From: a virus
DNA: 39,552 bases
Virus record (IMG/VR): IMGVR_UViG_3300035701_000106
Span: 1 to 39,552 of that record
Direction: 5' to 3' (one strand)
Positions 1 to 39,552 of the stretch are shown here, piece by piece; the first letter of the stretch is position 1, and every line of letters starts with the position of its first letter. The notes under the pieces are model-generated. The model was not told the DNA's origin, did not search any database, and worked only from the letters and a program-made list of their open reading frames with translations. Position numbers and translations under genes: made by a program.

Positions 1-83
1 GAATAGATATATATTTCCGCGCCAAGCTTGGGGGCCTTCTCTACCCAGGCATCTGTTCCGTTCCATTCGTAAAGCTTTCCGTT
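1..83. repeat. Terminal direct repeat, left copy (identical to 39470-39552)
   Basis: The first 83 bases are identical to the last 83. The overlap lies inside the 126-bp array, so it may mark a circular assembly or a contig broken in a repeat. Collapsing it gives 39469 bp, keeps the long reading frame intact and leaves exactly seven blades. Confidence 0.9.
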
Positions 84-691
84 GGGGGCTGTTCCCCCGT
101 AGAGCTTCCCATTGTAGACGGCAAGAGCCCAAATGCGCGTCTCCGCGCCAAGCTTGGGGGCCTTCTCTACCCAGGCATCCGCCCCGTTCCATTCGTAAAG
201 CTTTCCGTTGGGATATGTTCCCCCGTAGAGCTTCCCGTTGTAGACGGCGAGAGAATAGATACGCGTCTCCGCGCCCAGTATCGGGGCCTTCTCTACCCAG
301 GCATCTGTTCCGTTCCATTCGTAAAGCTTTCCGTTGGGGGCTGTTCCCCCGTAGAGCTTCCCATTGTAGACGGCAAGAGAATAGATAATTAGTTCTGCGC
401 CCAGTATCGGGGCTTTCTCCACCCAGGCGTCCGCCCCGTTCCATTCGTAAAGCTTCCCGTTGGGGCCTGTTCCCCCGTAGAACTTCCCGTTGTAGACGGC
501 AAGAGAGTAAATGCTTGTTTCCGCGCCAAGCTTGGGGGCCTTCTCTACCCAGGCATCCGCCCCGTTCCATTCGTAAAGCTTTCCGTTGGGATATGTTCCC
601 CCGTAGAGCTTCCCATTGTAGACGGCAAGAGAATAGATATATATTTCCGCGCCCAGTATCGGGGCTTTCTCTGTCCAAATAATATTATCCG
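1..691 (-). repeat. Tandem 126-bp repeat array (propeller blades 1 to 6)
   Basis: Each unit is exactly 126 bp, or 42 codons. The blade tryptophan codon lies at 675-677, 549-551, 423-425, 297-299, 171-173 and 45-47. Units differ at few positions, mainly three spots: lysine or isoleucine before LGAE, the two residues before IYS, and the residues before PNGKLYEW. Such high DNA identity points to recent expansion or ongoing conversion between units. Confidence 0.95.
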
Positions 692-1784
692 CTATCGCGG
701 CCGGTTCGGAAATCGTTGTGGCCGAGGCTTCGTTTGAATAGCCAGAGAAAGAAGCTCCCTGCTTTGCCCGGACTTTATAGGTATAGGTATGCCCCTTCTC
801 AAGACCAGGGTCCCGGTAAAAATCTTGATTCGGCGCAAGGGTAATGATGAGCGCATATTCTCCGGCCCCTTCCTTCCGATAGACCTCATGACCAGCTTCC
901 TCTGAGGAATTGTCCTGGAAGATGAGTTCATTTATGGTGTCTGACCAGGGCGTAGCCACAAGGTTTGTCGGGTCGGAGATGGCCGCGAAGGTCCGGGCAT
1001 TGACCACGGCCGAATAGTTGGACATTCCGCTATCGTTATAAGCATAGATTCTGTAATAGCGGAGGGTGTTCGAGGAGAGGCCGGTTATCTGAAAGGACGT
1101 GACATTTGCCCCAAGGGTTTTGACCAGGGACCAACCGGTTGTCCCGTCCGCGCTTTCTTCGACCTTAAACCCCGTCTCATTATTTGAGTTGTCCTGAAAA
1201 CTGCCATTAATCTGAGATGTGCTGACGGCCGTGACCTGGGGATTCGACGGAGTAGCTGGAGGATCGGCCGTGAAAATATCAACCGCGTTCGAGCTGGAGC
1301 TTTGCGTCAGCGCATTATAGGCAACGACTCCGTAGGAATACCAGGTTGCCGGAGTCCGACCCGTGTCATTCCATTCGGTGACTGAGGCCCCAAGCGTTGC
1401 CGCCAAACCGCCGTCCCGATAGACCTTGACCCCGGAGGCGTTCCCGGTATTGTTTTGCCAGGCTAGATGAATCTCTGTGCTTGAAACACAAGAGCCGCCG
1501 AGATTGGAGGGGGGGATGAGGGGGGTCGTGGCTGAGGCAGCGCCAGAATCCGCCGATTCTCCGGGCGGCGGGTCATTGGTAGAACCTCGAATCACATAGC
1601 TATAATTTGTGCCGTCCTGACAAGTGGGGTCTAAATATGACGTAGCCGATCCGCCCAGTAGGACCAATTGGGCTCCATCTCTCCGTACTTCAATAGAATC
1701 GTAATTGTCTCCATTCGACCATTCGAGTGAAACAGAATTATAATTTGGATTACAACTTGTTATAGTAGGGGCCGCAAGCGCCAT
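1..1784 (-). CDS. Giant tail hub/fibre protein, N-terminal part (FN3 domains plus beta-propeller blades); runs off the window edge
   Basis: The frame opens with ATG at 1784, overlapping the stop of the upstream tail gene, and stays open to base 1. The same frame resumes at 39552 and ends at 37306. Joined across the 83-bp terminal overlap it gives 1315 residues. Residues 1 to about 365 form roughly four fibronectin type III-like units, recognisable from motifs such as YSYVIRG, YRIYAYNDSG and YTYKVRAKQG. From residue 370, 42-residue repeats begin (WVEKAPKLGAE, then LAVYNGKLYGG, then NGKLYEWNG), which look like blades of a kelch-like beta-propeller. FN3 domains in tail hub and fibre proteins commonly display binding surfaces, so receptor or glycan binding is my inference. 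Ordinary gene calling would miss this part because it has no stop inside the window. Confidence 0.85.
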   Translation of the reverse strand, partial: MALAAPTITSCNPNYNSVSLEWSNGDNYDSIEVRRDGAQLVLLGGSATSYLDPTCQDGTNYSYVIRGSTNDPPPGESADSGAASATTPLIPPSNLGGSCVSSTEIHLAWQNNTGNASGVKVYRDGGLAATLGASVTEWNDTGRTPATWYSYGVVAYNALTQSSSSNAVDIFTADPPATPSNPQVTAVSTSQINGSFQDNSNNETGFKVEESADGTTGWSLVKTLGANVTSFQITGLSSNTLRYYRIYAYNDSGMSNYSAVVNARTFAAISDPTNLVATPWSDTINELIFQDNSSEEAGHEVYRKEGAGEYALIITLAPNQDFYRDPGLEKGHTYTYKVRAKQGASFSGYSNEASATTISEPAAIADNIIWTEKAPILGAEIYIYSLAVYNGKLYGGTYPNGKLYEWNGADAWVEKAPKLGAETSIYSLAVYNGKFYGGTGPNGKLYEWNGADAWVEKAPILGAELIIYSLAVYNGKLYGGTAPNGKLYEWNGTDAWVEKAPILGAETRIYSLAVYNGKLYGGTYPNGKLYEWNGADAWVEKAPKLGAETRIWALAVYNGKLYGGTAPNGKLYEWNGTDAWVEKAPKLGAEIYIY

Positions 1785-2881
1785 TACACAAACTCCTGGA
1801 AGTTCGCCGTCCAGGACCAGTTATTAATGTGATTGCGGACGGGCCTGACCATCTCCGTGAGGTTCACGAGGTAGGAGGTCGTGTTCGGCGCCGTTGAGTC
1901 AAAACAAACGATGAGGGCTTTATGAAGGCCGCACTCATTGAGAAGCGCCTTGACCTCCACGGCCTCAGCGTCGCTGAGCCCGCTATAGGGCAGCGACCAA
2001 CCGTCAAGCGGAGGCTTCTCCTGGCCGTAGAGGTTCCGGCTGTCGGTAGTGGTGAGATCGCTCACGTCGTCCGGCCCTTCCTCGCCGCCGACCCAGAAGT
2101 TCCTGGCCGGTTCAAAATACTTGGCCAGGGAAATTGTCGAGACCTGGATATAGGAGCTTGTGTTTGCCGGGTCTTCAACGCTCACCCGGAAATAACGCTT
2201 TGTCCTTGAGGCGGATAGGAATTTATAAATCGAGCCGGAGGCCCAAGCGATTACGTCTGTCGTGAGGTTCGTCGTGAAGGCCGTATCATCCGCGCCATAG
2301 AGCTTGATCGTGGCCGCCGATGAGATATTGTGCCCCAGGAGGCCGATGAAATTCGCCTCGCAGGGCACCAAGAGATCAATGTCAATATAGGCTTTCGGGT
2401 AGTGGATTCGGCGGTTGTCCGAAGTGTAAGTTGCCGCCCCGGTGTCATTGGCCGCATCGCTGTAGCCGCAGAGATCGGAAATGTCCGTGGCCTTGTGCGT
2501 CCCGTTAAACCATCGAAGCGTAAAGTTTCCGCTTGCCGCTATCGTAAATTTGGCCGTGGATTCAGAATAGGTCACCGTATAGGTCAGATCTCCGGCCACA
2601 TCGAGTTGTGTTTTTATCTCCGTGGCCAGGGATGCTCCGTTATAGGAGCCCACGGTCAGAGTAGCCGTGAGTTCCGCCCCGCCCTCATCGAAGTCTATGT
2701 ATTTATTATTTGCGGTCACCACAAAAAGCCCGTTGCCGCTCCCCGTCCCATAGCGCGTCCGCCAGAAATAGGACAAGGAATCTATCTGGGTATCCTCAGC
2801 CGGGTTCTGGGGGTGTTCGCAACAATGGTCTATGATGACCCCGCCGCGCCAACGATTGAGATAGATAAATCTTGTCGGCAT
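1784..2881 (-). CDS. Distal tail-like structural protein
   Basis: This 365-residue protein lies between the tape measure and the hub, where siphoviruses usually encode the distal tail (Dit) or an adaptor. Residues about 55-135 hold a motif common in virion proteins: YIDFDEGG, then a valine and threonine-rich strand, then SYNGASLATEIKTQLD and a YTVTYSESTAKFTI strand pair. The middle is a beta-sandwich-like region with KLYGADDTAF and a KRYFRVSVED strand, followed by an acidic, glycine-rich linker. The stop overlaps the start codon of the hub gene, so translation is probably coupled. The Dit role is inferred from position; the virion-structural call is firmer. Confidence 0.7.
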   Translation of the reverse strand: MPTRFIYLNRWRGGVIIDHCCEHPQNPAEDTQIDSLSYFWRTRYGTGSGNGLFVVTANNKYIDFDEGGAELTATLTVGSYNGASLATEIKTQLDVAGDLTYTVTYSESTAKFTIAASGNFTLRWFNGTHKATDISDLCGYSDAANDTGAATYTSDNRRIHYPKAYIDIDLLVPCEANFIGLLGHNISSAATIKLYGADDTAFTTNLTTDVIAWASGSIYKFLSASRTKRYFRVSVEDPANTSSYIQVSTISLAKYFEPARNFWVGGEEGPDDVSDLTTTDSRNLYGQEKPPLDGWSLPYSGLSDAEAVEVKALLNECGLHKALIVCFDSTAPNTTSYLVNLTEMVRPVRNHINNWSWTANFQEFV

Positions 2882-2882
2882 T

Positions 2883-5009
2883 TTAGCTCACTATTGCGGA
2901 GGGGATTTTGAATCGGTGGAGATCGGCTTGGCGCGTCACCACCTTGATGATCCGCTGGTCAATTTTCTGACCATCAAGATAAATAGGAACCGTGAGATAT
3001 ATATTATCCCCGCCGCGCTTTGCAACGACCGCTTCAATTCTTTTCATGAGCGGCTCGACAGGAAGAGCAGCTTCTAGGCCGCGATCCCCCACCTCATATC
3101 GACCACCAGCCAATAGAGTAGGCCGGTCGAACATCGCGCCCTTGGCCAGGGGGATGGCCTGGGATTTGATGAGGGCAATTTGAGCAAGTCCCATTGCCCC
3201 GACCAGCGCTGCCATAATAAAATTCATGGGCGGTAAAAGGGTTAAAGCCTTACTGACAGCTTCAGCCGTATTGATGATGGCCGCCACTATAGCTACGGCC
3301 TTTTGTTTTTCGGCCGCCTCTTTCTGGAGTTTCTTTTTCTTAGCCTCATAATCCTTTTCGGCAAGCTCCTTGGCATCCTTATATTCTTTGTCGAGTGCGG
3401 CAAGGGCCGTCTGTTTTTCGGCCTCGCTCATCATGGAATCTTCAATATCCTTTTTCCGTCTCTCATATTCGGCGTCCATCGCCTCCTGCTTCTTCTTGCT
3501 CTCCTCATCCAGCTTTGCCGTTTGATTAGCATAATAATTGCTATAGGCGGATTGAATAAGCCCAAGAGCTTGTTGCGAAAAGGCGACAATGGCCTCGATT
3601 GAATCCTTATTTTTCTTTACCCAAACACTCAAGGCTGAAGCCGACTTAACATAAGCCTGGGCCACCACAAACGGAGTCTTGGCAAAAACATCATTTAGGC
3701 TTCGGGCTGCCGGGACAAGTTCATCCGTCAATACCGCTGCCGCTTTTTTTGCGGGCGCGGGAATACCCTTGAGATAAGTTTCAAGGTCCTTGATCTTTTT
3801 ATTCAGGGCTTCGATAGCACCAGGCGTTTTTTCTTTCGTGTCAGCCGTGAGCCGCGCTAAAGCTAGTCGGGTATTATCAAGTTCTGTTTGAACATCCGTA
3901 CGGAGTCTGACTCCGAATTGTTTAGCCCATTCATCGGTAGTTTTAAAAGCTAAGCCGCCTTCCTTTGTCCCTTTAGCTAAATCCACAAGAAATTTAAGGA
4001 TCGGCGTTCCGCTTAAATCCTTGCCGGACTTGGCTAGATCAATAAAATATTTATTATATTTCTCGGCCCATTCTTGACCCGCTGCCCAGGACCTGTTTAA
4101 TTCGCGTTGTTCATCGGCCAGATTGTGGAGGTGGTCACTTACAAGTTTTATCGCGAGGCCCAAAGGCGGCCAAGTCCACATGGCTTTCTTGCCGACTTCA
4201 ACGAGAACATTTACGGCCTTCCCCGCCTCCCCGCCGTCTTTTGCGAAATGCTGAAGTATTAGACTCGCATCCTCCATCACTTTTTTGAGCTGTGCGTTTT
4301 CTATGATTGCCTTGCCAACGGCTTCCTTAAATTCTTCGAGATTGTTTTTGAGTTGTGCAGTCGCCCCGGCGAAAGTTCCCGTTGCGTCCGTCGCCCGCTT
4401 ATAAAAACTCTCCAGTTTTTCAAGAAGCTCAGCGCGCTTTTCTTCGGCTGTCCCCGTCTCCTTGACCTTAATCCCATAGCGGCTAAGGGCGACGTAGTTC
4501 CCCTCCATCGCCTTGGTCACCATCATAGCGGCCGATTGGAGGTCTATTCCCAGGACACTTGATAAACCGATGGCCCCCCGTGTGGCCCGGTCTATTCCAT
4601 CGCGGTCAAGACTAGTGAGTTGAATAAGCAAGGTCTGAGCGCTCTTGATCGCCTCATCGTTATAGATTGTGCTTTTTTGGAGAGACTTGGCATACTCAAT
4701 AAAATGCTTTGAATTGGTATCGGCTTCCCGGCCGGTAGCTCCCAGGGCGGATTTAAGGGCGGCATCAACCTTCTCAGCCTCTATGGCCGCCGTTATCGAG
4801 CCTTTTATAAAATCAGTAAATTCATGAAGTGCCTTTCCGGCTATGGCCGTGACAGCTACTCCGGCAAAAATCTGCTTCCACAGACCATCAAAGGGAGACT
4901 TCGCTTTCTCCGCCGAAGTGCCCATGTCCTTGAGCTTATTATCAAGGTTTTTGGCGGACTGCTCGGCCTTCGCGCTGTCAAAAGCAACGGATATGTTTAT
5001 GTCAGCCAT
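2883..5009 (-). CDS. Tail tape measure protein
   Basis: This 708-residue protein would span the lumen of a long tail, measure its length and pass into the host envelope during DNA injection. It is largely helical. It has a hydrophobic segment near residues 50-75, charged coiled-coil stretches (about residues 500-565, rich in lysine and glutamate) and a hydrophobic helix pair near 575-620. The C-terminus carries YEVGDRGLEAALPVEPL, a pattern typical of tape measure ends. It follows the frameshifted tail chaperone genes, the classic order. By the usual 0.15 nm per residue the tail would be around 105 nm, which is an estimate from length only. Confidence 0.93.
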   Translation of the reverse strand: MADINISVAFDSAKAEQSAKNLDNKLKDMGTSAEKAKSPFDGLWKQIFAGVAVTAIAGKALHEFTDFIKGSITAAIEAEKVDAALKSALGATGREADTNSKHFIEYAKSLQKSTIYNDEAIKSAQTLLIQLTSLDRDGIDRATRGAIGLSSVLGIDLQSAAMMVTKAMEGNYVALSRYGIKVKETGTAEEKRAELLEKLESFYKRATDATGTFAGATAQLKNNLEEFKEAVGKAIIENAQLKKVMEDASLILQHFAKDGGEAGKAVNVLVEVGKKAMWTWPPLGLAIKLVSDHLHNLADEQRELNRSWAAGQEWAEKYNKYFIDLAKSGKDLSGTPILKFLVDLAKGTKEGGLAFKTTDEWAKQFGVRLRTDVQTELDNTRLALARLTADTKEKTPGAIEALNKKIKDLETYLKGIPAPAKKAAAVLTDELVPAARSLNDVFAKTPFVVAQAYVKSASALSVWVKKNKDSIEAIVAFSQQALGLIQSAYSNYYANQTAKLDEESKKKQEAMDAEYERRKKDIEDSMMSEAEKQTALAALDKEYKDAKELAEKDYEAKKKKLQKEAAEKQKAVAIVAAIINTAEAVSKALTLLPPMNFIMAALVGAMGLAQIALIKSQAIPLAKGAMFDRPTLLAGGRYEVGDRGLEAALPVEPLMKRIEAVVAKRGGDNIYLTVPIYLDGQKIDQRIIKVVTRQADLHRFKIPSAIVS

Positions 5010-5010
5010 T

Positions 5011-5319
5011 TCAGTTCAACTCCGCCTGCATTTTCCGAGCCTGCTTTTCATCCATCCTGAGCATGACCGGGTGAATCCTGGTGAGTTTCAAGATCATCAT
5101 CCTCATCCCTGATTCATTAAGCCCCAACTCCTTGAGCAGAAACGGCATGAGCCCGTAGTCTCTAACAAAGCCCGTGCTATTTTCCTGATACCAGTTCCAC
5201 ACAAAAGCATCTCCACCTTCGAGCGGCGGCGGATTCTGTGAGGGGTGGCTTCCCCGCCCTATCTCGCCCGGATCCGCCACGTCGCTCCAGTCCTCCCACC
5301 AGGCGAGAAAGGCGTCTAT
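5011..5319 (-). CDS. Tail assembly chaperone frameshift extension (gpT-like part of gpGT)
   Basis: This open frame has no convincing start of its own. It begins in the -1 frame at the A-run ending the upstream chaperone gene. A -1 slip on A AAA AAA would add 102 residues (starting IDAFLAWWEDW) to the 129-residue upstream protein, giving a 231-residue fusion. In lambda the equivalent gpGT fusion recruits the tape measure and tube subunits during tail assembly and is not kept in the virion. The residue content here (FVWNWYQENSTGFVRDYG, then a helical basic end) fits such an extension. A GTG at 5280 exists but lacks a clear ribosome binding site. The stop is one base before the tape measure ATG. 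Confidence 0.85.
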   Translation of the reverse strand: MDAFLAWWEDWSDVADPGEIGRGSHPSQNPPPLEGGDAFVWNWYQENSTGFVRDYGLMPFLLKELGLNESGMRMMILKLTRIHPVMLRMDEKQARKMQAELN

Positions 5320-5337
5320 TTTTTTAGGAAGTTCTCC
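5262..5337 (-). promoter_or_regulatory. Programmed -1 ribosomal frameshift signal
   Basis: The slippery heptamer A AAA AAA (5325-5319) is in the zero frame and is followed at once by the stop TAG (5318-5316). A GGAG motif (5337-5334) sits eight bases upstream, where a Shine-Dalgarno-like stimulator is known to act in dnaX. About ten bases downstream a 7-bp stem, TCTCGCC with GGCGAGA (5308-5302 with 5268-5262), could form around a 33-base loop. All three parts of a bacterial frameshift cassette are visible. Confidence 0.85.
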
Positions 5338-5705
5338 AGGTTCCGGCCATAGACCAAAAGTTCAAGGCCGAGAAGCACATCGGGTTCATATGTCGTAGAG
5401 TTCTCGGATTTCTCAATGACCTCCCCGAGCAGAGGGGCCAGATACACGGCCTTATTCTCCGGCGTGAGCTCCAGGGGCTTCCCTTCGATGCATACGTCCC
5501 ACTCCTCTATGACGTCCATCACGGAGTCAATGATGATTTTGGAAAGCCGCAATTGCTTAGGGTCGGGATTCAATGTGGAGTCCAGGGGGGCTAGGCCGGA
5601 AATAGGCCGCATCCGCAGCTTGACCTCCGGCGGGTTCAGAATTGTGGTCTTCAGCCGGTATGTCAGCCAGTCCGAGAGACCAATCAGTTTTTTTATGTCA
5701 GCCAT
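5316..5705 (-). CDS. Tail assembly chaperone (gpG-like)
   Basis: This 129-residue protein sits between tail tube and tape measure, the standard place for the shorter tail chaperone. It begins MADIKKLIGLSDWL, is mixed alpha/beta, and ends LENFLKK, whose two lysine codons are the slippery site. In lambda-like tails the short form is made in large excess over the frameshifted form and both coat the tape measure before tube polymerisation. I recognise the family by position and by the frameshift rather than by strong sequence motifs. Confidence 0.85.
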   Translation of the reverse strand: MADIKKLIGLSDWLTYRLKTTILNPPEVKLRMRPISGLAPLDSTLNPDPKQLRLSKIIIDSVMDVIEEWDVCIEGKPLELTPENKAVYLAPLLGEVIEKSENSTTYEPDVLLGLELLVYGRNLENFLKK

Positions 5706-5716
5706 GAGTCTCCTTA

Positions 5717-6775
5717 TCAGGCCAGGTAGTCCGTGCTGGCCATGTTCTCTATCACGACATAGGGGGTCGTTTGATTCATCCCGCCTGGGGCCGCAGCCGA
5801 CGTCTCGGCTACTAGCGTCAATTCGCTATGGATGATCTGATCCACAACGTTCTTGGGATCGGTGATGATGAGCCGGGGGAAAAAGAGCCTGAAACAGTAA
5901 TAATGATCGTTAGTCTCGATGAAATTGCCGGTGAATGTGAAGAGTGCCTTTTGCGGAGTCCCCGCCAGCATGGTGGCCAGGTAGGCGGCTTCAGTTGAAG
6001 TCATTCTGGGAAAACCGAGCTTGATGCCGATCTTGGAAAAACCGTTTTCAATCGGCTCGACAATGCTGTCAGCCCCCGCACAGAGTACGGAATCCAGGGG
6101 ACGCTCATAATCGACGGTAAAACTATTGAGAGTAAGCGGATTCTCGGCGGCAACGCCGCCACTATCGAAGGCGTTCATCTTGTACGTCATCCCGCTGAAT
6201 TTCAGGCGGTTGGAGCGGTCCACATAGGTCAGGGCGCCCATCTGCGTGTCGGTGTTCACGACTCCCGTGATGATCTTATTGCCCCGGAGTTTCAGGACGG
6301 ACTTGATCTTGCCGTGATCCCCCACCGTCAAGGACCAACTCGTTGGCTTCGCACTCGGACAGACATGGATAATGTTCGGCATTTCGGTCGCCACCGTAGC
6401 AAAGAGCCCGACCGTGTTTGTTTTCCACGTGAATGTATGAAGATGACTCGTAGCGCCCCCGGCATCGGGTGTCCCAGCCGTCCCGAAAAGCAGCGCGATC
6501 AGAGTCCCGAGCGGGCCGGGGTCATGGAGCATATCGCACTCGATGCTGAAATCGGCTGCCTTATAGGGGCCGAAGTCTCCGCCCTTGGGGATCGGACCCT
6601 GGTCGTGATCGAGTCGCGGCGCGTATTCAATTGCGCCGGCATCGAAGCCCTTGAGCCCACCAATGGGCAATACGAGGCCAAAGCCATCCCCCAGGGCAGC
6701 TTCCGTTCCCCAGGGTGTGGTTTTCTTTGCCCCAATTGCGTAATCCCTTCCTTGAGCCGTATTTGGAGTAGTCAT
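5717..6775 (-). CDS. Major tail tube protein
   Basis: This 352-residue protein precedes the tail chaperones and has the feel of a siphovirus tube protein: an N-terminal arm (GRDYAIGAKKTTPWGTEAA), long beta strands and a SFTVDYERPLDSVLCAG strand typical of duplicated tube folds. It would polymerise into hexameric rings around the tape measure and dock on the tail terminator. Its larger than minimal size suggests an added surface domain, perhaps around residues 150-250. Its ATG overlaps the stop of the upstream small gene by four bases (ATGA). Confidence 0.85.
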   Translation of the reverse strand: MTTPNTAQGRDYAIGAKKTTPWGTEAALGDGFGLVLPIGGLKGFDAGAIEYAPRLDHDQGPIPKGGDFGPYKAADFSIECDMLHDPGPLGTLIALLFGTAGTPDAGGATSHLHTFTWKTNTVGLFATVATEMPNIIHVCPSAKPTSWSLTVGDHGKIKSVLKLRGNKIITGVVNTDTQMGALTYVDRSNRLKFSGMTYKMNAFDSGGVAAENPLTLNSFTVDYERPLDSVLCAGADSIVEPIENGFSKIGIKLGFPRMTSTEAAYLATMLAGTPQKALFTFTGNFIETNDHYYCFRLFFPRLIITDPKNVVDQIIHSELTLVAETSAAAPGGMNQTTPYVVIENMASTDYLA

Positions 6776-6957
6776 GTGTCACCTTCTTTGCGGGGTTTCT
6801 TCGCGGTCTGGATAAGCTCAGCGCTTCCGCTTCTCACCCATTCAGTCAAAACCGCAGCCGGGAAATCGCCCGCTTCGTAGATTTGATTTGTTTCAAGCCG
6901 CCGACCATTCCGAGCTTCACACCCGGCGCCGAGCCAGCGGAATTGCTGTTTGTCCAT
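6772..6957 (-). CDS. Small protein between tail terminator and tail tube
   Basis: This 61-residue ORF starts at ATG 6957 with a strong AGGAGGT site about seven bases upstream and ends in an ATGA overlap with the tail tube gene. It contains FRWLGAGCEARNGRRLETNQIYEAGDF, like the short SH3-type proteins often found among phage joining genes, but I cannot assign a function. Its strong ribosome site and coupling argue that it is translated. Confidence 0.7.
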   Translation of the reverse strand: MDKQQFRWLGAGCEARNGRRLETNQIYEAGDFPAAVLTEWVRSGSAELIQTAKKPRKEGDT

Positions 6958-6968
6958 ATATTGACCTC

Positions 6969-7427
6969 CTATAGAGTCTTTAAATAATTCGTCTCAAAAA
7001 CTAACTTTGAGACGATATAATCATGCACGTGTTTTTGGGTGGACGCTTCCCTGTTCATTTGCAAAATCGGGTTGCTGGCTAAGGTCGCTATAGTTGCCGA
7101 CTTGAGAAGATCGGCTTCAATCGTTTCTCGGTCATTGAGGCTTGTTTTCCAGACCGCCCGCGGCTTCCTCAGAGCTTTGTAGGCTATCCAGATTGATATC
7201 TCCTCTGTCCCCTCAGCCCCCGCATTTCCCGCGAAATACTCGGCCTTGAGTTGGGCCGATTCGATCCTGAAAGCCTTGTCTATGATCGAATCCGGGACCG
7301 CCTCAAAATCAAAAACTTCCTCAGTGACATGGAAGCCGAGCGCGATTAACCGCGTCTCAATGGCCACAATGATATCAGTTAAGGCGCCCGCTCCAGAACC
7401 GCTATTATAAAAAACAGGAATACTCAT
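6969..7427 (-). CDS. Tail terminator-like / tail completion protein
   Basis: This 152-residue protein lies between the head-tail connector and the tube, where tail terminators (lambda gpU type) are encoded. It begins with a helix (TDIIVAIETRLIALGFHV), followed by strands (EEISIWIAYKALRK) and a C-terminal helix-strand element. Such proteins cap the tail tube and join it to the head. The call rests on order and general alpha/beta layout. Confidence 0.65.
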   Translation of the reverse strand: MSIPVFYNSGSGAGALTDIIVAIETRLIALGFHVTEEVFDFEAVPDSIIDKAFRIESAQLKAEYFAGNAGAEGTEEISIWIAYKALRKPRAVWKTSLNDRETIEADLLKSATIATLASNPILQMNREASTQKHVHDYIVSKLVFETNYLKTL

Positions 7428-7430
7428 GTA

Positions 7431-8126
7431 CTATCTCAATAAATCAATCTGGCCTAAGCCCTCTTCTTCGTCCGTGTCAATCGCCCCACTCTCGTCTTCG
7501 TCGTATTTGATAATGAGCTTTGCGAATGCAGCCTCGAAAGCCTCATGGTATTTCTGATATTTATTCCACCAGATATCTTCCGAGGCCTTTGAGAAGTCGA
7601 AGCAGATCATTTCGAGCGTCCTGAGAATGACCAATTCCCGGACCTGATTACCGTCAATGAGCATATGCGGCCGACGACCCTTGTCCTTGATGGCCCGCGC
7701 CACCTGCCTGAACGCCTCAAGAATCTGAGTAGAATAATTCGTCTCCGTGCTCCAAATTTGGTCTGCTAGGAGCGGAGCATAGGCCTTAAGGTCGGTGTCG
7801 GTAACATTACACTTGAGGGCATTAAGGACACAATCAAAGAAAAAAACAGCCCGGTATTTGACGGATGAAACGGTGTATTCGATCTCAATCAGGGCGTTCT
7901 CCCAGAGAGTATCGAGCTTCGCGAGTGCGAGCGTATAGGTCATGGTCCCGGTAGTGCCGTTTACGGTCATCGCGGTTGAAGCCAAAATCTCATCGCCGTC
8001 CGAGTCCTTTATGACGATGGTCGCGCTTGACGGCTTGAGCTGGACGCCGGCGGAATAGACCTTGATCTCAATGGGATAGTCATATCCCTCTACTGCCTGG
8101 TCATCCGTTAAAACTTCTACATTCAT
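7431..8126 (-). CDS. Head-tail connector protein with N-terminal Ig-like domain and an EF-hand-like loop
   Basis: The 231-residue product has two parts. Residues 1 to about 105 are beta-rich and Ig-like (YPIEIKVYSAG, ATIVIKDSDGD). Residues 110-205 are helical, with AYAPLLADQIW and FRQVARAIKDKGRRPHMLIDG, resembling gp6-type connectors that sit under the portal. Near the C-terminus the stretch DEDESGAIDTDE matches a 12-position EF-hand calcium loop, with acidic residues at 1, 3, 9 and 12 and glycine at 6. Calcium binding is inference. It overlaps the upstream gene by ATGA. Confidence 0.72.
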   Translation of the reverse strand: MNVEVLTDDQAVEGYDYPIEIKVYSAGVQLKPSSATIVIKDSDGDEILASTAMTVNGTTGTMTYTLALAKLDTLWENALIEIEYTVSSVKYRAVFFFDCVLNALKCNVTDTDLKAYAPLLADQIWSTETNYSTQILEAFRQVARAIKDKGRRPHMLIDGNQVRELVILRTLEMICFDFSKASEDIWWNKYQKYHEAFEAAFAKLIIKYDEDESGAIDTDEEEGLGQIDLLR

Positions 8127-8482
8127 TTCCTGGGCCTCCCACGTTTAGGCTTTTTTGATTCTATGTCCGGCTGGACTTCTTTGGGAGAAGACGCGGGGGC
8201 CGCGTCAGCAGCCCCCTTGTCTTGTAATTCCTTTTCAACGACAGCCCGCAAGATGACCGGCCCCGTAGGAATGGTGTCCTTATAGCCAGGAATTTTCATG
8301 GCCATACGCTCCTCTACGACCTGGACCGGGTTTCCTTCCAGTGTGGTGATCTCGCAGCCGGCAATGCGTTTCAACTTCTCTGCATCTTCAAGGCTGTTCG
8401 TCGTTCCGAACCCGCCGCAGAAGTCCACGCCCGCGACAAACCCTTCCTTGCTAGGATCAGGATGTTTAAGCCTGTAAATCAC
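8123..8482 (-). CDS. Small head-region protein with AT-hook-like C-terminus
   Basis: This 119-residue ORF starts at GTG 8482. Residues 1-80 look folded (FVAGVDFCGGFGTTNSLEDAEKLK), followed by a low-complexity alanine/proline segment and a C-terminal KKPKRGRPRK, which has the GRP core flanked by basic residues of an AT-hook. AT-hooks bind the minor groove of AT-rich DNA. Here it could contact packaged DNA or just be a basic tail. It lies between a decoration-like protein and the connector and overlaps the latter by ATGA. Confidence 0.65.
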   Translation of the reverse strand: MIYRLKHPDPSKEGFVAGVDFCGGFGTTNSLEDAEKLKRIAGCEITTLEGNPVQVVEERMAMKIPGYKDTIPTGPVILRAVVEKELQDKGAADAAPASSPKEVQPDIESKKPKRGRPRK

Positions 8483-8497
8483 GGCGGGCCGTTCCTT

Positions 8498-8857
8498 TTA
8501 CCGGTTGGCCTGGCCGAGGAGCATTTGCCAGGTGACGTTGTTCGTGCCGACGGTTGCGGCGTACCGGACCCACTTTTCGGCGGACTTGAAGAAAAGCTCA
8601 TAAACGCCGACGGCGGTGATCTGGGTGAAAGCCGCGTTGGGGATGTCGGCATAGGCGTCCGTCGCGGCATCGTCGGATGACGATTCCAGGTGAACGTCGA
8701 GCGTTCCGCCCGAAGCCACGGCCGAAACCATAATGACGGCCTTAACTAATCCGGTGGGGCCGATGGCCTTTCCCGTGCCGTTTGCGGATCCTGCGCCCTG
8801 CAAGCCGCTTGACTTGAGGACGAGTTCATCGTCTTTGGTGATAGGATAGTCACTCAT
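8498..8857 (-). CDS. Head decoration / minor capsid protein
   Basis: I place the start at ATG 8857, with TAAGGAGATG upstream, giving 119 residues beginning MSDYPITKDDEL; a longer frame reading upstream is not needed. The sequence is beta-rich, with GTLDVHLESSSDDA and a terminal strand set KWVRYAATVGTNNVTWQMLLG. Proteins of this kind directly after the capsid gene often stabilise the shell. The next upstream gene is the capsid protein, eleven bases away. Confidence 0.7.
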   Translation of the reverse strand: MSDYPITKDDELVLKSSGLQGAGSANGTGKAIGPTGLVKAVIMVSAVASGGTLDVHLESSSDDAATDAYADIPNAAFTQITAVGVYELFFKSAEKWVRYAATVGTNNVTWQMLLGQANR

Positions 8858-8868
8858 GATGCATCTCC

Positions 8869-9795
8869 TTAATAGACGCCCGAGATTTTGGTGATACCCT
8901 GCACGCGGGCAATACACCGGGCCTTGAACGTGGCCAAGCCGACCAGCCATTCGATGTTGTAGCGTTTGACGTTCTTGGTCTCAAGAGTGCCCTTGTCGGC
9001 GCCCTCGGGTGGACCGGTTTGGATTCCGCATAAGTCCGAATCTACGCCGAACACGACGGCATACATGGAGGCGCAAATACCGGAATCCGTGCCCTCGGTC
9101 TCATCGAAGCCCAGGATTTCATTCCCGGAATTGTCTTTGTCCAGAATCTGAATGGGGATACCGTTGAAGGTCGGGGTTCTGCGGCCGAAGTAATTGGGGT
9201 CGGTGAAGCCGAAAAGGGTTGATCCCTTGAAAAGGTAATCCACCTGGCGCTTCAGGGCCTTGCCCATGATGTACATAGAGGGGGTGCCATCCAGGAGATC
9301 GGCCAACACCGTCATGGTGTTTTCGACAAGGTTGGCCCCGGCCGCGCCCGTGCTCGCGTTGGCATGGAAATGCTGCGACCCGGTTCCGATCCGGCGGTTG
9401 AGGCCGTCGAACTGGAGGGGGTCGGTGGATTCATCGCCGTCGATGAGCATTTTGAGGAAATATAACCGAGCGGCCTTGGCTTTCTGCGCGATATCGGTGG
9501 ACCGGCGGCCTTCGCCGAACCACTTGATGAGCGCCAGGTCGGTGTCTGCATCACCGCCAAGAATTTTTAGATTCTCGGTTGCGGGAACGATAACGCCGAC
9601 GCTCTCGGTATACGCCTGGTTGATGCCGCGAAACGCGATCCCAGGAAGCACGCTTTCCTTGTTATAGGACAGTGCGTTCCCCTGGATAGGACGGAAAGGA
9701 ATATTCGCCAGGAGCGGCTCCTCGGCGAACACCTCAATCACACCGCGAAGAACTTCGTCCTGTGTGCCCTTCGCGTATTCAATGAGAGTAAACAT
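8869..9795 (-). CDS. Major capsid protein (HK97-fold type)
   Basis: This 308-residue protein follows the scaffold gene. It shows a capsid-like order: an N-terminal helix (YAKGTQDEVLRGVIEVFAEE), an IPFRPIQGNALSYN strand region, a spine-helix-like stretch around residues 85-120 and a beta/P-domain with NGIPIQILDKDNSG. The C-terminus has NIEWLVGLATFKARCIARVQGI, typical of the last strand. No protease gene is seen nearby, so head maturation probably uses the separate scaffold without a dedicated prohead protease. I assign the product by position and general resemblance. Confidence 0.88.
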   Translation of the reverse strand: MFTLIEYAKGTQDEVLRGVIEVFAEEPLLANIPFRPIQGNALSYNKESVLPGIAFRGINQAYTESVGVIVPATENLKILGGDADTDLALIKWFGEGRRSTDIAQKAKAARLYFLKMLIDGDESTDPLQFDGLNRRIGTGSQHFHANASTGAAGANLVENTMTVLADLLDGTPSMYIMGKALKRQVDYLFKGSTLFGFTDPNYFGRRTPTFNGIPIQILDKDNSGNEILGFDETEGTDSGICASMYAVVFGVDSDLCGIQTGPPEGADKGTLETKNVKRYNIEWLVGLATFKARCIARVQGITKISGVY

Positions 9796-9813
9796 TCGCT
9801 TTGCCTTTCAGGG

Positions 9814-10440
9814 CTACTTTTTCTTTTGACTCGCAAGCCCCGCTGCGATTCGATCGACTCCATGAACGGAGTCGTCGAGTTTGATGGGTACGCCTTTCAG
9901 AGAAGCTCTCCCAATGCTGGGCGGCGGAATCTTTTCCCCCTCGGCCTCAGCAAAAAGGTATGGTTTGGTCTTCTTGAGGGCCTCGACCGCTTCCTTCGCA
10001 CCTTCGACCGTGGCGAAATCATCCGAGAGTTTGAGTCCGGCCCTATCGCAGAGCCTGACCGCATCCCCGGCATCGATGATGCCCGCCGCTTGCGCCTCCA
10101 ACTTCAACTCGAAATCGAGACGCTGGCCGGCGAATCTCTTTTTGAGGTCTTCCGCCTCCGCCTTGTGCTTCTCTGATAACTCTTTGAATTTCCCTTGCTC
10201 TTCCAGAGCTTTTTGCTCAGCTTCTTGCTTGGCCTTTTCAAACTTATTCAAATCATTGAGATACTTTCGGGATTCGCCGAAATAACTGTTTCTCTCTGAA
10301 ATGAGTCTTTTGATGGCCTCCGGGTCTTTCATAAATTCAGCGATTTGCTTATCGCCTCCATCCTGCTTAGCCTTCTCGGCCACGGCCTTGGCTTTATCTT
10401 CCTCGGCCTTTTCTTGAGCTTCCTGCTCTTCTTTTGTCAT
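9814..10440 (-). CDS. Capsid scaffold protein
   Basis: The 208-residue product is highly charged and helical: the first 110 residues are rich in lysine, glutamate and alanine and look like a coiled coil. A C-terminal part has LSDDFATVEGAKEAVEALKKTKPYLF, then SIGRASLKG and a basic end. This pattern, directly upstream of the capsid gene, is typical of scaffold proteins that guide procapsid assembly and are then released. Its ATG overlaps the stop of a small basic ORF. Confidence 0.85.
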   Translation of the reverse strand: MTKEEQEAQEKAEEDKAKAVAEKAKQDGGDKQIAEFMKDPEAIKRLISERNSYFGESRKYLNDLNKFEKAKQEAEQKALEEQGKFKELSEKHKAEAEDLKKRFAGQRLDFELKLEAQAAGIIDAGDAVRLCDRAGLKLSDDFATVEGAKEAVEALKKTKPYLFAEAEGEKIPPPSIGRASLKGVPIKLDDSVHGVDRIAAGLASQKKK

Positions 10441-10592
10441 CTTGATCTCCTTTTATTTCGTTGCCCTTTCCTGGGCTTGAATCCATGCCTAACAGCCTGG
10501 GCCACTCTTTCAAAGTTGGCCCGTTTCCTGCTCGATCCGAATGTGCGAATCTCTCCGCTCGACATTCGGAGCCTGCGCTTTCCGATCTTCAT
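10437..10592 (-). CDS. Very basic 51-residue protein upstream of the scaffold gene
   Basis: A short frame begins at ATG 10592, preceded by GGGAGG six bases upstream, and ends in an ATGA overlap with the scaffold start. The product is rich in arginine and lysine (MKIGKRRLRM at the start, KPRKGQRNKRRSR at the end) with a core RANFERVAQAVRHGF. Its ribosome site and overlaps on both sides make translation likely. It may bind nucleic acid or scaffold; I do not recognise a function. Confidence 0.65.
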   Translation of the reverse strand: MKIGKRRLRMSSGEIRTFGSSRKRANFERVAQAVRHGFKPRKGQRNKRRSR

Positions 10593-11051
10593 CTACCGCC
10601 TCCCTAGGAGCTTCATGATCGGGTCGTCAATGTGCTTTTTGGCTAAATTCTGAATAGCTGACTTTGAGACATTGAAAAACTCACGCTGGGGCGGTCGGCC
10701 CGGCCTTGGCCCGCCCTTATTGTGAAACTGAGCAATAAGCGCTCTGTCTCCACGAATGAACACCCGCCCATGCCTGGGGTCCGTCACTTCGGTATCCACC
10801 GTATCCATCATCTCGCCCGTCACTCTCAGGTCCACCCGGCTTGAGCCCTTCTTCTTCGCATAGGCTTTCGAGTAGGGCTTGAAGTTCCGGCCCATGTAGT
10901 CGTGTCCCTGAGCCGTCTTTGTCAGGATGCCTTCTTTGATCTCGCTGACAATGCTCTGGACGGGTACCTTGCTGTTGAAAAAATCATTCACGGCCTTGAA
11001 CCTCTTGCGTACCGCATCAAGGCCGCTTATATTGATCGTAAATTCGGACAT
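10593..11051 (-). CDS. Virion morphogenesis / tail completion protein (Mu gpG- or HK97 gp10-like)
   Basis: The 152-residue product has motifs of the phage virion morphogenesis family: GRNFKPYSKAYAKKKG, a LRVTGEMMDTV segment, and AQFHNKGGPRPGRPPQREFF near residues 108-127, where a glycine and arginine-rich loop precedes a conserved PxREF. These proteins act at head completion or the head-tail junction. The gene overlaps its upstream neighbour by one base. Its early place in the head cluster, before scaffold and capsid, is a little unusual but known in Mu-like heads. Confidence 0.75.
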   Translation of the reverse strand: MSEFTINISGLDAVRKRFKAVNDFFNSKVPVQSIVSEIKEGILTKTAQGHDYMGRNFKPYSKAYAKKKGSSRVDLRVTGEMMDTVDTEVTDPRHGRVFIRGDRALIAQFHNKGGPRPGRPPQREFFNVSKSAIQNLAKKHIDDPIMKLLGRR

Positions 11052-11488
11052 TAGCTTTTCCCCAAGAGCTTTTTCAGGTACGGCCCGATATCCTCGAAGT
11101 CCATGTCATAGATTTCCTTGGGCAACTTCGCATTCCCCGCCGCGTACCAGTCCTCCATCAACTTCTTCAGCCCCGCCTCATCCGGCCCGACCTCCACGAT
11201 GGCCTCGATGTCCGTATCCTTATCGCCCCGAAGTTTGATTGATTCTCCGCCCAGTTCGGGGAGTTCTCCCATCATTTCATCGGGCACTAAAATGCAATGA
11301 CAATCCTTGTCGCATAGACGGTTCGAGCTACCCGGCAAGCCCCACGGCGATGTCTCCCACTCATCGAAGGTCATGCTCATGCCGTTGCATTCCTGGCAAC
11401 TTGGACAGGGATTCGTGCTGAGCACAATATTTGTAAGCGGAATCCCAGTCCCCCGGAATTCCTCGACATCACTGAATTTACTTGGCAC
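11051..11488 (-). CDS. MuF-like minor head protein, C-terminal part with cysteine motif
   Basis: The 145-residue product carries CPSCQECNGM (about residues 28-37) and, some 20 residues on, CDKDCHC. This paired arrangement, around a segment with WETSPWGLPGSSN, resembles the end of phage Mu gpF-type minor head proteins, where cysteines and a histidine may bind metal. The N-terminal helical part usually fused to it appears to be encoded by the preceding small genes. It could be a split MuF or an independent small head protein. Confidence 0.6.
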   Translation of the reverse strand: MPSKFSDVEEFRGTGIPLTNIVLSTNPCPSCQECNGMSMTFDEWETSPWGLPGSSNRLCDKDCHCILVPDEMMGELPELGGESIKLRGDKDTDIEAIVEVGPDEAGLKKLMEDWYAAGNAKLPKEIYDMDFEDIGPYLKKLLGKS

Positions 11489-11747
11489 GTTTGATCTCCC
11501 CTAGATACGCCGTCAAGAAAAGCTTATTGATAAGCCCTGCTACTTCCCGCTTGATCTCCCGATTGAGCTTCTCTTTATTCATGGCCCATCTGGAAAGCGG
11601 CCGCCCACGTTGCTCCCTGAGCGCCTGGGCATCCAGGCCCATGAGTTTATTCTCGGCCACGTAAATCTTGAGCCGCTCCGCGTACTGAGTAAGCAAGACG
11701 CCTACCTTCACACGGAATAGTTCAAGATGATCGTTTCGGGCCTTCAT
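11478..11747 (-). CDS. Small helical head-region protein, possible MuF N-terminal half
   Basis: This 89-residue, almost fully helical, basic protein (VGVLLTQYAERLKIYVAENK; REIKREVAGLINKLFLTAYLG) overlaps the MuF-like gene by eleven bases in a different frame and the upstream gene by four. In many phages a single minor head protein covers this content, so this may be the separated N-terminal half. I cannot exclude an ordinary independent minor head protein. Confidence 0.55.
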   Translation of the reverse strand: MKARNDHLELFRVKVGVLLTQYAERLKIYVAENKLMGLDAQALREQRGRPLSRWAMNKEKLNREIKREVAGLINKLFLTAYLGEIKRAK

Positions 11748-11971
11748 TTCTTTCCCATCACGTCCGCTGCGAGCTCCAGGCCGATCCTTGGAGCCTGCAA
11801 TATTTCCGGGCTGAGGTCATCGATGAGCTGCGCCACATACTTCACGGCATAATCCTTGCCGCCCTTCCCGAAAAGCTTATCTTCCTCAAGCAGAAGGAAG
11901 CGCAATCCAGCCTTCTGGGCAGCCTTGTTCTCAAGGAGTTGGACTTCCCGGACGGACTCTCGGAGTTTCAT
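11744..11971 (-). CDS. Small helical protein in head cluster
   Basis: I choose ATG 11971 because it forms an ATGA overlap with the upstream stop. The longer frame would invade that gene. The 75-residue product (MKLRESVREVQLLENK, then GGKDYAVKYVAQLIDDLSPEIL) is helical with no clear motif. It is coupled at both ends within the head operon and is probably a structural accessory. I do not recognise a family. Confidence 0.6.
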   Translation of the reverse strand: MKLRESVREVQLLENKAAQKAGLRFLLLEEDKLFGKGGKDYAVKYVAQLIDDLSPEILQAPRIGLELAADVMGKK

Positions 11972-13110
11972 CAATGCACCACACAAACAGGATCGGGGTC
12001 GGCTCCCGTTCTATAAAATCGCCCGGCAGTCAGCCCGCCGGAAACAGCCGCTGCGTTATTGGCATAGATAGGTAAGTTCGCAACCCATAGCGGATTGGTT
12101 AGATAGATTCCGCCGCCACCGATATACACCGCCCAGTTTATCGTCGCCCCAACTCCGGTCTGATCGGGAATATAAAGAGCATAGTGGTTCGTTATCGTCC
12201 CGGTGTTCACCGGCTTAGTGAGATAGATACCATAGTTGTTTGTTATCGTAGCCAAGGCGGAAGTATTGGTTACGTCATATTTGAACCCATAGGCAGTCCC
12301 GATAGTCGCGGGATTTCCGCCGGTTGCCGAATAATTTTCCGTGAGGCCATAAATGGCATAAGAATTGGTAAGCGATGGCGTATTGGCCATTGAAGCCGAA
12401 TATTTATTCGAGGCGCGAGCATACAGGGCTCTTGCTGTACTCGCTACACCATAATTTACAAAATCTGTTTGGATAACATACATGGTTGTCGCGCTCGAAT
12501 CTTTCCGGTTATTAATGTTGAACCATCCGCATTTCAACATGGTCGCCAAAACCGTTGTATAATTATCCACCTGAGAAATAATGCCGGTATAATCCTCGAT
12601 AGCGCCAGAACCTTCGAGTTTTGCGTAGAACTTATATCCAATTAATGATGCAATATTAAAAGCATTTGCCGCCGGAACCGCGAGACTACAACTAAGGCCG
12701 GTATAAAATGTTAATGCCCCCGGTGCCAGAGATGGTGCGATCGTTATGCCTAAATCCCATGCTTTAGGCAATGTCATATTGGCGTATTCGGTAATCGCAA
12801 TACTGCTAATAACTTTACCGTTTAATGTTATCCCAGCGAAGGTCGGTGGGTCTGCGATGAGTGTCACGGATTCGATTTTGTATGTCGTGATTCCTGTCCC
12901 GGAAATTTGAATGTCATAAGTTCCGGTATCGGCGAAAAACGAAAACCGGCCCAAACCATCCGTATTGAAGGGGTTGTCTTTTGCCGCACCGCCCGGCGTT
13001 GAATAAATAGTTGCCTTGGTCGCCGTTCCCACTTGATAAATAGTGATGGTAGCCGGAAGTGGTACGCCACTGTCTGTTATGACCGCATGAAAACAACCGC
13101 TTTTCGCCAT
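11971..13110 (-). CDS. Fibre- or spike-like structural protein encoded in the head cluster
   Basis: The 379-residue product starts with a beta-sandwich resembling Ig or carboxypeptidase-regulatory domains (GVPLPATITIYQVGT, then NPFNTDGLGRFSFFADTGTY). The middle has loosely repeated strands with patterns such as NNYGIYLTKP, TNHYALYIPDQTG and NWAVYIGGGG. The end, LPIYANNAAAVSGGLTAGRFYRTG, is a C-terminal motif I know from many phage fibre and virion proteins. Its place between portal and MuF-like genes suggests a capsid- or neck-attached fibre rather than a tail-tip fibre. Confidence 0.7.
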   Translation of the reverse strand: MAKSGCFHAVITDSGVPLPATITIYQVGTATKATIYSTPGGAAKDNPFNTDGLGRFSFFADTGTYDIQISGTGITTYKIESVTLIADPPTFAGITLNGKVISSIAITEYANMTLPKAWDLGITIAPSLAPGALTFYTGLSCSLAVPAANAFNIASLIGYKFYAKLEGSGAIEDYTGIISQVDNYTTVLATMLKCGWFNINNRKDSSATTMYVIQTDFVNYGVASTARALYARASNKYSASMANTPSLTNSYAIYGLTENYSATGGNPATIGTAYGFKYDVTNTSALATITNNYGIYLTKPVNTGTITNHYALYIPDQTGVGATINWAVYIGGGGIYLTNPLWVANLPIYANNAAAVSGGLTAGRFYRTGADPDPVCVVH

Positions 13111-13133
13111 TGCTTACTCCCGTCAGCTAGACA

Positions 13134-13385
13134 TCATCCGGCCGCCCCCTCCTTCGGGGGTTCGACTACTGGGGCCGTAGTCACGGGAATTGAAAGTGTT
13201 ATCACTCCAATTCTCGATAGGATAATCTTCTGCGCCGATAAAATATGGTCCCTGAATGCTTCCGAGTCTGTGTCGAATGCGCCCATCGGCAACTGGATAT
13301 ATTGCTGAAATGTCGCATCCAGAAGCGCCAAAATATTCCGTTCGGCCATAATCATGTCCTTAGTTTCCGGCGTATTAGTTATCAT
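13134..13385 (-). CDS. Small helical protein downstream of portal
   Basis: ATG 13385 is preceded by AGGAGG with good spacing, giving 83 residues starting MITNTPETKDMIMAE. A longer upstream reading exists but lacks such a site. The product is helical in its first two thirds (NILALLDATFQQYIQLPMG) and ends with a proline-rich tail (VTTAPVVEPPKEG). Family unknown; probably a portal- or capsid-associated accessory. Confidence 0.6.
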   Translation of the reverse strand: MITNTPETKDMIMAERNILALLDATFQQYIQLPMGAFDTDSEAFRDHILSAQKIILSRIGVITLSIPVTTAPVVEPPKEGAAG

Positions 13386-13431
13386 GCGATCCTCCTGCCA
13401 AAAAATTCGGATTTCATGCACCAGGGGAGTT

Positions 13432-14928
13432 TCATGCCTCACCCCTATCAATGCTGGCCTGACTCCCAGCCTCAGCCCCCTGGCCCCCCGCCTGCCCCTT
13501 GCTACCCTGGAGGATGAAGTTCAAAGCTTCATCCAGCGTCGGGTTTTCCTCCCGCGTAATCGCAAGCTTATTCAGGTTGTCAAGGATCGCTTTCTCCGCT
13601 GCCTTCTCATCCTGAATGTCCGGGTTGAACTTCATATAGAACTGGCCGAGGGATATCAGGCCCGACTTCACGCGCTTAGCCTCCAGGTCGATCTCATAGA
13701 CCGGGTCCTCGGGGAAGTCGATCTCGCCGAAGTCCACGGCGAACTGTGCCTCCTCCGGTATCTTCTTCCAGCCCATGTATCCAGCATGAATGTTGTTCAC
13801 TATCCGCATCACATCAAAGAGCTCTGCCTCTCCCTGGCGGTAGGTTTCTTCCTGCTCTTGCCTTGATTCGAGCAACGCGCGGTTGCGAATCTTGAGAGCC
13901 CGGCCGCTCATCTCAGATATTGAGAGGCTCCACATATCGGCTGAAATGCCGTAGTTATTGATAGTCCCGTTCAACTGAAAGACCAGCGCTTTCACGAGCT
14001 GGTCGAGGTTGAGTTGCATATCGAGGACGCCGATGCTCGCATTTCCCTGGGCGCTTGAGCGCGCCACAAGCATGGTCAGGGGATCGGCCACTTGCTCATT
14101 AGGGATATCAATCCCTTCCCCGATGGCATAGATTTGCTTGATCGTGCCCGTCTTAAAGTAATAATCAAACAAGCTCATCTTGACGCCCATGAGGACAGCG
14201 GCGTTGTAGAGGTCGCGGCCTGAATCCTGGTCCCAAAAGTTGTCCTCCGGGTGCTGACGATGGAAGGCCACGGCGGGCAGGACGAAGAATCCTTGCTCAT
14301 CGCGATAGGGATAATCTTCCGGGGTATAGATGATAGTTTTCGGCCTCATGTTTTGGTCGAGAATCATGTAATCCCCATTGATGTGCCAGTAGGGATATTC
14401 AACTAGGCTTGAGGACGTAGTATTAACCAGCGTCCGCATATAGAAAAATCCGTCCATCTTTGTCGGGTTGTCTTCGTTCTGAATGACCACACAATTGGCC
14501 GGGCTCACGAGATCGAGCGCTATGCGCCCGTCCCGGACGGCCACGATGACGATCATTTCGTTCTCTAGGTTCGTGAGGCGGTTCACTTTCTTCATCCGCG
14601 TATCAAGGCCCACTTCGTCCTTGATCTGGTCATACCGGTCGCTCACTACGTCAAGCGTCCGCTGCGCCGGTACTTTATAGACCGTGCTTATTTCGTTAAT
14701 GACACGCTTCAGGATGTTCTGCGATTGATTGACGTGGTAATAGAGGCGGCTATAATTCTTTTTACAGAATAGTTCCTTGATCTTCTCCCGGATGATCTCC
14801 TCATAATCATCCGAGTAGATATCAAAGCGGTTGGCGGCTTCTTGCTGCCGCGCGGCATCCGCCCTCCACTTGGCCATCAATAGGCTATCTGTAACCATTG
14901 AGGGAACACGGCTTGCAAACATGCTCAT
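13432..14928 (-). CDS. Portal protein
   Basis: This 498-residue protein follows TerL and resembles SPP1 gp6-type portals. It has an N-terminal helical region with YHVNQSQNILKRVINEISTVY, a central wing with LDLVSPANCVVIQNED and ILDQNMRPKTIIY strands, the stem region around FQLNGTINNYGISADMW, and a crown rich in glutamate and glutamine (LESRQEQEETYRQGEAELF). The C-terminus is low in complexity. As a dodecamer it would form the DNA gate and bind terminase. The start overlaps the TerL stop by ATGA. Confidence 0.93.
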   Translation of the reverse strand: MSMFASRVPSMVTDSLLMAKWRADAARQQEAANRFDIYSDDYEEIIREKIKELFCKKNYSRLYYHVNQSQNILKRVINEISTVYKVPAQRTLDVVSDRYDQIKDEVGLDTRMKKVNRLTNLENEMIVIVAVRDGRIALDLVSPANCVVIQNEDNPTKMDGFFYMRTLVNTTSSSLVEYPYWHINGDYMILDQNMRPKTIIYTPEDYPYRDEQGFFVLPAVAFHRQHPEDNFWDQDSGRDLYNAAVLMGVKMSLFDYYFKTGTIKQIYAIGEGIDIPNEQVADPLTMLVARSSAQGNASIGVLDMQLNLDQLVKALVFQLNGTINNYGISADMWSLSISEMSGRALKIRNRALLESRQEQEETYRQGEAELFDVMRIVNNIHAGYMGWKKIPEEAQFAVDFGEIDFPEDPVYEIDLEAKRVKSGLISLGQFYMKFNPDIQDEKAAEKAILDNLNKLAITREENPTLDEALNFILQGSKGQAGGQGAEAGSQASIDRGEA

Positions 14929-16250
14929 ATCGCCCTCACGCTAGTTACTTGGACAGGAAATCGGTTAAGAAAAAACTCACCAAGGGCATCAATTGGGTGG
15001 TCCGAGATTCCGTCCTTGAGCGGCATTTCACTTTGGATATCGCCCTTGGGGTCGGGATAGCGGTACATCTCAAACGCTTGGATGAGGCTTGTGCAAGTGC
15101 ACGAGATTTTTAGCTTCCCGTTCCTCAGCCACTTGCGAATCTGGTTTATGCGATCTTGGATAACGCCGGGATATTTGCGCCGGTATTGAACGACCTGATA
15201 GCTAAAGAAGTTCCGAAGTTCCTCGACCGATGAGGTTCCAAGCGCCTCATTCCGGGCATCGCCCGCAGGATCGCAGCCAATAAGAGAGGGCAAGGTGTCC
15301 GCCGATCGACCATATTGGTCTCGGCCCAGGCCCTTAGTTTGATTTTTAATATCGAGTGCAATTTGCGGGATGGATGTTTCCCGCCGTAGGAGCTCGGCAA
15401 AGACTGTCACGTTTTCTTGTGCATCGACATTGATGAATAACACGACCGTCGGTGCGCTCCATCCAAAATCCATCCCAAGGCAGTATTCTTGCCCAAGAGA
15501 GAAGGCTATCGGCTCAACCGAGACGTGCTTCTTTCTATCGAAATCCGAGAACACCTGGCCGCCGAAGGTCTCAAAGCTTGCCTCATATTCTTGCCTGAAT
15601 ACGCGAGGGTCCATGTCGCGACGGGCACGTTCGATTTCTTCTTGTGGAATAGTCCCGGCCTCAGAAGTCTTAACAAAAAAAGTTTTCCAATCCTTTTGTT
15701 TTTTGGGATCGGACTCCATGCAGGATAATTTATAAAAATGATTATGCCCTTTTGGCGTACTAATAAACATCACGGGAGCTAAATAATCAGATGTTCTGGG
15801 AGCAAGGGCCTCATCCCATAGTTCAGGTTTCATAATCGCAAATTCGTCTATCACAAGGCGTCGTAATTTTACCCCGCGTAAAGAATCGGGTTCGTCCCCA
15901 CCCTTGAGTTGAATCCATTGACCCCTAATAAACTCGATGGCCATATCCCCTTCATAGATACGACGCACTAGGCCTTTCTCTTGAAGTGGCCTAATATTTT
16001 CTTTTAATTTGCCCCACGCAATATCTTCAGCCGAAGTATAGGTTGGCCCAATATACCAACTCATTGAATCACCCCGACTCATATCGTCCTGGGGAGCCGA
16101 GGTAACAAGCCAATCTACGGCAAGCGTCGTTTTCCCTGATCTACTTCCTGCCACTATGACCTTGAAGCGATGAGGATCAAATTTCACCTCTTGCTGCCAG
16201 GGTTTTAGGACATAAGGGAAAACAATATCCCGGATTACTTCTTGTAGCAC
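14925..16250 (-). CDS. terL: Terminase large subunit (packaging ATPase and nuclease)
   Basis: The 441-residue product carries a Walker A motif AGSRSGKT at residues 34-41 and a Walker B motif LVIDEFAIM with D135 and E136. A likely coupling motif follows in VMFISTPKG. The nuclease half has CLGMDFGW near residue 252 and IGCDPAGDA near 322, acidic residues expected to bind metal. It translocates DNA into the procapsid and cuts concatemers. The start is GTG 16250, directly after the TerS stop. Confidence 0.95.
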   Translation of the reverse strand: MLQEVIRDIVFPYVLKPWQQEVKFDPHRFKVIVAGSRSGKTTLAVDWLVTSAPQDDMSRGDSMSWYIGPTYTSAEDIAWGKLKENIRPLQEKGLVRRIYEGDMAIEFIRGQWIQLKGGDEPDSLRGVKLRRLVIDEFAIMKPELWDEALAPRTSDYLAPVMFISTPKGHNHFYKLSCMESDPKKQKDWKTFFVKTSEAGTIPQEEIERARRDMDPRVFRQEYEASFETFGGQVFSDFDRKKHVSVEPIAFSLGQEYCLGMDFGWSAPTVVLFINVDAQENVTVFAELLRRETSIPQIALDIKNQTKGLGRDQYGRSADTLPSLIGCDPAGDARNEALGTSSVEELRNFFSYQVVQYRRKYPGVIQDRINQIRKWLRNGKLKISCTCTSLIQAFEMYRYPDPKGDIQSEMPLKDGISDHPIDALGEFFLNRFPVQVTSVRAI

Positions 16251-16799
16251 TTATTGTTTTTCCTTTTTGGGCTCCGCATAGACAAAGCGGAATGTCAAGT
16301 TGGCCGGGAACTGTTGGCGATTGTCTTTCTCAAAAAGTCCAAGGTGTTTACAGAGTGCTTCAAGGGCAGCCGTCTTACTATGAAGTTTAAAGGTGACCTT
16401 TTCGTTGATGATCGAATCCTCACCCTTAGCATCTTCCCGGACTGTTCGGTTCTCGGTTATAGATTCTAGGGCTCTACTTGCATTGGGCGGCATTTGGTCA
16501 AAGCCCTTGGCCCGAACCGCGCCCGTATCATCATTAATTTCGATATAATCCTTGAGGTCGGAAAAGGCGAGGATGGCGATCTCCTGCAGAACCCGGGCAG
16601 CCGTGATCTCGGTCTTCTCCTCGCGTTTCCTCATGGCGGCGTCAATAGCTTTTTTGATTTCAACATTTTTCAACAGGCGCTGCCCCTGAGAATAGGCCGT
16701 TTTTTTGCTGTAGCCCGCCCGCTTTGCAGCTTGGCTAGCATTCAGGTCTTTAAGAAATTCCTGAATGAATAACCGCTTGCGCGGCTCCAGCTTTTTCAT
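16251..16799 (-). CDS. terS: Terminase small subunit
   Basis: The 182-residue product belongs to the Terminase_2 type: residues 1-60 contain RKRLFIQEFLKDLNASQAAKRAGY followed by SKKTAYSQGQRLLKNVEIKKAI, a helix-turn-helix that recognises packaging DNA. A helical oligomerisation region follows (ITAARVLQEIAILAFSDLKDYIE) and then LHSKTAALEALCKHLGLF, a hallmark of this family. It is paired with TerL without a gap. Confidence 0.92.
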   Translation of the reverse strand: MKKLEPRKRLFIQEFLKDLNASQAAKRAGYSKKTAYSQGQRLLKNVEIKKAIDAAMRKREEKTEITAARVLQEIAILAFSDLKDYIEINDDTGAVRAKGFDQMPPNASRALESITENRTVREDAKGEDSIINEKVTFKLHSKTAALEALCKHLGLFEKDNRQQFPANLTFRFVYAEPKKEKQ

Positions 16800-16806
16800 T
16801 AAACCT

Positions 16807-17028
16807 TCATTTCGCCTTTTTCAATTCCTCAATCTGCCTCATGGCTTCCCCGAGAACCTTATCAAGTGCCTGAATATCCCGAGCACTCTGCTGAACTTGG
16901 ACAACAAGCCGGGCGTTATCAATGGACTTCTCGATGCTGATGATCTTGAGGCTGAACCAAAACAGAAGCAGAAAGCATAGGCCCCCGATGATGAGGGCCT
17001 TCATGCTTATCGTGACCTTGCGGTCCAT
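16807..17028 (-). CDS. Small membrane protein with coiled coil (inner-spanin-like?)
   Basis: The 73-residue product has one membrane segment (about residues 9-28, ALIIGGLCFLLLFWFSLKII) followed by a helical, probably coiled-coil region ending in lysines. This single-pass plus coiled-coil layout fits an inner-membrane spanin subunit or an accessory of the lysis module. It sits between a secreted structural protein and TerS. The spanin idea is inference from topology and position. Confidence 0.6.
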   Translation of the reverse strand: MDRKVTISMKALIIGGLCFLLLFWFSLKIISIEKSIDNARLVVQVQQSARDIQALDKVLGEAMRQIEELKKAK

Positions 17029-17030
17029 TA

Positions 17031-17789
17031 TCAGCTCACAGCCTCGGACAGAGGAATGTACCGAACGGCGCCGTCAACGATGATCTTGAGCCAGCCGTGG
17101 GCCTGACCGGGGGTTGTACAAGTCCCGGTGGTGGAGACATTAGTGTGGGTGTTGCTGGCAATCCGAAAAACATAATCAGATTTGCCGAATAATTCGAGCA
17201 GGGAATCAATAACTCCGCCGCCGGCGTGTTCAACATATAGGCCGACAAGATAGGGATAGGCGCCGCTATTGGCACCATAGATGTTTGACTGGATAGGCGA
17301 GACGTGGCCCGCGCTGACAGTGCCCCCGGTTACATCAAGCTGGCCATAGACGCCGGCCAGGACGGTCCCGGCAAATGTACCCGTCCCGGTGATGGCTTTG
17401 CCTTGGAGGCCGTAGAGATAACCGCCGGTGACAGAGGATGAATTGGGCATGGTCACGGAACCGCGGGCGCCCACGAGGTTGCCGCTGGTAACTGAGGCCG
17501 GGGTCGTCATGGCCCCAACCAAGGCCCGCCGCGTGACAGAGGTGACGCCCGTAACGCTGGCCGTCAGGTCGCCCGCGCTGGATTCGACAAGGCTTGTATA
17601 GACGGAATCGCTGTAAGAAAACTTTAGGGCATTCGATGTGCCATAAGTCCAGATAACATTGTCCGTCTTCAAGACACCGTTGTTGTCCCAGTAGCGATCA
17701 GGGGTGAACCCGAAATATTTGCCGGTGACTTGCCCGAAGGCGAGCACGGCAAACGCCACGATGAAAAGAGCCGCAAGATATTTTTTCAT
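17031..17789 (-). CDS. Secreted, beta-rich fibre-like protein
   Basis: The 252-residue product starts with a clear Sec signal peptide (MKKYLAALFIVAFAVLAFG, cut likely near residue 19). The mature part is threonine, glycine and valine-rich with parallel segments (GAMTTPASVTSGNLVGARG, YLYGLQGKAITGTG, VLAGVYGQLDVTGG) and a C-terminal GWLKIIVDGAVRYIPL, a strand set I associate with phage fibre ends. A fibre-type protein with an export signal is unusual, because virion proteins normally stay in the cytoplasm. It may be surface-exposed on the lysogen or infected cell. Confidence 0.65.
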   Translation of the reverse strand: MKKYLAALFIVAFAVLAFGQVTGKYFGFTPDRYWDNNGVLKTDNVIWTYGTSNALKFSYSDSVYTSLVESSAGDLTASVTGVTSVTRRALVGAMTTPASVTSGNLVGARGSVTMPNSSSVTGGYLYGLQGKAITGTGTFAGTVLAGVYGQLDVTGGTVSAGHVSPIQSNIYGANSGAYPYLVGLYVEHAGGGVIDSLLELFGKSDYVFRIASNTHTNVSTTGTCTTPGQAHGWLKIIVDGAVRYIPLSEAVS

Positions 17790-17829
17790 TTGTTTACCTC
17801 CATAAAATTATCTATCCATAATCGGTTTT

Positions 17830-18123
17830 TCATTTCCCGTTCAGCTTCCCCTGAATCCAGTCCAGGCGCTTTTCTTGAGCATCCTGGCCTTCTTCAACTC
17901 TCGCAATCGCCTGTCCCTGAAGCTCCAGCTTTTCTCCGAGCTTGGCTAAGGCCGCCTTATGATCTTTGCAGGCCTGAGCTTCGCCCGGTGCATGGGGGTT
18001 ATATCGATATTGATTTTGCTTTTTTGTCTGTTCCTTATTTTTCAAGAGATTCAGCACTACCAGGAGAGCTTGGGCCATGAGAAAAAGAGCCGGGAGACCG
18101 TATTTGAGAAAGGCGGCTTCCAT
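17830..18123 (-). CDS. Holin- or spanin-like single-pass membrane protein
   Basis: With ATG 18123, sharing a base with the upstream stop (TAATG), the product has 97 residues: a membrane helix at residues 5-27 (FLKYGLPALFLMAQALLVVLN), then a polar region with YNPHAPGEAQACKDHKAAL and a coiled-coil end (LELQGQAIARVEEGQDAQEK). Similar proteins occur in phage lysis cassettes. It may be a holin-like or inner-membrane spanin component paired with the lipoprotein just upstream. Confidence 0.6.
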   Translation of the reverse strand: MEAAFLKYGLPALFLMAQALLVVLNLLKNKEQTKKQNQYRYNPHAPGEAQACKDHKAALAKLGEKLELQGQAIARVEEGQDAQEKRLDWIQGKLNGK

Positions 18124-18374
18124 TATTTTTTCTTTTCGCACTCATCAAGCTTGATCTGAAGCAGTCGAGCTTTAGCCAGCCACTTGAAATACTCGAAGAC
18201 AAAGCCTTCCTTGACTTCCCAATTGCCGTTGGCGAGTTTCTGCACGACGAATGACTCTACCGGAAGAATCTTCGGCTCGGGCGTCTTACAGGAGAGGACG
18301 CAGATACTTAGCGCGAAAAGCGTTAAGAGCAGCAGCGTCCCCGGCTTCAAGAGCCTTGAGAATGGCTTGTTCAT
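18123..18374 (-). CDS. Small lipoprotein, spanin-like (Rz1-type) candidate
   Basis: I choose ATG 18374, with GGGAGAAAG upstream, giving 83 residues. A hydrophobic stretch leads to the lipobox VLSC (cysteine 29), so the mature protein should be lipidated. After it come KTPEPK and a charged region ending in DECEKKK. The gene starts inside the preceding ORF in another frame, overlapping it by 89 bp, a layout reminiscent of nested Rz/Rz1 genes. An outer-membrane spanin role is inferred from lysis context. Confidence 0.6.
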   Translation of the reverse strand: MNKPFSRLLKPGTLLLLTLFALSICVLSCKTPEPKILPVESFVVQKLANGNWEVKEGFVFEYFKWLAKARLLQIKLDECEKKK

Positions 18375-18483
18375 CTTTCTCCCATTCGGCCAGGAATTTA
18401 TCGGCCTGGTCCTTATGCAGGGCCGCGAAGACTTCTTTGAGTAGCGCAAGCGCGGCGATGATTGCTTCGAGTGTGGCGGCCAT
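18286..18483 (-). CDS. Small helical protein in lysis cassette
   Basis: The 65-residue product has a moderately hydrophobic amphipathic N-terminal helix (AATLEAIIAALALLKEVF) and a charged helical C-terminus. It lies just after the endolysin gene and overlaps the spanin-like lipoprotein. It could be a holin-type or antiholin-type peptide, but it is less hydrophobic than classical holins. No family is recognised. Confidence 0.5.
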   Translation of the reverse strand: MAATLEAIIAALALLKEVFAALHKDQADKFLAEWEKDEQAILKALEAGDAAALNAFRAKYLRPLL

Positions 18484-18485
18484 GT

Positions 18486-18836
18486 TTAGATTTCATCCTT
18501 CCATTCAAAATGGCAGTAGTCCTGAAAGGTCCAGCCACCACCCCAGGTCATCCCCTCTTCCTCCCACATCCGGCCCAGGAGAGCGTATTCAGGGTCGGAC
18601 TGCCAGACAGCCGCATTGTCGCGGATTATTACCAAGTCAATGGCCAAACCCCGTTGATGTTGTGAGATTTTATTGATTCCATCACACTGGCTTTTCCCTT
18701 CGTCAAAGAGTTTCTTTTGCTCCTCGGCGGAGCGGATGAATGAATAAGGCAGGAGTTTGATTTCGTGAATCGAAGCCATGACGATGAGTTTGGAAACCTT
18801 GCGGAAAAACTCAATGCACTTATCAGTTCGCGTCAT
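18486..18836 (-). CDS. Endolysin, M15-type peptidase
   Basis: The 116-residue product carries the zinc motif of M15 peptidases: SQHQRGLAIDL at residues 58-68 (histidine 60 and aspartate 67) and QDYCHFEW near the end (histidine 109). An upstream arginine in SFIRSAEEQKKLF fits the substrate-binding position. Phage members of this family (for example T5 endolysin) cut the peptide stem of peptidoglycan. There is no signal peptide, so release would need a holin. The gene overlaps its upstream neighbour by ATGA. Confidence 0.9.
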   Translation of the reverse strand: MTRTDKCIEFFRKVSKLIVMASIHEIKLLPYSFIRSAEEQKKLFDEGKSQCDGINKISQHQRGLAIDLVIIRDNAAVWQSDPEYALLGRMWEEEGMTWGGGWTFQDYCHFEWKDEI

Positions 18837-19057
18837 GCCCGATCCCCCTCTATGAAGGCGGCCACGGCCGGAAAGTCCTCAATCCGCTCGGCTATATCCT
18901 CATCAAGATAAATGCCGAGTTCCCGGAGGGCCATCCGCTCATGCTCATCAAGCTGGATTAAATTGCGTAGATATAGCCGGTAGGCAGGAGTGATCACCTG
19001 CTTTCCATGAATCATCATAAAGGGCCGATCCGGCCGGCCGTTGGTATGATTAGGCAC
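18833..19057 (-). CDS. Small acidic protein at head of late operon
   Basis: The frame starts at GTG 19057 and gives 74 residues with no recognised domain. Two in-frame ATGs at residues 14-15 (MMIHGKQ) are alternatives, and neither choice has a strong ribosome site. The C-terminal half is helical and acidic (YLDEDIAERIEDFPAVAAFIEG). It overlaps the endolysin by ATGA and is the first gene after the palindromic intergenic region, so it may be the first late gene. Confidence 0.55.
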   Translation of the reverse strand: MPNHTNGRPDRPFMMIHGKQVITPAYRLYLRNLIQLDEHERMALRELGIYLDEDIAERIEDFPAVAAFIEGDRA

Positions 19058-19110
19058 GGCTCAAGCGTACACCCTGATTTTTGGGGGTTTTTAGGGGAGG
19101 ACGTAGAGTG

Positions 19111-19147
19111 TGACCGGAACGGTCAGGGTCTGTGACCGGAGCGGTCA
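19111..19147. promoter_or_regulatory. Pair of 15-bp palindromes upstream of the late genes
   Basis: TGACCGGAACGGTCA (19111-19125) and TGACCGGAGCGGTCA (19133-19147) are near-identical inverted repeats, 22 bp apart centre to centre, which is about two helical turns. Each is followed by GGGTCTGTG. They lie in the only sizeable gap between early and late minus-strand genes (19058-19176). This is what tandem operator sites for a dimeric regulator look like; a control site for late transcription is my inference. I see no confident sigma-70 promoter on the minus strand here. Confidence 0.65.
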
Positions 19148-19176
19148 GGGTCTGTGTAAAAAATACCGCTTGACAA

Positions 19177-19461
19177 TCAAATTATTTTTATATCGAAAGT
19201 CCCTTTACCGGGGCTGGTCTTATAAACCCATATCTCTCTAGAATAGACGGCGTCACCGTTGCTTTGTTCAATTTCCTTGACCACAGAGAGCAACGCCTTA
19301 TCGAGACATACTTTTATTTTTTTGATATTTTTGCCCTGGTCGGCCGTCAAGTCGTACGTAGAATTACGAAGCCTTAAGACATTATAGCCAATCCGCTCAA
19401 GTAGGTTTGTTGCTACCTGAATGGCCCGGCGGTGGCGGCGTTCTATAACCTCATTGGACAT
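19177..19461 (-). CDS. Small protein with nuclease-like fold pattern
   Basis: The 94-residue product reads like a reduced PD-(D/E)xK fold: an N-terminal basic helix ([20 protein letters not shown]), a strand, then YDLTAD (aspartate 37) and a strand [10 protein letters not shown] where the E-x-K would be expected. The catalytic glutamate-x-lysine is not evident, so it may be inactive or something else. It overlaps the XRE-sigma4 gene by eleven bases and ends at the palindrome-bearing gap. Confidence 0.5.
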
Positions 19462-20056
19462 CTTGATATATCCCTAGTCTTCTACTTCGGCTCGGATGTT
19501 TAAGTTTTCTAATAGCCTTGGCTTCTATTTGTCTTATTCTTTCTCTTCCAACCTTAAATTTATCCGCAACTTCTTGTAAAGTTAATTCTGGTCCGCTTAA
19601 ACCAAAGCGCCATTCTAATATTCGTTTTTCTCTCAGGCTTAATGAATCCAATGCCTCTTGTAGATTATCCTTTAACTCTTTTTTAATCATTTCTTCTTCT
19701 GGATTATCTGGAGCCGCCAATAAATTAATTTCTTTTTCATTCGGAAGAAATAATGTATGTTTAACAAATTCTATTTTTGATCTTATTTTTTGGTCAACGG
19801 CAACCTTATATTCTGGAGGAAATAAATCTTCTATGTTTTTATTTAATGCGGTTTCAAGAGCAACAATTCTATCAATAACAGATTTGGGCAGATTTTTTCC
19901 GATTCTTGGATAAGATTTAAAATTTTCATAAAAATATAATGTATTTGGCGATATTCCTGTTGCTCGCGCCAAATCAATTCTACCATGATATCCAGCCGCT
20001 ATTCTTGCAGAATAGAAATGTTCATTTTTTATTCTGACAACAATCCTAACTTTCAT
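19451..20056 (-). CDS. XRE helix-turn-helix fused to sigma-70 region 4: candidate late transcription regulator
   Basis: The 201-residue product joins two DNA-binding modules. Residues about 14-65 resemble an XRE-type domain ([35 protein letters not shown]). Residues about 135-195 are a clear sigma-70 region 4: [14 protein letters not shown], then [20 protein letters not shown] and [17 protein letters not shown]. There is no region 2, so it cannot act as a complete sigma factor that melts promoters. It could hold RNA polymerase at late promoters, as ArpU/RinA-like late regulators are thought to do. The gene is AT-rich compared with the late genes and is preceded by an overlapping nine-codon leader. 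Its position just before the late operon supports the role, which remains inference. Confidence 0.8.
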
Positions 20057-20082
20057 GGGCGCTTTACGGCTTCATCGGACAT
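20053..20082 (-). CDS. Nine-codon leader ORF coupled to the XRE-sigma4 gene
   Basis: Directly after the stop of the upstream gene, ATG 20082 opens a nine-residue frame (MSDEAVKRP) that ends in an ATGA overlap with the XRE-sigma4 start. Its first 17 bases copy the start of the upstream gene exactly (20066-20082 and 20336-20352, 270 bp apart). It is probably a duplication relic that now provides translational coupling. Confidence 0.4.
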
Positions 20083-20352
20083 CTATCTTCTCGCCAAATA
20101 CTTCGATGCCTCGCGCCTGATTATTAAAATCCGCCCGTCCTCAAGATGGATATTCCCATCTCCTCCGTGACCGCAGCAGCTCCCGCGCATATCAATCCCG
20201 CCCTTCTGGAGGGCCTTGACGATCGGTGCGATACAAGCATCGATCCCTACCTTTTTCCATCTCGCCCTTCCTGTACAGGATAGATCGACGGGGATTCTCA
20301 CCCGGACCGGAAGTGTCTCGCGGCAAGGGCAGGTCACGGCTTCATCGGACAT
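20083..20352 (-). CDS. Small cysteine-motif protein (GSCCGHG type)
   Basis: The 89-residue product has CPCRE near the N-terminus, a variable core with ACIAPIVKALQKGGIDM, and the motif RGSCCGHGGDGNIHLEDGR. I have seen this CCGHG motif followed by a DGR strand in many small phage proteins; the cysteines and histidine may bind metal. No function is established to my knowledge. The start forms TAATG with the upstream stop. Confidence 0.7.
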   Translation of the reverse strand: MSDEAVTCPCRETLPVRVRIPVDLSCTGRARWKKVGIDACIAPIVKALQKGGIDMRGSCCGHGGDGNIHLEDGRILIIRREASKYLARR

Positions 20353-21128
20353 TATTTCTCCGCTTCTAAGGTTTTTATAAATTCTGATATTTCTTCCTGG
20401 ATCGACTTGAGACGCGAAACGACTGCCCTTGCTTTTCTTCCTTCATGGCAAAGTGCGATTAATTTACCTGCCAATGACGGTGACAATTCTTCGGCATAGA
20501 GATAACCCGCAATTTTCATTTTATGTATTATGTCTTGGGCGGCCGATTCTTTTTCTTTTATTTCCCCTTCAATCCGCTCTCGTAATTTTTGTTCTTCATA
20601 AACCGACTTTTGTCCTAACCTTCTCTTGATTTCTTGTTCTAAATCTTCATCCGTAATATCTCGACCTAAAAATCGCGTATCCCATTTAATCTCAATTTTA
20701 TTCCCGAATTGCATGGCAAATGCCTGAAAATAGATCATCGGAATATCATCCTTGATCCGCAATGTGGCCCGCTTAATAGTTTTTATCTGATTTGCGGAAT
20801 CTATAAAGATCAATCCTGCTTTCTCTGGCACCTCTCCCTTTTCAATCATGTTCCAAGGGCAGACATAATAAAATTCGGTTGAAATATCGAGGGCATGGCC
20901 ATGCTTATATTCAAATTGCTTTATATCAGAAATAAAATCAGCCCGCGATACTTTGACCTCAAAGGCTTTTATTCCTCGATTTTTTACATAAAGACCGACG
21001 GCCAATACGTCGATATAACTCGGAACGGCCGCATATCCCGTCACGGTTCTGAATTCAACAAAAACAGCGTGATTGCTTTTTTGGAATGAGACAGCCAGGA
21101 TTTGTTTTATCTGATCGGCGGTTAACAT
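20352..21128 (-). CDS. MmcB-like PD-(D/E)xK family protein with coiled-coil C-terminus
   Basis: The 258-residue product has an N-terminal nuclease-like domain with SYIDVLAVGLY (aspartate 40) and KAFEVKVSRADF (glutamate 57, lysine 59), the D and ExK of this fold, followed by FYYVCPWNMI and EKAGLIFID strands. This matches the MmcB-like group, thought to act in DNA repair or nicking. The C-terminal half, from about residue 150, is charged and helical (YEEQKLRERIEGEIKEKES) and may bind a partner. Catalytic residues look intact, but activity is untested. Confidence 0.75.
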   Translation of the reverse strand: MLTADQIKQILAVSFQKSNHAVFVEFRTVTGYAAVPSYIDVLAVGLYVKNRGIKAFEVKVSRADFISDIKQFEYKHGHALDISTEFYYVCPWNMIEKGEVPEKAGLIFIDSANQIKTIKRATLRIKDDIPMIYFQAFAMQFGNKIEIKWDTRFLGRDITDEDLEQEIKRRLGQKSVYEEQKLRERIEGEIKEKESAAQDIIHKMKIAGYLYAEELSPSLAGKLIALCHEGRKARAVVSRLKSIQEEISEFIKTLEAEK

Positions 21129-21147
21129 TTCGGTGTCCTTCTGTGCG

Positions 21148-21651
21148 TCATTTCGTCCAGCTTTTTATCTCAGGCATAACATGGCGGTCCAGATAATGAC
21201 CGTCGCCCTCCTCGCTAAGCTTCTCTCGCCGGGCATAATTGTCTCCGGGATGATGACGGCCCCGTTTGTCATTATGATGGCGCTTGGCCAGATAGATGAG
21301 GCGGCAAAGATTTAAAATTTGATCTATGGTCATGGCCCAAAGGTGCGTCCCATTTTTATCAAAGTGGAACATTAAGCTGGCATTCGCCCAGAGATAACTT
21401 TCGACTTGGCGTTTTAACCAATCCTCAACCCAGGCCGGGGAACCTTCACTTGGCCGATTACCCTCTTTCGCTTTTGACAAATGTTTCCGTGAAGCCACGT
21501 ATATTTCATGCTGATAGCATCTCCGGCAAAGTCCCTTAAGCAGCGGCCCCTCTACTCCACATTTGGCGCATGGGCCAGGCTTCGCTTTCCGGCCATGTCC
21601 CTTTCCTGTTCCGGGAAATGGAGGGGCGAGAGGATGAAGACGAAAGCGCAA
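21148..21651 (-). CDS. Zinc-finger protein with helical C-terminus
   Basis: The start is TTG 21651 with GGAGGGG upstream. The 167-residue product is basic at its N-terminus and carries CAKCGVEGPLLKGLCRRCY, a four-cysteine zinc ribbon (about residues 28-46). A tryptophan-rich helical region follows (WVEDWLKRQVESYLW, LWAMTIDQILNLCRLIYL), then a histidine-rich tail. It may be a small DNA-binding or regulatory protein; the family is not recognised. Confidence 0.6.
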   Translation of the reverse strand: MRFRLHPLAPPFPGTGKGHGRKAKPGPCAKCGVEGPLLKGLCRRCYQHEIYVASRKHLSKAKEGNRPSEGSPAWVEDWLKRQVESYLWANASLMFHFDKNGTHLWAMTIDQILNLCRLIYLAKRHHNDKRGRHHPGDNYARREKLSEEGDGHYLDRHVMPEIKSWTK

Positions 21652-21685
21652 TTGGCTCGCCCCTCCAGCCTTCCCGGCCTTTCAG

Positions 21686-21955
21686 TTAGACGGGCTTGTC
21701 GTCTTTCCAATGGAAAATACCCGATGAGATCATGAAGACCATAATCGAGTACCCCAGGAAAGGCAGCCATGCAAACATCTTGCCAGTAAGCAAGACGAAT
21801 GCAGTTGCCCCGGCCGACGTGACAATGGCCAGAAGCACCGCCTGGTAGCCGCCATTGATCTTGAGCCACATCTTGAGGGCATTAACGATGCCCTTGACGA
21901 TGGCCCCGCCCAAGAAGGACAGGATGGCGGCAATTACCGCATTGTCAAGCACCAT
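21686..21955 (-). CDS. Holin-like membrane protein with three predicted membrane segments
   Basis: The 89-residue product has hydrophobic stretches near residues 5-25 (AVIAAILSFLGGAIVKGIV), 38-57 (QAVLLAIVTSAGATAFVLLT) and 60-80 (MFAWLPFLGYSIMVFMISSG), then a charged tail KDDKPV. Size and topology fit a holin, which would open the membrane for the endolysin. It is far from the endolysin gene, among early genes, so another membrane role is possible. GGAGG lies just upstream of ATG 21955. Confidence 0.6.
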   Translation of the reverse strand: MVLDNAVIAAILSFLGGAIVKGIVNALKMWLKINGGYQAVLLAIVTSAGATAFVLLTGKMFAWLPFLGYSIMVFMISSGIFHWKDDKPV

Positions 21956-22037
21956 GCTTAACCTCCTCCATAGATTTTATCGGAGTTGCCCCCGGTAATT
22001 GCTTTTCATCTATGCCGACGGCGGCCTTAGTTTTCAT
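21945..22037 (-). CDS. Possible 30-residue leader ORF before holin-like gene
   Basis: ATG 22037 directly follows a TAA stop and reads 30 codons (MKTKAAVGIDEKQLPGATP at the start) to a TGA that overlaps the holin-like start by eleven bases. It may serve only for coupling. Nothing in the sequence proves translation. Confidence 0.35.
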   Translation of the reverse strand: MKTKAAVGIDEKQLPGATPIKSMEEVKHGA

Positions 22038-22196
22038 TTATCTTTTCTTTTCAATGCGGCCTGGATAGAGCGCCTTCTCCATTTCATTTTGATTTAAATA
22101 ATTGTAACCGTCATAGTAATCAGAATCCTCTCCATTTTGGACCGGTATGCCTGCTTCGGCATCTTGCATTCCCCGATCAAAACTCCTGATACTCAT
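22038..22196 (-). CDS. Small acidic tyrosine-rich protein
   Basis: A 52-residue frame starts at ATG 22196, overlapping the upstream stop as ATGA and preceded by GGAGAAAG. The sequence RSFDRGMQDAEAGIP followed by DYYDGYNY resembles short phage proteins of unknown role that share a YxxGY-type motif. Overlap on both sides supports translation. Confidence 0.55.
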   Translation of the reverse strand: MSIRSFDRGMQDAEAGIPVQNGEDSDYYDGYNYLNQNEMEKALYPGRIEKKR

Positions 22197-22375
22197 TTTC
22201 TTTCTCCTTTAATTTCCGTACCAACAAATCCCCAGTGTTTAGATGATTCCAATAATGCTTCCTTTTTACTGCCAAATCGGGCGGCTATTTTTTTAGTGGC
22301 CCCGAAACAAGGGCCAATGCCCGACATAAACTTAAAATAAGTACGACTTCGTTTATCCCAAATTCTATAAATCAT
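22193..22375 (-). CDS. Small basic protein (MIYRIWDKRSR type)
   Basis: I choose ATG 22375, after AGGAGGAGAAAG, giving 60 residues; the longer frame would overlap the upstream gene deeply. The product MIYRIWDKRSRTYFKFMSGI is followed by FGATKKIAARFGSKKEALLE, like short phage proteins that pair a tyrosine-rich strand with a helix. Function unknown. Confidence 0.6.
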   Translation of the reverse strand: MIYRIWDKRSRTYFKFMSGIGPCFGATKKIAARFGSKKEALLESSKHWGFVGTEIKGERK

Positions 22376-22778
22376 CTTTCTCCTCCTCCGCAATTTGCAC
22401 CATCGCGGCCATCGCAGCCTCGGCGTCGGCTTGGCCCCACTTGCCAAAAGACTTCCCTGTCTTAATAAATTTATCTTCGGCGAATTCAAAGTATACTTTC
22501 CCTGGGTTACAATCATTCACAACTGCCAAAAAATATCCCCTCTCCCTCAGCCATTCCCGGCATCGCTCCCAGGACCAGAGCAAAATAACATCAGAGCGAT
22601 AACCATTAATTTCTCTAGCATCTTCCATATCTTTGCAAACATGAAAAATGGGTTTGCTCGGCTCTTCTGGATGTTGAATAAAAAACCTATCCCCCTCCCG
22701 TATCTCCGGCAATTGTCCCCTGGCCTTCAATAGTTCATGGAGGCGGCGGCTGAGGTCTATTTCTTTTTGGATTGGCAT
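22365..22778 (-). CDS. Conserved phage protein of unknown function (WxxCREWL type)
   Basis: The 137-residue product contains LPEIREGDRFFIQ, LLWSWERCREWLRERGYFL and a C-terminal acidic helix. A strand followed by a tryptophan-cysteine-tryptophan helix is a pattern I recall from uncharacterised early phage proteins. No catalytic motif is visible. It overlaps the next gene by eleven bases. Confidence 0.6.
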   Translation of the reverse strand: MPIQKEIDLSRRLHELLKARGQLPEIREGDRFFIQHPEEPSKPIFHVCKDMEDAREINGYRSDVILLWSWERCREWLRERGYFLAVVNDCNPGKVYFEFAEDKFIKTGKSFGKWGQADAEAAMAAMVQIAEEEKDDL

Positions 22779-22789
22779 TTATATCTCCT

Positions 22790-22900
22790 TCATTCCGGTT
22801 CGCTATCGAAGCCCCGTCTAGGGATATATTTCTTGACGCTCCGTTTGCCTAGCCAATAGCCGAGGCTGAGGGCAAGGAGGCAGAGGAGGAGGCGCTTCAT
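22790..22900 (-). CDS. Tiny membrane protein, 36 residues
   Basis: ATG 22900 overlaps the upstream stop as ATGA and opens a 36-codon frame. It has one hydrophobic segment (RLLLCLLALSLGYWLG) followed by a basic tail. It is too short for routine gene calling, but its coupling and hydrophobic pattern suggest a real single-pass membrane peptide. Role unknown. Confidence 0.55.
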   Translation of the reverse strand: MKRLLLCLLALSLGYWLGKRSVKKYIPRRGFDSEPE

Positions 22901-23082
22901 TTCTTCTCCCCCGCCCGGCGGTTCCAGGCAACTTCAGCGGCCTTTACTAACATTCTATATGGGCCATATATTCCGCATCCTGGCCTAGTACATTTTCCAC
23001 TACGCAGAGAGATGCCAGTATTTTCATTAGTTACAATAATAATTCTGACTCTTCCACAAAACGGACACGGTTTAAGTTTCAT
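22897..23082 (-). CDS. Lar-like zinc protein (restriction alleviation family resemblance)
   Basis: From ATG 23082, with GAGGAAG upstream, the 61-residue product begins MKLKPCPFCGR, has a second cysteine pair in CTRPGCGIYGPY, and ends AAEVAWNRRAG. This CPFCG opening with a terminal AWNRR is the pattern of Lar-like proteins. Lar of Rac modulates EcoKI restriction, but for most relatives the function is unproven. Confidence 0.75.
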   Translation of the reverse strand: MKLKPCPFCGRVRIIIVTNENTGISLRSGKCTRPGCGIYGPYRMLVKAAEVAWNRRAGEKK

Positions 23083-23285
23083 GCTTCCTCCTTCGCCTCC
23101 CGCTCGGCCTCGAGACATTCGGGGAGACGCTTCCCTTCAAAATATCGGCTTGACCAGGCGTTTCTTTCTTTAGATAAAGTTCGTTTAAATAATTTGCATT
23201 TCGGGATAAATATGCCCTTAATATTTGGGCATTCCCCGCAATGCGCGCCATCCTCATCGGGGTAGATGTGAATAAGGAGTTTCAT
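23079..23285 (-). CDS. Small cysteine-rich phage protein
   Basis: The 68-residue product has CGECPNIKGIFIPKCKLF and a later RLPECLEAE, four cysteines spaced like other short early phage proteins that probably bind zinc. It overlaps both neighbours by four bases, so it is part of the coupled early operon. No function is known. Confidence 0.65.
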   Translation of the reverse strand: MKLLIHIYPDEDGAHCGECPNIKGIFIPKCKLFKRTLSKERNAWSSRYFEGKRLPECLEAEREAKEEA

Positions 23286-23947
23286 AGAATCCCCCTAGAC
23301 TTATATTGTTCTGCTAACTTCAATACTCCCCGCCCATATTCTAGGCTCGGAAGGAAATCCCTCTTTTTTGATTCCAGCAACATCGCCGTTAGGCGTTCTC
23401 CCCAAAAATACGCAGTCAATGCTTTCTCCCATTCTCCGAACGTTTGCCGAAGTCTCACCATTTCCGCAATTCCAACCTGAAGATTGACTATGGGGTTATA
23501 GGCCAACTCTTCCGAGAAAATGGGATGCCCCAAGGCCGGCAAGTGGAATTCGAAAGTTCCTTGGATGGGTTGCATGAGCCCATAAGCTCGCGCCGGAGAA
23601 AATGCCTTGGGATTAAATGCGCTTTCCCTTTCGATAAGGCCAAATATCAAGTCGGGTGTTAGGCTGATGTCCGAATGTTCCTGACATTCAATGATAATTA
23701 TCCGCGCCATCTCCACTATCTCAAATGCGGTCAGTTTGTCCTTTCCTTTTTCGGTCAATTCTCGGACGATATTTGTATAACGGACTACATTTGGGATTTG
23801 CTTCTCAGCCCCCATAATACGGATTTCTTGTCCATAGATAATTTCCGTGAGCCCCCGAATCTGCCCATGCATCCAGGCCAGTCCAAGAATAAGGCCAAGG
23901 ATGAGCAGGCCGCAGATACCGAATCCAAAAATGAGTTTCTTAGTCAT
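23282..23947 (-). CDS. Membrane-anchored lytic transglycosylase (SLT family)
   Basis: ATG 23947 forms an ATGA overlap with the upstream stop and gives 221 residues. Residues 5-25 are a membrane anchor or signal-anchor (LIFGFGICGLLILGLILGL). From residue 98 the SLT goose-lysozyme-like domain begins: IFGLIERESAFNPKAFSP with catalytic glutamate 108, then RAYGLMQPIQGTF, and a tyrosine segment ALTAYFWG. It would cleave the glycan strands of peptidoglycan from the periplasmic side. Its early position, far from the endolysin, suggests a role other than simple lysis, or signal-anchor-release lysis. Confidence 0.87.
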   Translation of the reverse strand: MTKKLIFGFGICGLLILGLILGLAWMHGQIRGLTEIIYGQEIRIMGAEKQIPNVVRYTNIVRELTEKGKDKLTAFEIVEMARIIIIECQEHSDISLTPDLIFGLIERESAFNPKAFSPARAYGLMQPIQGTFEFHLPALGHPIFSEELAYNPIVNLQVGIAEMVRLRQTFGEWEKALTAYFWGERLTAMLLESKKRDFLPSLEYGRGVLKLAEQYKSRGIL

Positions 23948-24147
23948 GCGCAACCCTCAGCCTTCTGTCGTTTTTTAAATTCTTTTTTTGTAATTGGTTC
24001 TGCTATAAAATCTTGTTTAATCCAATTGAGTTGTTCGCATTTTCTACAGTTAAAACTAAGAGAACAACAGCTTGGGGCATACCAAATTTCTTTGTTTAGG
24101 GTTCCGCATTTTCCACATTTAAGTTGTAAAATGTATCTCTCGCCCAT
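23944..24147 (-). CDS. Small zinc-ribbon protein
   Basis: From ATG 24147 the 67-residue product has LKCGKCGTLNKEIW and FNCRKCEQLNWI, two CxxC pairs about 19 residues apart, a classic zinc ribbon, then a basic tail. Likely nucleic-acid or protein binding; exact role unknown. It overlaps the transglycosylase gene by ATGA. Confidence 0.65.
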   Translation of the reverse strand: MGERYILQLKCGKCGTLNKEIWYAPSCCSLSFNCRKCEQLNWIKQDFIAEPITKKEFKKRQKAEGCA

Positions 24148-24148
24148 T

Positions 24149-24292
24149 TTATATCCTCTCCATTGTTTTCTCGGCCTCAGCCAAGCCCCGCTGATAGCCG
24201 ATCTTTTCGCCGATGATCGCCCCGGCAAATAAGGCCAGAATTATCAAGAGCATCAAGATGCCCAAAAAGATCAGGGAATCGGTTTTTCTCAT
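24149..24292 (-). CDS. Tiny membrane protein, 47 residues
   Basis: A 47-codon frame opens at ATG 24292, overlapping the upstream stop as ATGA, and closes at 24149. It has one strong membrane helix (SLIFLGILMLLIILALFAG) and a charged tail (YQRGLAEAEKTMERI). Its coupling supports a real gene; it may be a membrane partner of the nearby transglycosylase. Confidence 0.6.
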   Translation of the reverse strand: MRKTDSLIFLGILMLLIILALFAGAIIGEKIGYQRGLAEAEKTMERI

Positions 24293-24597
24293 GCTTTCTC
24301 CGCTACCGGATTTAAAATTCCAAACCTTTTTATGGCCGCGTCAATCCCCCGCCTGATTTGATCGTCTGATAATTCGGCTAATTTATAGCGGGCTATTTCG
24401 ATGGCTTCTTTTTTTGTCCCTCCGGAATCGCCGATTTTTAGGCCAGTTTGTAATTCTGTAATAGACCAACAGTTCGTTATTGGGTTACAAACTACAAATA
24501 ATTTAAATCCTTTTCTCAGATTTATTTTTTCGCCCTCAGCCTCAATCCGTTTCGTGCCACCAGTAAATTCACAGTTGATAAATAATTTTCTTTTCAT
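24289..24597 (-). CDS. Conserved phage protein of unknown function
   Basis: The 102-residue product has beta strands FKLFVVCNPITNCWSITEL and QTGLKIGDSGGTKKEAIEIA followed by a helical end. I recall a loose family of early phage proteins with a W-x-V-T-E strand and a TKEEAI helix, with no known role. AT-rich compared with late genes. Confidence 0.55.
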   Translation of the reverse strand: MKRKLFINCEFTGGTKRIEAEGEKINLRKGFKLFVVCNPITNCWSITELQTGLKIGDSGGTKKEAIEIARYKLAELSDDQIRRGIDAAIKRFGILNPVAEKA

Positions 24598-25032
24598 CTA
24601 GAATTCCCACCCGCATCCGCTATAAAATTTGCGCCTTATTATTTTGCCAAGCTCAAGCGGCTCGGCCCCTTCCCTAATTGGGATTTCTTTTACGTTCCAG
24701 GTCGTTCCGGCCTTCGTCCAGAGCTGGAGGTGTTCGCCGGGCAAAAGGAATTGAAAATATTTTTTGAATTCATCTACTCGCTTCTTCACGCCGGATGAAC
24801 CGGAGGCTTGAATCCAGAGAAGGACATTAGGCTTGCGAGCACAGAGGTCCGCACCCCATGTATCCAGACTCAATTTGGAGAAAATCATCCGCCCATCCTT
24901 CATCATCGGCTTTCCGCCTGGGCCAAATATCGGCCTTGCTAGAGATGGGAAATTGCGGACGATCCAGCCCCGCTCAGTGAGCCAGGCCGCGATCCAGCGT
25001 TGGTTGGAATTGCCAGCGGAGCGTTTAGTCAT
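24598..25032 (-). CDS. Degenerate PD-(D/E)xK / resolvase-like protein
   Basis: The 144-residue product has GNSNQRWIAAWLTERGWIV at its start, then DTWGADLCARK (aspartate 62) and a strand LLWIQASGSSG where the E-x-K motif is replaced by Q-A-S. The layout matches small resolvase- or VRR-like phage nucleases, but key residues differ, so activity is doubtful. It may still bind branched DNA. Confidence 0.55.
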   Translation of the reverse strand: MTKRSAGNSNQRWIAAWLTERGWIVRNFPSLARPIFGPGGKPMMKDGRMIFSKLSLDTWGADLCARKPNVLLWIQASGSSGVKKRVDEFKKYFQFLLPGEHLQLWTKAGTTWNVKEIPIREGAEPLELGKIIRRKFYSGCGWEF

Positions 25033-25733
25033 AAAAATAATCCTTGTTGTCGAGGGACGTTTTTAAAATAATTAATCCAGTTATCTCGCCTCCAATTTGT
25101 GCGGTTATGACAGGAATGACAAAGCGTTATTAAGTTATTTGGTTCAATGCTCAGTTTGTTGTAATCAATATGATGAACCGCATGAGCCTTTTCTTTTTCT
25201 TTTTTCCCACAAATAAAACAAATAAATCTATCGCGTCTTCTAATTTTTATTTTTAATTTATCAAATTCAAAATTATAACCAGTCTTAGATATTCCACCAT
25301 TCCAAGCGGGATTTTTTTCCCCGGATTTTGATATAGATAATTTTTCTTTGTGTTCGACAGTAAAAGGATAACGACAATGTTTTCCTCTTTTTGCTTCGGA
25401 TAATTTTTTCTTTGATTCTGGAGTATGGTGCCATCCTATCCGATAAGATTTCCCAAGGAGGGCTGCTCGAATTTTTGCCTTAGCTTCTGAAGTGCGATGT
25501 TTTCCGGTCATTGATGCGGCTATTTTTTCTTTATGTTCTACTGTAAAAGATTTTCCCTTCATGGCCGCTCTTATTTTTTCTCTACGTTCAAGGGAAAGAT
25601 GCCTGCCTGGAAATTTTATGCCCTTGTGCGATAAAGACAATTTTATCTTAGTCTCTATTGTTCGAATTTTTCCTTTATTAGCCGCAGATATTTTTGATTT
25701 AGTTTCGCCTGTATGATGTTGCCCGATTCTCAT
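25029..25733 (-). CDS. HNH homing endonuclease with NUMOD3 repeats
   Basis: The 234-residue product opens with several copies of a NUMOD3-type DNA-binding motif (HTGETKSKISAANKGK, then TSEAKAKIRAALLGK and TPESKKKLSEAKRGK). It ends with an HNH nuclease: CFICGKKEKEKAHAVHHIDY and ITLCHSCHNRTN. Such proteins cut and spread between phage genomes. The gene is clearly more AT-rich than its surroundings. No intron boundary is obvious, so it appears free-standing. Confidence 0.9.
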   Translation of the reverse strand: MRIGQHHTGETKSKISAANKGKIRTIETKIKLSLSHKGIKFPGRHLSLERREKIRAAMKGKSFTVEHKEKIAASMTGKHRTSEAKAKIRAALLGKSYRIGWHHTPESKKKLSEAKRGKHCRYPFTVEHKEKLSISKSGEKNPAWNGGISKTGYNFEFDKLKIKIRRRDRFICFICGKKEKEKAHAVHHIDYNKLSIEPNNLITLCHSCHNRTNWRRDNWINYFKNVPRQQGLFL

Positions 25734-25741
25734 ATATGCAC

Positions 25742-26086
25742 CTAAAACAATTCCATTTGGTTTTTTCCTTGGTCCCCAAAATACAAATCCGGAAAATATG
25801 TAAGGATAATTTTCACCCGCGCCCAGGCCCGGTCTCTGTCCATGCCTTTGCGGAGCAGATATTCATAAAATTCTTTGACTTCAAAGGGACGAACGGGGAT
25901 GAACAGGCCCTCCGCACAGCTACAGATCGGTTGCCGGACATATATCTCTCGGAAAGTCCGGTCATCCAGTTTCGGCGCGAAGGGCTGAAGGTGGGCCAGG
26001 GCGCGTTCTCTTGGTACGGCATTCTCCTGACCGCGATGACCGTTCATAAATTGCATGAACCGGAGGGAGATATAAAAATTATTCAT
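25742..26086 (-). CDS. Conserved early protein near replication genes
   Basis: ATG 26086, preceded by GGGGGAATAGG, gives 114 residues starting MNNFYISLRFMQF. A helical block EVKEFYEYLLRKGMDRDRAW and a terminal IILTYFPDLYFGDQG resemble unknown proteins encoded beside phage replication genes. The HNH gene lies directly downstream. No function can be given. Confidence 0.55.
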   Translation of the reverse strand: MNNFYISLRFMQFMNGHRGQENAVPRERALAHLQPFAPKLDDRTFREIYVRQPICSCAEGLFIPVRPFEVKEFYEYLLRKGMDRDRAWARVKIILTYFPDLYFGDQGKNQMELF

Positions 26087-26087
26087 C

Positions 26088-26537
26088 CTATTCCCCCGGC
26101 GAATCCCATTCCTGCGGATATCCAAGGTCTCTCGGTTGTATATCCCGGACCCGCTTTCTCATCCGCTCCTCATTGGCAAACTTTATTTTCTGGCCCCGCC
26201 AACAAGAGCAAGGCGCTGCCTGGATCGTACTTCTTTCGTTCGCCAGAGCTACGATTGCCCATCCCATGTTTGAACACTTTAGACAATCCACCTGGAGGTC
26301 ATCGGCCGTTGCCCGGCTTGTCTCTCGGTAGGCCAGTTTGAGAGCTCTTAGGATTTCGGACACTAAGGGGCAGCGCTTATAGGGGTGATTCTCAAGCAGT
26401 AGATCAACCGCCCGGCGCATACATTGGCCGGGCCATCCGCCAAGGCGCTCAAAATAGATGGCCTTCTGCTTATCATCCAGCGGGGAAAAAGCTTCTTCGA
26501 GCCTTAAAAGCTGTTCGCCGAAATCAAATTGATTCAT
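26088..26537 (-). CDS. Putative helicase-loader-like or replication accessory zinc protein
   Basis: The 149-residue product has an N-terminal helical part (LLRLEEAFSPLDDKQKAIYFERLGGW) and cysteines in DCLKCSNMGWAIVAL and APCSCWRGQK, a likely zinc site. Proteins of this build often follow the replisome organiser in phages. I see no Walker motif, so it is not a complete AAA+ loader. It overlaps the replication gene by ATGA. Confidence 0.5.
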   Translation of the reverse strand: MNQFDFGEQLLRLEEAFSPLDDKQKAIYFERLGGWPGQCMRRAVDLLLENHPYKRCPLVSEILRALKLAYRETSRATADDLQVDCLKCSNMGWAIVALANERSTIQAAPCSCWRGQKIKFANEERMRKRVRDIQPRDLGYPQEWDSPGE

Positions 26538-27247
26538 GCCGTTCCTTTTTTAGCCGCTTCTTTTTCCATTTCCCGCTGCGCCCATTCCCGTGTTTTGTCG
26601 GTCGGGGATTTTGGTAGGGCTGCCGGCCGCTCATTCAGATAAGCCTCAAAATTCGAGGGCCGGAATAGGGTTGATGGCCGGAGAAAGTCGGCCATCTTAG
26701 GATCATTAGCCCACTTCTGGACCTTTGTATCTATGACTTTCTTGAAGTCTTCTACGGTTCGGCCTTCATTTATCCGCCCTAAAATTAGTCTTTGTGTTTC
26801 TTTGTTTTCAGGCCCAAAGTTCTTCCCGGTTTTCTCATTAAGGTATTTAAGAATTTCATTTAATAAAGATATAGATATAGAAGGAGAGGAATTTGTAACC
26901 CCATCTTGTAACTTTACTCTGTAACTTTTCTGTCTAAGATATTCACTTTGATAGAGATGCCACTTAACGATTTTTATGATTCCCGATTCGTCTATTTCAA
27001 TTTTGCCGTATTTGAGAAATTTTCTTTTAGCTGCTTTTACTAAAACAACATCCGCTTTTAAGAGCTCGGCTAATTGATTGTCTGTATAACCCGAATTTTC
27101 AGTAGCACAAATTAAACCTTCATGAGCGCAATCCCCGGCTAGGAGAAGAAAACCAAACCAAACATAACGCTCGGCCGGGTCAAGTTCTATCATCATCGAA
27201 CCCCGGAGGCATTGATCTACATAGAGTTTTATCCAATTGCGCCTCAT
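26534..27247 (-). CDS. Replisome organiser / replication protein with Phg_2220-type C-terminus
   Basis: The 237-residue product has an N-terminal winged-helix-like region (WIKLYVDQCLRGSMM; LAELLKADVVLVKAAKRKF), a short serine-rich linker, and a C-terminal domain with ILKYLNEKTGKNFGPEN, RTVEDFKKVIDTKVQKW and FLRPSTLFRPSNFEAYLNE. The latter is the recognised phage conserved C-terminal (Phg_2220/TIGR02220) pattern. It would bind the origin and recruit helicase. The linker DNA (about 26840-26960) is strikingly AT-rich and might contain the origin, as in lambda O. Confidence 0.85.
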   Translation of the reverse strand: MRRNWIKLYVDQCLRGSMMIELDPAERYVWFGFLLLAGDCAHEGLICATENSGYTDNQLAELLKADVVLVKAAKRKFLKYGKIEIDESGIIKIVKWHLYQSEYLRQKSYRVKLQDGVTNSSPSISISLLNEILKYLNEKTGKNFGPENKETQRLILGRINEGRTVEDFKKVIDTKVQKWANDPKMADFLRPSTLFRPSNFEAYLNERPAALPKSPTDKTREWAQREMEKEAAKKGTA

Positions 27248-27442
27248 TTATGATTGCCTTTCATAGAGGTGGGCCGGGAGAGGGAGGGGGCTTGTTGGGC
27301 CCCCTCCGCGTTGGTAGGACGCTCGGACATCCCGGCCCCGATAAAAAAAGGAGGGAAATGAAATGGCCGCATTTACTACTGCGGCCCAAAACCAAGAGAA
27401 AGGCCGGTTGAGATTAGGCGGGGCCTCCGGCCTTAATCGCAT
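27248..27442 (-). CDS. Doubtful 64-residue ORF over a hairpin-rich stretch
   Basis: The frame fits between its neighbours (start two bases after one stop, end adjacent to the next ATG), but the product is proline, arginine and glycine-rich (SYQRGGGPTSPLPLPAH) and shows no domain. Much of it is spanned by three inverted repeats. The stretch may be structured non-coding DNA or RNA rather than a gene. Confidence 0.35.
   Translation of the reverse strand: MRLRPEAPPNLNRPFSWFWAAVVNAAISFPSFFYRGRDVRASYQRGGGPTSPLPLPAHLYERQS
27283..27434. other. Cluster of three inverted repeats (hairpins) beside the replication gene
   Basis: Three inverted repeats follow one another: a 9-bp stem GGAGGGGGC with GCCCCCTCC and a 7-base loop (27283-27307), a 7-bp stem GGCCGCA with TGCGGCC and an 8-base loop (27365-27386), and an 8-bp stem AAGGCCGG with CCGGCCTT and a 19-base loop (27400-27434). 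This lies directly upstream of the replisome organiser gene. It could be an origin element, an mRNA control element or a terminator. There is no U-tract on the minus strand after the first two. Confidence 0.55.
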
Positions 27443-27444
27443 AG

Positions 27445-27633
27445 CTAAACCCGCTTCTCCGGCCCGCCCCGGTTGATGGGCAGAGCCTGGACTAACTCTT
27501 TGACCGGCCGTTCATCACCACAGGACAGGCACACGATCATTAGGCCATTAGCCCGGAAATAATGAGGCGTGACATCATTGCACTTGCGGCATAGATAGCG
27601 GGGAGAAGCCTTATATCGCATCGGTTGGTTCAT
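27445..27633 (-). CDS. Small zinc-ribbon protein
   Basis: The 62-residue product contains YLCRKCNDVTPHYF and VCLSCGDERPVKE, two CxxC pairs forming a zinc ribbon, with an arginine-rich end. It overlaps the coiled-coil recombination partner by ATGA. Function unknown; likely nucleic-acid binding. Confidence 0.65.
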   Translation of the reverse strand: MNQPMRYKASPRYLCRKCNDVTPHYFRANGLMIVCLSCGDERPVKELVQALPINRGGPEKRV

Positions 27634-28460
27634 CTTGTCCTCATCATGCTCGGATTGTTGACCGCCCGGACACCAGGGAGTTTAAAATTTTCATGGAGAT
27701 TCCGGGCTTGTTCATTGAGCCAGGTCATTTTAGGTTCGATGGCGGCGTGAGGAACGGTCCCTGCCATGACTCCGGCAAGGAAGACGGGGAGATCAAAGAC
27801 ATCGGCGGACCAGTTATCTCGCTGGGTTTGACCTTGAAGGATAATTTTTTCGGGAATGGGGCCGAGATCAAGTTTTTTCTCTTGAATTGCGGCCTCAGCA
27901 AATATCCGATCCGTTTCTTCCCTAGCCCTACGTTCGGACTCTCGTTTCTGCAGTTCCATATCACGCCGGATTTTGGTGGCTTCTTCTTCGGCCTTTTTCC
28001 GCTTTGTCTCATCGTGTTCGGCCGCGGCCAGCGCCTCAGCCTCCTTGGCTTTACGTTCAGCTTCTTCCTGTTCTCGCCGGGCCGTATCTTCTTTTTCCTG
28101 GGCTAAACGCAAGGTTTCTTCCTCAAGTTTTTTCCGATCCTCTTCGGCCCGCCGGGCGGCGGCCTCGGCCTCTAGGCGTTTTCGTTTTTCTTCGGCAAGA
28201 TAATGGGCCGCCTCATCATCTACGTGCTTAACAATCGGTTCGACCTTCTGTAATTCTTTTTGTTCCAGCGCCCGAGCCTCATCCAAGGATGCCTTGGCTT
28301 TCTCTTTGAGCGGCTTGAAGTAGTCTTTAATCCGCATAATCAGCCTCTTGCCAGCCAAGCCGATATCGCTGGCCAGGATAAGACTCTTTTGATCTACGAC
28401 TCTTAGTGCTTGCGCCTGAGTTGCAAAATCCGTGACTGCTTTTTCTATTCCGAGTTCCAT
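27630..28460 (-). CDS. Coiled-coil recombination-associated phage protein
   Basis: The 276-residue product has a folded N-terminus, a long charged coiled coil (about residues 75-190, rich in glutamate, lysine, arginine and alanine) and a C-terminal domain with RDNWSADVFDLPVFLAGVMA, PKMTWLNEQARNLHE and LPGVRAV. I recognise this C-terminal pattern (a W-x-x-x-V strand, an LNxxA helix and a PGVR strand) from proteins encoded beside phage annealases and RecB-like nucleases. It is probably an accessory of recombination. A molecular role is not established. Confidence 0.7.
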   Translation of the reverse strand: MELGIEKAVTDFATQAQALRVVDQKSLILASDIGLAGKRLIMRIKDYFKPLKEKAKASLDEARALEQKELQKVEPIVKHVDDEAAHYLAEEKRKRLEAEAAARRAEEDRKKLEEETLRLAQEKEDTARREQEEAERKAKEAEALAAAEHDETKRKKAEEEATKIRRDMELQKRESERRAREETDRIFAEAAIQEKKLDLGPIPEKIILQGQTQRDNWSADVFDLPVFLAGVMAGTVPHAAIEPKMTWLNEQARNLHENFKLPGVRAVNNPSMMRTR

Positions 28461-28473
28461 ATTCCTTCCCTCC

Positions 28474-29502
28474 TTAGTCGGTTATTTTTTCAATGGTCGT
28501 GGTGACCACTTCCCGCTTATCAGCATAAGGACTTTTGATCTCATCGGGGATTTCATAAAAAGTCCGCTGACTTATCTTGGTCTGAATTTGGATGTCCCCG
28601 ACGATCCCATTTTTCCCATGATACCGGCCAGGTTTCTTTGAATCCCCTATCAGCCGGCGGTGAAGTTCCTCAAAGCTCTTTTTGTAATCCTTAAATAACA
28701 AATAACTTTCGAGCTCAGGGATTTCATTTTCCGGAATCTCTATGTAATTTGAAGCCTTGAGCGGTTGACAGAGATGGCTGAAGTCGCACATCCCGCATAC
28801 GCTCGGGTCAAAGGGCATCGCCTCGGGATATGTCTTGGCCTCAACGTGCTGATTCACGGCTTCGGCCATGCGGATATCCCGATTATAAAGATCCTGGTCA
28901 AAGAGCATCGGAAGCAACTTCGGTTTTTTGCCGAAGGTTTTGAGGACCAGGAAGCCGGCCGGGATCCCGGTCATGGCCAAGTAGAGATTGAGTTGCGACG
29001 GATATTTCCGAATCCACCACGCGGAGTGAGTCCGGACGTCTTCAATTGTCCGAATGCTCGGCCAGTAGTTCGGATTGATAGACTTGGCCTCTCCCGGAAC
29101 CTCGGGCAGGGGTACGCGGATCGGGATAAGGCCATCTATTTTTCCCTTGATCTTGTACTGGTCAATTCGGAAATCCCTTTGGCTTTGCCGGAACTCCATC
29201 TCGATATTGCCAAAAAGTTTTTTGACCTTCCACTCCTGGTCAATCCCCTCTTCAATCCGCCACATCCCATCAATGTCAATGGGTTGCTTCTCTTTCCAAT
29301 CGAGCCGGCAATGCACAAGATATTTCATACATGGATGGCCGAGCTCGGAGGCCCAATTCCAGTCGGCATGATCACTCGGCGGCCAGGGCTTTTTATCCGC
29401 ATCAAGCTGGCCGGATATCTCCGCACCCCGCTGATTAAGAGCCGCCAAAAGAGATATGCTTTCAGTCGGCTGCGGAGTTATCCCTTGGGCTTCCGTGCTC
29501 AT
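28474..29502 (-). CDS. Cas4/RecB-like PD-(D/E)xK exonuclease with Fe-S cluster
   Basis: The 342-residue product has the signs of a Cas4-type nuclease: cysteine 58 in SELGHPCMKYL, aspartate 123 in GKIDGLI, glutamate 138 and lysine 140 in GEAKSIN, the QxxxY motif in PSQLNLYL (about 170-174), and three cysteines in CGMCDFSHLC (236, 239, 245). With cysteine 58 these would hold an iron-sulfur cluster. It likely resects double-stranded ends for annealing by the neighbouring RecT-like protein. Overlap with that gene is ATGA. Confidence 0.88.
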   Translation of the reverse strand: MSTEAQGITPQPTESISLLAALNQRGAEISGQLDADKKPWPPSDHADWNWASELGHPCMKYLVHCRLDWKEKQPIDIDGMWRIEEGIDQEWKVKKLFGNIEMEFRQSQRDFRIDQYKIKGKIDGLIPIRVPLPEVPGEAKSINPNYWPSIRTIEDVRTHSAWWIRKYPSQLNLYLAMTGIPAGFLVLKTFGKKPKLLPMLFDQDLYNRDIRMAEAVNQHVEAKTYPEAMPFDPSVCGMCDFSHLCQPLKASNYIEIPENEIPELESYLLFKDYKKSFEELHRRLIGDSKKPGRYHGKNGIVGDIQIQTKISQRTFYEIPDEIKSPYADKREVVTTTIEKITD

Positions 29503-30509
29503 TTCGGAGGCTCTTGTTTTCCGAAGAGGTCGCCAGGTTCATGTGCAGCCCTATCTTCCTGAGTCTCTTCTTTCAGGACTTCTTCTTCCGCCTCGGACTC
29601 CACTTCGACAATCTTTTCGGCATGGATCTCGAAGGGCGCCGATTCAATCCCCGCCTCAGCCTGCTCCTTGATCTGCGACAGGTCCTGCGGGCCAAGTTCA
29701 TTCCGCCAGCCATAGACCGTTACGGTAGTCCGTGGGCCAGCCTCAGAGTTCTTGACAAAGACATTGGTCGCGGCAATCGCGGGATGATCCTTGAGAATGT
29801 TTCGGCTTACGATTTTCTCGGCGATACGATCCCCGAATCTTTGACGTTGGGTATGCTCTTCCATGCAGTCCAGGATGGCGGAGTCGGTATAGTTGGCCCA
29901 AAGACCCAGGGGAGGTTCAGTCGGAAAGAAAACCCAGGAACCAGCGACCTTCGGTTTCTCACCTTCAATTCCTACGACGGCGCAGTCGGGAAATTCTTTC
30001 TTGTCTGTCCTGTGGCCATTCTCCCAGATAACCCGCTTCATCTTGGCCTGGATGGATTGAATCCAGTAGGTGTACAGGTTGTAGTAAAGGGTTTTGTCCA
30101 GGACTACGACATTGCCCGCCGGAGAGTAACCGATCCCGAGCTTGCGGATGTGGACGACTTCGATGGCGCGGGTCCGGCCGTTCCGCATAATGTAGGGGTT
30201 CGGCTGCTTAGCCCCGTCCACGATTACGTAGTTCGGGGTGAGCAGGCTGATTGAGGCAATCTTGTTGAGATGAGAATACCCCGCAGCCGTGATGGCCCAC
30301 TTCTCTTTGTCGCCACTCCCGGCTACTTTGTATATGTGCCCGAGCTTTTCAAAGAGGTCCATGACGGCCCGGATCGGCCGCATGATCTGGCCACGGAATA
30401 TCTTGAGATACACTTGTCCGAAATCAGCCGCCAGGGCCAATTTCTTTTCTTCTCCATTTGGAGCAATGGATACCGCCGGCGCAACGGCCGGCTTGTCAGT
30501 CTTATTCAT
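29499..30509 (-). CDS. Putative single-strand annealing recombinase (RecT-like)
   Basis: ATG 30509, after GGAGAAAACG, gives 336 residues. The core has GYSHLNKIASISLLTPNYVI, RAIEVVHIRKLGIGYSP and LDKTLYYNLYTYWIQSIQAK, a pattern I associate with annealing proteins beside phage RecB/Cas4-like nucleases. The C-terminus is acidic and disordered (EVESEAEEEVLKEE) and may bind partners. Its coupling to the nuclease supports a two-component end-resection and annealing module. The RecT label is by context and resemblance. Confidence 0.65.
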   Translation of the reverse strand: MNKTDKPAVAPAVSIAPNGEEKKLALAADFGQVYLKIFRGQIMRPIRAVMDLFEKLGHIYKVAGSGDKEKWAITAAGYSHLNKIASISLLTPNYVIVDGAKQPNPYIMRNGRTRAIEVVHIRKLGIGYSPAGNVVVLDKTLYYNLYTYWIQSIQAKMKRVIWENGHRTDKKEFPDCAVVGIEGEKPKVAGSWVFFPTEPPLGLWANYTDSAILDCMEEHTQRQRFGDRIAEKIVSRNILKDHPAIAATNVFVKNSEAGPRTTVTVYGWRNELGPQDLSQIKEQAEAGIESAPFEIHAEKIVEVESEAEEEVLKEETQEDRAAHEPGDLFGKQEPPK

Positions 30510-30678
30510 TCGTTTTCTCCTTTTCCTCGATATCAATATTAGATTCAGGTGCGAACCGCTCCGCCCGATCAATGCAAGGAATACAAATTAAACGGCCAAA
30601 ATAATCCCTAGAAAGGCCGACGTCTGGTCCTGAAATTTCGATCCCGCAATAATCGCAACGGTCGGTTAGGTCGGTCAT
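30502..30678 (-). CDS. Small zinc-finger protein
   Basis: ATG 30678 with TTGGAGAATAAC upstream gives 58 residues: MTDLTDRCDYCGIEISG, then LICIPCIDRAERF and an acidic tail. Four cysteines in two CxxC pairs suggest a zinc ribbon. It overlaps the start of the annealase gene by eight bases. Confidence 0.6.
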   Translation of the reverse strand: MTDLTDRCDYCGIEISGPDVGLSRDYFGRLICIPCIDRAERFAPESNIDIEEKEKTNE

Positions 30679-30679
30679 G

Positions 30680-31042
30680 TTATTCTCCAAAAAGGGCGAG
30701 CTGGTCCGCTTGGCCCACGGCCGTGGTTCCCGGTTCAGCCGGTGTTGCTCGCCCATCAAAATCACAATGATCGAAACATTCCGGACATACTGGCCCGACT
30801 CCGGGCAACCACTTGGTTGCTATCCCAAATCCATGACAGCGTGCGCAGCCAGAGGTAGTGAACTCCGACCGCTTCATCTCATGGTCTCCGCCATTTTTGG
30901 CATCGTAGTTTTCCTGAGCTTTGGCTTTGAGTTCCTTCGCCGCTCTCTTGGTTTCCCTTTCTATCTGCTTCTGCTCCCGGCGCTCTCTGCGGATAGCCCG
31001 GTCCTGGTCAAGCAAGATTCTGGCTGGTGATTTGTAACGCAC
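30680..31042 (-). CDS. Zinc-finger protein with basic coiled N-terminus
   Basis: GTG 31042, preceded by TTTGGAGAAAAG, gives 120 residues. The first half is highly charged (RAIRRERREQKQIERETKRA), the second has GCARCHGFGIATKW and VCPECFDHCDF, a CxxC pair set, and ends QADQLALFGE, which resembles a clamp-binding end (QxxLALF). The latter similarity is only by eye. The downstream end of the HNH gene overlaps its start. Confidence 0.6.
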   Translation of the reverse strand: MRYKSPARILLDQDRAIRRERREQKQIERETKRAAKELKAKAQENYDAKNGGDHEMKRSEFTTSGCARCHGFGIATKWLPGVGPVCPECFDHCDFDGRATPAEPGTTAVGQADQLALFGE

Positions 31043-31520
31043 GTCTTTTCTCCAAACATCTCATTCTCTTGTGTAAAAAAAGATGATATGGTTGATTACA
31101 AATTATTAAATTTGAATTACGATCATCTTGTTTATTTTTATTGTGATGATGAACAACCTCTTCTTTTTTTAAGGATCGTCCCAGTGCCCGAGCGGCGATA
31201 AGGCGGGATTGTCGAATATATCCCTTACTATCCGCGCCGGGAAAATCTTTGCCCACCCAATTCAACACATAGCCATGTTGTTCTATACGAATGCCACCTT
31301 TCCATGCGTGATTTTTTTTGCCAGGTTGAGAACCGCGTTTTTTTAAATAAGGTAAAATGGCTTGCAGTTTTTTATGGACGAGATGACGGCCTACGCCGAT
31401 TTCTTTAGATAATTCCGAAATTGATTTTTCATTAATGAGATATTCATTTTTTAACCAATCATCATTAAGGTTTCTCGGCCACGTATATAGTGGACGTCGC
31501 CCTTTTTTCTCGCGGCTCAT
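31008..31520 (-). CDS. HNH homing endonuclease
   Basis: The 170-residue product has an N-terminal helix-turn-helix (EKSISELSKEIGVGRHLVHKK) and an HNH domain (KKEEVVHHHNKNKQDDRNSN, then ICNQPYHLFLHKRM). It is AT-rich and appears inserted between small zinc-finger genes, overlapping both, so that it is now co-translated. No intron signs are visible. Confidence 0.88.
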   Translation of the reverse strand: MSREKKGRRPLYTWPRNLNDDWLKNEYLINEKSISELSKEIGVGRHLVHKKLQAILPYLKKRGSQPGKKNHAWKGGIRIEQHGYVLNWVGKDFPGADSKGYIRQSRLIAARALGRSLKKEEVVHHHNKNKQDDRNSNLIICNQPYHLFLHKRMRCLEKRRALQITSQNLA

Positions 31521-31708
31521 CTTGCTTCCAACCTTTCAATGATGATGTCCAGCTTCCGGTTGATGGCCCGGAAATCCATGCGCCGGGCATTCCAGTATTG
31601 GAACCGGCATTTATCGGAGCAGAAATCATGGTCCTTGCGCCTCTTGGCAAAACGTTCGCCACATTCCTTGCATGGAGCAAATTTGACCGTAGAGGCATTT
31701 TCTTTCAT
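31517..31708 (-). CDS. Small FCS-type zinc-finger protein
   Basis: ATG 31708 gives 63 residues beginning MKENASTVKFAPCKECGERF, followed by FCSDKCRFQYWNARR and a helical end. The CxxC plus FCSxxCR arrangement is common in small zinc fingers of phages. The upstream 97 bases (31709-31805) appear non-coding. Confidence 0.6.
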   Translation of the reverse strand: MKENASTVKFAPCKECGERFAKRRKDHDFCSDKCRFQYWNARRMDFRAINRKLDIIIERLEAR

Positions 31709-31805
31709 GGATGAACACGACCTCTTAAAGCCGTGTGCAACGCCAGGAAAGCACCCCTCCGCCCCATCCTGGGGGGCATGGCACAGCAGGCCGGACTTGT
31801 GTTTC

Positions 31806-32015
31806 TCAATCCAGGCTACTCCTGGCCCCCCTATCCCGGCTGAGCTTCCCCGAGCCGCCACACTCAGGACAGGACTGCCGATATCGTCGCCGTCTGGTAG
31901 CTCCGCCTATGGTGGTAAAGGTAGCCGCGCCTACGTTGCCCTTGCCCTTGCAGATAGGGCAGTCGCGCATGGCGTCAGCTTCGGAATGGGTGGGGGGAAT
32001 GAGGGTGAAGTTCAT
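31806..32015 (-). CDS. DnaJ-like zinc-motif small protein
   Basis: ATG 32015 overlaps the upstream stop as ATGA and gives 69 residues. The sequence CPICKGKGNVGAATF and, later, CPECGGSGKLSRD carries two CxxCxGxG repeats, the zinc motif of DnaJ cysteine-rich domains, without a J-domain. It may bind zinc and protein or RNA. Confidence 0.65.
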   Translation of the reverse strand: MNFTLIPPTHSEADAMRDCPICKGKGNVGAATFTTIGGATRRRRYRQSCPECGGSGKLSRDRGARSSLD

Positions 32016-32275
32016 GGCATCTTCCTGAGTTTCCGAATCCATCGATTCAGACGAATGATAGATTTTTCGCTCCAGGCTTTTGGCCGCCGGGTACTTAGGG
32101 AAGCCGCATCGCCCGGACATTTTTGTCCTTCAAAAATTTCCCATAAACAGAGTGAACAATCTGAGGACATGCGACAAAGAGGGCAAGTGACTATCCATAA
32201 ATTATTATGCTTCCGGTAATAATCCCGAAGGCTTATACAGACCTCAATCCATTCATCTCTAAGTTTCTTGGTCAT
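32012..32275 (-). CDS. Small cysteine-rich protein
   Basis: The 87-residue product has TCPLCRMSSDCSLCLWEIF and a following QKCPGDA, with five cysteines, and basic ends. This CPLC plus CxxC plus C layout recurs in small early phage proteins. Function unknown. It is coupled by ATGA to its upstream regulator gene. Confidence 0.6.
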   Translation of the reverse strand: MTKKLRDEWIEVCISLRDYYRKHNNLWIVTCPLCRMSSDCSLCLWEIFEGQKCPGDAASLSTRRPKAWSEKSIIRLNRWIRKLRKMP

Positions 32276-32733
32276 CCCCTTACCTCAGCCTTTATTTTCT
32301 CAGCCAACTCCGCCGCCTTCTGCTGGAGCTGGGTTAGCTTTTTATGAATCTTTAAATATTCTTGTTTGTCTATCCGGCCATCCTCATGAGCCTTTTCAAT
32401 TTCTTCTAAGGCTTGGCCGTTTAGGATTGATAAATGGATTTCGTCCTTCTCATGGGGTTGGTCAAAAAGTTTTCCATTCGGCCGCTTGACCGGGATGTAG
32501 CCGCAGGGGTCTAGGAAGTAATTGAAGAATTCGATCTCATCCGTTGCCTTTAGCAAAGATACGATGCGGTCAGGCGGGATATTGTTTTCGCCGCGCACAT
32601 AACGGTAAAGAGTGTCAACCGCTATCCCCATTTTGTCCGCTATCTCATCAACCCGATATTTTTTCTTGCTGATAAAATGGTAATAGAGTAGGACGCTGAA
32701 TCCGTTCATTGAACCATTATTTAGATTGCTCAC
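32272..32733 (-). CDS. CII/CP76-like phage regulatory protein
   Basis: GTG 32733 with AGGAAAAGG upstream gives 153 residues. Residues about 20-80 are a helix-turn-helix region, KKYRVDEIADKMGIAVDTLY followed by RYVRGENNIPPDRIVSLLKA and FFNYFLDPCGY, which matches the phage CP76/CII regulator family. The C-terminus is a coiled coil. Such proteins influence the choice between lysogeny and lysis. It follows Cro and excisionase in the early operon. Confidence 0.8.
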   Translation of the reverse strand: MSNLNNGSMNGFSVLLYYHFISKKKYRVDEIADKMGIAVDTLYRYVRGENNIPPDRIVSLLKATDEIEFFNYFLDPCGYIPVKRPNGKLFDQPHEKDEIHLSILNGQALEEIEKAHEDGRIDKQEYLKIHKKLTQLQQKAAELAEKIKAEVRG

Positions 32734-32747
32734 TTCTATGCCTTTTC

Positions 32748-32948
32748 CTATATTGTCCCTGGAGGTGATAGATGGCTTCCCGATACTCGGCGCTGTTCAA
32801 GGTAGGCAAGGACGGACGCCTCATCAATGAGGAGGCGCCGACTGTCCCGGTATCCGATGATGGCCCCAGTCTTGACGAGCTGGCAGACGTGCTTAGTGCA
32901 ACAGTGGAGTACATTCGCGCACTCCTTGACCGTGAGAAAAGGGGTCAT
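32748..32948 (-). CDS. Excisionase-like HTH protein
   Basis: The 66-residue product is a MerR/HTH_17-like DNA-binding domain: FLTVKECANVLHCCTKHV, then LVKTGAIIGYRDSRRLLID and EASVLAYLEQRR. This is the usual form of phage excisionases, which bend attachment-site DNA and steer integrase to excision. It overlaps the Cro-like gene by ATGA. Other frames over this stretch are shadows. Confidence 0.75.
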   Translation of the reverse strand: MTPFLTVKECANVLHCCTKHVCQLVKTGAIIGYRDSRRLLIDEASVLAYLEQRRVSGSHLSPPGTI

Positions 32949-33130
32949 CTGTAAAATCTCTCAATAGGTATGCCGGTGATTTTGGATAATTGAATGACCT
33001 TATTGACGCTAAGCCGGCGAGTGCCTTTTAAAATGAGCGAGAGCTGTGCCGGAGAAATGCCGATCTCGGCGGCTAATTCTCTTTGGGTGATTCCTCTTTT
33101 CTTGAGGATTGATCTGAGTTGTTTTTCCAT
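32945..33130 (-). CDS. Cro-like XRE repressor
   Basis: The 61-residue product is a minimal XRE helix-turn-helix (RGITQRELAAEIGISPAQLS, then LILKGTRRLSVNKVIQLSKI). It is the first gene behind the leftward early promoter and faces the CI-like repressor, the Cro position. ATG 33130 lies only about three bases after the expected transcription start and no Shine-Dalgarno is present, so the mRNA would be nearly leaderless. Confidence 0.85.
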   Translation of the reverse strand: MEKQLRSILKKRGITQRELAAEIGISPAQLSLILKGTRRLSVNKVIQLSKITGIPIERFYR

Positions 33131-33139
33131 TCTGTATAT

Positions 33140-33168
33140 AATATAGGCCGAAATTTACATAATGTCAA
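33140..33168 (-). promoter_or_regulatory. Early leftward promoter
   Basis: On the minus strand TTGACA (33168-33163), a 17-base spacer and TATATT (33145-33140) form a near-consensus sigma-70 promoter. The -35 box lies within one of the operator-like palindromes. It would drive the Cro-like gene and the early operon. Confidence 0.85.
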
Positions 33169-33230
33169 GGATTATTTTACAATTTGTAATTATAATAAAT
33201 TCAATGAGATGGATGTTGACAAAATGATAA
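33154..33230. promoter_or_regulatory. Three related 15-bp operator-like sites
   Basis: TTTACATAATGTCAA (33154-33168), TTTACAATTTGTAAT (33176-33190) and TTGACAAAATGATAA (33216-33230) share the pattern TTnACAnnnTGnnAA. The first covers the -35 box of the leftward promoter, the last the -35 box of the rightward one. The first two are 22 bp apart. This is the layout expected for CI/Cro binding. Confidence 0.75.
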
Positions 33231-33243
33231 CATGCAGTAATAT
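33216..33243 (+). promoter_or_regulatory. Repressor (rightward) promoter
   Basis: TTGACA (33216-33221), a 16-base spacer and TAATAT (33238-33243) precede the repressor gene. Transcription would begin about six bases before ATG 33257, leaving only a short AGGAAA leader. The -35 box lies inside the third operator-like site, so the repressor could control its own gene. Confidence 0.8.
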
Positions 33244-33256
33244 TTTATATAGGAAA

Positions 33257-33562
33257 ATGAATTCTGAATTAGGCGAGATTATTCGACTAATTAAAGCCGA
33301 GCTTCGAAAAAAGGGATGGAGCCAAGCTAAATTGGCCGAAGCCTTAGGAAGAAGTGGGGGTTGGCTGAGTCATATTATGCATGATAAAAGAAGGCTTACG
33401 GTTCAAGCCGTTTTTGATATTGCTCACGTCCTGGGAATTGATCCGACTTCGCTTCTTCCTCACAATTCAGAAAATGAATCTTCGCCTAAACTTGGACTTG
33501 ATGAATATATTAGAAACATAGTTAAGGAAGAAATCTCTAAATCAAATAAAGAGGAGGGTTGA
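33257..33562 (+). CDS. CI-like XRE repressor, short form
   Basis: I choose ATG 33257, which follows AGGAAA and the promoter; an upstream frame to 33119 would run through the promoter. The 101-residue product has an XRE domain (KKGWSQAKLAEALGRSGGWL, then SHIMHDKRRLTVQAVFDIAH) and a short charged C-terminus (LDEYIRNIVKEEISKSNKEE). It lacks the LexA-like self-cleavage domain of lambda CI, so induction must work another way. It faces the Cro-like gene. Confidence 0.82.
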   Translation: MNSELGEIIRLIKAELRKKGWSQAKLAEALGRSGGWLSHIMHDKRRLTVQAVFDIAHVLGIDPTSLLPHNSENESSPKLGLDEYIRNIVKEEISKSNKEEG

Positions 33563-33563
33563 T

Positions 33564-33992
33564 ATGAAAAAGTTTTTTGTCTTGGGCATGATCTTTCTTT
33601 TGGCCGGATGTGCTGCTTATATGGACATAGCTCCAAAAGCTCAGCCGGGCGAGGAGGCGGCTTATCTTAAAGAGGCCGTGGATACTCCCCTTGTTTTTAC
33701 TGCCCCCAAAGACAAATCTGATGAAATCTGGGGCCGAATAAATGCCTTTATCGGCAAATATTCAAGTATGAAAATTCAAACCGCCTCGAATTATATCATT
33801 GAAACTTTCAATCCGTCTAATCTCTTGGAATTCGGTTATTCGGCTAATCGAGCGCCAAAAGGAGATGACGTTGAATTCACGGTTAGTTGCTTTACGGGCG
33901 TTGGATCGAAAAATATTCCGACCCAAAACGCACATCTCTTAGCTTATTATGCCCTAACCGGCAAAATAATTCCGCGCCTTATTGTGCAATAA
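33564..33992 (+). CDS. Lipoprotein in the lysogeny cluster (candidate lysogenic conversion gene)
   Basis: The 142-residue product starts MKKFFVLGMIFLLAGC, a classic lipobox with cysteine 16. The mature part is a compact alpha/beta protein (DEIWGRINAFIGKYSSMKIQ, NYIIETFNPSN, VEFTVSCFTG). GAGGAGGG precedes the start. As it lies between repressor and integrase and shares the repressor's direction, it is probably expressed in the lysogen. Superinfection exclusion or envelope modification is possible, but only inferred. Confidence 0.8.
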   Translation: MKKFFVLGMIFLLAGCAAYMDIAPKAQPGEEAAYLKEAVDTPLVFTAPKDKSDEIWGRINAFIGKYSSMKIQTASNYIIETFNPSNLLEFGYSANRAPKGDDVEFTVSCFTGVGSKNIPTQNAHLLAYYALTGKIIPRLIVQ

Positions 33993-33998
33993 TCTCCC

Positions 33999-34172
33999 AT
34001 GCGTATCTTCCTCATTCGCTGTCCAGACTGCATGAAGATGCTCGCCGTTCATGAGCGCGATAGCTCCGGCCTTACGATCATGCACTGCGAACGATGCAAA
34101 AAGGACTTCACGATCCGGGATGTGAATGATAAGCGCATGAAGGCCCAGGTCGAGCCGCTCAAGCCAAGTTGA
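33999..34172 (+). CDS. Small Com-like zinc-ribbon protein
   Basis: A 57-codon plus-strand frame lies between the lipoprotein and integrase. It has IRCPDCMKMLAV and MHCERCKKDFTIRD, two CxxC pairs like the Mu Com zinc ribbon, and ends overlapping the integrase TTG start. It may regulate translation of the integrase or bind nucleic acid. Confidence 0.65.
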   Translation: MRIFLIRCPDCMKMLAVHERDSSGLTIMHCERCKKDFTIRDVNDKRMKAQVEPLKPS

Positions 34173-35167
34173 CTTCAATCATCAAGCGCGGAAAATTCTA
34201 CTGGATAGATTACTACCACGACGGCAAGCGGAAAAGGCAATCGCTCAAGACGGATAAGCTCCTAGAGGCCAAAGATCGGGCCAAGCAGATTGAGGAAAGC
34301 CTGCATAAGTTAGGGGCTGGACCTCTGCTATCGGACTTTGCCGAGACATACTTTGCCTGGGCGCGCGCGACCAAGCCAACCTCAGCCCAAGAGGAAAAAT
34401 GGCGATTTGATAAGATCATGATCTTCCTGAAAGCCGAAGGCGTCCTGACTCTATCGGCCATCACCCCCCTGGTCGTGGAAAAACTCCGAGCCAAGCTCCT
34501 GGAGCGCGAATTGACCAAGGCCACTATCAACCGCTATCTTCAATTGCTTAGGGGGATGTTTTACCGGGCTGCCGATTGGAATTTATTCTCTAGCCCGAAT
34601 CCGCTTCGTAAGGTCAAGTTTTACCGAGAATCATCACCTATCCAAGTGCCATCGGCCGAGGAGATCAACCGAATCCGGGAGGCTGCTCGGCAAATCAGCG
34701 CCAAACCTCGGTCTAAACTTCAGGCCGCTTTCTCCGACATTGTAGAGCTGGCCCTTAATACTGGTCTGAGAAAATCGGAGCTTCTACATCTACGCTGGAA
34801 GGATATTAAAGACGGCGAAGCCTATATTCAAGGGAAAGGTGATAAGGTCCGCAAGGTGCCGTTCAATCAGGCCGCCTTGGCCGTCATTGAGCGACAGCTC
34901 CGGGCGGGGGAATTTGTCTTTGATATCCCCAACCGCAATCATCCGAATTTGCTCCGCCGCACCGTTCTCATGGCCGGGCGCCTGGCCGGTGTTTCTTTTC
35001 ATGTGCATCTTTTCCGTCATCGATTTGCCACAGAACTTTTAGAGCGCGGAGTGGATATTGTTACTATCTCGGAAATCCTCGGCCACAGCAAGATCGCTAC
35101 AAGCCTGATTTATAGCCACAGTTCCAGGGAGAGAAAACGGGCGGCGGTCGATATGCTCAAGTTGTGA
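34169..35167 (+). CDS. int: Tyrosine recombinase integrase
   Basis: The 332-residue product has an N-terminal arm-binding strand region (RGKFYWIDYYHDGKRKRQ), a core-binding helical domain and the catalytic domain: arginine 201 in NTGLRKSELLHL, HLFRHRFATELL with histidine 280 and arginine 283, histidine 306 in EILGHSKIA, and tyrosine 315 in LIYSHSS. It would integrate the phage into the host chromosome. The start is TTG 34169, overlapping the upstream stop (TTGA). Confidence 0.93.
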   Translation: MTSIIKRGKFYWIDYYHDGKRKRQSLKTDKLLEAKDRAKQIEESLHKLGAGPLLSDFAETYFAWARATKPTSAQEEKWRFDKIMIFLKAEGVLTLSAITPLVVEKLRAKLLERELTKATINRYLQLLRGMFYRAADWNLFSSPNPLRKVKFYRESSPIQVPSAEEINRIREAARQISAKPRSKLQAAFSDIVELALNTGLRKSELLHLRWKDIKDGEAYIQGKGDKVRKVPFNQAALAVIERQLRAGEFVFDIPNRNHPNLLRRTVLMAGRLAGVSFHVHLFRHRFATELLERGVDIVTISEILGHSKIATSLIYSHSSRERKRAAVDMLKL

Positions 35168-35479
35168 CCCATACTCTGGACACGGGGTGAAAGAGTGGAG
35201 CCACAAATAATTTATTTTCACCAATCTAGATATTCTTCTAAGTTGGAGCCTTCCTTGCGCCGGTCAATAAATCTCAGTCAGGCTCATTCATTTATCTGCC
35301 TAGACAATTCACACAATATCAATGCTTCTTGACTGTCAATCGGTGTCTCTTTCAATGGGATTCTTGCGGAATGGAGGGGAATCTTGCGGCTGGATTTGGG
35401 CACGCTTTGGACACAGTAACAGGCGAGAATAAGTATCGGGGTTAAGGTGGGCTTTAACTATAGACACAAAATGGACACA
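35168..35479. other. Integrase-adjacent intergenic region with short repeats; attP candidate
   Basis: This 312-bp gap between converging genes holds TGGACAC at 35177-35183, 35408-35414 and 35472-35478, with a variant TAGACAC at 35461, all in the same direction. TTCTTGCGG and ATCTTGCGG (35361, 35381) form a second repeat pair 20 bp apart. Repeats of this sort beside an integrase may be arm-binding sites around attP. I cannot see the crossover core without the host sequence, and I find no convincing terminator. Confidence 0.45.
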
Positions 35480-36823
35480 TTAAAAAGTCCGCCTTGGATC
35501 GACCCCGAGAGCCTCAAGCCCGACCCTCCAGAATGCCTCAAGGCTCTGCTCGGCCAGGGAGTCCGGTCCCTCATCGAAGGAAATTTCGCGGGGCAAAAAC
35601 TCAATGACCCGAAGCTGACCCTCATTGAAATATTGGAGGAATAACTTCATGAGCTTGATCTTCTCTGCTACGCTTGCGCACTTCCCGCCGCTCTTGTCAT
35701 AGGTCCCGGCCTTCTCCGGGGGGATATAGCACCACGGGTTCGTATCCGTCCCGTCATCCGAGTAGCCGAATAGCCGGACCTCCGAATGGTCATGCAGCCA
35801 AGCGTCCAGCGAATCAAATCCGGGCGGTACGTGATCGACTAGGCCCACTCCATGATTGACCAGGCAGACGAAAGAATTGTCGGGGTAGTTTCCATCCTCG
35901 TCCGAGATGGTGCCCATGATCTTATGTACTGTACGACTCCCGCCCGATATGGTGATGGGTTTAGCTATACCTAAACTCACAAGGTAATCCACTCGCGGCC
36001 CGGCCCAAGCGAGCGCCCATTCCAGCGTTACGTCATCATCATCCGGCCGGCGGAGTTCGTTACCGAGCCCGATGATATTCCCTTCAGCCCCGCCTATCGC
36101 GGCCAATATCCGGTCCACGGCCGCCTTCCAGTAGGCCAGGGCGGTCAATGAGGTGTCCATCCAACCCTGAACGCCATTGATGTTCCTGCGCCAGCAATCC
36201 CAGTATTCGGACCAGCCGCATTGATCGGCCATGTCAATGTAAAGTCCAACTTCATATTTGCTAAGGTGACGGGCTATGCGCCGAAGGTTCTCGTCATAGG
36301 CCGGATTTGGCTTATCGAGATTCCAGCGACCGTCCGCTTCCTGGAGATATGGGAAGACCGACCCGGCCGGGTGAAGATCATCCCAGCCGGGAAAGAAAAT
36401 TCTGATATATCGGACTCCGGCTCCACCTACTCGCTGGCAAAACCAGTCCTTTTCCTCCGGAGTATACCTCTGCCACTTGCTCTGTGCATCCAGCCAGGCC
36501 AGGACCAGCCAGGGAGAGGCCAGGGGATTGCGTGCATGGCGGCGGCAGTAGAAGGCCGGAGCCTCAGATTCGGGCACCTCATGGGCTGGACAATTTACTC
36601 CCGCCCGCTTCCCGGTCTCATCGCAAACTTTGACCGTGGGCTCATGGCAGACGTTACAATGCGCCGTCGGCTCCTGCCCCTTTTCGAATTTCCTGAAAAT
36701 CTTAGAGAGGCACCACAGCCCCGGCAAGAGACCGGAGATAGCACAGACCTCAATCGTTACCGTGGGGCCGGGGCCACAAGCGGCGAATAAAAGAATCAAA
36801 CTTAACAAAAATGTTATCTTCAT
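35480..36823 (-). CDS. Lipoprotein with glycoside-hydrolase-like domain and PBP-type cysteine motif
   Basis: The 447-residue product has a lipoprotein signal (SLILLFAACG, cysteine 16). Residues 22-62 carry VCAISGLLPGLWC, then KGQEPTAHCNVCH. This resembles the C-terminal cysteine motif of class A penicillin-binding proteins, and residues 64-80 repeat it partly (VKVCDETGKRAGVNCP). From about residue 100 the sequence looks like a TIM-barrel glycosidase: VRYIRIFFPG, EVGLYIDMADQ, and NIIGLGNELRRP with an asparagine-glutamate pair (255-256) as in clan GH-A. A late glutamate in VIEFLPREISF may be the second catalytic residue. It closes the tail operon. Roles could be polysaccharide cleavage, surface exclusion or host binding. 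Confidence 0.65.
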   Translation of the reverse strand: MKITFLLSLILLFAACGPGPTVTIEVCAISGLLPGLWCLSKIFRKFEKGQEPTAHCNVCHEPTVKVCDETGKRAGVNCPAHEVPESEAPAFYCRRHARNPLASPWLVLAWLDAQSKWQRYTPEEKDWFCQRVGGAGVRYIRIFFPGWDDLHPAGSVFPYLQEADGRWNLDKPNPAYDENLRRIARHLSKYEVGLYIDMADQCGWSEYWDCWRRNINGVQGWMDTSLTALAYWKAAVDRILAAIGGAEGNIIGLGNELRRPDDDDVTLEWALAWAGPRVDYLVSLGIAKPITISGGSRTVHKIMGTISDEDGNYPDNSFVCLVNHGVGLVDHVPPGFDSLDAWLHDHSEVRLFGYSDDGTDTNPWCYIPPEKAGTYDKSGGKCASVAEKIKLMKLFLQYFNEGQLRVIEFLPREISFDEGPDSLAEQSLEAFWRVGLEALGVDPRRTF

Positions 36824-36832
36824 GCTTTCTTT

Positions 36833-37306
36833 CTATGCAGCCGTATCCCAGTACCCGACAAGATAAACGTCAAAAGTTCCTTCCTTGGCGAGTTTATATT
36901 CAAAAATCCCATCCGCATCTACCTTCTGAATAATTTGGCAGCCCGCATTATCGCCAAGAACATCTAATGGTCCACTGGCATGATAAGAAAACCCCGCTAT
37001 TCCCTCGTAGTCGGCCGATGACCCGTTGAGTCTTGTATAAAAATTTGCCCAACGCCCTCCCGTAGTCCATCTCACGGCCAAAATAACCGCCGTGCATTTC
37101 GCCGACGTGTAGGCCGTCACGTCTAAATCATGCCATGCGTCATCATTCGTCAGGGTCAAGAGTTGCGGAGTTGTCTTCCAATTCAGCCGGAGAAGATTGC
37201 GGTCAAGATAGCCCCTGATCTGTACCCATAGTCCGTGGACAATATGCCAGTCATCATTAAGATGATGCTGGAAATCGTTATCCTTAGCAAAATCCTTGTC
37301 GCCCAT
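36833..37306 (-). CDS. Beta-rich minor tail protein
   Basis: The 157-residue product overlaps the hub gene stop by one base (TAATG with GGAGG upstream). It has a short charged N-terminus (KDFAKDNDFQHHLNDDWHIV) and a beta-sandwich-like body (HDLDVTAYTSAKCTAVILAV; GTFDVYLVGYWDTAA). Position just after the hub suggests a tail-tip or receptor-binding component. Family unknown. Confidence 0.6.
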   Translation of the reverse strand: MGDKDFAKDNDFQHHLNDDWHIVHGLWVQIRGYLDRNLLRLNWKTTPQLLTLTNDDAWHDLDVTAYTSAKCTAVILAVRWTTGGRWANFYTRLNGSSADYEGIAGFSYHASGPLDVLGDNAGCQIIQKVDADGIFEYKLAKEGTFDVYLVGYWDTAA

Positions 37307-39552
37307 TAGACCTCCACCGCCTGTATAATACTTTTCCCCGCGCTGATTTGTTTCTGGATTGACATGATGCGGAGGACGATTTCATTAGCTGAGCCGGAGG
37401 TTGAAAAGTAGCGATCCCGGCTGAAATAAATGAGGTCCCCGGCCATGCAGCCGAAAAGCAGGGTGTGGACCGAAAAATTCACATAGTCTTTGTTGGCGTC
37501 ATTTTTAAGCGCGGTTGCCACGGCCTCGGCGTCTGCCTTGACGGTCAGCCAGGTATAAAAATCGGGGGCTTGAGACGCTTGCTTTTTCCATATTGATTGA
37601 TTATCCACAACCGGAACCGAAAGCCAGATATTATCTTGTTTCGGGTCTTCGGCGTAATAAACATTTATGCCAGCGAAAACCGATTCATTCCCCCGGTTCC
37701 GGCTGAAGTCAGATATCTCGCAATTGCGAATGTGAATAGCATCTGAATCCGGCGTAGTGCCTAACGTTTTGAAGCCCAGTCGGCCCTGACCGTCTTGGAA
37801 GACATAGGCCGTGCAAGAGTGCTCAAGTATTCTGAAAACTTCGAACAGGGTTGTCTGTCGATGGCCGGGACTGGCCAGGATGCGGGTACAGTCGTACTTC
37901 GTCTTGTAGATTGAGTCCAGGTCGAGTTCGGCCAGGCTGAGGCCCCGGAGCGTCTGACAGATCCAAATAAAGAGGTCTGCGCCATTCGTGAGAAGTTCGG
38001 CGGCATTATTGCAGAGCCCCTCATAAGTGACCAGAATTCTGTCGGCGGCATCAAAGGCAAGGCTCCGGCTCAGGGTGATGATTCCGCGCTGATAGTCGAT
38101 GTAGTAATCCGTGCCCGCCACAAGTGTGGTTCCGTTCTGTGTTACCGTGGTGACGGATTTTATCCGGCCATCCCTGAGTTTATATTTCCGGTCTGTGGGG
38201 TTAATGCAGATAGCGGGGAAGTTCGTGACCGTCCCGATCCCCATCGGGATCACCTTGCCGTTGTCATTATCGGAGAGATTCAGATAATCGGTTTTCCAGA
38301 GATGATTGATCGGCAAATCGCGGTCAAGGTTAGCGCGAAAATCCTTAAGGTCAAAGATGATGGATAAGTCTGAAATCGAAATATTATCTATGAAGGCGGG
38401 GAAGATGTTCTCGAATTCCGAGTAGGCAAAGCCCGGCCCGCCGGCCAGGACCCGGACCTTCCTGTTCTCGAAGGTATAGCGGGCATATCGTTTGTCCCAA
38501 TAGTATTCCGTTCCGAGTTTCGGGTTCTGGATCGTGATGGAACCGGAGGCCAGGGCGGAGGTCCCCTCAAAGAGCGGGGAGAGCTGTTGGCAGGCGTCCG
38601 GGATGTTGGCTTTTTCAAGTAGGGGCAAATAGAGCTTTTCGTTAAAAACGGCCGGGTTAGGGGCAAGAGAATAATTTATGAAGTAAAGCCAGAATGCCCC
38701 CTCCATGAAATAATTTATCGGGCTGTCTCCGCCCGAAGTATGAATATACATTTTCCGGCCATAGAAATCGAAATAGAAGCTTGAGACCGTGGATTCCACA
38801 TCCGCGATGGAGGTCTTCTCCGTCAGGGCTTCCCCATTCGCAAAGGCTTCCTCAATATCAATTCCCCGCTCCTGGACCGCAACTTCATAGGTATAGGTTT
38901 TGCCGGAGGTCAAGGTCCACCCGGCCAGAGTGATCTTGAGGTTCATTTCGATCGGATAAGCGAGCGTTGCAATAGGTTTGCGGATGAGTTTTCTAAAAGT
39001 GGTCGGGGTGTAGCTGGCCAAGGTCGTGTCATGGACCGCCGAAGTATAGGAGGAGTTCCCGGCATTGTTGTAAGCCCGGATTTTAAAATAATATTCCGTG
39101 CTCGGGCTCAGAGATCGGGCCAAGAAATAACCAACTCCGGCCGTGAGCTTCGCTATCTCGGTATAGTCCACTCCCCCGTTCACGGATTTTTCAATCTTAT
39201 AGCCTACCTCCCCGGTCGTTGGGGTCCAGGTCAGGCGCATGGATTTATCGCGTATTTCGCTAATAACAATAGCGGTTTTCCACTCATAAAGCTTCCCGTT
39301 GGGGCCTGTTCCCCCGTAGAGCTTCCCATTGTAGACGGCAAGAGAATAGATATATATTTCCGCGCCAAGCTTGGGGGCCTTCTCTACCCAGGCATCTGTT
39401 CCGTTCCATTCGTAAAGCTTTCCGTTGGGGGCTGTTCCCCCGTAGAGCTTCCCATTGTAGACGGCAAGAGAATAGATATATATTTCCGCGCCAAGCTTGG
39501 GGGCCTTCTCTACCCAGGCATCTGTTCCGTTCCATTCGTAAAGCTTTCCGTT
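37306..39552 (-). CDS. Giant tail hub/fibre protein, C-terminal part; runs off the window edge
   Basis: This is the continuation of the frame that starts at 1784. The ATG at 39240 is internal: the frame is open upstream through NGKLYEWKTAIVISEIRDKS and the repeat blades to 39552. After the last blade come an FN3 domain (RLTWTPTTGEVGYKI; YYFKIRAYNNAGNSSYTSAV) and about 570 residues of tail-hub-like sequence. These include SLFEGTSALASGSITIQNPK, a NNAAELLTNGADLFIWICQT helix, LEHSCTAYVFQDGQGRLGFK and a final barrel (MAGDLIYFSRDRYFS, EIVLRIMSIQKQI) like the end of gp27/44-type hubs. It would close the distal end of the tail and anchor the propeller. Confidence 0.82.
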   Translation of the reverse strand, partial: NGKLYEWNGTDAWVEKAPKLGAEIYIYSLAVYNGKLYGGTAPNGKLYEWNGTDAWVEKAPKLGAEIYIYSLAVYNGKLYGGTGPNGKLYEWKTAIVISEIRDKSMRLTWTPTTGEVGYKIEKSVNGGVDYTEIAKLTAGVGYFLARSLSPSTEYYFKIRAYNNAGNSSYTSAVHDTTLASYTPTTFRKLIRKPIATLAYPIEMNLKITLAGWTLTSGKTYTYEVAVQERGIDIEEAFANGEALTEKTSIADVESTVSSFYFDFYGRKMYIHTSGGDSPINYFMEGAFWLYFINYSLAPNPAVFNEKLYLPLLEKANIPDACQQLSPLFEGTSALASGSITIQNPKLGTEYYWDKRYARYTFENRKVRVLAGGPGFAYSEFENIFPAFIDNISISDLSIIFDLKDFRANLDRDLPINHLWKTDYLNLSDNDNGKVIPMGIGTVTNFPAICINPTDRKYKLRDGRIKSVTTVTQNGTTLVAGTDYYIDYQRGIITLSRSLAFDAADRILVTYEGLCNNAAELLTNGADLFIWICQTLRGLSLAELDLDSIYKTKYDCTRILASPGHRQTTLFEVFRILEHSCTAYVFQDGQGRLGFKTLGTTPDSDAIHIRNCEISDFSRNRGNESVFAGINVYYAEDPKQDNIWLSVPVVDNQSIWKKQASQAPDFYTWLTVKADAEAVATALKNDANKDYVNFSVHTLLFGCMAGDLIYFSRDRYFSTSGSANEIVLRIMSIQKQISAGKSIIQAVEV
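39281..39552 (-). repeat. Tandem 126-bp repeat array (end of the propeller, blades 6 and 7)
   Basis: Two blade tryptophan codons lie at 39514-39516 and 39388-39390. The last unit ends NGKLYEWK at about 39281. Repeat 39344-39469 is identical in sequence to bases 1-126 except for the 14 bases that follow the GCAAGAG block there. With 83 bp overlap collapsed, blades 1-6 at the left end and 6-7 here make seven. Confidence 0.9.
39470..39552. repeat. Terminal direct repeat, right copy (identical to 1-83)
   Basis: The final 83 bases equal the first 83. No longer end-to-end overlap is possible, because extending it by one 126-bp unit meets mismatches just after the GCAAGAG block at 121-127. Confidence 0.9.

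Follow-up and report, generated by a model that had tools for sequence, protein, structure and literature searches.

A putative seven-bladed beta-propeller inserted in the FN3 stalk of a probable tail-tip protein of a temperate phage

The window analysed here, an IMG/VR virus record, is a stretch of DNA of 39,552 bases. It encodes an integrase (34169-35167), a sigma-70 region 4 protein, an SLT transglycosylase, a NUMOD3/HNH endonuclease, a replisome organiser, terminase, scaffold and capsid proteins, a gene content that indicates a temperate tailed phage. On the minus strand two frames, 1784..1 and 39552..37306, are both open in the window, and the original prediction took them for the two parts of one gene. 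The contig ends overlap exactly over 83 bp, and joining them gives, as had been predicted, a frame of 1315 residues with a stop at its terminus only. Moreover, the single 1022-aa ORF of a close relative, L006 (IMGVR_UViG_3300049911_000063), aligns with both halves of the gene, and terminase, portal, capsid, tape measure, g1784, the joined gene, g36833 and g35480 are collinear across the join. Since one ORF of L006 covers both halves and synteny continues over the join, we could confirm that both frames belong to a single gene of 1315 codons. The features of the locus are listed in Table 1.

Table 1. Features of the joined gene and its tail-tip neighbours in the window.
Feature	Position	Strand	Evidence or remark
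Tape measure protein	2883..5009	-	phrog_1506 / phrog_27166
phrog_8610 gene between tape measure and joined gene	1784..2881	-	collinear in L006 and L082
FN3-like units 1-4, residues 1-358 of joined protein	711..1784	-	Pfam fn3 E 7.5e-13, three stretches; L006 alignment
Predicted propeller, blades 1-5 complete (42 residues each) and the first 15 residues of blade 6	1..677	-	
Predicted propeller, blades 6 and 7 and the end of blade 5; its first 83 bp are those of window 1-83 again	39280..39552	-	
83-bp terminal overlap with 1-83	39470..39552	.	same 83-mer again at 39344-39426
FN3 unit 5, after the predicted propeller	39019..39267	-	Pfam fn3 E 4.5e-7, residues 96-173 of P0002
C-terminal domain, probable tail hub by gene position	37306..39015	-	phrog_8917; 77-81% identity to L006 and L082

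In the joined protein, a seven-bladed beta-propeller would stand between four FN3 units on its N-terminal side and a single FN3 unit on the other, followed by a probable hub as C-terminal domain. Pfam recognises three separate fn3 stretches upstream of the blade array and one downstream; of the four FN3-like units that had been proposed in front of the array, three are thus recovered, while the fourth is recognised by length and alignment only. A Pfam match to LPD13 (PF18825) in P0001 was rejected, as it comprises 26 residues in the repeat and no stretch passes alone. The best PHROG of the C-terminal domain is one of unknown function, and a model of the domain, which had only three homologues and a pLDDT of 29.9, was not used. 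Because the gene follows those of the tape measure and of a phrog_8610 protein, possibly a distal tail (Dit-like) protein, the domain is probably a tail hub. The proposed location of the propeller on the N-terminal side of a hub domain therefore holds as regards the order, which L012, L036 and L015 repeat with different C-terminal domains; the hub identity is suggested by gene position. In profile comparison, the C-terminal domain showed no similarity to those of L012/L036 and L015.

In the alignment with L006 the propeller is the only large gap; it falls between FN3-4 and FN3-5, where L006 has a clean empty site. A second close relative, L082, also lacks it. Absent from the two closest relatives, the propeller is an insertion and a movable cassette. 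Since these relatives do without it, it is dispensable to the protein. What L082 (1877-5692) has instead is another insert, about 335 residues long and located within FN3-4, which contains two similar repeats and has no match in Pfam. Modules thus seem to come and go in the FN3 stalk of this protein.

Because the array is not contained in any one continuous piece of the window, the fold was modelled on the complete array of a relative, L007, whose blades are 79% identical to those of the window. With nine sequences, AlphaFold gave a mean pLDDT of 93.4 and a pTM of 0.91, and the model has 28 strands in seven four-stranded blades. A Foldseek search with this model retrieved WD40-type propellers (E about 1e-10, TM 0.7-0.75) and also many phage propellers, the latter by fold only. 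Both the propeller fold and the expected similarity to known propellers are borne out by the L007 model, which supports a closed seven-bladed beta-propeller for the window array as well. The window array alone had no significant match among PDB sequences. With a profile of the family, the best PDB matches were Cake8 (1.2e-12) and tachylectin-2 (0.026, not significant). The Cake propellers are designs, unlike the window family, and tachylectin-2 has five blades.

Scanning with the array alignment, we found 55 viral loci and four loci from genome assemblies, all of them MAGs (Flavobacteriales, a DPANN archaeon, Thermoplasmatota and Methanoperedens). The proteins that carry the propeller differ widely. 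In L028, L062 and L064 it lies within phrog_1101 tail proteins, in L028 together with Phage-tail_3 and Rcc01698_C. The propeller of L015 precedes a baseplate-hub-like domain (phrog_196, phrog_1887), and that of L012/L036 is N-terminal to another, unclassified domain. When the propeller is left out, a single LamG match of nearly full length (positions 2-150 or 4-151 of 151) results for each of L010, L027 and L056, which shows that it has been inserted inside a LamG domain; these three belong to unrelated records, one of them a Thermoplasmatota MAG. L016 has the propeller alongside LamG and polysaccharide deacetylase domains. The Methanoperedens MAG contig, whose phrog_1101 tail protein (GTA Rcc01698-like) encloses the propeller and occupies L028:5164-8544, is probably an archaeal provirus or virus. 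Among 50,697 records of isolated phages the array had one weak match, and isolated phages gave no match to P0002; plasmids gave four matches with 24-30% identity. The family is nearly absent from sequenced phage isolates and appears to have been overlooked. Searches of the literature outside subscription for phage propellers and inserted hub modules yielded no account of it, and in the papers searched we did not find the combination of a seven-fold propeller of near-identical blades with a role as portable insert, be it in tail-tip or in adhesion proteins.

What the propeller does may be judged from its variable residues. Residue changes among the window blades occur at positions that are variable in the family (mean entropy 2.67 vs 1.91 overall, permutation p 0.004), and variation is strongest at blade positions 12, 13 and 29. 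By the strand order in the modelled secondary structure, rather than by coordinates, these positions would map to the side of the D-A and B-C loops, one face of the ring. The variable positions, the lectin-like company and the presence or absence in close relatives favour binding to the host surface, where the ligand would probably be a repeating glycan. We consider it rather likely that the joined gene encodes a tail-tip protein with a portable seven-blade adhesion module, which binds the host surface, probably a glycan, and has seven blades by closure. The propeller might instead have a role inside the virion, as a spacer in its structure or as a platform on which another virion protein docks. 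Propellers often serve as protein-protein platforms, and the module sits in a stalk between FN3 units; however, close relatives do without it, the variable positions cluster at few blade sites, and its occurrence in unrelated architectures with lectin-like domains makes a fixed virion partner unlikely. We regard a spacer or platform as improbable, if the least so among the alternatives to host-surface binding.

The exact number of blades needs separate consideration. Seven 42-residue units, 79-92% identical in DNA, are present in the join, and the tandem array of the window is well above chance (TRF scores 938 and 522). As a proof of this number we rejected the 83-bp overlap, since the terminal 83-mer is present three times in the window, at positions 1, 39344 and 39470. 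The overlap thus lies inside the repeat, and joins with extra units are possible from the contig alone. Exact repeats of up to 127 bp are common to both parts of the array, and the overlap length of 83 looks like an assembler word length. The array takes up about 0.9 kb of 39.5 kb, so that about 2% of random opening points would hit it. Both the opening of the contig at this place and the truncation of 13 of 55 non-redundant related arrays at contig ends show that such arrays break assemblies.

The claim of seven blades is upheld instead by the family. Counting with a blade HMM, we found seven blades in 32 of the 42 interior arrays among these 55, and none with more. L040, L041 and L058 also have seven, the frame being permuted so that the array begins and ends with half a blade, which agrees with a ring. 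The exceptions include L071, a frame-split case, and in divergent arrays with fewer than seven the HMM probably misses blades. The true array of the window phage could differ from seven if the assembly collapsed or duplicated units, with a number perhaps varying within the population; the triple 83-mer, the 13 arrays cut at contig ends and the pair L013 and L019 would agree with this. In L013:7620-8954 and L019:1481-2437 the same small gene with identical flanks contains six and three near-identical blades, respectively, which is either a real contraction or an assembly collapse. Given the census and the simplest join of the window, which gives seven, we think a different number unlikely and infer that the window phage has seven blades.

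A further reading, in which the propeller is a hydrolase (a tailspike-like depolymerase), finds some encouragement in the polysaccharide deacetylase domain that adjoins the propeller in L016 and in the propeller folds of phage endosialidases, as mentioned in the discussion of PMC4901313. It is nevertheless very unlikely, as Pfam and PHROGs match no catalytic family in the array and the blades are near-equivalent, none of them having a unique conserved set of acidic residues or nucleophiles.

The mean blade identity within the window array is 0.89, and the within-array means across the family range from 0.37 to 0.89. Between the window and L007, blades at the same position are 0.788 identical and those at other positions 0.782; the values against L010 are 0.751 and 0.747. 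The blades of the window are more alike within the array than between arrays, without positional orthology to L007 and L010, while the related pair L012/L036 retains positional identity (0.753 at the same position, 0.596 at others). The missing positional match to the nearest arrays implies, on sequence grounds, that the window array was amplified or homogenised recently, after parting from them. That separate arrays are nevertheless at seven points to selection for closure. Moreover, among the blades of the window every one of the four possible combinations occurs at pairs of sites (e.g. positions 7 and 13), which is consistent with exchange between blades, although assembly chimeras might also account for it. 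The codons at blade position 13 (TAT, AGC, ATT, CGT, CGC) and position 29 (TAT, GGC, GCC) differ by several bases, as might be expected of a diversity-generating retroelement, but synonymous changes are spread over the whole blade unit and no reverse transcriptase was found among about 27 window proteins scanned (small ORFs and a template repeat being covered less than exhaustively), so that such an origin can be practically dismissed.

Taken as a mechanism, the adhesion module would plug into the FN3 stalk as a portable unit. Its array would arise through amplification, or homogenisation, of blades, and the ring of seven four-stranded blades would close, the number being held at seven because seven closes. 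One face of the ring, presumably that with the variable loops, would then most likely offer seven related sites to a polymer of repeating structure on the host surface, probably a glycan, and the propeller would act as an auxiliary or the main receptor-binding domain. Substitution together with blade-to-blade exchange may diversify a few loop residues. More speculatively, and at present rather doubtfully, the propeller may be a mobile cassette of phages that passes from one tail or adhesion protein to another, unrelated one, either as a single blade or as the whole ring. On reaching a new protein it would be amplified again, closure would fix it at seven, and blade exchange would shuffle its receptor-contact residues without a retroelement. 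Dozens of natural arrays at differing divergence, with a near-constant blade number and natural empty sites, open two questions to direct test, namely the origin of a new propeller from one blade together with the reason for its fixed number, and the way in which tail-tip proteins of phages gain modules for receptor binding.

Highly repetitive propellers amplified from single blades have been described previously (Pereira and Lupas 2022, PMC9218822). They resemble the window array in their near-identical tandem blades; in that work, for WRAP, as in the window family, homology between arrays is found at the level of blades rather than domains, and the assembly trouble caused by identical blades was noted there and met here too. 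However, those propellers are mostly from cellular proteins and have varied blade numbers, and the main text makes no mention of phages, whereas the arrays found here are phage-borne, almost fixed at seven and inserted in tail-tip or adhesion proteins. In evolved Dit and evolved Tal proteins (PMC7291167), a module of a saccharide-binding type is inserted in a distal tail protein and variably present among relatives, as here. The insertion that defines this group was found in our case as well, given the empty site in L006, and a host protein of the Tal or hub type with gp27-like domains would agree with the gene position. The modules of evolved Dit and Tal are BppA-like CBMs, many of them in Dit galectin loops, in contrast to a seven-blade propeller between FN3 units that may bind saccharides. 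A beta-propeller also takes part in host recognition by the siphophages phi11 and 80alpha (PMC4901313, PMC7048315), similar to our proposal, but it has five blades and belongs to a separate trimeric receptor-binding protein at the baseplate periphery, and we found no sequence relation to the window family. PhiKZ gp131C, as cited in PMC4901313, is another case from a tailed phage, with a seven-bladed propeller at its baseplate for which receptor binding has been proposed; this propeller is the C-terminal domain of a myophage baseplate protein, and the likeness is drawn here without sequence comparison.

Some further observations were made in the window and its relatives. In L086, a distant phage relative (capsid 54%), a large ORF (L086:17375-20811) after the tape measure gene has no Pfam or PHROG match; by eye, it looks as if a glycosidase-like domain precedes a hub-like region. 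The NUMOD3/HNH protein of the window (25029-25733, minus strand) is probably a homing endonuclease. Finally, a short tandem repeat with the unit TGTGACCGGAACGGTCAGGGTC (19109-19156, 2.2 copies, 96% match) lies between the genes 18833-19057 and 19177-19461 and is possibly operator-like.
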